From assembly GCA_937139415.1 (NCBI GenBank), contig CAKZPS010000025.1:1-50101 (forward strand): a stretch of 50,101 nucleotides of DNA, written 5' to 3'. Position 1 is the stretch's first letter. Each line of letters begins with the position of its first letter. The position numbers were made by a program, and so were the translations under genes. Shown one piece after another: positions 1-50,101 of this stretch. The stretch comes from an uncultured bacterium. GTDB lineage: Bacteria; Atribacterota; Atribacteria; Atribacterales; Caldatribacteriaceae. Below the pieces are notes generated by a model, which made no database searches, was not told where the DNA came from, and saw only the letters and a program-made list of their open reading frames with translations.

Positions 1-81
1 CGTCCCATGGGATGGAGTAAAAAAGGAGCCGATCGGATGAGTTATCTCCGGGCCATGAAGTTCAATGGGCAGTCAATATGA
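1..81 (+). CDS. C-terminal fragment of ISLre2/UPF0236-like transposase (partial)
   Basis: The frame is open from the window edge to a TGA at 79-81 and encodes 26 residues. It has the GWSKKGADRM and LRAMKFNG segments that resemble the end of ISLre2 (UPF0236) family transposases, which finish with a Trp-Ser...Gly-Ala-Asp/Glu-Arg-Met...Leu-Arg pattern. The rest of the gene lies outside the window. A 6-bp hairpin (ACCCAA/TTGGGT, 101-115) follows, but I cannot identify an element end. The assignment rests on a short tail and could be coincidental. Confidence 0.5.
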   Translation, partial: RPMGWSKKGADRMSYLRAMKFNGQSI

Positions 82-239
82 CCCTTCTTTCTTGAGAGTT
101 ACCCAAAGATTGGGTTCCTGTGGGGTGACACTCCTGAATGGCGAGGAGAGAGGAAACTATGCTCAACAGAATGAGAAAAGAAGGGAATCTTAAGGAATGC
201 TCCTACGGAAAGCTGACATGATCGTAAGAAATTCTGTGT

Positions 240-268
240 TTGACTTTTTTCTCTTCTTCCCGTAAAAT
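240..268 (+). promoter_or_regulatory. Sigma-70-type promoter for the ior operon
   Basis: TTGACT (240-245) is separated by 17 nt from TAAAAT (263-268). Transcription would start near 275, leaving a leader of about 20 nt with an AAGGAGG ribosome site at 285-291. The 82-239 stretch upstream holds no gene I can support. Confidence 0.6.
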
Positions 269-294
269 CGCAAAAAAACACCACAAGGAGGATT

Positions 295-2046
295 GTGGCT
301 TTGGAGATGCACAGAGCAGAAAAAAGAATCATGCTGGGCAATGAGGCCTTCGCCCGCGGTGCCTACGAAGGGGGAGTAGAAGTCGCTGCGGGGTATCCAG
401 GAACCCCAAGCACCGAAATACTCCAATTCTTGAGCCACTATAGAGAGGTGCACTCACGTTGGTCTCCCAATGAAAAGGTAGCCTTTGAGGTAGCGAGTGG
501 AGCCGCCATTGGAGGGAAGAGAGCCTTAGCCACCATGAAACACGTGGGGCTCAACGTGGCGAGCGACGCTCTCATGACTTTGGTGTATACCGGAATCAAC
601 GCGGGATTCGTGTTCATCGTAGCCGATGACCCCAGTATGCACTCCTCCCAAAACGAACAAGACTCCCGGAATTACGCCTTTTTCGCTAAGGTTCCAGCAC
701 TCGAACCAGCCAATAGTGCGGAAGCACTCCTCTTCACTCGTCTCGCTTTCCAGCTCTCTGAAGAGTTCGACCTCCCGGTTATGGTTCGCTCTACCACCCG
801 CGTTTCCCACAGTAGAGGAGTAGTAATTCCTGGGGTGAGAGAAACGCATCCGGTGCGTCCCTATCGGAAAGCAGCAGAAAAATACGTGATGATCCCCGCC
901 TTTGCACGGAAAAGTCGGGTAGTGTTACAGGAGAAACTCAAGATGCTCCAAGAATGGGTAGAAGAGACTCCTCTCAACCGGATAGAAATCCGCGATACCT
1001 CTCTCGGAGTCATTACCGGAGGAGTCCTCTATGACTACTTACGGGAAGTACTTCCTTCCCTCTCTGTCCTCAAGTTGGGAGTAGGATATCCCTTACCTCG
1101 CAAGAAAATCGAGGCTTTTGCTGAGAAGGTGGAAAAACTCGTGGTGCTCGAGGAAATTGACCCCGTTTGGGAACGGGAGATAAAATCGTGGGGTATTCCC
1201 GTGCGAGGAAAAGAAATTTTCCCCGAGATCGGCGAAATTACCCCCGATACCATTGTCGAACGTCTTTCTCCAGAAAAAAAACGAGAATACATCGACCTGA
1301 GCACCTACCTCCCTCCCCGACCGCCAGTGCTCTGTGCCGGGTGCCCCCATCGTGGGATCTTTACCATTTTGCGGGAACTTGAAGCTACGGTGTGTGGGGA
1401 CATCGGTTGTTACACCTTGGGTACTCTCCCACCGCTCTCGGCGATGGACACCTGTCTCTGTATGGGTGCTTCGATTTCTTTAGCCGAAGGGATCAAACTC
1501 GCCCATCAGGAATTGCCGGTAGTGGCGGTCTTGGGAGATTCCACTTTCGTCCACGCCGGTATTCCTCCTCTCATTGATGCGGTGTACAATAAAACTCCTA
1601 TTGTCGTCTTGGTCCTCGATAACGGTACTACCGCGATGACCGGAGGACAAGACCATCCCGGTACGGGGAAAACGCTTCTCGGTGAAGAGACGGTAAGACT
1701 CGATTTTGTGGCTTTGGCACAGGCTATAGGTGTTCCCTTCGTAGCACGCCTCGATGCTTACCATCTCGCCCACATTCGTGAAACTCTCCAAAAAGCACTC
1801 GCCGCACGTATCCCCGCTTTTCTCATCGTCGAAGGCTTGTGCCAACTCAAAAAGAAAGAACGCGCCGTTCCCCTCACCGTGGAAGATCAATGGTGTCTCT
1901 TGTGCGGTCTGTGCAACACCTTAGGATGTCCGGCACTCCTTAAAGAAGAGGAAATGGTCCACATTACTCCTGAGCGTTGCGCCGGATGTGGTGTGTGCGC
2001 GCAAGTCTGTCCCTTTTGTGCCATGAGGGAGGTAGAAGTACGATGA
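295..2046 (+). CDS. iorA: Indolepyruvate ferredoxin oxidoreductase, alpha subunit
   Basis: This cytoplasmic TPP and iron-sulfur enzyme subunit oxidatively decarboxylates aryl-pyruvates (from Trp, Phe, Tyr transamination) to aryl-acetyl-CoA, reducing ferredoxin. The N-terminal pyruvate:ferredoxin oxidoreductase-like domain has GYPGTPSTEI at about 33-42. CAGCPH (347-352), GDIGC (368-372) and GDSTFVH (414-420) mark the TPP-binding half. The C-terminus carries two ferredoxin-like cysteine clusters, beginning at C534 and C562 (CAGCGVCAQVC). The length of 583 residues is normal for IorA. The AAGGAGG at 285-291 is only 3 nt from the GTG at 295, so the TTG at 301 or ATG at 307 may be the true start. 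It overlaps iorB by 4 nt. Confidence 0.96.
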   Translation: MALEMHRAEKRIMLGNEAFARGAYEGGVEVAAGYPGTPSTEILQFLSHYREVHSRWSPNEKVAFEVASGAAIGGKRALATMKHVGLNVASDALMTLVYTGINAGFVFIVADDPSMHSSQNEQDSRNYAFFAKVPALEPANSAEALLFTRLAFQLSEEFDLPVMVRSTTRVSHSRGVVIPGVRETHPVRPYRKAAEKYVMIPAFARKSRVVLQEKLKMLQEWVEETPLNRIEIRDTSLGVITGGVLYDYLREVLPSLSVLKLGVGYPLPRKKIEAFAEKVEKLVVLEEIDPVWEREIKSWGIPVRGKEIFPEIGEITPDTIVERLSPEKKREYIDLSTYLPPRPPVLCAGCPHRGIFTILRELEATVCGDIGCYTLGTLPPLSAMDTCLCMGASISLAEGIKLAHQELPVVAVLGDSTFVHAGIPPLIDAVYNKTPIVVLVLDNGTTAMTGGQDHPGTGKTLLGEETVRLDFVALAQAIGVPFVARLDAYHLAHIRETLQKALAARIPAFLIVEGLCQLKKKERAVPLTVEDQWCLLCGLCNTLGCPALLKEEEMVHITPERCAGCGVCAQVCPFCAMREVEVR

Positions 2047-2606
2047 AAGGAAGCATGGTTCTCTGCGGCGTAGGAGGTATGGGCATCCTTAAGGCCAGCG
2101 AAGTCATCGCCGAGATGCTCATTGCTCAAGGACTTTTTGTCCGTCAATCCGAAGTACACGGAATGGCCCAGCGGGGAGGAACGGTAATCACGCACCTTCG
2201 CTTTGGCGAAGAAGCTTACTCACCTCTCCTCATGCGGGGTGAGGCAGAATACATGATTGCTTTTGAATCGATGGAAGCCCTGCGCTACACGCCGTATTTA
2301 AAACTTGGGGCAACGGTGGTGGTCAATTCTTTTTGTCTCCATCCACCGGGGGTAAATTCCCATCGTTATCCCACGAACATCCCTGAAACCCTGCAACAAG
2401 CGGGGTTCCAAGTGACCGTGATCCCTGCCACCGAAAAGAGTCTCAAACTGGGGGATGTCCGGGTAGCGAATATGGTGCTCTTAGGCGCCTTTAGTCGTAT
2501 CTTCCCCATCGGAAACAAAGAAGATTGGGAAAACGCCATCCACAAAACCTTCTCTGGCGAGGTCCTGGAACTCAATCTCAGCGCTTTCCGAGAGGGACGA
2601 GCATGA
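2043..2606 (+). CDS. iorB: Indolepyruvate ferredoxin oxidoreductase, beta subunit
   Basis: This is the gamma-type small subunit that pairs with IorA. The predicted protein is 187 residues, starting at the ATG that overlaps the iorA stop as ATGA. It shows GVGGMG at 9-14 and SEVHGMAQRGGTV at 36-48, the conserved core of the 2-oxoacid:acceptor oxidoreductase gamma/beta subunit family. An in-frame start upstream at 1977 would extend it into iorA and is not supported. ATGA coupling to both neighbours indicates a single translationally linked operon that ties aromatic 2-oxoacid oxidation to the following transporters. Confidence 0.96.
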   Translation: MKGSMVLCGVGGMGILKASEVIAEMLIAQGLFVRQSEVHGMAQRGGTVITHLRFGEEAYSPLLMRGEAEYMIAFESMEALRYTPYLKLGATVVVNSFCLHPPGVNSHRYPTNIPETLQQAGFQVTVIPATEKSLKLGDVRVANMVLLGAFSRIFPIGNKEDWENAIHKTFSGEVLELNLSAFREGRA

Positions 2607-3787
2607 AGAAGGCGTTGTTTCTCGTCGTTGGTATTGCGTTTCTCCTCTGTTTAGGCACCGTTTATTCCTATAGCGTTTTCCGCGTCCCCTTAGAGAAAAC
2701 TTTGGGAATCAAGGCCACCCAAAGTGGCCTCCCTTATATGTTAGCACTCTTCTTTTATGCTCTTTTCATGCCCCTCACCGGGCGGTACCTCAGACGAATC
2801 GAACCTCGTTTCGTAGCCATGACGGGAGGCACACTCATGGGAATAGGATGGATTCTGGCCAGTTTCTTCCCTTCTTTCCCGCTTGTAGCTTTCTTCTACG
2901 GTGTCTTGGGGGGAATAGGAGTAGGTATCGGATATGGAGTGCCACTCGCCGTTTCGGCAACCTGGTACCCGGAGAATCCCGGTTTTGCCTTAGGAACTAC
3001 AGTAATCGGTTTTGGCCTCTCTCCTCTTGTCACTGCTCCTATACTGCGCCGACTCATTGACCAATTCGGTCCCTTCCTCGCTCTGCGAGTTATGGGAGTG
3101 GTGTTTCTCCTTGTCACCGTAGCTCTATCCCTCTTCCTCCGCTTTCCTCAAGGCGTTACTCCTACTCACCACACCCCTCCTCCTTCGCAAAATTCCCCTA
3201 CCCTCCTCAGGCACAAAAACTTTTGGCTTCTGTGGTTTTCTTTTTTCGTAGGAACTTTCGTGGGACTCACTGCCATCAGTATCACCGCCCCAGTAGCGCA
3301 GGAAATGATAGGCATCTCTTACGCCCGTTCTGCTACTTTTGTGTCCCTCTTTGCCCTCTTTAACGGCTTAGGAAGACCCCTCTTCGGGCACTTGGTAGAC
3401 CGGCGCGGTTTCTCCACCACGGCCATTCTCTCTTTCTCGCTCCTTTTGGGAGCACTCCTCCTCTTCATCATAGGACGAGGGAGTGTCATAAGCTATACCG
3501 TGAGTTTCCTCCTCCTCTGGATGAACTTGGGAGCTTGGCTCGCTATCGCTCCTTCTTCCACGGTGAAGTTCTTCGGTCGGGAAACGTATGCCCAAAACTA
3601 TGGCCTTGTCTTCACTGCCTACGGGGTCTCTGCTCTCAGTGGAACCTTCGTTGCCAGCCTCCTGCGTGATCTCACCGGAAGTTACTTGAGTATCTTCTTT
3701 CTCAGTCTCTTCTTAGTCGCAGGATCCCTGGCCATAGTCTTGCATGCCCGGCGACGATCTACCCTCGAGGGAGGAATGGGCACATGA
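2603..3787 (+). CDS. MFS transporter, OFA (oxalate/formate antiporter-like) family, copy 1
   Basis: This is an inner-membrane carrier of about 394 residues with 12 predicted hydrophobic segments. The start is the ATG overlapping the iorB stop (ATGA). It begins directly with a transmembrane helix containing TVYSYSVFRVPLE, and has a glycine-rich GIGVGIGYGVPLA stretch near the fourth to fifth helices, both typical of the OFA subfamily. Its central loop holds a DRRGF motif (MFS motif-A-like). Known OFA members exchange small mono- or dicarboxylates. The operon position suggests transport of an aryl acid or keto acid, which is inference. Confidence 0.85.
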   Translation: MKKALFLVVGIAFLLCLGTVYSYSVFRVPLEKTLGIKATQSGLPYMLALFFYALFMPLTGRYLRRIEPRFVAMTGGTLMGIGWILASFFPSFPLVAFFYGVLGGIGVGIGYGVPLAVSATWYPENPGFALGTTVIGFGLSPLVTAPILRRLIDQFGPFLALRVMGVVFLLVTVALSLFLRFPQGVTPTHHTPPPSQNSPTLLRHKNFWLLWFSFFVGTFVGLTAISITAPVAQEMIGISYARSATFVSLFALFNGLGRPLFGHLVDRRGFSTTAILSFSLLLGALLLFIIGRGSVISYTVSFLLLWMNLGAWLAIAPSSTVKFFGRETYAQNYGLVFTAYGVSALSGTFVASLLRDLTGSYLSIFFLSLFLVAGSLAIVLHARRRSTLEGGMGT

Positions 3788-4989
3788 GCGAAACCCGTAA
3801 AGCATGGCGGGTGGTCTTTGCTGGCCTGGGGGTCAACCTGGTCTTAGGGTTCTTTTACTCTTGGGGGGTCATCTCTTCCACTCTCATCGACCGACACGGA
3901 TGGAGCGCCACCCAAACCCAAATCCCTTACATGGTAGCCTCCATTCTCTTTGCCCTCTCCATGATTCCAGGGGGACGTATTCAAGATAAAAAAGGACCAC
4001 GTTTTCCTCTCTGGTTAGCTACGTTTTTGGCCGGCGGAGGTTTTTTCCTCGCCTCACGCTTTCTCACCCTGTGGGGACTCATCCTCTTCTTTGGAGTGTG
4101 TTTCGGTCTGGCGATGGGATTTGGTTATGCCGCTCCTACCCCAGCAGCGGTGAAGTGGTTTCATCCTCAACATCGAGGACTGATCTCTGGCATGGTAGTG
4201 AGTGGATATGGTTTGGCACCGGTGTATATTGCCCCCCTCTCTCACTTCCTTCTCGCCCACTATGGGATTGAGGAAACCTTCCTTTTCTTCAGTTTTATCT
4301 TCCTCATCGCTCTCTTCTCGCTCTCCCTCCTCATCGCTACTCCTTCCCCCTCTTTCACTCCGGTGACGCTTCCTTTTGGCAAACGCCTGATTGTCTCCCA
4401 AGCCGACCACGAATACACCCCTCGTGAGGTTCTCCATACCCGTCGTTTTGCCTTTTTGTGGCTACTCTTTTTCTTAGGGACTTTTTCCGGGCTTTTAGTG
4501 ATCGGTCAAATGTCTAAAATCGCCCAAGAAGTAGCTGGCCTTGAAGAGGGATTCCTCCCGGTTATGCTCTACGCCTTAGCAAACTTTTCGGGAAGGATGG
4601 TTTGGGGATTGTACTCCGACCGCTTGGGACGGAGAAAAACCCTTTTTGCAACCTTTGCCGTCCAGAGCGTGGTATTTTTCGCTTTTGAACAACTCACTCA
4701 TCCCATAGCCCTCCTCACTGCCAAAGCAGCCATTGGTTTTACCTTCGGAGGAATGTTAGCACTTTTCCCCGCCATCTGTGCCGATTATTTTGGCCTGAAA
4801 AACCTGGGGGTAAACTATGGATTCCTCTTCACTGCCTGGGGAGTAGGAGGGATTCTGGGTCCCCTCCTTGGAGGCTTGAGCCGGGACCTCACCGGAGGAC
4901 ATACCTTGAGCTTTTTAGTCTCAGGAATAGCAAGCACCTTAGGAGTCATTTTGAGCGTCCTCTTACGAGAGAGAAGGACAAATACCTAA
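3784..4989 (+). CDS. MFS transporter, OFA family, copy 2
   Basis: A 401-residue, 12-helix carrier, paralogous to the preceding gene and coupled to it by an ATGA overlap. It has the OFA signature GMVVSGYGLAPVYIAPL around the fifth helix and a motif-A-like loop SDRLGRRK in the second half. Two OFA carriers in one operon could form a heteromer or split uptake of aromatic substrates from efflux of aryl-acetate products. The sequence does not decide this. A short AGCC-T5-GGCT inverted repeat follows the stop near 4993-5005 but is too weak to call a terminator. Confidence 0.85.
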   Translation: MSETRKAWRVVFAGLGVNLVLGFFYSWGVISSTLIDRHGWSATQTQIPYMVASILFALSMIPGGRIQDKKGPRFPLWLATFLAGGGFFLASRFLTLWGLILFFGVCFGLAMGFGYAAPTPAAVKWFHPQHRGLISGMVVSGYGLAPVYIAPLSHFLLAHYGIEETFLFFSFIFLIALFSLSLLIATPSPSFTPVTLPFGKRLIVSQADHEYTPREVLHTRRFAFLWLLFFLGTFSGLLVIGQMSKIAQEVAGLEEGFLPVMLYALANFSGRMVWGLYSDRLGRRKTLFATFAVQSVVFFAFEQLTHPIALLTAKAAIGFTFGGMLALFPAICADYFGLKNLGVNYGFLFTAWGVGGILGPLLGGLSRDLTGGHTLSFLVSGIASTLGVILSVLLRERRTNT

Positions 4990-5048
4990 GGAGCCTTTTT
5001 GGCTGTCTACTTAGTGCTTAGATTTTGCTTCCCCCTTTCGTTACACCC

Positions 5049-5077
5049 TTGAGGAAATTTCCTCCATAGAGTATCCT
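5049..5077 (+). promoter_or_regulatory. Putative promoter for the nitroreductase gene
   Basis: TTGAGG (5049-5054), 17 nt, then TATCCT (5072-5077). The match is moderate. Transcription would start about 28 nt before the ATG at 5112, with a GAGGTGGAG ribosome site in between. Confidence 0.4.
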
Positions 5078-5111
5078 CGGAGAAAAAAATAGACCCGAGA
5101 GAGGTGGAGTT

Positions 5112-5633
5112 ATGCATCCCCAAGACTTTCTTCAAATCATCAAAAATAGGCGAAGCATTCGTAAGTACGAAGAGCGAGAAATACCACAAGAAATCTTAAT
5201 CGACCTTATCGATTGTGGACGCCTCGCGCCCACAGGCTACAATGCCCAACCGTGGGTCTTTGTGGTGGTCATCGATAAAAACCTCAAGGCCCGAATTGCT
5301 CAACTCGCTACCTACGGAAGATTTATCAAAGAGGCTGGGGCGTGTATTGCCGTTTTCTGCCGAAAAGATGCCGTCACTCCTCTTGAAGATGCCTGTGCTG
5401 CCACCGAAAACATCATCATTGCCGCTTGCGCTTATGGTCTTGGAACTTGCTGGGTGAACTCTTACCGCAAGGCCCATTCTCGGAAAGTGGAGGCTCTTCT
5501 CGGTTGTCCGGAAAACATGGAGCTTATGACCCTTCTTGCGGTGGGACACCCTGCAGAACACCCCAGTCGTTCCAAAAAGGCCTTGAATGAAGTCCTATAC
5601 TGGGAGAGATTTGAGAGAGGACTACCTTCTTGA
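5112..5633 (+). CDS. Nitroreductase-family FMN-dependent oxidoreductase
   Basis: The protein is 173 residues. RRSIRKY at 13-19 and RLAPTGYNAQPW at 37-48 are the FMN-phosphate-binding signatures of the nitroreductase superfamily, and GLGTCWVN near 109-116 closes the cofactor pocket. Members reduce nitroaromatics, quinones or flavins with NAD(P)H, and the physiological substrate here is unknown. The short length, without an inserted lid domain, resembles the minimal NfnB-like anaerobe proteins. A GAGGTGGAG site precedes the ATG. The gene stands alone between the ior operon and the decayed uxaC. Confidence 0.9.
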   Translation: MHPQDFLQIIKNRRSIRKYEEREIPQEILIDLIDCGRLAPTGYNAQPWVFVVVIDKNLKARIAQLATYGRFIKEAGACIAVFCRKDAVTPLEDACAATENIIIAACAYGLGTCWVNSYRKAHSRKVEALLGCPENMELMTLLAVGHPAEHPSRSKKALNEVLYWERFERGLPS

Positions 5634-5810
5634 GGAAAGGAGCTGACATCTGAAAAACCACCTCTTCAAAGCCTTTCCTTGGGGGGAGTCTCACCCATCC
5701 AAAGAGCGCTTATTCACTCTGCGTGGCCCGAACAGGGAGTTGACTTTTTCTCGCTACTGGACAATCATACCTATCGATGAGGTTTCATAACTAAAAAGGA
5801 GGAGAGTTCG

Positions 5811-7275
5811 ATGTTCGTCGAAAGGAGTTTTTTGGGTCTCAACTGGCTCCTCACCACCAAAGAGGCAGCACGGTTATACCACGAGGTCGCCCTGCCCTTG
5901 CGGAAAAAATTGCGGCATCGTTGACGTGCATACCCACTTGAGTCTCAAGCAAAGCTGTGAGAACCAGTCATTCGGTAACATTTGGAAAGTAGAGGTAGTA
6001 GACGAACGATACGGTAACCGTGACCACTATTTACTCCAACTCTCCGCCAAGTTTCCACCCTTTTCCCACGCCTTAGCGTATGATGTTTTCCGTTCTGACC
6101 ATGAAAAGTGGATGGCTTTGAGTCAAGTCTTTCCTCAACTTGAGGGAAATCACGTGCATTAGTGGTTGCACCTCGACCTCCGGAGAGTCTTCGGTATTCA
6201 CGAATTCCTTGGTCCGGAAACGGGAGAAAAAATCTGGGAGCTTACCGAAAGGACTCTGGCAAGAGAGGACATGTTTCCTCAAGCTCTTCTCCGCCGAATG
6301 GGTGGAAGGCTTTTCTTCACAACCGATGACCCTCTCGACGATCTCTCTCACCACAAGGTAGCGCGAGCAACCATCTCCGACATCATTTTTCTCCCTACCT
6401 TTCGCCCTGATGCTTACGTAAACATTTTCGACCCAAGGTGGAAGGAAAACGTAGAACGACTCTGTAGCTTTACTGGAGAAGATGCAACCTTACAGGGTCT
6501 TGTGGAAGCTTTGCGTAAACGACATACCTACTTCGCCACCATGGGAGCTCGAGCAAGTGATCATGGACTCCTCGAACCCTGGGGTCTTGAGGTGAGCCAA
6601 ACCCGGGCTGAGGAAATATTCATGCGAGCATACCAAAGAGGTGAGCGTTTCGCACCCCGTTCTCCAGAGACACGGGATTTCATCTCCTACATGATGCATT
6701 GTTTCTGTGAAATGAATCGAGATCACCACATGGCGACCCAAATTCACTACGGTACTCTTCGGAATGCGAATGACTACCTCTACGAAAACTGGAGGAACGA
6801 CGTGGGAGGAGACACAATCCTTGACGATGTGAAGGTAGTGGAATACTTGAGACCCCTCCTTGTGCGTTTTTTCAGCGGCAAAAGCAAAGAGGAATCACAT
6901 CTTGTGCTCTATGCTATGAACCATTCCTTCATCCATGTTCACATTGCCCTGGAGCGGGTGTTTCCCAGAGTCCACACCGGTTTCCCCTGGTGGTATAATG
7001 ACGCGCCTTACCTCATCGAACAGGCACTCCTCGAAATGGCAAATTCTTCTCTTTTCACCTCCATGAGTGGACCGGTAGCCGATGGAAGAAAAATTCTCTC
7101 CGAGGGGAGTAGGTTCGAGGTGTTTGACCGGATGATCTGTCAAGTGGTAGGGAAACTCCTCTCCGAAGGTCAGATCTCCCCTCAGGGCGCGACAAGAATG
7201 GTAGAGGCCTTAATGTACCATAACGGAGTATATATTTTCGGTCTTGAAAAAATCCTCTCCCAAACGTGTCCCTAA
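5811..7275 (+). pseudogene. uxaC: Glucuronate (uronate) isomerase, disrupted by a frameshift and an in-frame stop
   Basis: UxaC converts D-glucuronate and D-galacturonate to the ketoses fructuronate and tagaturonate. The reading starts at the ATG at 5811, after AAGGAGG at 5796-5802, with the usual LLTTKEAARLYHEVA segment, then runs into TGA at 5922-5924. The conserved metal-binding VDVHTHL is in the +1 frame, so an indel lies between about 5895 and 5922. That frame continues to TAA at 7273-7275 but is cut by TAG at 6160-6162, just before the conserved tryptophan and HLDLRR. Downstream motifs remain: TTDDPLD, SDHGL, HYGTLRN and a WWYND segment. The total span equals about 488 codons, a normal full length. 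A TTGACT at 5740-5745 lies upstream but lacks a convincing -10. Sequencing error is the alternative, but two independent lesions favour decay. Confidence 0.85.
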
Positions 7276-7409
7276 GAGGGATAGAAATTCCCAACCTTCA
7301 AGACCTTGACAAGCTAAGAGTTGGACATCTGCTAAACACGACACCATGCACGCTCCAAAAGTCATACCAAGCATCGATGAGTGTTTCACAATTTCGGGCT
7401 TGTTCGAAT

Positions 7410-7695
7410 TCAGCTTCTCAAGTCCTCCCGCATCCTCTCGTACTCCTCTCGCGTTATCTCTCCTCGGGCATACCAGCACTTGAGGACCTCCAAGGGGTCT
7501 TCTTCGCAAGAGAACTTCCCGTAGTACCAATACTTTTTCGTTAGAGAGGGCCAGGAAAAGGACTACAAAAAAGAGAACAGCGAAGACTACCATAAAAACG
7601 CCCCCTCCCCATACCAACCATCCGTGAGGCACAATGTACAGGTGACGACCCCAAAGAGGTGTCCAGACCAGTCCATGCCCAAACATGATTCCCAT
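7410..7695 (-). pseudogene. Small SHOCT-domain membrane protein, frameshifted
   Basis: Read on the minus strand from the ATG at 7695, the frame encodes a Trp/Gly-rich N-terminus and one hydrophobic helix (about residues 33-50, VFMVVFAVLFFVVLFLAL). In the next frame, ending at TGA 7410-7412, is a clear SHOCT motif: DPLEVLKCWYARGEITREEY followed by ERMREDL. Helix plus SHOCT is the normal layout of this family, so one indel near 7540 has split the gene. The intact frame alone would run on into antisense uxaC. On the minus strand a TATAAT (7707-7712) sits 11 nt before the ATG. Function of the family is unknown. Confidence 0.65.
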
Positions 7696-7836
7696 CTTGG
7701 GAAGACATTATATACCCTCTTCTTAGAAAAGTTGTGAAGAGAGTGTGATACTCCTGTGAAGAAAAAGTAAAATGGTACTCAGCAAACTATTCCTTGCCAA
7801 TAACAATCATCCACGGACCGAAAAGCGAATTCTTCT

Positions 7837-8997
7837 CTATGCAATTCTCTTGCAGGAGTTCCGCTCCACAAAGAGCACGGGGAAAATCGCCTGAACCGGC
7901 ACAAAGTACGGTTCCCGTATCCGGTGGAGAACTCGCTGGATAGCAAACCTCCCCATTTCCCGCTTGTAAACCCGTACCGTGGTAAGAGCAGCAAAGGCGT
8001 TTGAGGAAATGGAGGCATCATCAAAACCGACCACGCTCAAATCTTCTGGAATCCGGAGACCATGGTCCTTTGCTGCCTTCATGGCACCGATAGCCATTTC
8101 ATCATTCGCGGCAAAGATAGCTGTCACGTTCCTGCCTCGCTTCAGAAGTCCTTCCATAGCAGCGTATCCACTCTCCATGCTCCAGTCTCCATACTCCACA
8201 AGTTTTTCATCATAGGCGATTCCAGCACTCCGGAGGGCGGCTCGATAGCCTTGGAAGCGTTCCCGAGCTGAGCGGTTATGTTGCGTGGGGTGATTAATGA
8301 AGCCTATCGCTCTGTGACCAAGCCTCGTAAGGTAACTTACCGCCTGATATGCCCCATGGAAATTGTCAATGAGAAGAACATCTGCTTTGAGGGAAGGGAG
8401 AGAAACAGAGGAATTCACAAGAACTACCGGTATCGGTGATGTTTCAAGAAGCTCAGCAAAGGAGGAAGAAGCAAGCTCGCATACAATGAGTCCATCGACC
8501 CTCTTCAAAAAATCTTTAAATTTGGCCTTCTCAGTCGAAGTATCTTGGTACACTGCAAAAAAGAGCAAGTGTACATCATTTTTCTGGAGTTCCTGATTGG
8601 CTCCTTCAAAAACTTCTGAGTAGAAGGGCATCCAGGAAACTCTGCCGTTTTCGGCCACATGAGTCCGGATATCGGAACGGGCTCTATCGAGCGAGGATAA
8701 AAAAACCACAAAACCAATGTTTCCGGTACGAGCCGCAGAAGCTCCAGGCGTATCACGTTTCTCAGCTACAAAAGTTCCCTTCCCAGGAACCCGGACGAGA
8801 ATTCCCTCTTGAATCAGAGAAAAAATGGCTTTTCTAACGCTACTCCGGCTGGCCTGGCACCTCATGGTGAGTTCCCGCTCTGAAGGAATTTTCTCTCCTG
8901 GTTGTATACCTTGAGTTTCGATCATGGATCTGATTGTTTTTCGTAACACTACATGCAGCGGTTGCGCTTCTCTTCTTCGACCCACGCCCCTGACCAC
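7837..8997 (-). CDS. GntR-type DNA-binding / LacI-type sugar-binding transcriptional regulator (AraR-like)
   Basis: The protein is 386 residues. A winged-helix GntR domain at about 12-80 (PSERELTMRCQASRSSVRKA, then GKGTFVAE) is fused to a LacI/periplasmic-binding-like effector domain at about 95-380, containing GFINHP, YAAMEGLLKRG, AIFAANDEMAIGAMKAA and VVGFDD. This is the AraR architecture of Firmicutes, a repressor released by L-arabinose. It starts at a GTG with GGAG at 9007-9010. Its own promoter suggests transcription independent of the arabinoside operon just upstream. It probably controls the operator pair ahead of the binding-protein gene, though its true ligand is inferred only from context. 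Confidence 0.85.
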   Translation of the reverse strand: MVRGVGRRREAQPLHVVLRKTIRSMIETQGIQPGEKIPSERELTMRCQASRSSVRKAIFSLIQEGILVRVPGKGTFVAEKRDTPGASAARTGNIGFVVFLSSLDRARSDIRTHVAENGRVSWMPFYSEVFEGANQELQKNDVHLLFFAVYQDTSTEKAKFKDFLKRVDGLIVCELASSSFAELLETSPIPVVLVNSSVSLPSLKADVLLIDNFHGAYQAVSYLTRLGHRAIGFINHPTQHNRSARERFQGYRAALRSAGIAYDEKLVEYGDWSMESGYAAMEGLLKRGRNVTAIFAANDEMAIGAMKAAKDHGLRIPEDLSVVGFDDASISSNAFAALTTVRVYKREMGRFAIQRVLHRIREPYFVPVQAIFPVLFVERNSCKRIA

Positions 8998-9025
8998 TCC
9001 TATCTACTCCAACGCTTTCCCTTAC

Positions 9026-9055
9026 ATTGTATACCTGTCTCAGAAAGGTTGTCCA
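9026..9055 (-). promoter_or_regulatory. Promoter of the GntR/LacI-type regulator
   Basis: On the minus strand, TGGACA (9050-9055), an 18-nt spacer, then TACAAT (9026-9031). The start would be near 9019, about 22 nt before the GTG. The overlapping GTATAC palindrome could allow autoregulation but shows no clear match to the CCGG-centred sites near 14.3 kb. Confidence 0.5.
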
Positions 9056-9147
9056 CATCCCGAGATCATCAATATCAGATGAACTACGTCCCCAAGGAAA
9101 ATACCCCATGAGAATGGATAGAAAGATGTGGGAGAAACCAAAATAAA

Positions 9148-11073
9148 TTACTCCTCACGAACCCAGACGGTCATCTCTCCAGCTCCTCGGTTGTTCCAAG
9201 CATAGTAGGGAATAGCCTTGATAAAAGTTTTTCTTCTCTCCGATCTTGCAAAGCTATAGAGCTCTTGAGATTGCCTACTTTCCCGCACAGCTTCTCCCGA
9301 GATAACCACCATACCCTCGAGAAGATCAGGCTCAAAGGTGGTGGAAAACTTGACATCTTTGGGGAGGATAAGACTTGCAAGATTCGGACCGTTGTCCACC
9401 TCTTCAAGGCAAAAAACCACTGGTCCTCGTTGTAAAGCAACTTTGCCAGCTACATCACGAACGGCGGGATGCGCTCGAACCCGCTCTACCGGCATGGGGA
9501 GCCAAAGTTCAAGAACGTCTCCTTTCTTCCAAAACCGTTTCACCTTTGCATACCCTTGGGAAAGGTGTAAAGGAAGATCAAGTCTTCCTCCATTCACAGA
9601 AAGCCTTGGATCTCGACACCATTCAGGAATCCGTATTGCCAGAGTGAACTCAAAGGGCTCCTCTGGGAAAACCCGAAAAAGAACTTTCTCTCCCCAGGGA
9701 TAATCAGTCTCTTGGGTGAGGGAAACTCCCTTCCCCTGCAAGGAGGTTTGAAGAGTACTCGCAACAAAAAGGTGGACAGAAAGAGAATTCCCGCTCTGCG
9801 AATAGATGTAGTCTGGAAGTGAGGCCAAAAGTCGGGCGATGTTGGGAGGACAACAAGCACAAGGAAACCACGGTTGACGCATGGAAACTATGTGGCGAAG
9901 GTCATAGCGTTTCTGAACCGCTTCGGGGAAAACGGTAAGAGGATTCACGTAAAAGTAGCGGGTACCATCAAGAGACACTCCACCTAAGACACCATTGTAC
10001 AGTGCTCGTTCGAGGACGTCTCCATATGCTCGGTTTTCTTCAAGACGAAGCATCCGGTTTGCCCAAAAGACAAGCCCGATACTTGCACACGTTTCCGTGT
10101 AGGCTCGATCCGGAGGAAGATCGTAGTCAAAGGTGAAAGCTTCTCCTTCGGCAGAAGATCCAAGACCTCCGGTCACATACATGCGTTGCTCTGTAACGTT
10201 TTCCCAAAGTGTCCGACACGCTGCAAAAAGCGTTTCATCCTCAAGCTCAAAAGCAAGGTCTGCCATAGCGCTATAAAGGTAAATGGCCCGGACGGCGTGA
10301 CCCACCGCCTCTCTTTGTTCCCGCACCGGGAGATGTGCTTGACAGTATTCGGGTGTCCAGAATGACCAAGGTACTCTCTCTTCTCCTCGTTCTTTTGCTT
10401 CGAGTTCAAAGTAGAGAGGTCTTCTCCCCCGCTCATTGACAAAAAAGGCTGCCAGATCGAGATACTTTCGTTCCTTCATCGCTCGATAGAGTTTCACCAG
10501 AGCGAGCTCGATTTCTGGATGTCCCGGATATCCCCGACGTTTTCCCAATCCATCGCCAAAGCGAGCCTCAATGTGGTCAGCGAGGCGGACCACCATCTCA
10601 AGGAGTTTCCCTTTTCCCGTGGCCTGGAAATGGGCAACTCCTGCCTCAATGAAGTGCCCAGCACTGTAAAGCTCATGGTTATCCCTGAGATTCGTCCATC
10701 GCCCTCTCGGATTCTTGATGGTGAAATAGGTATTCAGGTATCCATCTGGCTGCTGTGCCTGAGCAACATGGTCAATGACTGCGTCGACGAGGCTTTCGAG
10801 GTCCGGATCAGGGTAGTATCGGAGGCAGTGACTTGCAGCCTCAATCCACTTGGCAACATCACTATCTTGGAACACAAATCCATAGAATTCCCCTTCTTCC
10901 AGTCCTGCTGCGATACGAAAGTTCGCAAGGGCATGGCTCTTTGGTACCCCAGGAACTGCATCGTTTAGAATTTTCCACTGATATGGAATGATCACTTCTC
11001 TCACATTCTGGACTCGTTTCCCCCAAAAGCCCTCGCTGGCAATCTGGACTTTTCCAAAGTGTTCCTGGTTCAT
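9148..11073 (-). CDS. GH127 beta-L-arabinofuranosidase (DUF1680 family)
   Basis: This 641-residue enzyme is predicted to release L-arabinofuranose from beta-linked arabinosides such as the Hyp-linked arabinan of extensins. Comparison with the characterised HypBA1 gives E311 (in GEAF) as a zinc ligand, E327 and C329 in the ETC motif as acid/base and zinc ligand, and the C405-x-C407-C408 cluster (FPCACCPPNIARL) containing the nucleophilic cysteine. It has no signal peptide, so it acts in the cytoplasm on imported oligosaccharides. GGGAGGAGGAGG directly precedes the ATG. It lies 18 nt after the MalG-type permease, in the same operon as the arabinoside importer. Confidence 0.93.
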   Translation of the reverse strand: MNQEHFGKVQIASEGFWGKRVQNVREVIIPYQWKILNDAVPGVPKSHALANFRIAAGLEEGEFYGFVFQDSDVAKWIEAASHCLRYYPDPDLESLVDAVIDHVAQAQQPDGYLNTYFTIKNPRGRWTNLRDNHELYSAGHFIEAGVAHFQATGKGKLLEMVVRLADHIEARFGDGLGKRRGYPGHPEIELALVKLYRAMKERKYLDLAAFFVNERGRRPLYFELEAKERGEERVPWSFWTPEYCQAHLPVREQREAVGHAVRAIYLYSAMADLAFELEDETLFAACRTLWENVTEQRMYVTGGLGSSAEGEAFTFDYDLPPDRAYTETCASIGLVFWANRMLRLEENRAYGDVLERALYNGVLGGVSLDGTRYFYVNPLTVFPEAVQKRYDLRHIVSMRQPWFPCACCPPNIARLLASLPDYIYSQSGNSLSVHLFVASTLQTSLQGKGVSLTQETDYPWGEKVLFRVFPEEPFEFTLAIRIPEWCRDPRLSVNGGRLDLPLHLSQGYAKVKRFWKKGDVLELWLPMPVERVRAHPAVRDVAGKVALQRGPVVFCLEEVDNGPNLASLILPKDVKFSTTFEPDLLEGMVVISGEAVRESRQSQELYSFARSERRKTFIKAIPYYAWNNRGAGEMTVWVREE

Positions 11074-11091
11074 ACCTCCTCCTCCCTTGCT

Positions 11092-11922
11092 TCACTTCAA
11101 TCCGGTAGTCTTTATTCCTTCGGTAATATACCGCCGGGCCACGAGAAACAGGATCATTGGTGGAATAAGCATCACGGTAGCCATGGCCATGATGAGATTC
11201 CAGCGGACAACAAAAGTCGTGCGAGAAAAGCTGTAAATACCAACACTGAGGGGCTTCAGATCCTCAGAATTAATGAAAACCATGGGGACGAAGAACTCGT
11301 TCCACCAGAAAATAGAAGATAATATGCCAATCGTTATGAACACCGGTTTTGACAAAGGAGCAATGATTCTCAAGAAAACTCCCCATTCATTGCAACCATC
11401 CATTTTCGCAGCTTCGTCAAGTTCTTTGGGAATCGTTCTATAAAACTGCCTAAAGAGGAATACATTGTATGGATAGACAAAAAAGGCCGGCACGATGATC
11501 GGTAGAAACGTATCAAGCCATCCCAACTGCTTAAAGAGGATATACTGGGGAATGATGGTTACGTAACTCGGAACCATCATAGTCATAAGGATCAGGTTGA
11601 AAATCAACTCTCTCCCCCTAAATTGCATTCGTGCCAGGGGATATGCAACGATGGAGCTTGAAAGCAGTGTTCCAACGGTATTCCCCACGATCAAAATCAA
11701 GGTGTTTCTCAAATATACGAGGAGCTTGCTGTGAGCAAAAACCTCGGTGTAATTTTGCCAGTAGAGACGAGAGGGTAAAATTTTCGGCGGAAAGGTACTG
11801 AACTCAATCATTGGTTTAAAGGAGGACATAATAATCCAGAGGATAGGGAAGAACATTACGATAGCAACAACAACCATAAGAGCGTACTGGAACATATTGT
11901 CCACCCTAAACTTTCGCGCCAT
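11092..11922 (-). CDS. Sugar ABC transporter permease, MalG type
   Basis: The inner-membrane permease is 276 residues. The chosen ATG at 11922 follows an AAAAGGAGG site that begins inside the MKRR codons; the earlier ATG at 11940 overlaps the upstream stop but has poorer ribosome-site spacing. Six transmembrane segments are visible. The EAA loop (ELDEAAKMDGCNEWGVFLRI) lies near 186-205, followed by the P-L-S-K-P turn that docks with the ATPase. Together with the MalF-type gene it forms the CUT1 importer channel. No ATPase gene lies in this operon, so a shared MsmX-like ATPase elsewhere is expected. Confidence 0.92.
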   Translation of the reverse strand: MARKFRVDNMFQYALMVVVAIVMFFPILWIIMSSFKPMIEFSTFPPKILPSRLYWQNYTEVFAHSKLLVYLRNTLILIVGNTVGTLLSSSIVAYPLARMQFRGRELIFNLILMTMMVPSYVTIIPQYILFKQLGWLDTFLPIIVPAFFVYPYNVFLFRQFYRTIPKELDEAAKMDGCNEWGVFLRIIAPLSKPVFITIGILSSIFWWNEFFVPMVFINSEDLKPLSVGIYSFSRTTFVVRWNLIMAMATVMLIPPMILFLVARRYITEGIKTTGLK

Positions 11923-11936
11923 CGAATTCCTCCTTT

Positions 11937-12815
11937 TCATACCTCGTAGTATACCCACTTCTTGGAGGTAGTAAACATGAAAAAGGACGCCACTGCAGCG
12001 ATGGAAAAGAGTATTACTGATTCCGCACAAGCATGCCCCACCCTGAAGGTCTTGAATGCATTGTGATAGATATCAAGGCTTATGGCCTGAGTTACTTTCC
12101 CAGGTCCACCGGCCGTTAAAGGATAGAGGAGGGTGAATGAGGTACTCAATGAACTTATCGTTGCCGTAACCATATTGAAAAATACGATTGGCGATATCGC
12201 CGGTAAGGTGATCCTCAAAAACTGTGTGACTCGACTCGCTCCATCAATTTCCGCCGCTTCGTAGAGTTCTCGGGGGACTTCCTTGAGAGCACTGTCAAAT
12301 ATGAGCACCATTTGCCCTGCATAGAAAGTGTATATGTTGAGTACCACCACAATCCAAACTACAACACTTGGATCCACCAACCAGTTCGGGCCTTCCCTCA
12401 CTCCAAGAAGCGTCAAGAAGTAGTTCAAAATCCCCAGTTCCTTGTGCAGAATGAGTTGGAATGCAAAGGTTAAAGCCACCATGGGTACAACTGCAGGAAC
12501 GAAATAGAAAAAGCTAAAAAGTCCCATACCTCGGGCTTTCCTTGCGTTCAAAAGCGCTGCTTCGAAGAGAGCCCAACCCACCGAACAAATTACCGAGAAA
12601 ATGGTGTAAAAAGCCGTAAATCGTAAAACTGTCCAAAACTCTGATCCCTGGCGAAAAAGTCGTACGTAGTTTGCAGCTTTCACCCAAAGAGGAGGTCCGA
12701 TTAAATCCCACCGTGTGAAACTCAATACGATGGTAGCAAGTATTGGCCCACCTGTGAAGAGCACAAAACCTATAATCCACGGAAGAACAAAAAAGTATGG
12801 TCGCTCACTTCTCAC
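11937..12815 (-). CDS. Sugar ABC transporter permease, MalF type
   Basis: The 292-residue CUT1 permease has the EAA loop ELYEAAEIDGASRVTQFLRI followed by the family TLPAISP turn and six membrane segments. I start at the GTG at 12815, which follows a GGGGGGA ribosome site and gives the usual SERPYFFVLPWI N-terminus. The upstream ATG at 12884, overlapping the binding-protein stop, would translate straight through a strong hairpin (12854-12876), so I reject it. It ends in an ATGA overlap with the upstream MalG candidate start, showing tight coupling within the pair. Confidence 0.92.
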   Translation of the reverse strand: MRSERPYFFVLPWIIGFVLFTGGPILATIVLSFTRWDLIGPPLWVKAANYVRLFRQGSEFWTVLRFTAFYTIFSVICSVGWALFEAALLNARKARGMGLFSFFYFVPAVVPMVALTFAFQLILHKELGILNYFLTLLGVREGPNWLVDPSVVVWIVVVLNIYTFYAGQMVLIFDSALKEVPRELYEAAEIDGASRVTQFLRITLPAISPIVFFNMVTATISSLSTSFTLLYPLTAGGPGKVTQAISLDIYHNAFKTFRVGHACAESVILFSIAAVASFFMFTTSKKWVYYEV

Positions 12816-12853
12816 CCAATATTCCCCCCACTTGTGTACCGAACATGAAAATG

Positions 12854-12876
12854 AAAAAGGGGGCGATACCGCCCCC
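12854..12876 (-). terminator. Rho-independent-type hairpin between binding-protein and permease genes
   Basis: A perfect 7-bp stem (GGGGGCG 12859-12865, CGCCCCC 12870-12876) with a 4-nt loop is followed on the minus strand by five Ts. It sits between the binding-protein stop (12881) and the permease start (12815). It likely ends most transcripts after the binding protein and lets a fraction read through to the permeases. Confidence 0.8.
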
Positions 12877-12880
12877 TCAC

Positions 12881-14137
12881 TCACTCTTGTGCCACCTTTT
12901 CTTCCCCAAGGATGTCCACCGCCTTGGCAACAGCTCCTTCGAGGACGTCATCAATACTCAACTGTCCAAGGATGGCTGCATTGAAGTCTTTCACGATATC
13001 AAAGGTTAATCCCGGTGGCAAAAGCACATAACCCCATTCGGCAAACTCAGCGGTTCGTTCAATGGCATCCCAGTTCCTCGGCCCCTTAGGACCTTCCACT
13101 TTGTAGTAACCTTTTTTGAGGATCGAAAGACGGGCAGAAGGATTGCTATAAGCCGTGTTGATAAGCTTTTGTCCCTCGTCACTCATGCAAAATTCGATGA
13201 ACTTCCATACCGCATCTTTTACCTCGCTCCGTGCATTGATCGCAAAGAAACCGGTATGAAGAGTAGAGTATGATCTTTTACTCTGGGGAAGAAGCATGAT
13301 ATCCCACGTAAAATCGGTTATATCCTTATACACAGATGCCATCCAACTCCCGTTGAAAGCCATGGCTGCTTTTCCAGCCATAAAGAGATCCGCAGAAACG
13401 ACTCCCGAAGTTGTCACCTGAGGAGAGGCTACCACCTTGGAAACATTGGTTAAATCGAACCACCGTTGCAAGAACTCTCTGGTACCGGATCCCATGGAGA
13501 ACCGGCCCTGCTCGTCAACTATTTTATCACCAAAGGTCCCCGCAAGAGAATACCAAAGACCCTGAAAACCGATGGCGTCACAACCCCATTGAGTGACTTT
13601 TCCCTCACTCTGGAGAGTGAGCTTCTCCGCCGCATCTTCAAAGTCTTCAAAAGTCCAGTCTATCTCTGGATATGCAACCCCTGCCTTGTCAAAAAGATCC
13701 TTGTTGTAGTAGGCGATTTCGGTTGCAAAACACCACGGAAAGCCATAGAGACTCCCCTGAAGTTCCATGAGTTGGGTAACTGCGGGAATGAAGTCATCCA
13801 AACTTAGCTCTTTGCTCTGCTTTATGTACGCATCAAGACTCGTTACCCATCCTGCTCGAACAAAATCAGCCAAATCAGCCTCCCAAAGGCACAAAACATC
13901 CGGAGCAGTTCCCGTCATCGCCATGGAGCGCAACTTTTGAGAGTATTCGGCCTCTGGAATCTGGATGAACTCTACCTTAATATCGGGATTCTTTTCCTCA
14001 AAGGCTTTAACGTAGTTATAAGGATCTGATGGAAGGGCATTCCAATGGGCATACCGTATCACCGCCGCGCTACTCGCACAGGTACCCAACAAAACAAACA
14101 TTCCAAGAAGCATCCCCACAATCACTATTCTCTGCAT
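12881..14137 (-). CDS. Sugar ABC transporter solute-binding protein (family 1), arabinoside locus
   Basis: This 418-residue periplasmic protein starts at the ATG at 14137 with GGAGG upstream. The signal peptide is about 1-26, with likely cleavage in CASSAA. There is no canonical lipobox, so it should be soluble in the periplasm. The mature protein shows the family-1 fold landmarks PDIKVEFIQIP, APDVLCLWEAD, YGFPWCFATEIAYYNKDLFD and FNGSWMASVY. Adjacency to GH127, GH51 and an AraR-like regulator suggests arabino-oligosaccharide binding. It is the first gene of the operon, 145 nt below a strong promoter, and is separated from the permeases by a terminator-like hairpin. Confidence 0.93.
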   Translation of the reverse strand: MQRIVIVGMLLGMFVLLGTCASSAAVIRYAHWNALPSDPYNYVKAFEEKNPDIKVEFIQIPEAEYSQKLRSMAMTGTAPDVLCLWEADLADFVRAGWVTSLDAYIKQSKELSLDDFIPAVTQLMELQGSLYGFPWCFATEIAYYNKDLFDKAGVAYPEIDWTFEDFEDAAEKLTLQSEGKVTQWGCDAIGFQGLWYSLAGTFGDKIVDEQGRFSMGSGTREFLQRWFDLTNVSKVVASPQVTTSGVVSADLFMAGKAAMAFNGSWMASVYKDITDFTWDIMLLPQSKRSYSTLHTGFFAINARSEVKDAVWKFIEFCMSDEGQKLINTAYSNPSARLSILKKGYYKVEGPKGPRNWDAIERTAEFAEWGYVLLPPGLTFDIVKDFNAAILGQLSIDDVLEGAVAKAVDILGEEKVAQE

Positions 14138-14276
14138 TCTTGTCCACCTCCCGTTTCTTGATTCCACAAACTCCCGTAAACTTAGAGGCATACAAACTTG
14201 AGCCGGCCTTTCATCCCCTCTGGTTTAGCCAGTGTTACACCAATTTCGTACCAGTATGAGTCTTACAGTTATTTTT

Positions 14277-14292
14277 ATAACCGGTTTTATAA
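14277..14292. promoter_or_regulatory. Putative operator O1 (CCGG-centred palindrome) at the transcription start
   Basis: ATAACCGGTTTTATAA contains the perfect palindrome AACCGGTT (14279-14286). Its centre coincides with the predicted transcription start (about 14282), the classic place for a LacI-type repressor. The 13-mer ACCGGTTTTATAA recurs with one change exactly 190 bp upstream. Confidence 0.55.
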
Positions 14293-14317
14293 TAAGGGAA
14301 ATCTATTTCCTTGTCAA
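14289..14317 (-). promoter_or_regulatory. Strong promoter of the arabinoside importer operon
   Basis: On the minus strand there is consensus TTGACA (14312-14317), a 17-nt spacer and TATTAT (14289-14294). The predicted start near 14282 gives a 145-nt leader before the ATG at 14137. I see no gene in the 14138-14496 stretch. Confidence 0.8.
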
Positions 14318-14469
14318 GAATCCAGCAGGAAAAGCGGAATATCAACAGAAACGAGAGAAAAACCGATTTGAGGAGGTGAAAGGGTCTTTTCCAATTTTTC
14401 AATCCCTTATCAACAGCGGGAAATGAAAGACATCTCAGGCCTTTTTAGTGTCTCCGAAAAATAATCCAT

Positions 14470-14482
14470 ACCGGTTTGATAA
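14470..14482. promoter_or_regulatory. Putative auxiliary operator O2
   Basis: ACCGGTTTGATAA matches 12 of 13 positions of the O1 half (14280-14292). The 190-bp offset is close to 18 helical turns, so the sites would face the same side and could support looping. Confidence 0.45.
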
Positions 14483-14496
14483 ATTACAAATTATGC

Positions 14497-14530
14497 GAGC
14501 CCAGAACAAGTGGTAATCTGCTCTGGGCTC
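14497..14530 (-). terminator. Hairpin terminator after the GH51 gene
   Basis: A perfect 9-bp inverted repeat GAGCCCAGA (14497-14505) / TCTGGGCTC (14522-14530) with a 16-nt loop lies 6 nt past the GH51 stop. The following minus-strand sequence is AT-rich without a clean T-run, so termination may be incomplete. Confidence 0.6.
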
Positions 14531-14536
14531 TTTGCC

Positions 14537-16015
14537 TTACAGAATCTTTCTCTCGAGAGGAATTTCTATAATCCCAAGAGTATGAGGAGGAAGAGAAAAA
14601 GAGGGAGACAATGGAATTCGTGAAGATGCCGGGACGACTCGATCCGGACTGGCAAAATCATTTTCAGCATAAACATCACCAGTGAGAGAAAAAAGAGTTG
14701 CTTCTTTTCCTGCGGGAAGATCGGAAAGGTCAAGAGCAACCTTACAGGATTCTTCCTTATGGAAGTTCACCATGGCTACGGCAAGAGTATTTCGATCTGA
14801 ATCATACGTTGCCGAGGCATCAAAGTATGGCACACGATCGAGCTCGAAATGGAGCCGTCCATCGACGAAACTCTTTGCTTTAATACTATAGTAATCGGTG
14901 ACGGTTTCAAGACCGAGACGTGCCCTTCCCGTGTGGTTGACAAAGAGGTCAAATACGTGATAAATAGGGGTTAAGACCATACCTTGCGGGTTCGTTTTAA
15001 TCATCCCCAAAGCGTTGACCATTTGGGCAAGATTGGCCATCCCCACCATATCGCTCATGCGATGGAGAACGCAGAAGATTCCGGTGGCAAAGAGAGCATC
15101 TTTCAGAGCATAGGGCTCTTCAAGGAGAACCACCCCCTTTTCCTCAACTTCCTTTTCTGCCCCCACCTGATACCACACATTCCATTCATCGAAAGCAATC
15201 TTCACCTGAGGAAGGTTGACACTCTTAATGAGATGGGCAAGGAGTCGCAAACGTTCTTCGACGTAGTAAACTGCAGATACTGTTTCGTAGTAATCTTCCG
15301 AACCATGGTACTGGTGAATGGAAATGTAGTCTATGAGCTTTCCGGCGTGCTTCAGAACGGTTAAATCCCATTCGGGATTATCAGCACCTACGGCAATGAT
15401 TTTGATCGAAGGATCCATAGCTTTCATAAACATGGCGAACTGACGGAGTTTTTCAGCATATTCACTGGCGCTACAGTGCCCCACTTGCCACTGGCCATAG
15501 ACCTCATTCCCCACTCCCCAGTACTTAACCCGGTAAGGCTCAGGGTGACCGTATCGCTTCCGTAAAGTGGCATATTGCGTGGAAGTATCCAAATTACAAT
15601 ATTCAAGCCAGTGGAGTGCCTCATCCAAGGTTCCAGTTCCCAAACTTACCGCAAGATACGGCTCGGTGCCGAGAAGACGACAGTACTCGATGAATTCATC
15701 AGTACCAAACTGGTTACTCTCTATTCCTCCCCATACGTAGTTAATGCGCTGGGGGCGTTGCTCTTTTGGTCCAATACCGTCTTTCCAATGATAGGCCGAG
15801 GCGAAATTTCCACCCGGCCAGCGCAAGATAGGGCACTTGATTTTCTTTATCGCCTCCAGGACGTCCTTGCGAAAGCCCCGCTCATCGGCGAGAGGAGAAC
15901 CAGGATCAAAAATTCCTCCATAAACACAACGGCCCAAATGTTCAACAAAATGACCATAGATCAAAGGATGAATCTCGCCCGTCTTCACACCCCATACTTT
16001 GCAATACACGTCCAT
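14537..16015 (-). CDS. GH51 alpha-L-arabinofuranosidase
   Basis: A 492-residue intracellular exo-enzyme that removes alpha-L-arabinofuranosyl groups from arabinan or arabinoxylan oligosaccharides. The acid/base is E171 in the GVGNEVYG motif and the nucleophile is E277 in the FDEWN motif. The N-terminal FVEHLGRCVYGGIFDPGS segment is a family signature. The ATG at 16015 is chosen because AAGGAGG precedes it by 8 nt; an extended reading to 16093 lacks a ribosome site. Length is typical and there is no signal peptide. It complements GH127 to remove both anomers of arabinofuranose. Confidence 0.95.
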   Translation of the reverse strand: MDVYCKVWGVKTGEIHPLIYGHFVEHLGRCVYGGIFDPGSPLADERGFRKDVLEAIKKIKCPILRWPGGNFASAYHWKDGIGPKEQRPQRINYVWGGIESNQFGTDEFIEYCRLLGTEPYLAVSLGTGTLDEALHWLEYCNLDTSTQYATLRKRYGHPEPYRVKYWGVGNEVYGQWQVGHCSASEYAEKLRQFAMFMKAMDPSIKIIAVGADNPEWDLTVLKHAGKLIDYISIHQYHGSEDYYETVSAVYYVEERLRLLAHLIKSVNLPQVKIAFDEWNVWYQVGAEKEVEEKGVVLLEEPYALKDALFATGIFCVLHRMSDMVGMANLAQMVNALGMIKTNPQGMVLTPIYHVFDLFVNHTGRARLGLETVTDYYSIKAKSFVDGRLHFELDRVPYFDASATYDSDRNTLAVAMVNFHKEESCKVALDLSDLPAGKEATLFSLTGDVYAENDFASPDRVVPASSRIPLSPSFSLPPHTLGIIEIPLERKIL

Positions 16016-16150
16016 CCACACTGCCTCCTTCCATGAGTTCTCTATAGTTAAAAACTTGAAAAGTGTCTTCACAGGACAAGAAATTCTCCTCAAACACCCC
16101 TAAGAACTACAAAGATCCATCTCTTCACTCTTGAACAGCAATCAATAATT

Positions 16151-16168
16151 CTACCCTTCTTAGGGTAG
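16151..16168 (-). terminator. Possible terminator of the oligosaccharide ABC operon
   Basis: CTACCCT (16151-16157), a 4-nt loop and AGGGTAG (16162-16168) lie 38 nt past the ATPase stop. The minus-strand flank AATTATT is only weakly T-rich. Confidence 0.4.
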
Positions 16169-16205
16169 CTCAGAGGAGAATCTCTTTTTCTCGAAAAATT
16201 TCACT

Positions 16206-17207
16206 TCAACGATACAGCCAACATGCCACTCTACATTCCCAAGAATTAGCCTTGTTCTCAACGAGACCAGGCCTCTGTTCAGCACATATTTTCTCACCAT
16301 AGGGACATCGGGGGTGAAAACGGCAGCCTGGAGGTGGATCGATAAGGTTCACAGGACTCCCTGGAATAGGCTGCTTTTCAGTTTTATCTCCGATGGTTGG
16401 CACCGTGGAGAGGAGAAACTTGGTATAAGGATGGAGGGGGCGAGAAAAAATAGCCTCGGTGGGACCATATTCCACGATACATCCACCATACATGATGGCC
16501 ATAAAATCTGCAAGGTCGGGAACCAAGGAAATATCGTGGGTGATAAAAATAAAGGTACTTTTCGCGTCCACCTGAATGCTTTTCAAAAGTCGCAAAATAT
16601 CGCGCTGTGTGACTACGTCAAGGGCAGAAGTCGGCTCGTCGGCGATGATAACACTGGGATGGAGGAGAGTAGCCAAGGCGATGACCACTCTTTGCCTCAT
16701 TCCCCCGGAAAGTTCAAAAGGGTACATACGCAAGATATAAGGGGGTAATTTCACCATCTTCAGATGATTCTTAACCTTCTCCTCTTGAAACGGCACCCCA
16801 TGAGAGTTGGCAAGATCAAGAAATATGTCCTTCAACTTTCGTACCGGATTCAAGGCACTGAGAGATCCTTGGGGGACGTAAGAAATCTTTTTCCACCAAG
16901 CATCCTTCAAGGTGTTCGCCGTTGGAGAAACCTCATATTGTGCGTCACCGAAGGAATAACAAATTCTACCCCCGATAATCGACAGGTTGGAATTGACAAA
17001 ACCGTACAAAACTTTGGCCAGAGTAGTTTTACCACACCCCGATTCTCCGACGATGGCTAAGAATTTACTCCCCTCGATATCGAAAGAAACGTCTTCAACC
17101 GCCTTCACTTCTTTCATTACTCCCTGCTGCTCGGTAAGGTAATAGGCTTTGAGGTTGCTCGCCTCTACATGAACCGTGGTCTGCAGGTCGAGGGAAGTTT
17201 TGCTCAT
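16206..17207 (-). CDS. Oligopeptide/oligosaccharide ABC transporter ATP-binding protein (DppD/OppD-like)
   Basis: The protein is 333 residues. Walker A GESGCGKTT is near 54-62, the signature is ELSGGMRQRV and Walker B is VIIADEPTSALD. The C-terminal extension HPRCPYGEKICAEQRPGL is typical of the peptide/nickel importer ATPases, whose cysteines can hold an iron-sulfur cluster. It energises the DppB/DppC-type channel, with the second ATPase encoded at the start of the operon. Its ATG overlaps the DppC stop (ATGA). In thermophilic anaerobes such systems often carry beta-glucan, xylan or arabinan oligosaccharides rather than peptides, and the glycosidase-rich context favours that. Confidence 0.93.
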   Translation of the reverse strand: MSKTSLDLQTTVHVEASNLKAYYLTEQQGVMKEVKAVEDVSFDIEGSKFLAIVGESGCGKTTLAKVLYGFVNSNLSIIGGRICYSFGDAQYEVSPTANTLKDAWWKKISYVPQGSLSALNPVRKLKDIFLDLANSHGVPFQEEKVKNHLKMVKLPPYILRMYPFELSGGMRQRVVIALATLLHPSVIIADEPTSALDVVTQRDILRLLKSIQVDAKSTFIFITHDISLVPDLADFMAIMYGGCIVEYGPTEAIFSRPLHPYTKFLLSTVPTIGDKTEKQPIPGSPVNLIDPPPGCRFHPRCPYGEKICAEQRPGLVENKANSWECRVACWLYR

Positions 17208-18064
17208 CTTGTTAACACCCTTTCTCGGGGATTAATGAAATCGGTTATACTCACAAAAAGGAGGTAAAGCGAAGTGAAAAGCAGAATGATGAAAATCACT
17301 GGGAAGAGTATCCACCACCATATGCCCATCACCATAGCCTGTTGCTGTATAGCCCAATAAGTCACCGTTCCCATGGTGGGAATGTCGAGAGGAGTAAGGC
17401 CAAGAACCGAGAGCGTAATTTCAAAACCAAGAGACCAGAGCATGTTGTTGATCGTGGTAGCGAAAACAATGGGAAGAATGTGAAGCAAGTACTCCCGGAA
17501 AATCAAATCCCAAGTGTTCTCTCCAGAGAATATTGCCGTAATGGTAAACTTCCGTTCTCGCAGGCTGAGCACCTGAGTTCGGATCAACCGGGCATCCCAA
17601 GGCCAGCCAAAGAAAGCTAAAACCACGGCAAGAGTGGCGAGATCCATCTCTCGGGTCAGGAGTCGAAGAAATATCAATATGGGGAAAATAGGGAGAACGA
17701 TGAAGGAGTCACAGAGAAAAATGAGGATTTGATCAGTTACGCCTCCCTTGTATCCTGCAATAACTCCTACAATCATAGCAATCACCCGAGAGAGAAGGGC
17801 GACTTGCAAACCGAAAACCAACGAATTTTTCAAGGCAAAGCTCATTAACCAAAAAAGGTCCTGTCCTCTCCCATTGGTACCAAAAGGATGACTCAACGAG
17901 GGAGGACGATTAATAGGAGCATAGTAAGATGAACGAGCATCGTAAGGGGAAAAAAGAGCAATGACAGCAAAGATAATCAAAGGGATAAGGATAATGAGCG
18001 AAACCCGAAATCGTACATCACGTCTAAATAATCTCGTGGTTACCGTTAAAATGGCAGTTGACAC
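17204..18064 (-). CDS. ABC transporter permease, DppC/OppC type
   Basis: This 286-residue inner-membrane protein begins at GTG 18064 with GGGGAG upstream. It has an amphipathic N-terminus (LFRRDVRFRVSL), a first helix, the periplasmic PFGTNGRGQD motif found in DppC/OppC proteins, and a further five membrane segments. The cytoplasmic EAA-like loop is FREYLLHILPIVFATTINNM. It pairs with the DppB-type gene 24 nt upstream and is coupled to the downstream ATPase. Confidence 0.93.
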   Translation of the reverse strand: MSTAILTVTTRLFRRDVRFRVSLIILIPLIIFAVIALFSPYDARSSYYAPINRPPSLSHPFGTNGRGQDLFWLMSFALKNSLVFGLQVALLSRVIAMIVGVIAGYKGGVTDQILIFLCDSFIVLPIFPILIFLRLLTREMDLATLAVVLAFFGWPWDARLIRTQVLSLRERKFTITAIFSGENTWDLIFREYLLHILPIVFATTINNMLWSLGFEITLSVLGLTPLDIPTMGTVTYWAIQQQAMVMGIWWWILFPVIFIILLFTSLYLLFVSITDFINPRERVLTR

Positions 18065-18088
18065 GCCGACTCACTCCCCATTACATTT

Positions 18089-19123
18089 TTAACCTGCTCC
18101 GCCTGTATACTGAATTCTGGGATCAACGAAGGGCAACAAAAGATCGACCAAAAGGGTGGCAAAAGCTACCGCGACAATCGAACATAGGGTGATCCCCATG
18201 ATCAAATTGTAATCTGATTGCATGATGGCAGTAAAAGCCAAAGTCCCCAAACCTGGATAATTAAAAACGATTTCGGTAATGATGGTGCCACTAAAGACTG
18301 TTCCGAGTTGGAGAGCAAGGCCGGTAAGCTGAGCAGGCATAGCCGTTTTCATGACATAGTTCTTGAGAATGGTGGATTCCTTAATCTTCATTTGATGCGC
18401 AAAAATGACAAAATCTTCGTGGGTAACACCTGAAGCGAGGTTTCTCATGTTGAGAAACCAAGCACCCATACCGATGATAATCAGCGAAAGAGCCGGTAAA
18501 AATCCATGTTTGATAACGCTCTTCACAAAAGTACTACTGAAAGAAGGTACAATCCCCACCTGAAAGGCTCCACCGGCGGGGAACCACCGCAGAACATAAG
18601 CAAAAATAATGAGCAGGGTGAGAGCAAAAATGTAATAGGGAATAGGTCGTACCGCGTTAGAAAACATCTCAAAAACCCTAACCCATAAACGTTTCCCTCG
18701 GTAACTTGCCACCCCCCCAAGGAGCGTTCCAATTACCCACGACACGACTGCAGTTAAGGCCAAGAGTCCCACTGTCCAAGGGAGTGACCGCGAGATAAGA
18801 ACAACAACCGGTGTCGGGAAGGATGCAAAAGAAGGTCCCAAATTCCCCTTGAGGAGCTCTCTCCAGTATCGAAAGTATTGCTCTATCATTGAACCTTCTA
18901 AACCATAAAGTTTGAGAAGCGCTTCCCGCATTGGTTCAACGCTTTCAGGTGGTAGGTATGCTCCGGCCATTTGCAATCTCCGCACGGCGATTTCTGCAGG
19001 ATTACTCCCAGGAATCAATCTGGGAATGAGAAAGGTAATGGTAACTCCTACAAAAATGACCAAAAAACACACAATGAGTCTCGCACCCAAATAACGGATG
19101 AAAAATTTGAGAAACCCGCCCAC
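18089..19123 (-). CDS. ABC transporter permease, DppB/OppB type
   Basis: The permease is 344 residues, with six membrane helices and the DppB C-terminal ending LLPFVDPRIQY. The large periplasmic loop after the first helix (RLIPGSNPAEIAVRRL) matches the family. The start is GTG at 19123 with AGGGGGA 6-7 nt before it. The region between this gene and the upstream binding-protein gene contains a perfect 15-bp hairpin, so its expression is probably lower than that of the binding protein. Confidence 0.93.
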   Translation of the reverse strand: MGGFLKFFIRYLGARLIVCFLVIFVGVTITFLIPRLIPGSNPAEIAVRRLQMAGAYLPPESVEPMREALLKLYGLEGSMIEQYFRYWRELLKGNLGPSFASFPTPVVVLISRSLPWTVGLLALTAVVSWVIGTLLGGVASYRGKRLWVRVFEMFSNAVRPIPYYIFALTLLIIFAYVLRWFPAGGAFQVGIVPSFSSTFVKSVIKHGFLPALSLIIIGMGAWFLNMRNLASGVTHEDFVIFAHQMKIKESTILKNYVMKTAMPAQLTGLALQLGTVFSGTIITEIVFNYPGLGTLAFTAIMQSDYNLIMGITLCSIVAVAFATLLVDLLLPFVDPRIQYTGGAG

Positions 19124-19161
19124 AACTTTTCCCCCTATGAGTTACTTTTCATACAAAGCTG

Positions 19162-19194
19162 TTTTGACCCCCATCCAGAGGATGGGGGTCAAAA
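19162..19194 (-). terminator. Perfect 15-bp hairpin between binding-protein and permease genes
   Basis: TTTTGACCCCCATCC (19162-19176), a 3-nt loop AGA and GGATGGGGGTCAAAA (19180-19194) pair without mismatch. There is no T-run after it on the minus strand beyond the stem itself. It may therefore act as a 3'-end stabilising or processing hairpin, or as a weak terminator. Confidence 0.65.
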
Positions 19195-19218
19195 CACACT
19201 CCATTTCCCGATTACGGG

Positions 19219-21147
19219 TTACTTTTTCTCCGCAGGCTGCAACTTGATGAACATGAATCTCGTGTTCCCCCAGTTCGGCACAGGGTTCGTATACGGATCT
19301 TCGGCAGTCGGGTAGCCAGTCCAATAATACCCATCGCAAACAGTGAAAACGTTGTAAGAAAATACCGGGATGATGGGCATGTCTTCTACACATATCTTGA
19401 TATATTCAAGTCCGAGTTCGATCATCTTTTCTTGGTCTTTGAAGAAGTCAGTCTGTCGAAGTTGCTCGATGATCTTATCCATCGCTTCGCTCTTATACCG
19501 CATGGGGTTCTTCGCTACTACAGTTTGTCCCGTGGGTCGGTAATATTCGGAATGCCAGGACTCCAAGAACCAGAAGAGGTCCGGATGTCCTCCCCAAGTC
19601 TCGATACACCACGCCCAGTAAACCGTATTGGGGTCTTCTCCGTAGTTCATCCTGGTCCATAACATGGAAGGTTCTACGGCTTCAATTTGTGCATCGATAC
19701 CGAACTTACGCCACTGCTCGGCAATGGCAGCTGCCGCTCGGGTCATGACCGATCTCGTTGCCGCTTCACACAGTATGGAGATCTTCCAAGGCTTGCCGTC
19801 CGGCAACAACCATTTACCGCCCTTATCTTTCTTAAATCCTGCGCTTTCCAACAACTTCGCTGCTACATCGGGAGCGTATTTCCACCAGCCATAACCGACC
19901 AACTTCTTGATCTCTTGCGGGTCGTCCGGGATCTTATAACCGAAAGCGTATTTCACCGCTTCGGCAATCTTCACCGGAATTTCAGGATCGTAAGGCTTAA
20001 GCTCTTCAGTACCCACTTTCAGGGTGAATTCTTTGAGCCACGGTTCAATCTTGTCAAAGTACCATCCGGGGTAAAGACCTGTGGGCGGTACATGAATGGG
20101 AGAAATAGTGGCACAACCATTGTAAGCCTGTAAAGCCACCTGTACCATGTCAATGGCCAGAGCCAGTGCCCATCGCACTTCCTTGAGATTATAGGGGAAA
20201 TGCTCGTGGTTCATGATCACCGCAGGCAGAGTAGGATCAGGGTGCGCCCAAGGCCAACCATCAAACCAAGTGACACAGTAAGGATTGTTCTGAGAAAGAG
20301 TGATTGCTCCCTCGGGAGGTAAGTCATGGATAATATCAAGCTCATGAGCCATCTGATCCATGACCTTCTTTTCAGGAGAAGCAATTCCTTTATAGAGAAT
20401 GTATTTTGGTGCCGGTTTCTTACCGTAGGCCACACCGAGGTCCGATTTGTCCCAATCTTCCCGCAGTTCCCACAGGAACCAATAACCGTTGGTGTCGTAA
20501 GTCTTGAGAACATAGGGTCCAGTTCCAATGGGAGGATTGAAAGCGAAAGCCACCGGGTCTTCCACTTTTTCGAAGATGTGCTTCGGCATGATGTAACAGG
20601 CCGACCACCGCACCGTAAAAATGGTGTGGAACCGACCGTTGGGTTTCTTGAGTTTGAAGAGTACCGTATAGTCATCTACCTTCTGTACTTCTTCCACGTT
20701 GACCTGCATGTAGGCACCCCAGGTCATCTCCGGATGCGCTTTGAGAGTCTCTACGGTGAAAATAACATCATCTGCAGTAAATGCTACCCCATCGCTCCAG
20801 GTAATTCCTTGTCTCAATTTGACGGTCATTTCGGTGTAATTCTCGTTATATATCGGGGGTTCAGCTGCGAGCAGATTAATCCAGGGATCGCCTTCAATGC
20901 CTTCATCGGGGTCAATGTACCAGAGGGTTCCTAAACATACTTGCTGTACTCCGGTTGACCAACTTGTCACACCGCCACCCCAGAGATTAAATCTTCCTGG
21001 ATCCAGCGAACGTCCCGAAGGGTCTTCGATGATGATTACTTCACTTCTTGGAACACCGGGTAAAACTTCCTGGGCCAAAGCGATCGATCCGACTAAACCT
21101 ACCACCGAGAAAACCACTACCAACCACCACAAACTTCTCCGTACCAC
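19219..21147 (-). CDS. ABC transporter solute-binding protein, family 5 (oligosaccharide/oligopeptide)
   Basis: This 642-residue periplasmic protein starts at GTG 21147 after GAGGAGG. The signal peptide covers about 1-25 with cleavage near ALA-Q and no lipobox cysteine. Family-5 features include the MTVKLRQGITWSDGVAFTADDV segment (about 106-127), the NHEHFPYNLKEVRWALALAID hinge region and a long C-terminal lobe. The protein is long for a peptide binder and rich in Trp and Tyr, as in the Thermotoga-type oligosaccharide binders, which stack sugar rings on aromatic residues. The ligand may be an arabinan, xylan or glucan oligosaccharide. Confidence 0.92.
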   Translation of the reverse strand: MVRRSLWWLVVVFSVVGLVGSIALAQEVLPGVPRSEVIIIEDPSGRSLDPGRFNLWGGGVTSWSTGVQQVCLGTLWYIDPDEGIEGDPWINLLAAEPPIYNENYTEMTVKLRQGITWSDGVAFTADDVIFTVETLKAHPEMTWGAYMQVNVEEVQKVDDYTVLFKLKKPNGRFHTIFTVRWSACYIMPKHIFEKVEDPVAFAFNPPIGTGPYVLKTYDTNGYWFLWELREDWDKSDLGVAYGKKPAPKYILYKGIASPEKKVMDQMAHELDIIHDLPPEGAITLSQNNPYCVTWFDGWPWAHPDPTLPAVIMNHEHFPYNLKEVRWALALAIDMVQVALQAYNGCATISPIHVPPTGLYPGWYFDKIEPWLKEFTLKVGTEELKPYDPEIPVKIAEAVKYAFGYKIPDDPQEIKKLVGYGWWKYAPDVAAKLLESAGFKKDKGGKWLLPDGKPWKISILCEAATRSVMTRAAAAIAEQWRKFGIDAQIEAVEPSMLWTRMNYGEDPNTVYWAWCIETWGGHPDLFWFLESWHSEYYRPTGQTVVAKNPMRYKSEAMDKIIEQLRQTDFFKDQEKMIELGLEYIKICVEDMPIIPVFSYNVFTVCDGYYWTGYPTAEDPYTNPVPNWGNTRFMFIKLQPAEKK

Positions 21148-21279
21148 AATTCATCCCTCCTCTAAAAGAGTTGTTTTGAATCTCTCACAGAATATCATCC
21201 GTCACCTCAAAACCCATCATACATAAATACTTCACTACGCTTTACCATTACACCCCCTTTCTTGAAGAAATTCACTTAT

Positions 21280-22254
21280 TCACTTATAAAGCCAACACTT
21301 CACCAGCACATCGTCTAAAAAAACATCTGCCGGTATTTCTCGCCTACAAATCTCCTTGGCATGAGGGCATCGGAGAGCAAATTTGCACCCTTCTCCCGCA
21401 TACTCTTCGATTTCCAAAATCTGCTCTTCTCGCTCCTCGAATCTTGACTCTCCTTGCTTTTTGTAAGGATTGGGAACAGATTCCTTGAGCAATGCCGTAT
21501 ACGGATGTAAGGGATTCAGTAAAACCTTTTCCGCAGGTCCCATCTCCACTACCGACCCCCGCAACATCACCGCAATACGATCGCTAATATAGTAGGCGGT
21601 GGCAAGATCATGAGTAATATAGACGACATATAACTGCTTTTCCTCCTTAAGTTTTCTAAAGAGATTGAGCACAAATACTCGCAGCGAAGCATCTAACATA
21701 GAGACGGGCTCATCAGCCACAAGAAGGGTGGGATTTACCATGAGCGCTCTTGCGATTGATAATCTCTGCAATTGTCCCCCGGAGAATTCGTGGAGATATT
21801 TGCCCCGCACCTCTTCCCAGGTTAAAGCCACAGAACTCAGAGCTTGATCAATAATCTTCTCAGCAGCATGACCATTATGATTGACGATGCTGAGCTTGTT
21901 GATTACTGACCGGAAATACAACTCTACCTTCTTTAAGGGATTGAAAGTTTCATAAGGATTCTGGAAAACAGGTTGAACTAAGCGGATGAATTCCGACTTT
22001 TTATAACTTTCTATTTTCCTCCCCAGAAAAGAGACCGAACCTTCAGTAGGCGCCACGACTCTCAGGAGAACATTCGCTAATGTGGTTTTTCCACTTCCAC
22101 TTTCTCCCACCAAGGTGAATACCATCGGTTTTTTTTCAATCGTGAGGGTGACATCTCGGACCGCGTATATCTTCACTTTGGAAAGAAAGGTCCCAATTTG
22201 GAAAATCTTGGTTACCCTATTCAGGGTCAGTAGGGAATCATCCACATCTTTCAC
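21280..22254 (-). CDS. Oligopeptide/oligosaccharide ABC transporter ATP-binding protein (DppF/OppF-like)
   Basis: This 324-residue ATPase has Walker A GESGSGKTT, the Q-loop in PVFQNPYETFNP, the signature EFSGGQLQRLSIARAL and Walker B LLVADEPVSMLD. The C-terminal cysteine-bearing segment is CKFALRCPHAKEICR. It is the second NBD of the same importer. It lies upstream of the binding-protein gene, an unusual split from its partner ATPase at the far end of the operon. The GTG at 22254 has GAGGGG abutting it; a second in-frame GTG at 22245 has better ribosome-site spacing and may be the real start. Confidence 0.92.
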   Translation of the reverse strand: MKDVDDSLLTLNRVTKIFQIGTFLSKVKIYAVRDVTLTIEKKPMVFTLVGESGSGKTTLANVLLRVVAPTEGSVSFLGRKIESYKKSEFIRLVQPVFQNPYETFNPLKKVELYFRSVINKLSIVNHNGHAAEKIIDQALSSVALTWEEVRGKYLHEFSGGQLQRLSIARALMVNPTLLVADEPVSMLDASLRVFVLNLFRKLKEEKQLYVVYITHDLATAYYISDRIAVMLRGSVVEMGPAEKVLLNPLHPYTALLKESVPNPYKKQGESRFEEREEQILEIEEYAGEGCKFALRCPHAKEICRREIPADVFLDDVLVKCWLYK

Positions 22255-22359
22255 CCCTCGAGGAGATATTCCTGCACGCTACAGGCAATAGCCAAAAATC
22301 TCTCCGAATAACGCTCGCCCTCCTCTCTTAGGTTTGTGCTCCACTCCCTCTGTACCTCC

Positions 22360-23289
22360 TCAAAAACACAGCCGCATCACGATATCCATATCATAATTGC
22401 CGAAACCACGGCCGAAAATGTTGATACCACCGACGTTTTCGGCATCTTCTTTGATTCCAATACGAATCTTGATGGAAGAGTGCTCATAGACTTTGAGGTC
22501 ACTCAAGGTAACGGATGACACCTTCCCTCCGTCAACGAAAGAGCCCTCTTCGGTGACACTCCACTTCTTGAGGAGTCCATACTGTGACCCTTCCAATTTC
22601 CACCAGAGGGGCGTGAATAATCCTCTGCGATCACCAAAATCCCCCGGAGAAGTCCAGGTACCGATCTCTACTTCGTTAATCCACACGGTGATGTCGGACA
22701 ACCAGTTTTTGTTCGTGCCGGGCACTTCCGAAGAGAGTTCTACGAGGACTTCAATCTTTTTGAGAGGTTCTTTCTTGTAAAGGGCATTGTTAGGGAACTT
22801 ATATTCTACAAATCCCCGTTCAAACCAGAGTAACCCTGCTTTTACTCGCTCCGGACTCCAGAAAGAATCGGGGGCATCTAAAAAGCCGATGATTTTCTCT
22901 ACAGAACAGAGACCACAGGGAGGACTCACGTTAAACTTCGTGTAGAGACCGACCGGCATCTCTACTTCGATGACCTCTCCTTCCTCCTTTTTGGGAGTGG
23001 CGGAGGGAAAACTCACGATGATCTCACTGTATTGAGCACTACAAAGCTTTTGTGACCCTTTTTTACCCTTTTTCGTCTCCACTTTCACCAATCCCACGTC
23101 TTCTAAAGCTTTGATGTTGACTGCCGCAGTAGATTGGGGAATATTGAGCGCCTTAGCGATTTCGTTGACATTCATCTTGTTACCGTTTAGAAGCTCAAGA
23201 ATATGAATACGTATTTCGGAAGATAGAGCCTGTAAAACATGTGCTTCCTTGGCGGTATTAATAACTAAAATATTTCCTGTTTTGGGCAT
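22360..23289 (-). CDS. ArsR-type winged-helix regulator with a beta-rich C-terminal domain
   Basis: The protein is 309 residues. Residues 13-85 form a winged helix (ALSSEIRIHILELLNG, then NEIAKALNIPQSTAAVNIKA). The remaining 200 residues are Trp- and Gly-rich with a predicted beta-sandwich character (VWINEVEIGTWTSPGDFGD, FGRGFGNYD), unlike metal-sensing ArsR proteins. The metal-site ELCVCDL motif is absent. ArsR proteins with this kind of tail are found beside carbohydrate loci. The tail could bind a sugar ligand, which is inference. It is the first gene before the importer and the likely local regulator. Confidence 0.8.
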   Translation of the reverse strand: MPKTGNILVINTAKEAHVLQALSSEIRIHILELLNGNKMNVNEIAKALNIPQSTAAVNIKALEDVGLVKVETKKGKKGSQKLCSAQYSEIIVSFPSATPKKEEGEVIEVEMPVGLYTKFNVSPPCGLCSVEKIIGFLDAPDSFWSPERVKAGLLWFERGFVEYKFPNNALYKKEPLKKIEVLVELSSEVPGTNKNWLSDITVWINEVEIGTWTSPGDFGDRRGLFTPLWWKLEGSQYGLLKKWSVTEEGSFVDGGKVSSVTLSDLKVYEHSSIKIRIGIKEDAENVGGINIFGRGFGNYDMDIVMRLCF

Positions 23290-23368
23290 GCAATTCCCTT
23301 GCTTTCTTTTACTCTATTATTAGTTCATTTTTGATGATACAAAACAAAACATTTAATTATTTTTTAAA

Positions 23369-23397
23369 AGAATAAAGGTCTTTTCAATTTTTGTCAA
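23369..23397 (-). promoter_or_regulatory. Promoter of the ArsR-type regulator / oligosaccharide ABC operon
   Basis: On the minus strand there is consensus TTGACA (23392-23397), a 17-nt spacer and TATTCT (23369-23374), giving a leader of about 75 nt. Confidence 0.7.
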
Positions 23398-23984
23398 TAC
23401 TATTTGTAATTTTCCTGATGCTTCGAGGGGCTTCATATCGGAATCAAAAATATCATCAAGATTGATAATTACTGTTAAATTTGTATTGTTTAAAAATCCC
23501 CGTCATAAAAGCTCTGCGATTTATTACCGAACAATTATCGTGATAGAGTAACAATAAAAATTTACCACCACGAACAATAATACGTTCGAAAAAGATCAAA
23601 CCAAACGTTAGCTATATCGTGTTTATCAAAGGAGAGAACTACTCTATCCAAGAAAGTGTTTCTGATGCCAAAAATGTCTTCGCCTTCCTTTTGATTTCTT
23701 CATCTCCAGCGAAATTTTCTTGCGTCCTCCAAGTGAAGAGGTACTTCCGAATCCGAGGATTGTGTATCACCTTTTATGATTTCCCCAAAAACCATGGGAC
23801 GCACTCGAGTAAAAGGTAAGAGAAAGGTCTCGCCAAAACTCCTACTCACTATCAAAATCTTTTCCCCAAATCGAGAAAGGAAAGAGAAGAAGAAAATCGG
23901 ACTTTTTGAGAGGAATAGAGACGGAAAAAAACCTCCATCCACGAGAAAAGTTTCCAGTGAATGGAGCTCCTTAAAATGAAAAAC
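23398..23984. other. AT-rich intergenic stretch with a repeated operator-like motif
   Basis: No gene is supported in these roughly 590 nt. Two copies of CGAACAATWATNCG-like sequence occur 43 bp apart (23528-23540 and 23571-23584). The second sits on a possible extra minus-strand promoter, TTGGTT (23599-23604), 16 nt, TATTAT (23577-23582). The repeats could be sites for the ArsR-type regulator. The purine-rich 23800-23984 part shows nothing recognisable. Confidence 0.4.
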
Positions 23985-25076
23985 CTAAGAACAATCACTC
24001 ATCTCCTTGTAGAGAACGGTAGCTTCTTCCTGACTCATAATCGGGAAAAGGAGATAGAGACCTTGTGGACCATAGCGTTCGACCAACTTTTTTGCTTTTA
24101 CAAACCACTCATCGAGTGTTCCTTCTTCGATATTTATCCACAATGCCTTGCCTGCTGCTCTAACCTTATCATAGATAGGATACCACTCTTCACTCCCCCC
24201 ATCGGGTTTACCGAAACCGGGGGTCCACTGCAAAGCATCAAGTTCCTTAATCTCCATCAGAGCATCGAGATGCTTGATGGCATCAACACCGTCCAAGTGG
24301 TACAAGGTGTAGTCAAGGAAACGGCACTGTCGCGCGAGTGAAGGAAGAGCGAATTCCCGAAATTGTCGAGGTGACATCAGAGCCGAAAAGTCGCACTGGA
24401 TTTTGGCCACTCTTCCCGGTCCCCAAATGGCAAAAACCGTATAACTGCTTCCCTCTTCTTGGGTAACGAGATCGTAAAAAGCTTGGTAGTAACAGGGGTA
24501 GAACTGATCTAAACGTTCGATGAGCACGCGAACCGTCTCGGGATGATCGATAAAATCATAAACCAGTTCTTGTGCCCCTCGCAAAGAAGCTAAAACATCA
24601 ACGCTCTCCATAATATCAGGAATATTGATCAAGAAGTCATCATGAGCCAACATTCGTGCCGCCTTCACTAAACCTAGATGTCGCTGCAACCAAAAACTCT
24701 CCTCCCGGTAGACAAGGTCAACGTACTGGGTAAGGTCACCCAAGAAACAAGGTGTATACCATACCGTATCCCAGGTAAACACAGGTTCTGCACCAAGATA
24801 AGTAGCCATCGACCCCGGTCCCAAATCCACATCTAAGGAAGGGAAAGCCTCGGCGAGGAAAAGATGAGTGCGGCAGAAATTGCGCATTTCGCTCACCTTC
24901 CGCTCCACATCGAGATGGTAACTTTCGGGATCCTGAGGGGGAATGACTGGCTCCAAAGGCTCAAGCGGTTCTTTCCGCTTGGCAATGATTCTCATGAGTG
25001 GCCTATCGGTCGGCTTTCCACTCCACCAGGCGACAAAACGAGCTTTGGTTTCTTCCCAATTTTCCTTATGTCGCAT
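23985..25076 (-). CDS. Uroporphyrinogen decarboxylase (URO-D) superfamily protein in a sugar transport operon
   Basis: The predicted protein is 363 residues, starting at the ATG at 25076 (AGGAGG 8 nt upstream; an adjacent TTG precedes it). The TIM-barrel pattern includes LYHLDGVDAIKHLDALMEI, LDALQWTPGFG and GLYLLFPIMS, which match the URO-D/methyltransferase superfamily, not true HemE. The HemE N-terminal catalytic RPVWFMRQAGR motif is absent. Relatives act as corrinoid methyltransferases, but homologues also sit in carbohydrate operons with no known activity. Here it is the last gene after a two-component system and sugar importer. Its function is unknown. Confidence 0.75.
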   Translation of the reverse strand: MRHKENWEETKARFVAWWSGKPTDRPLMRIIAKRKEPLEPLEPVIPPQDPESYHLDVERKVSEMRNFCRTHLFLAEAFPSLDVDLGPGSMATYLGAEPVFTWDTVWYTPCFLGDLTQYVDLVYREESFWLQRHLGLVKAARMLAHDDFLINIPDIMESVDVLASLRGAQELVYDFIDHPETVRVLIERLDQFYPCYYQAFYDLVTQEEGSSYTVFAIWGPGRVAKIQCDFSALMSPRQFREFALPSLARQCRFLDYTLYHLDGVDAIKHLDALMEIKELDALQWTPGFGKPDGGSEEWYPIYDKVRAAGKALWINIEEGTLDEWFVKAKKLVERYGPQGLYLLFPIMSQEEATVLYKEMSDCS

Positions 25077-25088
25077 CAATGATCCCTC

Positions 25089-25916
25089 CTATTGTTTGAC
25101 CGCTCCGGCAATCATCCCCGAAACAATGTATCGTTGACTGAAGAGGTAAATCACAAAAATAGGTAAGCAGGTGAGGACAATGTCGGCGAAAACCAAATGC
25201 CATTCCTGCTGATAGAGACCGAAGAAGTTGTACACCGCTAAGGTCATAGGCCATAAACTCGCTCGATTGAGAATGTAGAGAGGAACCATAAAGTCATTCC
25301 ATATCCCCATAAAGGTGAGGACTGCTACGGTGGTCAAAGCTGGCCGCAACAGGGGGAGAATAATCCGAAAGAAGAGATGCCAAGGACTCGCACCATCGAT
25401 GATGGCAGCCTCATCCAGTTCTCGGGGAATCGTCCCCACAAATCCGTAGAGAATAAATACCGCAAAAGAGACATTCATTCCCCCGTATACCAAGATGATG
25501 CCGAGACGGGTATTGACCAAATGGAGTACTTGCATAACGCGAATGAGGGCAATCAAGTTAATGGGGAGAGTGATGCCCAAAACCAGAAAGAAGTAACACA
25601 TTTGACTGAAACGGGTCTTTCTGCGTGCCAGGACAAAAGCGGTCATAGCGCCTACCAGTGTGGCAATGGCGGTAGCGAAAGCACTGTACAGGGTACTATT
25701 GAAGAAGGAAATACCCAGTTTCCCCCGCTCGATGGCTACCCGGTAGTTTTCCCATTGGAGCTTTGAGGGAAGAGCGAGGTTCATCCGATTGGCCTCTTCC
25801 CGAGTCTTCAAAGAGTTATTGACGATGACCACAAACGGTATGACCACCACCAAACTGATAAGACAAGCAACGAGGTATTGGATAATCCGATAGACTTGCC
25901 TTCGAGTTCTATTCAT
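25089..25916 (-). CDS. Sugar ABC transporter permease, MalG type
   Basis: A 275-residue CUT1 permease with six membrane segments. The EAA loop is ELDEAAIIDGASPWHLFFRI and the C-terminus YIVSGMIAGAVKQ is the standard MalG-type ending. It overlaps the MalF-type gene by 4 nt (ATGA) and lies 12 nt before the URO-D-family gene. Its partner ATPase is not encoded nearby. Confidence 0.93.
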   Translation of the reverse strand: MNRTRRQVYRIIQYLVACLISLVVVIPFVVIVNNSLKTREEANRMNLALPSKLQWENYRVAIERGKLGISFFNSTLYSAFATAIATLVGAMTAFVLARRKTRFSQMCYFFLVLGITLPINLIALIRVMQVLHLVNTRLGIILVYGGMNVSFAVFILYGFVGTIPRELDEAAIIDGASPWHLFFRIILPLLRPALTTVAVLTFMGIWNDFMVPLYILNRASLWPMTLAVYNFFGLYQQEWHLVFADIVLTCLPIFVIYLFSQRYIVSGMIAGAVKQ

Positions 25917-26788
25917 TGTTCCACCTCTCCCCTATTCATGAGCCGAATAACCAAAACGCTCACCACTCCCATGACCACGAAGAGCACAGTAGACAATGCC
26001 ACACCCACTCCATAAGTCCCTAAGGCAAACTCTCGAAATACCGCAGTATTCATTACCTCGGTGACCCTTCCGGGACCTCCATTGGTCAACACAAAAATGA
26101 TGTCGAAGACCCGCAAACTATAAGTGATGCCGAAGACTAAGTTCACGGTAATGGCAGGTTTCAACATAGGAATGGTAATGGAAAACAATTTGTGGAAAAA
26201 CCCGGCTCCGTCAATCGAAGCCGCTTCGTAGTAGGTGCGGGGAATGGATTGCAGTCCGGCAATGAAAATGGTCATCACATAGCCTAATCCCCTCCAGGCA
26301 TCGACCGCATAAATCGAAAACCAAGCCCATCGAGGGTGAATCAACCACCCTTTCGCCGCAAAACCCAAGCCCAGGTTGCGCAAGGTCTGATTGAGAAAAC
26401 CCATCTCGGGATGCAGAATCGAACGAAAGACAAGACCAATAACGATAAAAGAGAGTGTTGCCGGGAAAAAGAGGATGGTACGATGAACATGTTCACCGCG
26501 AAGATTATCGGTAAAGAGCAAGGCCAAGAATAAAGCCGGTATGATTTTCACCAGGTTAGAGATAAGGGTAAATTTTAAGGTATTCCCAATATATTGATAA
26601 TAGACACTCTTTGCGGCAAAAATGGCCCGATAATTTTCAAGACCCACAAATCGAACCTGGTCACTGTAACGATTCCAATCGGTAAAGGAATAGTAAATTC
26701 CCATGAGGCTGGGAACGATGAAAAAAAGGAGATAGAGGAAGAGTGCTCCAACGATAAAATGGTACGGGTACGCGTGTCGGTAATTCAC
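25913..26788 (-). CDS. Sugar ABC transporter permease, MalF type
   Basis: This 291-residue CUT1 permease starts at GTG 26788 behind AAGGGGG. It has the EAA loop YYEAASIDGAGFFHKLFSI and the TNGGPGRVTEVM motif shared by MalF-type sugar permeases. It is separated from the binding-protein gene by a strong GC-rich hairpin. Confidence 0.93.
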   Translation of the reverse strand: MNYRHAYPYHFIVGALFLYLLFFIVPSLMGIYYSFTDWNRYSDQVRFVGLENYRAIFAAKSVYYQYIGNTLKFTLISNLVKIIPALFLALLFTDNLRGEHVHRTILFFPATLSFIVIGLVFRSILHPEMGFLNQTLRNLGLGFAAKGWLIHPRWAWFSIYAVDAWRGLGYVMTIFIAGLQSIPRTYYEAASIDGAGFFHKLFSITIPMLKPAITVNLVFGITYSLRVFDIIFVLTNGGPGRVTEVMNTAVFREFALGTYGVGVALSTVLFVVMGVVSVLVIRLMNRGEVEQ

Positions 26789-26808
26789 GGATCAATGCCC
26801 CCTTGAGG

Positions 26809-26842
26809 CTCTCCCGACCCCCCCAGCGGGGGGTCGGGAGAG
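26809..26842 (-). terminator. Strong 15-bp GC-rich hairpin between binding-protein and permease genes
   Basis: CTCTCCCGACCCCCC pairs with GGGGGGTCGGGAGAG around a loop of 3-4 nt (one C of the seven-C run is left over). There is no T-run on the minus strand after it, so it may be an mRNA-stabilising end or a partial terminator. It lies 12 nt past the binding-protein stop. Confidence 0.65.
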
Positions 26843-26854
26843 TTATTCACTGTT

Positions 26855-28138
26855 TTACCGCCAAGCCGGATCACCCTGTGCTTTCGCCATCTTTTCACGT
26901 CGTTCGTCGATATTCTGCAAAATCTGCTCGGGAGTGAGAGCACCAATGTACATCGCTTCGATGTCTTTGCCCACTTCCATCCACTGCTCGTTGAAGTATT
27001 TGACACCACTCTGTAAAACCAGCTTGAATTTCTCAGGAGGAATCTTGCTGATCAGCTCTTCTTCCATGGGGAGCCACCCTTGTTTGATATCTACGGTGAC
27101 ATCGATGTTCGTCCATTCCGGAGTATGGTCTAACTTATACTGCAAATTCTCTTTCCTGGTGAGGAATTCAAAGTATTTCTTCACCGCATCGATGTTTTTC
27201 CCCATCTTGTAAGCAAAACGTGCTGGGCCGTTGGGATTAAAGGGGTAGGTCTGGTTGTCGGCATAGGGAATGAGGAAGATGCCAAACTCATCCTTACAAT
27301 CAGGGTACGCCTGACGAATTTGCTTCTCTAAACCGGGATTTTCCAAGGTCATTGCCACCTTTCGGGTAGCCAACGCTTCCACGGTTTGGGGTCGGTCATT
27401 TGCCAAGAAATTCGGTCCGTAAAACCCCAAATCAGCAGTTTCCTTCAATTGTTGCAAGACGAGGAGCATAGTGGGAATCTCGGCAAACTTTATCTGGTTG
27501 TTATTGAGTTGCTCATACAAACCGGGGTGGAGTTCTTCATAGCGTCCACCGATTTGGGCAAAGGGGAGCACCTGATGCCACCCTTGGGAAGTGAATTCAA
27601 AGATGGGGATAATACCCGCGTTGAGAATGACGGTACACACTTTCTTAAATTCCTCGTAAGTGGTCGGAGGAGTCAATCCCAATTCGTTAAAGAGAGTCTT
27701 ATTGTAGAAGAAGGTGAATTCGGGGGAGTTAATCCATAACATGAGTCCGTAGACTCTACCGTTGTAGGACACCGCTGGCAATCTCTGAGGGTTCATCACT
27801 CCTACCCAAGGCTCATCGGTGAAGTCGACACAATTCTTCTCCGGGTCGAGCTCAGTCTTAATAGCAAAAGGATTAGTCTGGCTCCAGAAAATGTCGGGGG
27901 CTTCTCCGGCGTTAAGTTTGGCTTTGAGGAGGTCGTGGTACTGAGCAGCAGGAACAATTTGTCGATCCACTTTGATGCCCGTCTCTTCGGTAAACACGCG
28001 CGCCAAATCTTCATCAGCTTGCGTCGTCCAACCCTGGGAAATCATCTCGGTGATCACCATGTCCTTCGCGCCAACCACCACACTCGCTGTCAACACGAAA
28101 ACTGCACAAACCACAAGTATCACACTCAATCTTTTCAT
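26855..28138 (-). CDS. Sugar ABC transporter solute-binding protein, family 1 (two-component-controlled locus)
   Basis: This 427-residue protein has a signal peptide of about 1-24 (cleavage near VVVGA-K) and no lipobox. Family-1 landmarks include GEAPDIFWSQTNPFAI, VYGLMLWINSPEFTFFYNKTLF, and a C-terminal helix pair with EQWMEVGKDIEAMYIGALTPEQ. AAGGAGG precedes the ATG. It is 93 nt below the response-regulator gene on the same strand, as in YesMN-controlled importers, so expression probably depends on that system. The sugar is unknown. Confidence 0.92.
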   Translation of the reverse strand: MKRLSVILVVCAVFVLTASVVVGAKDMVITEMISQGWTTQADEDLARVFTEETGIKVDRQIVPAAQYHDLLKAKLNAGEAPDIFWSQTNPFAIKTELDPEKNCVDFTDEPWVGVMNPQRLPAVSYNGRVYGLMLWINSPEFTFFYNKTLFNELGLTPPTTYEEFKKVCTVILNAGIIPIFEFTSQGWHQVLPFAQIGGRYEELHPGLYEQLNNNQIKFAEIPTMLLVLQQLKETADLGFYGPNFLANDRPQTVEALATRKVAMTLENPGLEKQIRQAYPDCKDEFGIFLIPYADNQTYPFNPNGPARFAYKMGKNIDAVKKYFEFLTRKENLQYKLDHTPEWTNIDVTVDIKQGWLPMEEELISKIPPEKFKLVLQSGVKYFNEQWMEVGKDIEAMYIGALTPEQILQNIDERREKMAKAQGDPAWR

Positions 28139-28231
28139 AGGCTTTCCTCCTTGAAACCGATTTCTAAGACCAGTGTAGACTTCTTGGCAAAAGAAGGGTA
28201 GAGAAATATTTTACTTCCTTTTGTCTTTTTT

Positions 28232-29020
28232 TTACTTGGAACTCTCGCGGTACTCTGCGGGGTTCTGACCGGTGATCTTCTTAAAAATGCGACTGAAGTG
28301 GCTCTGCTCGGGATACCCTACCTCCATGGCCACCTGCTTTATCGAGAGTTCAGGATGGTTTCGTAGGAGGTATTTAGCGCGATTGATGCGTAAATCGAGT
28401 AAATACCTGGAGAGATTCACCCCCGCATACTGGGCGAAGAGTCGACTTAAGTAGGCACTGTTATAGTGGAATTTTTGAGCCACGAGACTTAGGCTAATGT
28501 TCTCGTGAAAGTGCTTTTTCAGGTACTCCTTAATGAGCATGACCACCTCTTCCGGTTTATAGAAGTGGGAAGATAAGGAGAACTTTTCCTGGAGTGCTCT
28601 TTTCTCTTCCTCTAAGGCGAGGTGCAATTCGTTCAATACTTTCCAGAGGGCTTCTTTTTCAATCGGTTTCAGTAAGTAATCCCGGACTCCATACCCCATC
28701 GCGCGACGGGCGTACTCAAACTCCGCGTATCCACTGATAATTACCGCTTTCACATAGGGGTGGTGAAAATAGAGATACTCAAGGAGCTCCAAGCCATCCA
28801 TCACCGGCATCCTAATGTCGGTGAATACCACTTCGGGTTTGAGTTCTTCTATAAGCATGAGAGCCTGTTTTCCCGTATACGCCTCCCCAACTACTTGAAA
28901 ACCCATCTTAGCCTGATGAATGCTCTTCACCAAATGTCGTAAAACCCGCTCTTCATCCTCTGCGACTACCACCCTATATTCGGGAGCCAATCGGTCATCC
29001 TCCGGCCGTAACTCATCCAT
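28232..29020 (-). CDS. YesN-like response regulator (REC + AraC-type HTH)
   Basis: The protein is 262 residues. The REC domain (about 15-130) has the acidic pocket E21-D22-E23, phospho-acceptor D68 (FTDIRMPVMDG) and the conserved lysine in DYLLKPIEK. The AraC-type double HTH occupies about 160-258, with ISLSLVAQKFHYNSAYLSRL and SIKQVAMEVGYPEQSHFSRI. It is shorter than most YesN proteins because the linker is brief. It overlaps the kinase gene by 8 nt. It presumably activates the downstream importer. Confidence 0.93.
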   Translation of the reverse strand: MDELRPEDDRLAPEYRVVVAEDEERVLRHLVKSIHQAKMGFQVVGEAYTGKQALMLIEELKPEVVFTDIRMPVMDGLELLEYLYFHHPYVKAVIISGYAEFEYARRAMGYGVRDYLLKPIEKEALWKVLNELHLALEEEKRALQEKFSLSSHFYKPEEVVMLIKEYLKKHFHENISLSLVAQKFHYNSAYLSRLFAQYAGVNLSRYLLDLRINRAKYLLRNHPELSIKQVAMEVGYPEQSHFSRIFKKITGQNPAEYRESSK

Positions 29021-30836
29021 GCTCGATTTTTCCCCCTACAGAAATCTTAGCCCCACCGTGGGGATCGTTGGCGACTAAAAAAACGGCTTTCTCTCCATAA
29101 ACGACTCGAAGACGAGTCAAAACGTTGAGGAGTCCCATTCCCTTTCCTTTCTCCTCCGGCTGAGCATCACCGTTTATCGTCTCTTCCATCCATCGCCGCA
29201 AACGTTCCACCACCTCCTCACTCCAACCGGGACCGTTGTCTTTTACCGTGATCCGCCATACATCCTCGGCGATCACTTCCCCCTTTATCTCGATGAACCA
29301 AGGAGGTTCCTGAGTCAATCCGTACTTGACGGCATTCTCAACCAACGGTTGGACAATGAGCTTAGGAACGCGAATTTTCCTCATCTTTTCGGGTATATCT
29401 ATGGTGTAACGGAGATTCTCCCCGTAACGGAGTTTCATAACCTCGAGGTAACGAGCGGTGTACTCTACTTCCGTCCCCAGTTCTACCCACGAGGTATCAG
29501 AGAGGATATAGCCCAACATAGAGGAAATGTTCTGACACATGATGCCAATCGAGGCAACTTCTCCTTCCTCCGCCATAACACTGATGTTCGCCAAACAATT
29601 GCGCAAAAAGTGAGGGTTAATCTGGGATTGGAGGGCTATCATCTTCGCTTCATTCTCCCGTTGCTTGGCAATCACTAAGCCATGGATTGCCTTTTTCACA
29701 TTCACGCTCATACGGCGAAAGGCCTGATTGAGTTCTTCGAGTTCATCGACCCCACCATCTAATTTCGGCAAGTACTTTTCTCCCAGGTTATCTAAGCTCG
29801 TATCCCGAATGAGTTCATGAATTCTCTTGATCGGCCGAGAGAACCTTCGCGCAATGAGGAAAGAAAAGAGAAAAGAGAGACCCAAAGCAACCAAGGTAAT
29901 GATTAAGGTGAATCTCGTAAACTGGGTGGCGGAAAGCATGATGCTCTCCGTCCCCTGCACAAGGAGAATCAGCCACCCGGTGTATTCAGAACGTCCAAAG
30001 ACGAGTAATTCTCTCTCTTTGGTTATGGGGTTGCGCAGGAAGGAAAAGCTTTCTCCTTCTCCTTCCAAGGCACCCATCGCATGTTGAAGATAGGGAAGGT
30101 ATTCCTCTCGCGCTAAGGCAAGGGGGTAAATGGGCTCTTTTTCTCCGTTGAGAATGATAACTTTTACGCCCCCTCGGAGGGTCGGATCGATAACCTTCTC
30201 CACCCCAGCAAAGATAGCGTTACAATCCTGCACCACTTCTATGACCCCCATTCTCTCTCGAAAATTATTGAAATACACGCGATAGAGGGAAAGGAAATAC
30301 TTGTCCTTATAGGTTTCCCCAAGGAAGAAAGCCTCACGATAGGGAACGGAAATATACTTTTTCCCATCCAGTTCGAGTACCTTAGGATACCAGGGAAAAT
30401 TATCGAGCTTCACCGGGATGGAGGCATTCATAAACCCTGCACCAATCATGTGGCCATCCAAACCATAGAGATTAATTTGTCGTACCGGCAGAAGGGGACC
30501 ATTAATGGCCATGAAAATATCAACGAGAGTTCGGGCATATTTATGCTTGAGGAAGGGATTACTGGCTTCGCTTAAGTACTGGGCGAAGTTGTCGCGCACC
30601 AAATTGGAATACCCGATGTTGAGCGAGACGATATCCATCTTGCGAATCTCAAGATCGAGCTGTTGGGTAATGGCTGCCGCCAGCCTACGGATGGAATCGA
30701 TGGCTCGCTCACTCAAAATGTGCACCGTATAGTAGTGAAAGACGAAGACCGCGATAACGACTACCGTAGCAATGAGAACCGAATAGGAACGAAAGAGTAC
30801 CGTCTGGATGGTATTTCTCTTGGCTTGCCTCACCAT
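29013..30836 (-). CDS. YesM-like membrane sensor histidine kinase
   Basis: The kinase is 607 residues. It has an N-terminal membrane helix (about 15-37), an extracytoplasmic sensor domain of about 270 residues, a second helix near 308-330, a HAMP segment (FSRPIKRIHELI) and the LytS/YesM-type kinase core. The phospho-acceptor is H409 in QINPHFLRN. The ATP-binding domain follows with VQPLVENAVKYGL and DNGPGWS. The start codon lacks a close ribosome site; a GAGGAGG lies about 30 nt upstream, so initiation may be weak. It probably senses an extracytoplasmic sugar or its binding protein. Confidence 0.93.
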   Translation of the reverse strand: MVRQAKRNTIQTVLFRSYSVLIATVVVIAVFVFHYYTVHILSERAIDSIRRLAAAITQQLDLEIRKMDIVSLNIGYSNLVRDNFAQYLSEASNPFLKHKYARTLVDIFMAINGPLLPVRQINLYGLDGHMIGAGFMNASIPVKLDNFPWYPKVLELDGKKYISVPYREAFFLGETYKDKYFLSLYRVYFNNFRERMGVIEVVQDCNAIFAGVEKVIDPTLRGGVKVIILNGEKEPIYPLALAREEYLPYLQHAMGALEGEGESFSFLRNPITKERELLVFGRSEYTGWLILLVQGTESIMLSATQFTRFTLIITLVALGLSFLFSFLIARRFSRPIKRIHELIRDTSLDNLGEKYLPKLDGGVDELEELNQAFRRMSVNVKKAIHGLVIAKQRENEAKMIALQSQINPHFLRNCLANISVMAEEGEVASIGIMCQNISSMLGYILSDTSWVELGTEVEYTARYLEVMKLRYGENLRYTIDIPEKMRKIRVPKLIVQPLVENAVKYGLTQEPPWFIEIKGEVIAEDVWRITVKDNGPGWSEEVVERLRRWMEETINGDAQPEEKGKGMGLLNVLTRLRVVYGEKAVFLVANDPHGGAKISVGGKIEHG

Positions 30837-30878
30837 CGGAAACTTTGGAGCTCGCTCAGGGTTTCTCCTCCTCTTGCA

Positions 30879-30907
30879 AGAATATCATCTCCCTACCGTT
30901 TTTTCAA
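30879..30907 (-). promoter_or_regulatory. Promoter of the YesM/YesN-like operon
   Basis: On the minus strand, TTGAAA (30902-30907), 17 nt, then TATTCT (30879-30884). The start would be about 36 nt before the kinase ATG. It is divergent from the promoter at 31084. Confidence 0.6.
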
Positions 30908-31083
30908 TTGCATCCTTAAAGACGGAGAACCTCCCATCCGCTTCCTCCGCCGAGGTCGATGACAATCCTCCAATAATCAAACGAGGAAGGGACTCAACTT
31001 TCCCCTTGCACGAGGAGGAAATCCCAGAGGAATTTTGTAGAGGTCTCTTCCCGTGGTCTCGAACTGCGGAACGCACGCTCGTG

Positions 31084-31113
31084 TTTACAGATATCCCCCC
31101 TTTCCTCTATACT
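31084..31113 (+). promoter_or_regulatory. Promoter upstream of the alpha-mannosidase gene
   Basis: TTTACA (31084-31089), 18 nt, TATACT (31108-31113). It would start transcription near 31120, about 340 nt before the mannosidase ATG. The 30908-31083 stretch between the divergent promoters shows no gene. Confidence 0.6.
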
Positions 31114-31460
31114 TAAAAATAGGTTAGGAAAAAGGAGGAGCAGAGATGAAGTGGGGAAGGGAATGGACCTACAAGATTCTCATGGGAAGTTAGGGAAAGA
31201 AAAAAGAAGCTCCTTTGTTCCCCGAAACGAAGGGAAATTCTTGGCCTCTTTTGTGGCGATCCTCATCCCCGGTAAGGTTGCCTCAGAGTGGTAAGTGAAT
31301 GGCGCGTAGGAGTCAGGTCATTTCCCCCTCCTCGGAAGAGAGGCTTACCCTGGTACAAGTAGGGAGCGAGTGGATTTCTCTTTCTCTCCTTTTCCAAGGC
31401 CGGCTTATCGTCGGTCTTTTAGACAAGCGCCCAAATAGAGAGATAAAGGAGGAAAGTGCC
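31114..31460 (+). other. Long leader of the alpha-mannosidase gene with a 15-codon open frame
   Basis: The leader contains GGAGGAG at 31134-31140, followed by an ATG at 31146 and a TAG at 31191-31193. These 15 codons encode MKWGREWTYKILMGS, which I do not recognise. It could be a leader peptide or the stump of a lost gene. An 8-bp hairpin (CCTTTGTT/AACGAAGG, about 31214-31235) follows. An open frame in phase with the mannosidase starts at 31299 but looks non-coding. Confidence 0.35.
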
Positions 31461-34085
31461 ATGTCTTGGAAACTCCATTTTATCAGCCATACCCACTGGG
31501 ATAGAGAGTGGTACGAGACCTTTGAGGGCTTCCGTTTTCGCTTAGTGCGACTCATCGATCACCTCTTAGAAATCCTCACCCAAAACCCACGCTATCAGTC
31601 TTTTCTCCTCGATGGACAAACAGTAGTGCTCGAAGACTACCTTGCCATCCGACCAGAAAAAGAGAGAGAGCTACGCCACTTCATCGAAAACGGACGCATC
31701 CTCATTGGTCCTTGGTACGTGCTCCCCGATGAATTTCTGGTAAGTGCTGAAACCCACGTGCGGAATCTCCTCTTCGGAAAGAGAGGAGCACAACGTCTCG
31801 GGGGTAGACCCATGATGGCAGGATATCTCCCTGACTCCTTCGGACACATCGCTCAGATGCCCCAGATTCTCAAAAAGGCAGGGATCGATTACGCCACTTT
31901 CTGGCGTGGAGTCCCTCAGGCGGTGACCCAGAGTGAATTTTTCTGGGAAGCTCCCGACGGTTCACGGGTGCTCGTTCTCTATATGCCTTTTGGTTACGGC
32001 ATCGCTACCGATCTCCCCAAAGAAGAAAACAAGTTGATCGGGCGAGTCACCAAACTCATCGAAAACCTCACACCTTTTGCCACCACTTCACACCTCCTCC
32101 TCATGAACGGAAGTGATCACGTAGAACCAGACCCCGAACTTTCGGAAAAACTGGCCATCCTGCAAAAGGCCTTCCCCCAACACGACATCATCCATTCCAA
32201 CTTTCCCTATCTCTTCGAGCAGCTTACCAAAGAAATCCCGCAACTCCCCGTTTACCGCGGAGCATGGCGTGCCAATGATCGCACCTACCTTTTGAGTGGC
32301 ACCCTTTCCACCCGGGTCTATCTCAAACAGAAACACACCACCCTCTCTCATCAATTAGAGGGACACATAGAACCACTATTTACCCTTCTCTCTCTTTTCG
32401 ATCACCCTTATCCTCCGGAAATTTCTTACCTCTGGCAAATTCTCCTCCACAATTCTCCCCACGACTCCATCTGTGGATGTGGTATCGATCCACTGCATGA
32501 AGAGATGATGCAACGATACGCTCGCATGGAAACGGTAATCGAGAAACTTCTCAAGGAAGCCAACCAATTAATGGACCATTGGGGAGAGGAAAAAGGAGAA
32601 TGCCTCGTACTCTTCAATCCCCATCCTTACCCGGTTACGGCCTTTCTCGAAGGAGAAATCATCTTAGGAAAACAAAAAATCAAGGAGGTCAATTTCGAGA
32701 TCGGTAAACTCGTTTCTCATCCCATAGAAGAACAAAGATGGTACGCTGCTCTCAAACTGGAAAGTGAGGAGGAAACCGTCATTCCCACCATCCTCGCCCG
32801 CGAGAGAACCACGGTGGTGGAATTCCCACCCCATACCCTCCCTGAGGTGTTTTCCGCCTATCGGTATCGGGTAGCTTTCCTTGCCCAGCATCTCCCTCCT
32901 TGTGGTTTTCGGGTGTATAGTGTTACCGAAGGGAACGAAACCCCTCCCTCGGAAAAGCGAGACCCCCACCTCCTCGAAAACGAATTCTACCTCCTTACCC
33001 TGGACGAAGAAGGGCATTTTTGCCTCACCGGGAAAGAGAGTGGAAAAACTCTTTCCTTTCAGCTGTTTCTTGAAGATGGGGGAGATGCCGGTGACGAATA
33101 CGACTATTCCCCTCCCGTGAATGACTTAGTGATCACTACCCAGGGGAAAAAGGGGAGACTGGAAGCACTTCCTTCCCATCCCTTTTCCCAGGGGACACGG
33201 ATGGTTTATCACCTCTCTATACCTCGCTCGCTCAACGAAGATCGCCGGAGTCGTAGTGAAGAGACCGCTGCCCTTCCCGTAACCATTGATGCAGAGCTCC
33301 ACCGAGGGATAAAGCGGATCGATCTCACGGTAACTGTAGAAAACAGCGCAAAAGACCATCGTCTGCGCCTCATTTTGGCTACACCCCTATCGAAAACTCG
33401 CTCTTTCGCCGGAGCACACTTTGGAGTTCTCGAGGAAGAAAAAGCCACTGAATGCACTGTTCCCCAAAAGGATTTTGTCCTTCTCCAAAACGATGAATGG
33501 GCTCTTGCAGTTTTTAATCAGGGTCTCCATGAGTACACCATTCTCCCTACCGCCGAAGGTGACGAGCTCGCTATCACTCTCCTGCGGTGTGTGGGGTGGC
33601 TCTCTCGGGAGGATCTCCTCACCCGCCCGGGGGAAGCTGGTTGGCCTCTTGCCACTCCTCAAGCCCAATGTTTGGGGAAGCACGTTTTCCATCTGGCACT
33701 GTGCGTTACTCCTCTCTCTTTCCCCACGTATCCTTTCGCCCATGAGGCACGACTCTTTAACCGTCCTCCGATCCTTTTTCAAACCTCCGTCCTCCCTCGA
33801 CCGCTTTTCCCCGAGCAATCCTTCCTGAGAATCGACAATCCTCACATCATCCTCAGCGCCCTCAAAAAACATGAAACCAGGGAAGAGCTCGTCCTCCGCC
33901 TCTACAACTCTACACCCCTCCCTCAAACGTGTACCCTCACCGTGAACATGCCCATCTCTTCATGGAAGGAGCTCACTCTGCTTGAAGAAGAAAAGGAAAT
34001 CATTCCTCTCCCCCCACTCAAAACCCAAACCGTTGCACTCACCTTTCTCCCCTACGAGATTAAGACTCTGGGGATGGTGAGATGA
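31461..34085 (+). CDS. GH38 alpha-mannosidase (MngB-like)
   Basis: The 874-residue cytoplasmic enzyme is close in length to E. coli MngB (mannosylglycerate hydrolase). HTHWDREW gives zinc ligands H12 and D14. The nucleophile is D125 in GYLPDSFGH. A second zinc pair is H334-D335 in SPHDSICGCGID. The ATG at 31461 follows AAAGGAGG; the longer in-phase reading from 31299 adds 54 residues before the catalytic barrel with no family resemblance. Substrates may be alpha-mannosides or mannosylglycerate, a thermophile solute. There is no PTS, so phosphorylated substrate is unlikely. It lacks a signal peptide. Confidence 0.93.
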   Translation: MSWKLHFISHTHWDREWYETFEGFRFRLVRLIDHLLEILTQNPRYQSFLLDGQTVVLEDYLAIRPEKERELRHFIENGRILIGPWYVLPDEFLVSAETHVRNLLFGKRGAQRLGGRPMMAGYLPDSFGHIAQMPQILKKAGIDYATFWRGVPQAVTQSEFFWEAPDGSRVLVLYMPFGYGIATDLPKEENKLIGRVTKLIENLTPFATTSHLLLMNGSDHVEPDPELSEKLAILQKAFPQHDIIHSNFPYLFEQLTKEIPQLPVYRGAWRANDRTYLLSGTLSTRVYLKQKHTTLSHQLEGHIEPLFTLLSLFDHPYPPEISYLWQILLHNSPHDSICGCGIDPLHEEMMQRYARMETVIEKLLKEANQLMDHWGEEKGECLVLFNPHPYPVTAFLEGEIILGKQKIKEVNFEIGKLVSHPIEEQRWYAALKLESEEETVIPTILARERTTVVEFPPHTLPEVFSAYRYRVAFLAQHLPPCGFRVYSVTEGNETPPSEKRDPHLLENEFYLLTLDEEGHFCLTGKESGKTLSFQLFLEDGGDAGDEYDYSPPVNDLVITTQGKKGRLEALPSHPFSQGTRMVYHLSIPRSLNEDRRSRSEETAALPVTIDAELHRGIKRIDLTVTVENSAKDHRLRLILATPLSKTRSFAGAHFGVLEEEKATECTVPQKDFVLLQNDEWALAVFNQGLHEYTILPTAEGDELAITLLRCVGWLSREDLLTRPGEAGWPLATPQAQCLGKHVFHLALCVTPLSFPTYPFAHEARLFNRPPILFQTSVLPRPLFPEQSFLRIDNPHIILSALKKHETREELVLRLYNSTPLPQTCTLTVNMPISSWKELTLLEEEKEIIPLPPLKTQTVALTFLPYEIKTLGMVR

Positions 34086-34436
34086 TGAGTGAGAGAGAAA
34101 TTCTAGCCTCTCTTCTACGGAAAGGATGGAGACGCTTTAATCCCCATTCCGAGACGGTGAAAAAATATCGCCAGGAAGAGGGGTTCTCCGATTTCGAGGA
34201 GATCTGCCTCTTCCTCCACGATCGCGTCTACTCAGAGTGACTATCCCCGCTTGAATAAATCATTCTCCGTACTCATCGATATCGGCATCGAGGTCTTCCA
34301 CCCCCCTTTAAAGAGAGTATCGAAGCTCTCACTTTTCTGAACTCTCCCCATAGAGAAAGCCGAACAGTCAAGACTCCTCCTCTATCCCACTTGCAAGGAG
34401 CAAGAAGAAATACGGGCCCAAACCGCTCTGAAATAG
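34082..34436 (+). pseudogene. Decayed gene of unknown family following the alpha-mannosidase
   Basis: An ATG overlaps the mannosidase stop (ATGATGA) and opens 52 codons (to TGA 34238-34240) with coding-like content, including NPHSETVKKYRQEEGFSDF. Further coding-like pieces follow in shifted frames: SVLIDIGIEVFHPP, then FKESIEALTF, then EKAEQSRLLLYPTCKEQEEI, ending at TAG 34434-34436. At least three indels are needed to join them. Either the first 52 codons are a genuine small protein or the whole stretch is a decayed protein of about 115 residues. I do not recognise the family. Confidence 0.4.
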
Positions 34437-34532
34437 GGAAAGTTTGCTTCAAGGGGAAGAGGGTTTTCGGTATTCATTCGCTCCCTCAAGCGATACCCCT
34501 AAGGCTTACCCTTTCGAAGCGAAGAAAACCTA

Positions 34533-34561
34533 TTGTCCCCCCGTTCATTTTCTGGCATAAT
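34533..34561 (+). promoter_or_regulatory. Promoter of the GHL10 gene, predicting a leaderless transcript
   Basis: TTGTCC (34533-34538), 17 nt, CATAAT (34556-34561). Seven nucleotides further is the A of the ATG at 34568. No Shine-Dalgarno sequence is present, which agrees with leaderless initiation. Confidence 0.5.
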
Positions 34562-34567
34562 GATGGC

Positions 34568-36316
34568 ATGAAGCAAGTGGCCACTCTTTTTTTGAGTTTC
34601 CTATGCATGGTTTGCTTCTCCATTCCTCTTGAAGCACAAACCTTACGCGGGGTATGGATCGATACAAGGAGTATCCCTCCAACCCGAGAAGAAGTGAAGA
34701 ACCTCCTTGGACGTTTGCACCGCTTTGGGGTGAACGCCGTTTTCGTAGAATCCTTCTACCAGGGGGAAACCATTTATCCTTCTCCTTTCCTGGCTTCCTT
34801 AGGCCTTCATAAGCAAAGGGAAACCTTCGCTCAGGCAGGAATTGACCCTCTCCAGGTTTTCGTCGAAGAAGCCCATCGCTTGTCCATGGAAGTACACGCT
34901 TGGATCCACATGTTCTACATTAGTTTGAATAACCCCGGCGGACTCCTTTCCCTCTACCCTCACTGGGCGGTAGTGAATCGAGAGGGGAAACCGGGTTACC
35001 AAAGTGGGAACAACTTTTTTTTCTGGCTCTGCCCTATGGAAGAGGAGGTAGAAAACTTTTACCTCCAACTCCTCACCGAACTTGCCGAAAGATACCCAGT
35101 GGATGGCATTCAGCTCGATTACTTTCGCTTCCCCGAATTCACCCTTGCCGATACCTGTTACGCCGAAAGTCATCGGAAAATGTTCACGGAACAATACGGA
35201 ATCGATCCCCTTACCCTCTCACCCACCGAAAATCCCCAAATGTACACCGAGTGGACGGAGTTCCGTTCCCAACAACTCACCAATTTTGCCCGCCACATCA
35301 CTAAGGCTCTCAAAGAAAAGTTTCCCAAGCTCACCCTTTCTTGCGCCGTGAAACCAATGGGTTTCCCCTTGGGGCTCTATCCCGGAACCATCCAAGACTG
35401 GCCTATCTGGGGGAAAGAGGGTCTCTTTGATTTTCTTGTCCCCATGACCTATAGCTCAAGACCGGCAGAGTTTGAAGGATTACTCCGCTGGGCAGGGATC
35501 TTTCTCGAAGGGACACCGTTTGCCCCAGGAATATGGACCGTTAACATGAACCCGGAAAGTGTCCTCGAAGAAGTGAAGAGAGCCTACCATTACCCTATAC
35601 GGGGGGTTATTCTTTTCGCCTATCCTTACCTCAATGATGATACGTTCACCCTCCTTGCCCAAGGACCGTTTCGCAGAGCACCCACCGAGGACAAAACTTT
35701 CCCTCCCATCTCCTTTTACCAAGAAAAAAGGCGCATGGTACGTGCCCGTTCTGTGACGCAAACGATCCTCATTGATGGTGCCCTCGATGAAGCAGTCTGG
35801 CAAGAGGCTGACTGGCAGAAAAGTTTTACCACCATAACCGGAGAGAAAGCCTCCCGGGATACTTCCGTTGCTGTCCTCTACGATACCGAGAATCTCTACT
35901 GCGCTTTTCGCCTGACGGACGTCTCCTCTTCGTCTTTCGAGGTACAGAAACGAGATGGTCCGGTATTCTACGAACCTTCGATAGAGGTGTTCCTTGACCC
36001 TTACGGGGGCAAGGGGATTTGGTACCAAATCGCCACCAATTACGGTGGAGTTATCTACGACTCCTTCTCTCTCCGGGGACCGAGTTTCAACGGTTCGTGG
36101 AAAGTAGCCACTTCCTTTGACTCCTCTTCTCTCACTCTCGCCATCGAAATGGCTCTGCCCTTCCAAGATTTGGGGAAAACCCCAAAGAGAGGGGAAATCT
36201 GGGGAGCAAATTTCTATCGCAACGAGCCCCAAGCAGGAGAATTGAGTGGACTTTCACCTATACCTGGGATTTACGCCGCACCAACTCTTTTAGGACAACT
36301 CCTCTTTGAAGAGTGA
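34568..36316 (+). CDS. Secreted GHL10 (DUF187) glycoside hydrolase-like protein with C-terminal CBM9-like domain
   Basis: The 582-residue protein starts at the ATG at 34568 with a signal peptide (about 1-24, cleavage near LEA-Q). Residues 27-375 are a GHL10/DUF187 TIM barrel: LRGVWIDTRS, GVNAVFVESFYQG, VHAWIHMFY, DGIQLDYFRFPE and FDFLVPMTYS. Residues about 395-582 are a carbohydrate-binding family-9-like beta-sandwich (ILIDGALDEAVWQEADW, SIEVFLDPYG). GHL10 proteins are thought to act on cell-surface or environmental polysaccharides, though few are characterised. It should be periplasmic or exported. It lies 482 nt after the mannosidase and appears to have its own promoter. Confidence 0.88.
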   Translation: MKQVATLFLSFLCMVCFSIPLEAQTLRGVWIDTRSIPPTREEVKNLLGRLHRFGVNAVFVESFYQGETIYPSPFLASLGLHKQRETFAQAGIDPLQVFVEEAHRLSMEVHAWIHMFYISLNNPGGLLSLYPHWAVVNREGKPGYQSGNNFFFWLCPMEEEVENFYLQLLTELAERYPVDGIQLDYFRFPEFTLADTCYAESHRKMFTEQYGIDPLTLSPTENPQMYTEWTEFRSQQLTNFARHITKALKEKFPKLTLSCAVKPMGFPLGLYPGTIQDWPIWGKEGLFDFLVPMTYSSRPAEFEGLLRWAGIFLEGTPFAPGIWTVNMNPESVLEEVKRAYHYPIRGVILFAYPYLNDDTFTLLAQGPFRRAPTEDKTFPPISFYQEKRRMVRARSVTQTILIDGALDEAVWQEADWQKSFTTITGEKASRDTSVAVLYDTENLYCAFRLTDVSSSSFEVQKRDGPVFYEPSIEVFLDPYGGKGIWYQIATNYGGVIYDSFSLRGPSFNGSWKVATSFDSSSLTLAIEMALPFQDLGKTPKRGEIWGANFYRNEPQAGELSGLSPIPGIYAAPTLLGQLLFEE

Positions 36317-36350
36317 CTCCCTTCCGAGGTAAAAACTCCCACACAGCCCT

Positions 36351-36402
36351 AAAAAACACCTATGGGGAGCTACCTTAGCGGGAAGGTAACTCCCCATAGA
36401 TG
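36351..36402 (-). terminator. Strong intrinsic terminator
   Basis: CTATGGGGAG (36360-36369) pairs with CTCCCCATAG (36390-36399). TACCTT/AAGGTA extends it inward beyond one mismatch, and three outer pairs extend it further. On the minus strand six Ts (36351-36356) follow, so it works leftward. It would end the candidate small RNA and any readthrough from the 12-gene cluster. The 36317-36350 gap to the GHL10 stop is otherwise empty. Confidence 0.85.
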
Positions 36403-36444
36403 CAAGGAGGGGATTTTCGTTATTCAGGTGTACTTCAAACTTCC
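36351..36444 (-). ncRNA. Candidate trans-acting small RNA with C-rich anti-Shine-Dalgarno segment
   Basis: A near-perfect promoter (36452-36479) and a strong leftward terminator bracket about 94 nt that encode no protein. The transcript would have a roughly 45-nt single-stranded 5' part, then the terminator hairpin. Just before the hairpin is CCCCUCCUUG (complement of 36403-36412), which is complementary to Shine-Dalgarno sequences. RsaE/RoxS- and FsrA-type regulatory RNAs of Firmicutes use similar C-rich motifs to block translation. No homologue is recognised and expression is untested. The alternative is that the terminator serves only the upstream cluster and the promoter is fortuitous. 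Confidence 0.45.
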
Positions 36445-36451
36445 GAAAAAC

Positions 36452-36479
36452 ATTATATAAGGGATTTTCTTTTTGTCAA
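36452..36479 (-). promoter_or_regulatory. Consensus promoter for the candidate small RNA
   Basis: On the minus strand, TTGACA (36474-36479), 16 nt, TATAAT (36452-36457). Both hexamers are perfect matches to the sigma-70 consensus. The nearest leftward feature is only the terminator at 36351-36402. Confidence 0.7.
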
Positions 36480-36490
36480 TACCTATGAGA

Positions 36491-36510
36491 AAAAATTTTT
36501 AAAAATTTTT
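36491..36510. repeat. Tandem A5T5 decamer (phased A-tracts)
   Basis: The decamer AAAAATTTTT is repeated twice in perfect 10-bp phase, directly upstream of the small-RNA promoter and 12 nt past the Gfo/Idh stop. Phased A-tracts bend DNA and may act as an UP-element. On the minus strand the T-run could also support partial termination of the cluster. Confidence 0.6.
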
Positions 36511-36522
36511 CCCCCCGAGTAA

Positions 36523-37566
36523 TCACCCCGCTACTCCTACAAAACGTTTCTGTGCCGCAGAGAGATATGCTGCCTCCACTACTTTTAAATTTCGTAATCC
36601 TACTCCATAATGAATGAGGGGCTTCTCTCCGCCTTGAATCCACGCGCTCATCGCGTCAAATTCCTGCGCATAGAGAGGCTTTGGCTCAAGAGTTACTCTC
36701 TGATACCCATCGACGGTACGTACCTGAGCCGCATCGTAACCTCGTTCTCCTTCTCTGAGGAATACTTCCATCTCTCCACCACCATCCTGGCCAATGGTCC
36801 GCCGACAGAGCGTCGCACCATTAGTTCCGTAAATCTCAAGCACGTTGCGCGATGCTTCATCGGGTATGTTGAAAAAAGCCTCCACTATCCCGTGCGCTCC
36901 ATTTTGGAAACGCAAAAGGACGGTAGCGCTATCTTCTACTTCATAGTCATGGACGAGGGAATGGGTAAAAGCTACTACCTCTTTTACTTCTCCCAAGAAC
37001 CACTCCAAAAGGTCAATGCAGTGACAACCCATGTCGGCGAGAGCCCCTCCTCCCCCCAGTTCTCGCTTCTGCCGCCACGCCCCAGGTAAGGGAGGGTAAA
37101 AGCAAGTGAGCTGAGCCCTTGCGCTCACCAAGGTTCCAAAACTTCCTCTCTCAATCATATTCTTAATTGCTTGGTGGTAGACGTTATAACGCATCATAAA
37201 GGCTACCCCTAACTTGAGTCCCCTTTGCTCTGCTAAAGCGACAATTTCTTCCGCTTCCTCAACTTTCATCGCCATCGGTTTTTCTACCAACACGTGTTTA
37301 CCCGCCTGAAGAGCTGCCCTACATTGCTCGTAGTGAGCAAAAACCGGTGAGGCAATATACACCGCTTCACAATAGGTTGCTAAAAGTTCGGTAACCGAAG
37401 TGGTAAAATGGGGGATGGCGAAAGACTGGGCTACTTCTTGTGCCGTCTTTCCGTCGGTATCCATCACCGAAACAATGGTACTCTCCTCAGCATGCTGTAC
37501 TACTTCAGGGATACTCCTCCGTCGTGCAATCCCCCCTGCCCCAATCACTCCCCAGCGAATTTTCAA
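36523..37566 (-). CDS. Gfo/Idh/MocA-family NAD(P)-dependent dehydrogenase
   Basis: The predicted protein is 347 residues. I choose the TTG at 37566 because AGGAGG lies 8 nt before it; the GTG at 37575 overlaps that site. It has a Rossmann fold with GVIGAGGIARRR at the N-terminus, the catalytic EKP motif (HVLVEKPMA, about 93-101), and a C-terminal alpha/beta domain with GCHCIDLLEWFLG bearing the conserved D and H. Members oxidise sugars and cyclitols (glucose-fructose oxidoreductase, inositol dehydrogenase, MocA of rhizopine breakdown). It is last in the 12-gene cluster and probably oxidises the imported compound or an intermediate. Confidence 0.92.
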   Translation of the reverse strand: MKIRWGVIGAGGIARRRSIPEVVQHAEESTIVSVMDTDGKTAQEVAQSFAIPHFTTSVTELLATYCEAVYIASPVFAHYEQCRAALQAGKHVLVEKPMAMKVEEAEEIVALAEQRGLKLGVAFMMRYNVYHQAIKNMIERGSFGTLVSARAQLTCFYPPLPGAWRQKRELGGGGALADMGCHCIDLLEWFLGEVKEVVAFTHSLVHDYEVEDSATVLLRFQNGAHGIVEAFFNIPDEASRNVLEIYGTNGATLCRRTIGQDGGGEMEVFLREGERGYDAAQVRTVDGYQRVTLEPKPLYAQEFDAMSAWIQGGEKPLIHYGVGLRNLKVVEAAYLSAAQKRFVGVAG

Positions 37567-37592
37567 CGCTTTCACCTCCTCATCTCATAAAC

Positions 37593-38273
37593 CTAACGCT
37601 CAAGAAAAATAGCTCTGCAAGGAGCACCAGATGTCCCCCTCAGGGGAAGCGGTAAACAAATTAATTCACCACGATCAGAGCAAATTTTCTCTAATCCTAC
37701 CAAAGGAGCCAAAAGTAAGATGTCATGAACAAAAAGTTCACCTAACATAGTTCCTTTAGCTTCTTCCTCGCTCTCCGACCACGCAGACTCAATACAAGGT
37801 ACGTCTACGCCAAGAAGACTTATGTTCTGGTCAATAATCCAATGAAGCGCATCGTTGTCAAAATTAGGACACGATAATACATACCCTGGTGTATTCCAAC
37901 GTACCCCCCACCCAGTATCAATGAGGAGCGCGTCGCCTGGAACAATCAACGGCGCGTTCTCTTCTAAAAGGTGACGGCTAATTCTACTCCTTTCTCTTTG
38001 ACGGGGAAGCCTCAGAATTTTAGCAGGAAGAAAAAAACGTTCGATGGGATATTGATCCAGGGTTTTCCCTTCCTGAAGAATATGAGAACCAGCTTCGAGA
38101 TAAGTACCGGAAATAGTTGATAATACCATCTTTGAAGCGAAAAAACCCTCTCGCTCTATGGAAGCAATAGGAGTTATTTCAACTTGTGGAACGATACGTT
38201 CCAAACTGGGAAGCTCGTGATAACCCCACAATCCATTTTCAAGAAGACCACTCAAATCAAACATTCTGGTCAT
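37593..38273 (-). CDS. Cyclase-family (kynurenine formamidase-like) hydrolase with variant metal site
   Basis: The predicted protein is 226 residues from the ATG at 38273, chosen for GGGGAGGAG 6 nt upstream. The fold signature is visible in ALLIDTGWGVRW, LLGVDVPCIES and the C-terminal LPLPLRGTSGAPCRAIF, which ends as in kynurenine formamidases. The usual HxGTHxDxPxH metal-binding motif reads SGTYLEAGSH here, so two histidines and the aspartate differ. Such variants form a distinct subfamily, which may still bind metal. It may open a lactam, lactone or formamide. Neighbouring SDR and Gfo/Idh genes suggest a place late in the cluster's catabolic route. Confidence 0.8.
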   Translation of the reverse strand: MTRMFDLSGLLENGLWGYHELPSLERIVPQVEITPIASIEREGFFASKMVLSTISGTYLEAGSHILQEGKTLDQYPIERFFLPAKILRLPRQRERSRISRHLLEENAPLIVPGDALLIDTGWGVRWNTPGYVLSCPNFDNDALHWIIDQNISLLGVDVPCIESAWSESEEEAKGTMLGELFVHDILLLAPLVGLEKICSDRGELICLPLPLRGTSGAPCRAIFLER

Positions 38274-38292
38274 AAAAATCTCCTCCCCAACC

Positions 38293-39054
38293 TCATTTCG
38301 CTGTATACCCACCATCAACTGGAAATGCGACTCCAGTAATGAAAGAAGCATCTTCAGAAGCTAAAAAACAAATGACCTCGGCGATTTCTTCGGGTCTCGC
38401 AAATCTTCCTAAGGGATGCATTTCCGCAATCCTCCGCATGGCTTCTTCAGGATATTGCTCGAAACCAAAAAGTCTATCAATCATAGGCGTACGAGTTGTT
38501 CCCGGACAAACACAGTTGACACGAACACCGTATGGCGCATAATCAACTGCCATTTGACGAGTTAATTGAATGACCCCACCTTTTGAAGCACAGTAAGCCG
38601 CTGAGTTTGGCCATCCCAGAAGACCAGAAATAGAAGCAACGTTAACAACCACTCCACTACGTCGATGGATCATAAAAGGCAAAATCACTTTAGAAACTAT
38701 AAAACAACCCTTTAGATTAACTGCCATAATCTTATCCCATTCTTCTTCACTGGTATGACAAACATCAGCGACAAACTCCAAAGCAGCATTATTGACCAAT
38801 ATGTCGATTCCGCCAAAGCGCTCTAACACTTTATCAACCGCTATGGTAACCTTCTCTAAATGAGAAACATCGGCTTCAAGAGGTAATCCTAAGCCACCTT
38901 CCTGCTCTATCATGGTCACGGTTTCTTGTGCGCGAAGAAAGTTCCAGTCAAGAACGCCCACCTTCGCCTTATAACGTGCGAACAAAATAGCCGATGCCCT
39001 GCCAATACCCGACCCTGCACCGGTAATCAAAACAACTCTATTTTCAAAGGACAT
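38293..39054 (-). CDS. Short-chain dehydrogenase/reductase (SDR), copy 2
   Basis: This 253-residue classical SDR has the cofactor motif GAGSGIG at 12-18, the NNAALEF segment and a catalytic Ser with Tyr-x-x-x-Lys in SISGLLGWPNSAAYCASKG. The C-terminal GVAFPVDGGYTAK is typical. An acidic residue after beta-strand 2 (GVLDW) favours NAD(H). It is 2 nt downstream of another SDR with similar sequence, indicating duplication or consecutive oxidations in a polyol pathway. Confidence 0.93.
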   Translation of the reverse strand: MSFENRVVLITGAGSGIGRASAILFARYKAKVGVLDWNFLRAQETVTMIEQEGGLGLPLEADVSHLEKVTIAVDKVLERFGGIDILVNNAALEFVADVCHTSEEEWDKIMAVNLKGCFIVSKVILPFMIHRRSGVVVNVASISGLLGWPNSAAYCASKGGVIQLTRQMAVDYAPYGVRVNCVCPGTTRTPMIDRLFGFEQYPEEAMRRIAEMHPLGRFARPEEIAEVICFLASEDASFITGVAFPVDGGYTAK

Positions 39055-39056
39055 TC

Positions 39057-39851
39057 TTACATCTCCCTTACGCCGTTTGCGACATAACCACCGTCAACTG
39101 GTAAGGCAATACCAGTTACAAACGAAGCGGCATCAGAGGCGAGAAAGGCACAAACTGAGGCAATCTCTTCGGGAAACCCAATCCGACCAAGCAGAGCCAT
39201 CTTAGCAAATTTATTGCGAGCAAGATTTGCATTTTCTTGACGATTCAAGTAACGAGAGAACATCTCTGTTTCAATAAAGCCTGGACAAATACAATTAACT
39301 CTTATGCCGTAGCATGCATAATCAAGAGCCATTTCCTTTGTCAAGAGAACAACCCCTCCTTTTGAGGCACAGTAGGAAGCCAGCGCTGGGGCACCTGACA
39401 ATCCACGGATGGAAGAGATATTAATGATCGATCCTTTTCCCTTATCGATAAGATACGGGAGTACTGCTTTTGCAGTCAACATGTAACCTTTCAGATTTAC
39501 CTCAATCACTCGATCCCAATCTTGTCCATCAATCTCATGAACCCTGTCAGGAGAATAAGCACTTCCTATTCCACTATTGTTTACGAGTACATCTATTGTT
39601 CCATACCGTTCTACAAGAGTAGCAATCATTTCATCCACCTCGCGAGCGACACTGACATCTGCTTGTAACATTATCCCTTCGCCCCCTGCTGCAAACACTG
39701 TTTCCAAAGTTTCCTCTGCTCCATCTTTGTTTTGATAGTAATGAATACCAACGATTGCGCCTTCCTTGGCAAAGCGCACAGCAATGGCTCGGCCAATACC
39801 AGAACCTGCACCGGTCACTAAGCCAATTTTACCGATAAGTCGTTTTTCCAT
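39057..39851 (-). CDS. Short-chain dehydrogenase/reductase (SDR), copy 1
   Basis: This 264-residue SDR has GAGSGIG at 14-20, NNSGIGSAY and the catalytic [20 protein letters not shown] with Tyr-x-x-x-Lys. The ending is [12 protein letters not shown]. It resembles the adjacent SDR across its length. It follows the second RbsC-type permease by 23 nt and is likely co-transcribed. Predicted to oxidise or reduce a cyclitol or sugar hydroxyl with NAD(P). The exact substrate cannot be told from sequence. Confidence 0.93.
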
Positions 39852-39874
39852 GCTTCCTACCCCTCCCTACCCAG

Positions 39875-40843
39875 TCAACTGCGAACCTTTCGATGAAGCA
39901 AAGCAATAAAGGGCACCATGATTCCTTCTTGACCTACTACAACAATTAAAACAGTCCCTAATATGATGACAGACCAAAATGGATTGAGTCCCAGGAGGCT
40001 AAAACCATTAATTAAGAGAAACATGGCAAATACACCCAAAAGTGAACCAAGAAGAGAACCCTTACCACCTTTAATAGAGGTACCACCGATGACGACTGCC
40101 GTTATGACCTCGAGAGGAGCGTTTAAACCGGCATCAGGAATGGCAGCTCGAATTCTAATAACTAAGAGAAGACCTGCTAAAGCTGATAATAGTCCACTTA
40201 AAACATAAACGAAGTACTTCATAGTGCGTACCGGAACTCCGGAAAGGAATGCAGTACGTTCATTCCCACCCAAAGCAAAGATATATCTCCCCAAAATCGT
40301 CTTTTTTAAGAGCATAAAAGCAAGTATGGCACAGAGAACTAAAATAATAAAGAGAAGGGGAATACCTAAGACATACTTATCTCCCAAACTAAGCAAAGAA
40401 TCGGGAAAGGCTGTAATAGTCTTGCCCCGCATAAAACCATACACGATGCTTCGTACCATAGTCATAGTAGCTAAAGTAACCACGAATGGCTGCAAACGAA
40501 GTTCAACCACTAGTAAAGCATTTGCCAATCCGATGACCGCTCCTCCGAGGAGTGCAAAAAGAATCGAGAAAAAAAGAGGTAAGCCCAGGAGCGTCGAGTA
40601 TCCAGCGATCATACCGCTGAAAGCCATAACCGCCCCAATTGATAAATCAAATCCACCACTAATGAACGTTAGCGTTACTGCTACCGCCAAAACCCCAAGC
40701 TCGCTCATTCGAGTGAGCAAGGAGACAATATTCCCATAGGTCAAAAAGGTTGGCGAAAGAAGAGTCAAAAACACCATAATGACAGCATCTATCACGATAA
40801 GAGCGATAATAATTTTTGTTTGACTGGTCAATATGTTTTTCAC
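39875..40843 (-). CDS. Sugar ABC transporter permease, RbsC type, copy 2
   Basis: The permease is about 322 residues. The GTG at 40843 is better spaced from GGGGAGG than the adjacent TTG at 40846. It has eight or more membrane segments and the BPD_transp_2 signatures [16 protein letters not shown] and [20 protein letters not shown]. It works with the other RbsC-type protein as a heterodimeric channel of the CUT2 (ribose/inositol/galactose) importer class. Confidence 0.93.
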
Positions 40844-40856
40844 CAAATTTCCTCCC

Positions 40857-41828
40857 CTATCTCTTTGAAATCAGCTGACCGCGACCGCGTATCTGTCGCA
40901 GTGAATCAAGAGAAATCGCCAACACTACAAGAATACCCGTTACCAAGCCTTGCCAGTATGGGTCAACTGCTTGCATAGTTAGACCAGTCAAAATGAGACC
41001 CATTAAAGTCGCACCAAAAAAGGTTCCCAACACACTACCAGAACCTCCAAATATACTGGTTCCACCAATCACTACTGCGGCTATAGCGTTCATTTCGTAA
41101 CCAACTCCGGCTTGAGGTTGAATAAAACCACTTCGGCCAACTAAGATAAGGCCTGAGAAGGCAGAAAGAAACCCAGAGAGCGTATAGACGACAACTTTGT
41201 ATTTCACCACTGGTACGCCGGAATACAAACTTGCTTGCTCTCCGCCTCCAATCGCGTATATATTCCTTCCCAAACGAGTTCGCAGGGTAACAAACATAAA
41301 CAGTAAAATAACTATCAAGAGGAAAAAGAAAGGGAGATACCCTCTTCCAATGAGAGTGTATTCTGGGGGAATAGGAGTGATGTAAATTCCTCGAGTAATG
41401 ACCATAGTTATGCCCCGGAAGATATTCATTGTACCAAGCGTGATAATGAGAGCCGGAACGGCAATTCTAGTAATCAAAACACCATTAATGAAGCCCAATA
41501 ACGTTCCCAGCAAAAGAATAACAGGATAGATTATCCACATTGGTCTTCCAAGAGGAATGCCTCTTCCGCCGATACTGATTGAAAAGGCTAATATAGAGCC
41601 TACGGAGAGGTCAATTCCACCTGTAAGTACCACAAGAGTCATGCCAGTAGAAACAATCCCTACTACGGCAATTTGTCTCGAAAGATTTTCAAAATTTCTA
41701 ACCGCCCAAAAACCAGGTGTAGTGAAAGAAAAAAATAAAACCATAATTAGAATGTAGAGCAGTATAGGAAATTCGCGGAATTTAACCCCGTTGAAGAGAT
41801 ACCAAGAGATTGTTTTCTTGCCATTCAT
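40857..41828 (-). CDS. Sugar ABC transporter permease, RbsC type, copy 1
   Basis: The permease is 323 residues. The ATG at 41828 lies 1 nt past the ATPase stop, and GGGGGG upstream provides the ribosome site; a longer reading to 41909 would overlap the ATPase gene. Family motifs are VVLTGGIDLSVGSILAFS and VIGGTSIFGGSGSVLGTFFG. It is closely related to the next gene, so the importer has two different membrane subunits. Confidence 0.93.
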   Translation of the reverse strand: MNGKKTISWYLFNGVKFREFPILLYILIMVLFFSFTTPGFWAVRNFENLSRQIAVVGIVSTGMTLVVLTGGIDLSVGSILAFSISIGGRGIPLGRPMWIIYPVILLLGTLLGFINGVLITRIAVPALIITLGTMNIFRGITMVITRGIYITPIPPEYTLIGRGYLPFFFLLIVILLFMFVTLRTRLGRNIYAIGGGEQASLYSGVPVVKYKVVVYTLSGFLSAFSGLILVGRSGFIQPQAGVGYEMNAIAAVVIGGTSIFGGSGSVLGTFFGATLMGLILTGLTMQAVDPYWQGLVTGILVVLAISLDSLRQIRGRGQLISKR

Positions 41829-41829
41829 C

Positions 41830-43311
41830 TCATTTCCCCCCGGTAAGAACGTACATAATACTTTCCGGAGTTGCTTCCTCACAGTAAAACTCCTTAACGA
41901 GACGCCCACCTTTCATGCAATATATGCGATCTGAGATTCCCAATATTTCAGGAAGTTCCGAAGAAATGAAAATCAACCCTTTACCCTCTTGAGTCAGATC
42001 GTTCATGATCTTATAGATCTCATATTTAGCCCCTACATCGACACCACGAGTGGGTTCATCAAAAATGAAAATTTCAGATTGTGTTGCCAAAAGCTTTGAT
42101 ATAACCACTTTCTGTTGATTACCTCCAGAAAGAGTTTCTACGACCTGGTCCGGATGGTAAATTTTAATTTGCAAATTCTTAACAAATCGATCCACTATTT
42201 TCGACTCAGCTCGATTATTAAGCCATAGGTGCGAAGAAATCTCACGTAAAATTGCAAGAACAAGATTTTCTCGTACGGTAAGACAAGATACTAAACCTTC
42301 TCCCTTTCGGTCTTCAGGGAGGTAAGAAATTCCAGCCTGAAGGGCTTCTCGAGGATGTGAAAATCCACAGAATATCTTCTGTCCCACCTGAATTTCTCCA
42401 GTATGCGGACAAGTCGCTCCGCAAAGAGCCCGAGCTAATTCAGTTCTTCCTGCCCCGATCAAACCCGCAAAACCAACAATTTCTCCCCGATAGAGGGAAA
42501 AACTAACATCTTCAAGCTCACCTTTCCTCGAAAGACCACGCACCTCTAAAAGTTTTTCACCTTGCTTTCTCTCGCGGGGAGGAAAACGTTCATTCATCGA
42601 ACGGCCCACCATCATTCGAATAATCTCACCAGGATGGGAGGTTTCTCTCTTGACTGACCCAATACATTTGCCGTCCCTGAGCACCGTAATCGTGTCACAA
42701 ATCCGGAATATTTCTTCTAACTTATGAGAAACATAAATGACAGTTATCTCGGCATCCTTAAGACGTTGAATAAGGGAGAATAATCTCTCTATTTCGTGTT
42801 CTGTCAAAGAGGAAGTCGGTTCATCCATAACAATAACCTTGGCATTTAAAACCAGAGCCTTACAAATTTCCACTATCTGCTGATTAGCGATCGAGAGTCT
42901 TCCAACGAGGGTATCTGGATCAACATTGGAATCTAAATAGCGTAAAACTTTCTGACTCTTCTCACGCATAGAATTCCGGTCGACTATTCCTCCCCATAGC
43001 ACTGGTTCTCGTCCCAAAAAAACATTCTCAAAAACTGGCAGTTCGGAAATCATGGTCAGCTCTTGGAAAATCGTAGCTATACCTAAACTCTGAGCGTGAT
43101 GGGGTGAGCGAAAGGAAACCGCCTGTCCATCTATAAATATCCGTCCCTCATAATCAGTAATTATCCCCGATAATATCTTAATCAAGGTGCTTTTACCTGC
43201 CCCGTTTTCACCAACTAAACCGTGGACCTCGCCTCTCTCAACCGAGAATGAGACGTTGTCGAGAGCTCTTACCCCAGGGAAATTTTTCGAGATATGGTCA
43301 AATGTAATCAT
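41830..43311 (-). CDS. Sugar ABC transporter ATP-binding protein, RbsA/MglA type (two NBDs)
   Basis: The ATPase is 493 residues with two fused NBDs. NBD1 has Walker A GENGAGKST (34-42), an LSIANQQ signature and Walker B VIVMDEPTSSL. NBD2 has the degenerate Walker A GLIGAGRTEL normal for this class, the signature LSGGNQQKVVISK and Walker B IFIFDEPTRGVD. It energises the RbsC-type pair. It is preceded by a 17-bp hairpin that separates it from the binding-protein gene. Confidence 0.95.
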   Translation of the reverse strand: MITFDHISKNFPGVRALDNVSFSVERGEVHGLVGENGAGKSTLIKILSGIITDYEGRIFIDGQAVSFRSPHHAQSLGIATIFQELTMISELPVFENVFLGREPVLWGGIVDRNSMREKSQKVLRYLDSNVDPDTLVGRLSIANQQIVEICKALVLNAKVIVMDEPTSSLTEHEIERLFSLIQRLKDAEITVIYVSHKLEEIFRICDTITVLRDGKCIGSVKRETSHPGEIIRMMVGRSMNERFPPRERKQGEKLLEVRGLSRKGELEDVSFSLYRGEIVGFAGLIGAGRTELARALCGATCPHTGEIQVGQKIFCGFSHPREALQAGISYLPEDRKGEGLVSCLTVRENLVLAILREISSHLWLNNRAESKIVDRFVKNLQIKIYHPDQVVETLSGGNQQKVVISKLLATQSEIFIFDEPTRGVDVGAKYEIYKIMNDLTQEGKGLIFISSELPEILGISDRIYCMKGGRLVKEFYCEEATPESIMYVLTGGK

Positions 43312-43328
43312 CGTTTTTCACGAGAATT

Positions 43329-43368
43329 CTAAGGTGTAGAGAGAAATTATGTTCTCTCCACACCTTAG
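43329..43368 (-). terminator. Long hairpin between binding-protein and RbsA-type genes
   Basis: CTAAGGTGTAGAGAGAA (43329-43345) and TTCTCTCCACACCTTAG (43352-43368) form a 17-bp stem with one G-U pair around a 6-nt loop. There is no T-run after it on the minus strand. A 3'-stabilising or attenuating role is more likely than full termination. Confidence 0.6.
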
Positions 43369-43379
43369 CGTTACCCCGC

Positions 43380-44354
43380 TTAGAAATCAAATATATCTAC
43401 GTTCTCTGGAGTTAACAAAGTATCAGGAACGTATGAGAAACGTTCCTCAGGTATCGTAACCGGAATGCCTGCCCAATCAAAATTCTGTCCCGGTTCGGGA
43501 AGAGATCCGTTGACCAGATAATTGTAGGCAATTTTGACACCAAGATAAGTCATTTGTGCCGGATCAAGTGCCAGCGCTCCTTTTACCCAACCCTTTTTAA
43601 CCGCTTCCGCATTTTGCTTCGGGAGGGCAACACCCCAAACAGCTACCTTGCCAGCTAAGCCAGCATTCACCAACGCCTGTACGGCAGCAGGGACACCAGT
43701 AGTGACGGTACTCGCAAAACCGGCGAGATCGGGATGAGCTTGGAGAATTGATTCACACTGACTCAAAGCCTTTTCATAATCATTATCATTGGCAAAAACC
43801 CCGACAATAGTGATGTCAGGATATTCGCTCAATACTCTCTCTATGGCCTGTTGCCTTTTTGCCAAAAATGGCGAGCCTAAACCACCCGTTAGAATCGCTA
43901 CCTTACCCTTATACCCTATTTCTTCCGCAAGACCTTTACCAATATTGACGCCGCTTTGAGTCGGTTCCCAACCAGAAGCAGTCCAAATAACTTCTGTTCC
44001 AGGGGCACCTATGTCGAAGCCGAAAATGGGAATATCCTTTTTAATAGCATCCGCTATCGGTTTAGCCATTGCCTCAGCATCCACTGCAGCCAAAACAATC
44101 GCATCAACGCCCCTATTAATCTGATCATTAAAAAAGTCTAATTGACGAGCTGCGTCCTCACGTTCTGGCGCGGTAAAAACCACTTTGATACCAAGATCTT
44201 GAGCCGCCTTTTTTGCTCCCTCTTCACATCGGACCCACCAAGGATGTCCTAATGAGAGAGGAATCACCGCAATTTCGATATCCTTTGCCCCCACCACGCA
44301 AACAAGACCCAGACAGAAAAACATGAACATCAAGGTACACCAAAGCTTCTTCAT
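43380..44354 (-). CDS. Sugar ABC transporter substrate-binding protein, RbsB/periplasmic-binding-4 type
   Basis: The predicted protein is 324 residues from the ATG at 44354 (AAGGGGGG upstream). The signal peptide is about 1-22 with cleavage near VVGA-K. The mature protein has the RbsB fold: IEIAVIPLSLGHPWW, DQINRGVDAIVLAAVDAEA, KVAILTGGLGSP and AGFASTVTTGVPAAVQAL. The fold binds monosaccharides, inositol or similar ring compounds; MocB of rhizopine catabolism is another member. It is the importer's recognition component and gives the best handle on the cluster's substrate. Confidence 0.93.
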   Translation of the reverse strand: MKKLWCTLMFMFFCLGLVCVVGAKDIEIAVIPLSLGHPWWVRCEEGAKKAAQDLGIKVVFTAPEREDAARQLDFFNDQINRGVDAIVLAAVDAEAMAKPIADAIKKDIPIFGFDIGAPGTEVIWTASGWEPTQSGVNIGKGLAEEIGYKGKVAILTGGLGSPFLAKRQQAIERVLSEYPDITIVGVFANDNDYEKALSQCESILQAHPDLAGFASTVTTGVPAAVQALVNAGLAGKVAVWGVALPKQNAEAVKKGWVKGALALDPAQMTYLGVKIAYNYLVNGSLPEPGQNFDWAGIPVTIPEERFSYVPDTLLTPENVDIFDF

Positions 44355-44406
44355 AAAAAACCCCCCTTTAATTCCCGACTCTATCGTCGGTAAAATAACC
44401 AACGCC

Positions 44407-45714
44407 TTATATGTCCTGTTGCATTTCACAAACAGCCTCAATGACTCCATCAGCCATGTACTTCATTTGTTCCTCATTAAGACCGTATAGTGGAAGATGG
44501 GTAAAACGATGATTAAAAACCTCTTCTGTGTGCGGACAACTCGCTTCAATTTCCCCTACCAAATACCCCATCCTTTTTAAGAGTTCAAATTTATAGAGAG
44601 GTGCAAAGTGGGGAATATTGGTAATCCCCCTATCGGTAAGTTTTTGCTTCAAGACTTGGATATCTCCCTTAGCTTTTTTCGGATCAATTTGCAAAAGAAA
44701 CAAGTGATGCGCGGAACGAATTTCATGATCATCCATGGGAGGGAGAATAATAGCGTCATTCTCCTTAAATCTTCCCACTAAATACTCAGCATTTCGTCTC
44801 CTTTTCTCGATTATCGAATCCAAACGTTTCATTTGTTGTAAAAGTCCAATTGCTTGTATTTCTGTCGATGAACTATTGCCAGCTACGAAAGGTCCATATT
44901 TACCCTCCAAAGCAACTACATCGTACAACCAATTCTTAATTTTCCGACTTAAATCGAGCCCTAAGAACCGGCACTTCCCAAAATCTTCACCAATAGGGAG
45001 ATCAGTACAAATAATCCCTCCTTCCCCGAACGAAGTAATGTTTTTCACTTCATGAAAACTAAACACACCAAAATGGCCAATAGTACCGACCTTTTTCCCT
45101 TTATACTCCGCACCAAAGGCATGTGCGGCATCCTCGATGACCACGAGATCGTGTTTTTCTGCTAATCGCATAATCGGATCCATATCTACTGGCCAACCAC
45201 CAATGTGAACGGGTATAATCACCTTAGTTTTCTCGGTAATTTTCCGTTCAACATCGGTAGGGTCCATATTTATGGAACGCGGATCCACATCGGCGAAAAC
45301 TACTTTAGCACCGATTGAAAGAGGATAGGAAATCGTCGCAATAAAAGTGATAGAAGGAGCTATAACTTCATCTCCTGGTCTCAAATTGGCATATTTGTAA
45401 GCTATTTCAAAACCAGCTGTCGCATTGGTAAGAAAAGCACAGTGTTTTACACCTAAGTAATCCCTTACTGTTTCCTCAAGTTCAAGAACTTTCGTCCCTA
45501 AGGAAAGTTTGCCAGGAGGCCTACTGACGTTACTTAATCGACGAATTGCTGCTTCAACCTCTTTGAGAACATTGTCGTAATCATTAGCGTTCTTTTGAAA
45601 AAGAAATTGAATGAGCTCAATAACATCATCTGCATTATAACTCTCCCCCACCGCGGCCCAAGGAACTCTTGCCGGGCCAGTATCGTATCGAAAATCAGAA
45701 GGTTTCTCTCCCAT
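44407..45714 (-). CDS. DegT/DnrJ/EryC1/StrS-family PLP aminotransferase
   Basis: The predicted protein is 435 residues from the ATG at 45714 (AAGGGGGTGG upstream). PLP-binding features include TNATAGFE (phosphate cup), D195 in VVIEDAAHAFGAEY and Schiff-base K224 in FSFHEVKNITSFGEGG. The N-terminus has about 40 extra residues (NANDYDNVLKEVEAAI region) compared with typical family members. Family enzymes interconvert keto- and amino-groups on sugars and cyclitols, usually in biosynthesis. Beside alanine dehydrogenase and an importer, the reverse (deaminating) direction is plausible. The amino acceptor is inferred, not seen. Confidence 0.9.
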   Translation of the reverse strand: MGEKPSDFRYDTGPARVPWAAVGESYNADDVIELIQFLFQKNANDYDNVLKEVEAAIRRLSNVSRPPGKLSLGTKVLELEETVRDYLGVKHCAFLTNATAGFEIAYKYANLRPGDEVIAPSITFIATISYPLSIGAKVVFADVDPRSINMDPTDVERKITEKTKVIIPVHIGGWPVDMDPIMRLAEKHDLVVIEDAAHAFGAEYKGKKVGTIGHFGVFSFHEVKNITSFGEGGIICTDLPIGEDFGKCRFLGLDLSRKIKNWLYDVVALEGKYGPFVAGNSSSTEIQAIGLLQQMKRLDSIIEKRRRNAEYLVGRFKENDAIILPPMDDHEIRSAHHLFLLQIDPKKAKGDIQVLKQKLTDRGITNIPHFAPLYKFELLKRMGYLVGEIEASCPHTEEVFNHRFTHLPLYGLNEEQMKYMADGVIEAVCEMQQDI

Positions 45715-45781
45715 CTTTTCCACCCCCTTCTCATCAAATCCCACAACTTTATAGGTTTTTATAAACTCACCCCTCACCTCT

Positions 45782-46885
45782 TTAAACAACTTCCTCCAGC
45801 GGTTGATAAGGTAATTGATGTGCCTCAGCCACTGCACGATTGGTCAAAATTCCTTTGTAAACGTTAACCCCCTTAGTCAAAGCTCGGTCAAGCTTCAAAA
45901 TTCCTTCACCACACGTTGCAATTTTCACCACGTAGGGAAGCGTAGATTGGGACAAGGCAAGGGTTGAAGTACGAGGATAAATTCCAGGAATGTTCGTAAC
46001 ACAGTAATGAATCACACCATTTATTTCGTAGGTTGGTTTTTCATGAGTAGTCGGAAAAGAGGTTTCTGAACAACCACCCTGGTCAATGGAAACATCTATC
46101 ACGACCGAACCCTTTTTCATAGAAGAGATCATTTCCTGCGTCACTAATTTGGGTGTTTTCGCACCAGGCAAAAGGACTGCACCAATTAAAAGATCACAGT
46201 CAACTAATTCTTCTGCAAGATCGTATTCAGATGTTCTACGGTAACAAACGTTAGGAGGTAAAATACTCTCGAGGTATCGCATTCTTTCTCCGTCGATTTC
46301 AAACATTACCACCCGCGAACGCAGGCCGGCTGCCAATTTTGCTGCATTGAATCCCACTGTCCCACCACCGAGGATCACTACTTTTGCCGGTGATACCCCT
46401 GGGACACCACTCATTAATATGCCTTCCCCACAATAAACCTTGGAAAGAAGCAGAGCACCAATCAACACAGAAGCCCTACCAGCCACTTCACTCATGGGTT
46501 CTAATAACACAAGACGACCGTTTTCTTCCACCGTTTCATAGGCAATCCCGATGACCTTACGAGCCAAAAGAGATTCGGTAAGAGTCCTATTAGATGCTAA
46601 ATGCAAATAGGTAAAAAGAATCTGAGCGGGGCGAAAGAAATCGAGTTCTTCCTGTAAGGGTTCTTTTACTTTCAAAATCATCTCGGCATTTTCAAAGAGA
46701 TTCTTTTTGTCAACAATTGAGGCTCCTGAAGCTATGAAATCTTGATCGGGAAAACCACTACTTAAGCCCGCTCCTTCTTCAATCATCACTTGGTGTCCTC
46801 CTTTTACAAGAGTCATCACCCCTGCCGGCGTAATAGCCACACGATACTCATGATCTTTAATTTCCTTAGGAACCCCGATAATCAT
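45782..46885 (-). CDS. ald: Alanine dehydrogenase
   Basis: The predicted protein is 367 residues from the ATG at 46885 (AGGAGGGG 8 nt upstream). The family N-terminus is MIIGVPKEIKDHEYRVAITP, with substrate arginine R15, the lysine of ILKVKEPL and the catalytic histidine of FTYLHLA. The NAD site is VVILGGGTVGFNAAKLA. It catalyses reversible oxidative deamination of L-alanine to pyruvate and ammonium. Between a response regulator and a DegT aminotransferase it could recycle alanine formed by transamination. A role in general nitrogen or redox balance is the alternative. Its ribosome site is an exact 8-nt complement of the C-rich motif of the candidate small RNA. Confidence 0.96.
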   Translation of the reverse strand: MIIGVPKEIKDHEYRVAITPAGVMTLVKGGHQVMIEEGAGLSSGFPDQDFIASGASIVDKKNLFENAEMILKVKEPLQEELDFFRPAQILFTYLHLASNRTLTESLLARKVIGIAYETVEENGRLVLLEPMSEVAGRASVLIGALLLSKVYCGEGILMSGVPGVSPAKVVILGGGTVGFNAAKLAAGLRSRVVMFEIDGERMRYLESILPPNVCYRRTSEYDLAEELVDCDLLIGAVLLPGAKTPKLVTQEMISSMKKGSVVIDVSIDQGGCSETSFPTTHEKPTYEINGVIHYCVTNIPGIYPRTSTLALSQSTLPYVVKIATCGEGILKLDRALTKGVNVYKGILTNRAVAEAHQLPYQPLEEVV

Positions 46886-46961
46886 GAGTTGCCCCTCCTG
46901 CTTAAAATCACGATAAATTTGAGTCTTTCGAGATGTTCTTAACAACAAAGTGGGAAACTCT

Positions 46962-46982
46962 TTTCTCCTATCATAGGAGAAA
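46962..46982 (-). terminator. Hairpin between the response-regulator and ald genes
   Basis: TTTCTCCTAT (46962-46971) and ATAGGAGAAA (46973-46982) form a stem of about 9 bp with a minimal loop, extended by CTCTT/AAGAG. It follows the regulator stop by about 20 nt, so it may separate expression of regulators from catabolic genes. Confidence 0.45.
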
Positions 46983-47002
46983 GAAGAGAGGAAAAAACGA
47001 GG

Positions 47003-48628
47003 TTATTTTTTGATATCGTCAGGAATTTTTTGTTTTTTTTCAGAAGTAATTTTCCTCTTACGAAACTGTTGTGGGGTAACACCCTCAAACTTACGGAATA
47101 CCTCACTAAAGTAACGTACATTTTCATACCCGACTCGATTTGCTACTTCAGACACGTTTAAATTCCCTTGATTAAGAAGATCTCGCGCCTTCACCATCCT
47201 TCGTTCAACAAGATGTTCAGAAAAACTTTTCCCCGTTTCTTTTTTAATCAAAAAACTTAAATACGCAGGATTCAAATCCACCAAACGAGCAAGGTGGTTT
47301 AAACCAATATTATCACCATAATGTTCGTCAAGAAATTCGAGACACCTGCGGACTGCTAAAGAAAAACCAGCGCTATTTCCTTGAAACATCTGAGCAATAA
47401 TCTCAAGGTATTTTTTAAGCCAAACAAAAAAATCATCCCGAGTATGCAATTGCCCTATTTCTTTCCCCTGCATAAAGGGGTTGAGAGTATTCGGTACAGA
47501 CAATCTCTCCTCAAGAGCACACTGAAATGCCATTTCAGCCACATAAAAAGCCAACTGAGCATACTGTGAGGACTCGGCCCGATTCCTATCTAAATGGTAA
47601 AACAAACCCTCCAATTTCTGCTCCACCATGTTTTTGCTCCCAAAACGAACACGGTTAATCAAGTTCCGCACTTCCTCACGAAGAGATGGCTCTATAGGCG
47701 AGAATGATTCTTCTTGAGCTTTTGAAGCAAAGAAAATCTTTTGCCCTAAGAGAGATATCACCTGCTGATAAGCGCCATCTAATTCAAGGAGGGTCACTGG
47801 ACGACTACAAGCCACTAAAAATTTTCGAGTAAATTTCTTACGCAATGCATTCTCTATTTCGAGAGCAAGGAGAGAATCAGAAAAAGAAAGGGGTGATGAA
47901 GAAACCACCACTAATAATACATCAGTGTCATCGTCTTGAAGAATCAATAAGATTTCGCGTTTCATCTGTTTGAGTATTTCCTCGACATTCCTTTCTACTT
48001 TGAAACGAAAATCCTTGTATTGATGGTCATCCATCGATAGGCGTACTTGATAGGCACTACAAGCAGCTATAGCAATAACGACAACTTCCCGGTTTTGTAT
48101 ACCGAGAACTCCAATTTTTTCACGCAAATCGTGAAGCGATAGTTCATGTCTAAGGAGCTGCCAAAAAGTTTTTTCTAAGAAGGCCAATGAGCAACTTTTA
48201 AGCCTGTTCTCTAATCTTTCTTTCTCCCCTCGAGCGTCCTCTTCTTGTAAAATTGTTCGTCGTATCCTCTCAAGCACTTCACGAAGTTCTTTGAGGCTAC
48301 ACGGTTTCAAGAGGTAATCAATTGCCCCTAACTGAATGGCTTTTTTCAGCAAGGGAAAATCGTTGTAGCCACTGAGGATAATCACCTTGAGTTCAGGGAA
48401 GAGAGATCGAATCCTCTCCAAAGCTGTTAACCCATCCATAACTGGCATTCTCACATCTAAAATGACAATTTGGGGGTGAAACAGTGTTATCTTATTCAAC
48501 AACTCGTAACCGTTTTCTGCTTCGGCCACTACCTGATAGCCCATTTCATTCGCTAGGAGACTCTTCATGCCTTCCCGCACTAATTCTTCGTCATCAGCTA
48601 TGACAATAGATATCAGTTCATCCTCCAA
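47003..48628 (-). CDS. YesN-like response regulator (REC + linker + AraC-type HTH)
   Basis: The protein is 541 residues, starting at TTG 48628 after GAGGTGG. The REC domain has D12-D13-E14, phospho-acceptor D58 (VILDVRMPVMDG) and the lysine of DYLLKPCSLKE. About 300 residues of linker follow. The C-terminal double HTH (about 430-530) has IGLNHLARLVDLNPAYLSFL and NVSEVANRVGYENVRYFSEV. Overlaps the kinase gene by 11 nt. Likely activates the ald-to-Gfo/Idh genes. Confidence 0.94.
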   Translation of the reverse strand: MEDELISIVIADDEELVREGMKSLLANEMGYQVVAEAENGYELLNKITLFHPQIVILDVRMPVMDGLTALERIRSLFPELKVIILSGYNDFPLLKKAIQLGAIDYLLKPCSLKELREVLERIRRTILQEEDARGEKERLENRLKSCSLAFLEKTFWQLLRHELSLHDLREKIGVLGIQNREVVVIAIAACSAYQVRLSMDDHQYKDFRFKVERNVEEILKQMKREILLILQDDDTDVLLVVVSSSPLSFSDSLLALEIENALRKKFTRKFLVACSRPVTLLELDGAYQQVISLLGQKIFFASKAQEESFSPIEPSLREEVRNLINRVRFGSKNMVEQKLEGLFYHLDRNRAESSQYAQLAFYVAEMAFQCALEERLSVPNTLNPFMQGKEIGQLHTRDDFFVWLKKYLEIIAQMFQGNSAGFSLAVRRCLEFLDEHYGDNIGLNHLARLVDLNPAYLSFLIKKETGKSFSEHLVERRMVKARDLLNQGNLNVSEVANRVGYENVRYFSEVFRKFEGVTPQQFRKRKITSEKKQKIPDDIKK

Positions 48629-49886
48629 TTAATCCACCTCGCCTAAGCGCAAAAGGAATCCGCAATTGGATTGTTGTACCCCAACCCTTACGGCTTCTTA
48701 TAACAAGTTGATAATCATCACCATAATAATAATTCATCCGTTTTTGAATGTTCACCAGCCCAATACGACGGCGCTGCGTAGCATAGTTTCTATAATTTAT
48801 CTCTCCATCGTCGAACTTTTTATTTACCATTAATGACTTTTGCAGAGTTTCCGACATACCTACACCATCGTCAGATATTTCAAGAACAGCTTTCTGTCCA
48901 TCCTCTTGCCATCCACAAACTTTAACAGTACCAGGAACCCCTTTTGGCTCGATTCCATGTTCAATAGCATTCTCAACAAGAGGTTGCAAAACAAATTTGG
49001 GGATGGGAAAATTGAGTATTTCTGGTGCGACCTCAATGAGGTAAGAAATTCTATTACCATAACGAATCTTTTGAATAAAAAGATAGTTTTCTACGTGTTC
49101 GAGCTCTTCGCCAAGCGTAACAATACCACCCTTACGATCCAAACTATGACGCAGTATCTTTCCCAAAGCGTGCACTACTGCTTGGATATCTTCTACTCTA
49201 TGCAAGACTGCCAACCACTGAATAGAATCCAATGCATTATAGAGAAAGTGAGGATTAATTTGTGCCTCAAGAGCCTTGAGTTCTGTTTCTCGCAAGCGAA
49301 CTTCAGTATTTTTCATTTGCTTTTCAAGAAGGAGCATGGATTTCATTTCACTTATCTTCTGAATATTACGAGCATTGCGTTCTTTTTCTCTCATGTTTTC
49401 AAATAATAGGTTCACTACCTTATCAGCAATAGTGTGAAGAAGACGTGCAATCGCTTTTGTTCTGGTCAAGTCCAAAACTGGTATGTCTTTCAACGTCTGA
49501 AGTTGTTCCTCTCTAAAAGCCTTAGGAAAGGGGCTAAGACATCTCTCTATTCTCGCTTCATATCGCTCATGAGGAGTTTTCAATAAAATTTGGCCACAAA
49601 CAACCGAACCAACATGTAATCCTTCTACGACAATGGGAACAGCAATGTCAACTAAACCTGCATGGCAATGGTAAATAAAAGGTCCACCAATCTGAAAGGC
49701 TTTAAGAGCTCCTTCGATACCAGATTTCGTACATCGGAGACGACCCTCCTCAGAAAAAAACATACGCCGGCAGAAAGGACAAAAGTTCTCTGGAGGTACC
49801 GGCACAATGAGCTCCCCTTCTATACTCTGTATGGCAGTATAGAGTCCGGTGACTTTGCAAAAAACGTCTAACAACTCCTGTAACAA
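48618..49886 (-). CDS. Cytoplasmic histidine kinase with PocR sensory domain
   Basis: This kinase is 422 residues as given. The N-terminal PocR domain (about 1-165) has cysteines C36, C39, C52 and C74 in ENFCPFCRR, RLRCTKSG and IYHCHAGLVDIAVPI, then a coiled coil (about 165-205) and a LytS/YesM-type core with H213 in QINPHFLYN and VLQPLVENAIEHG. No transmembrane helix is seen, so it senses an intracellular ligand. The TTG at 49886 has no ribosome site. The frame stays open upstream for 23 codons, with PocR-like content, to an AAAGGAGG followed by ATA (49953-49955), so the real start is probably there. This kinase and the next gene begin the 12-gene cluster. Confidence 0.9.
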   Translation of the reverse strand: MLQELLDVFCKVTGLYTAIQSIEGELIVPVPPENFCPFCRRMFFSEEGRLRCTKSGIEGALKAFQIGGPFIYHCHAGLVDIAVPIVVEGLHVGSVVCGQILLKTPHERYEARIERCLSPFPKAFREEQLQTLKDIPVLDLTRTKAIARLLHTIADKVVNLLFENMREKERNARNIQKISEMKSMLLLEKQMKNTEVRLRETELKALEAQINPHFLYNALDSIQWLAVLHRVEDIQAVVHALGKILRHSLDRKGGIVTLGEELEHVENYLFIQKIRYGNRISYLIEVAPEILNFPIPKFVLQPLVENAIEHGIEPKGVPGTVKVCGWQEDGQKAVLEISDDGVGMSETLQKSLMVNKKFDDGEINYRNYATQRRRIGLVNIQKRMNYYYGDDYQLVIRSRKGWGTTIQLRIPFALRRGGLIGG

Positions 49887-50008
49887 ATTGCTGTTTTTGA
49901 CAACTTGAACTAAATTAAAGGGGCTTATCTGATAACTCAGCTCTTTTTTAGTTATAGAAAAAATCCCTCCTTTTTAAAAATATATTCCTTTTATTGCGTG
50001 TGATCAAG

Positions 50009-50035
50009 ACAGTACCTTAATCCCGATGGTGTCAA
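50009..50035 (-). promoter_or_regulatory. Putative promoter of the PocR-kinase cluster
   Basis: On the minus strand, perfect TTGACA (50030-50035), a short 15-nt spacer and TACTGT (50009-50014). The spacing is suboptimal, as at activator-dependent promoters. Nothing is recognisable in 50036-50101. Confidence 0.4.
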
Positions 50036-50101
50036 CTTATTGTAGGAGTGTTTTTTAAGATCCCCTTCTTTTCTCGTTTTGTTAGGCATGGTTCTTTCTA
50101 T

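Follow-up and report, generated by a model that had tools for sequence, protein, structure and literature searches.

The locus lies on the minus strand of the window, by which we mean the whole stretch of DNA analysed (50,101 nt, from an uncultured member of the Caldatribacteriaceae, phylum Atribacterota). It carries the following features:

36490..36510, minus strand: UP-element-like A/T-rich tract (AAAAATTTTTAAAAATTTTTT) 5' of the -35 hexamer, read from the sequence, with a presumed function
36474..36479, minus strand: -35 hexamer TTGACA, identical across the 18 of 18 type-A copies listed
36452..36457, minus strand: -10 hexamer TATAAT after a 16-nt spacer, both unchanged in every type-A copy
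36351..36444, minus strand: predicted small RNA of about 94 nt, with the predicted +1 at G36444 and then a conserved GGAA
36401..36413, minus strand: invariant core UCCCCUCCUUGCA, an anti-Shine-Dalgarno-like seed, in 48 of 48 copies with one G>A
36356..36403, minus strand: terminator hairpin of 21 pairs with a 6-nt loop, from folding and covariation
36351..36356, minus strand: U-run (TTTTTT) of the intrinsic terminator, read from the sequence

The exact pattern TTGACA-N15..19-TATAAT occurs once in the 50-kb window, where shuffles lead one to expect 0.02 occurrences, and the predicted +1 sits 8 nt 3' of the -10 hexamer. The consensus of 27 copies at this position is G (81%), G (74%), A (70%), A (70%), and it is this conserved 5'-GGAA that speaks for 36444 as the start and for a length of 94 nt. 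The RNA segment has a minimum free energy of -38.7 kcal/mol, as against -20.2 +/- 2.95 for shuffles (z = -6.3). The final three nucleotides of the core form the base of the stem: CCCCUCCUU is unpaired with a mean probability of 0.68, and GCA is paired. UCCCCUCCUU is mostly unpaired and is complementary to Shine-Dalgarno sequences (SDs) of the AAGGAGGGG type. A sequence-only reading of this DNA had proposed a minus-strand TTGACA-16-TATAAT promoter, about 94 nt without a gene, and a long stem followed by six Ts, preceded by a C-rich segment complementary to ribosome sites. All of these hold: the hexamers are exact at 36479-36474 and 36457-36452, there is no convincing ORF within the predicted sRNA segment, the GGAA fits a length of 94 nt, the 21-pair stem runs into TTTTTT at 36356-36351, and CCCCTCCTTG, at 36412-36403 immediately 5' of the stem, is conserved and mostly unpaired.

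The gene beside the element has its nearest named relatives in Ca. Caldatribacterium and Atribacteria, in keeping with an Atribacterota genome. When a 186-bp query was compared by blastn with 50 Atribacterota genomes, strong matches were found throughout the order, their similarity concentrated in the C-rich segment and the hairpin. The first 20 homologues read all have TTGACA, TATAAT and the 16-nt spacer, with an invariant CCCCTCCTTGCA lying 37-67 nt past the promoter; in type-A copies the promoter is always present, 37-57 nt upstream of the core. An early alignment of 18 homologues already had compensatory changes at 12 of the 21 stem pairs. The covariance model (R1) extended this to 48 copies in 23 of the 25 genomes of the order, with one to three copies in each and usually two or three. 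UCCCCUCCUURCA is unchanged in every copy (R standing for the one G>A), and over 42 distinct sequences 98.8% of the pair cells in the stem are standard and 17 of the 21 pairs show compensatory double changes, a level of covariation equalled in none of 500 shuffles. With 48 homologues in 23 genomes and covariation this strong, the locus is not a chance pattern. The sequence-only reading had named conservation of the terminator alone as the outcome that would speak against it; promoter, C-rich segment and hairpin are conserved together, so this is not what the related genomes hold.

Candidates at the margins of this distribution did not stand. A weak match in a more distant family (genome G029, 34.5 bits) has no C-rich core, and the GCAAGGAGGGG sites of G020 and G010, the genomes of the order without a match, are not sRNA genes. 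Outside the phylum no match was found among about 240 genomes of a 291-genome set, in which only the order's genomes matched; the search scored 16 first-look candidates in each genome, which makes the family's absence outside the phylum likely but leaves it short of proof. Plasmids gave no match to the sRNA, and viral contigs gave no convincing one, the best model score being 20 bits. The Rfam scan covered the window and the loci of four other copies: the element reaches no gathering score, at E<=10 there are only chance-level matches, with RsaE not among them, and tRNAs in those four loci were all that passed gathering. This agrees with the earlier statement that no homologue is recognised. 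With its own promoter, an intrinsic terminator, no ORF and independence of its neighbours, the element has the gene layout of the general class of trans-acting intergenic sRNAs.

There are three types of copy, all of which share UCCCCUCCUURCA. Type A, to which the copy in the window belongs, carries GAAAAUCCCC and in every case the perfect promoter, preceded in family f1 by an A/T-rich UP-like tract; an A-run/T-run tract at equal distance is found in most f1 type-A copies and many type-B copies and is absent from f2 type A. Type B has UCUUUCCCC and, in f1, f3 and f4, a further C-rich segment upstream, which in most copies reads GCACCUCCU or ACCCCACUAGCACCUCCU; GCACCUCCU strongly resembles the 16S tail, and CACCUCCU within ACCCCACUAGCACCUCCU is nearly identical to it. 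The genome of the window has a second copy of this type at G000:C9:53561-53630 on the plus strand (L078:4562-4631), with tandem M16 peptidase genes on one side and, 50 nt downstream, a tRNA gene on the other. Type C, from family f2, likewise has UCUUUCCCC. Most type-C copies have no sigma-70-like promoter and carry sequences of the type AAACTTTTT-N9-GCATAATA further upstream (L079-L084, L092); in L092 the sequence AAACTTT-N10-GCCGATA is tentatively sigma-28-promoter-like, a resemblance noticed post hoc. Judged by these sequences, one paralogue may respond to an alternative sigma factor.

The copies also differ in their surroundings, neighbour names outside the window having been assigned by reading sequences. 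Type-B copies follow M16 peptidase genes, f2 type-A copies follow indolepyruvate oxidoreductase genes, and type-C copies lie beside genes for a PfkB-type (sugar) kinase and a class II aldolase-like protein. All 11 f1 type-A loci are followed by a convergent gene, whereas their upstream genes vary. Such unrelated contexts, together with the convergent next gene, indicate independent transcription units rather than leaders, attenuators or antisense RNAs tied to a single gene.

As for targets, the sequence-only reading had proposed pairing with the ribosome site of ald. The match itself is exact: AGGAGGGG at 46892-46899, 6 nt ahead of the ATG of ald, has its perfect complement in CCCCTCCT of the sRNA. 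But ald as a conserved target had to be rejected: the gene is found in only two of the 25 genomes of the order, and the 8-nt match is lost in the other copy, where the ald SD reads AGAAGGAGGAACGC. A background of 1030 genes was sampled from 400 kb of each of three genomes (for G000, plus the window). Complementarity to SDs of at least 8 nt was found for 72 of these genes, compared with 79 +/- 19 for a flank-shuffled sRNA, and of at least 9 nt for 17, compared with 25.7 +/- 9.2, so that there is no excess at either length. Global anti-SD targeting was therefore rejected, since neither flank-randomised nor flank-shuffled controls were exceeded, and the result points to few targets rather than to a global decoy. 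Three narrower ideas were also set aside. A perfect 11-nt complement is no shared target, as most f2 genomes have it in the sRNA genes alone. The class TGCAAGGAGG-N-ATG, searched as a 10-nt complement ahead of an ATG, is not enriched, 19 sites being found where the reversed control gave 13; the genuine genes downstream of the 19 sites mostly encode exported proteins. Secreted proteins as a class do have higher complementarity, which follows from their generally stronger SDs.

The layout resembles that of several known C-rich sRNAs. Like RsaE/RoxS, FsrA and CsfG of the Firmicutes, the element is a short RNA with a C-rich single-stranded region, and it has separate paralogues, as in B. subtilis, where they answer to different sigma factors or signals; the Firmicutes RNAs bind their targets at or near SDs, with no major role established for Hfq (PMC8216469). 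The present family differs in that the seed CCCCUCCUUGCA directly abuts the terminator, in that type A has no 5' stem-loop bearing a second C-rich region, and in belonging to another phylum. An SD-complementary, C-rich single-stranded region is present as in RsaE/RoxS, but the described Rfam covariance model gives no match; thus the RsaE/RoxS/FsrA-like layout suggested by the sequence-only reading stands as a resemblance, and homology with the Firmicutes RNAs does not follow from it. A second parallel is αr14 (NfeR1)/AbcR of the α-proteobacteria, in which an ultraconserved anti-SD motif (CCUCCUCCC) is unpaired, the stems change in sequence, and SDs of multiple targets are silenced, in the case of NfeR1 independently of Hfq (PMC10746234). 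An αr14 RNA, however, has three hairpins and three CCUCCUCCC seeds, as against one hairpin and one core CCCCUCCUUGCA here, which places the element outside that family; the f1, f3 and f4 type-B copies have two C-rich segments, and both motif and lineage differ.

The LhrC family of Listeria is also a multi-copy sRNA with a C-rich motif and a strong terminator. Its covariance model (RF00616) scores the element at 18.9 bits, far below the gathering cut-off of 110, and the element is not a member. The likeness to RsaE/RoxS/FsrA and to αr14 is one of layout, analogous as judged by sequence, and implies no relationship.

Hfq (PF17209), the usual protein partner of sRNAs, was found in none of the 50 Atribacterota genomes, the controls (E. 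coli, B. subtilis and T. maritima) being positive, so the genome apparently does not offer what an Hfq-dependent sRNA would need. Precedents for anti-SD or C-rich RNAs acting with no leading role for Hfq exist: RoxS and FsrA use their C-rich regions in B. subtilis, where Hfq has no global role (PMC8216469), and among the αr14 RNAs, with their ultraconserved CCUCCUCCC anti-SD seed, NfeR1 acts without Hfq (PMC10746234).

We put at roughly 0.7 the probability that the locus is one type-A copy of a multi-copy, Hfq-independent, trans-acting sRNA family that pairs with SD regions. A strong housekeeping-type promoter would drive a short transcript, some 94 nt long, in which a variable 5' part beginning with GGAA is followed by the mostly single-stranded UCCCCUCCUUGCA and then by a long hairpin that would both terminate transcription and stabilise the RNA. 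The C-rich core would pair, without Hfq, with the G-rich SDs (AAGGAGGGG and its extended forms) of a restricted group of mRNAs, whose translation it would block, the candidate targets being exported and surface proteins. Types B and C, with other promoters and other 5' parts, would allow different signals to use the same seed. That the RNA is transcribed, pairs with SDs in vivo and represses, and what its targets and signal are, we infer from sequence comparison. SD pairing is the most likely mode of action, supported by the motif itself and by the RoxS/FsrA and αr14 analogues.

Several properties of the core might instead be explained if it mainly bound a protein, either an RNA chaperone or a regulator sponged in the manner of CsrB/CsrA, with mRNA pairing secondary. 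The 13-nt core is invariant while perfect complements are rare in the genomes; GCA is invariant even inside the stem, which no single target's pairing accounts for and which counts against the SD-pairing reading; the C-rich motif is repeated in the type-B copies of f1, f3 and f4; and SD complementarity shows no global excess. Yet the core has exactly the shape of an anti-SD, the SD-targeting seed CCUCCUCCC of αr14 is likewise ultraconserved (PMC10746234), and a candidate protein is lacking, so we consider protein binding an unlikely main function. Still less probable is a general decoy, in which an abundant RNA would imitate the 3' tail of 16S rRNA and so broadly lower translation initiation. 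Such a role would suit a promoter of near rRNA-promoter quality with an UP-like tract and the presence of several copies per genome. It would also suit the resemblance of CCCCUCCUU to the 16S tail CACCUCCUU. The CCCC part, however, is suboptimal for a general 16S mimic, and extended SD complementarity is not above the flank-shuffled controls and is, if anything, lower.

The remaining explanations concern the locus rather than the core. Because the element lies directly 3' of a Gfo/Idh operon, and because its convergent GHL10-type neighbour is conserved in f1, it could be imagined as that operon's terminator or as a leader, attenuator or antisense regulator of an adjoining gene. Against this, a perfect promoter of its own is conserved with it; the coding sequence of the convergent neighbour (in the window a GHL10/CBM9 glycosyl-hydrolase-like protein) stops at 36316, beyond the predicted transcript; the upstream genes vary by genus, the f2 and f4 copies and those of types B and C are located elsewhere, and f1 type-A loci have no downstream gene on the same strand. 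Context has thus largely refuted a cis-acting element, and we regard it as very improbable. To a dispersed mobile or repetitive element that happens to carry a terminator we give hardly any credence: there is indeed more than one copy per genome, but only one to three, with at most one per syntenic position and vertical conservation, the stem covaries, the promoter and 5' GGAA are conserved, plasmids yield no matches and viral contigs no convincing ones.

Judged by its sequences, the sRNA family is genuine and apparently undescribed, a member of no family tested. In the literature searched we found no regulatory RNA described from Atribacterota, of which very few members have been cultured; RNA-seq of the cultured isolate RT761 has been published (PMC7736352). 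Being conserved, covarying and multi-copy in genomes where Hfq was not found, the family would offer a clean case for chaperone-free sRNA regulation, and it would add another instance, alongside Firmicutes and α-proteobacteria, of the C-rich anti-SD design appearing separately. The 48-sequence alignment and 75-position model make a ready candidate for Rfam, accompanied by a specific set of candidate targets.

Two protein families are tentatively, on sequence grounds, better leads than ald. One is a secreted protein of about 270 aa, without a Pfam match, whose SD in this genome, ATGCAAGGAGGGG, is a 13-nt perfect complement of the core (L211/L278, G000:C14:2933-2952). Its homologues in several genera retain AGGAGGGG, a motif found in three of the 1030 sampled SD regions, and p is about 4e-4 with the seed excluded and genera collapsed. 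The other is a lipoprotein family of about 255 aa with 9-13-nt matches in several genera (p about 7e-3, again with the seed excluded and genera collapsed); its first 110 residues have no Pfam match. Both came to notice post hoc, and in many homologues the SD match is no more than the ordinary 6-8 nt. It is possible, if rather doubtful, that the sRNAs form an order-wide, Hfq-independent regulon in which paralogues with one seed and different promoters (sigma-70-type in A and B, often with an UP-like tract, and a different conserved motif, possibly sigma-28-like, in most of type C) repress surface lipoproteins and exported proteins by SD occlusion. Such a regulon, if real, would amount to an sRNA system for envelope control with an origin separate from that of MicA, RybB and MicL.

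The lipoprotein family (L218-L237) is fast-evolving and order-wide, with a Pro/Thr/Ser-rich linker, a strong promoter and a very short leader. At another site (L207, G017:C24:3135-3154) a lipoprotein-like start follows an SD of TGCAAGGAGG, and the frame stops after 39 aa; this is possibly a frameshifted gene or an assembly error.
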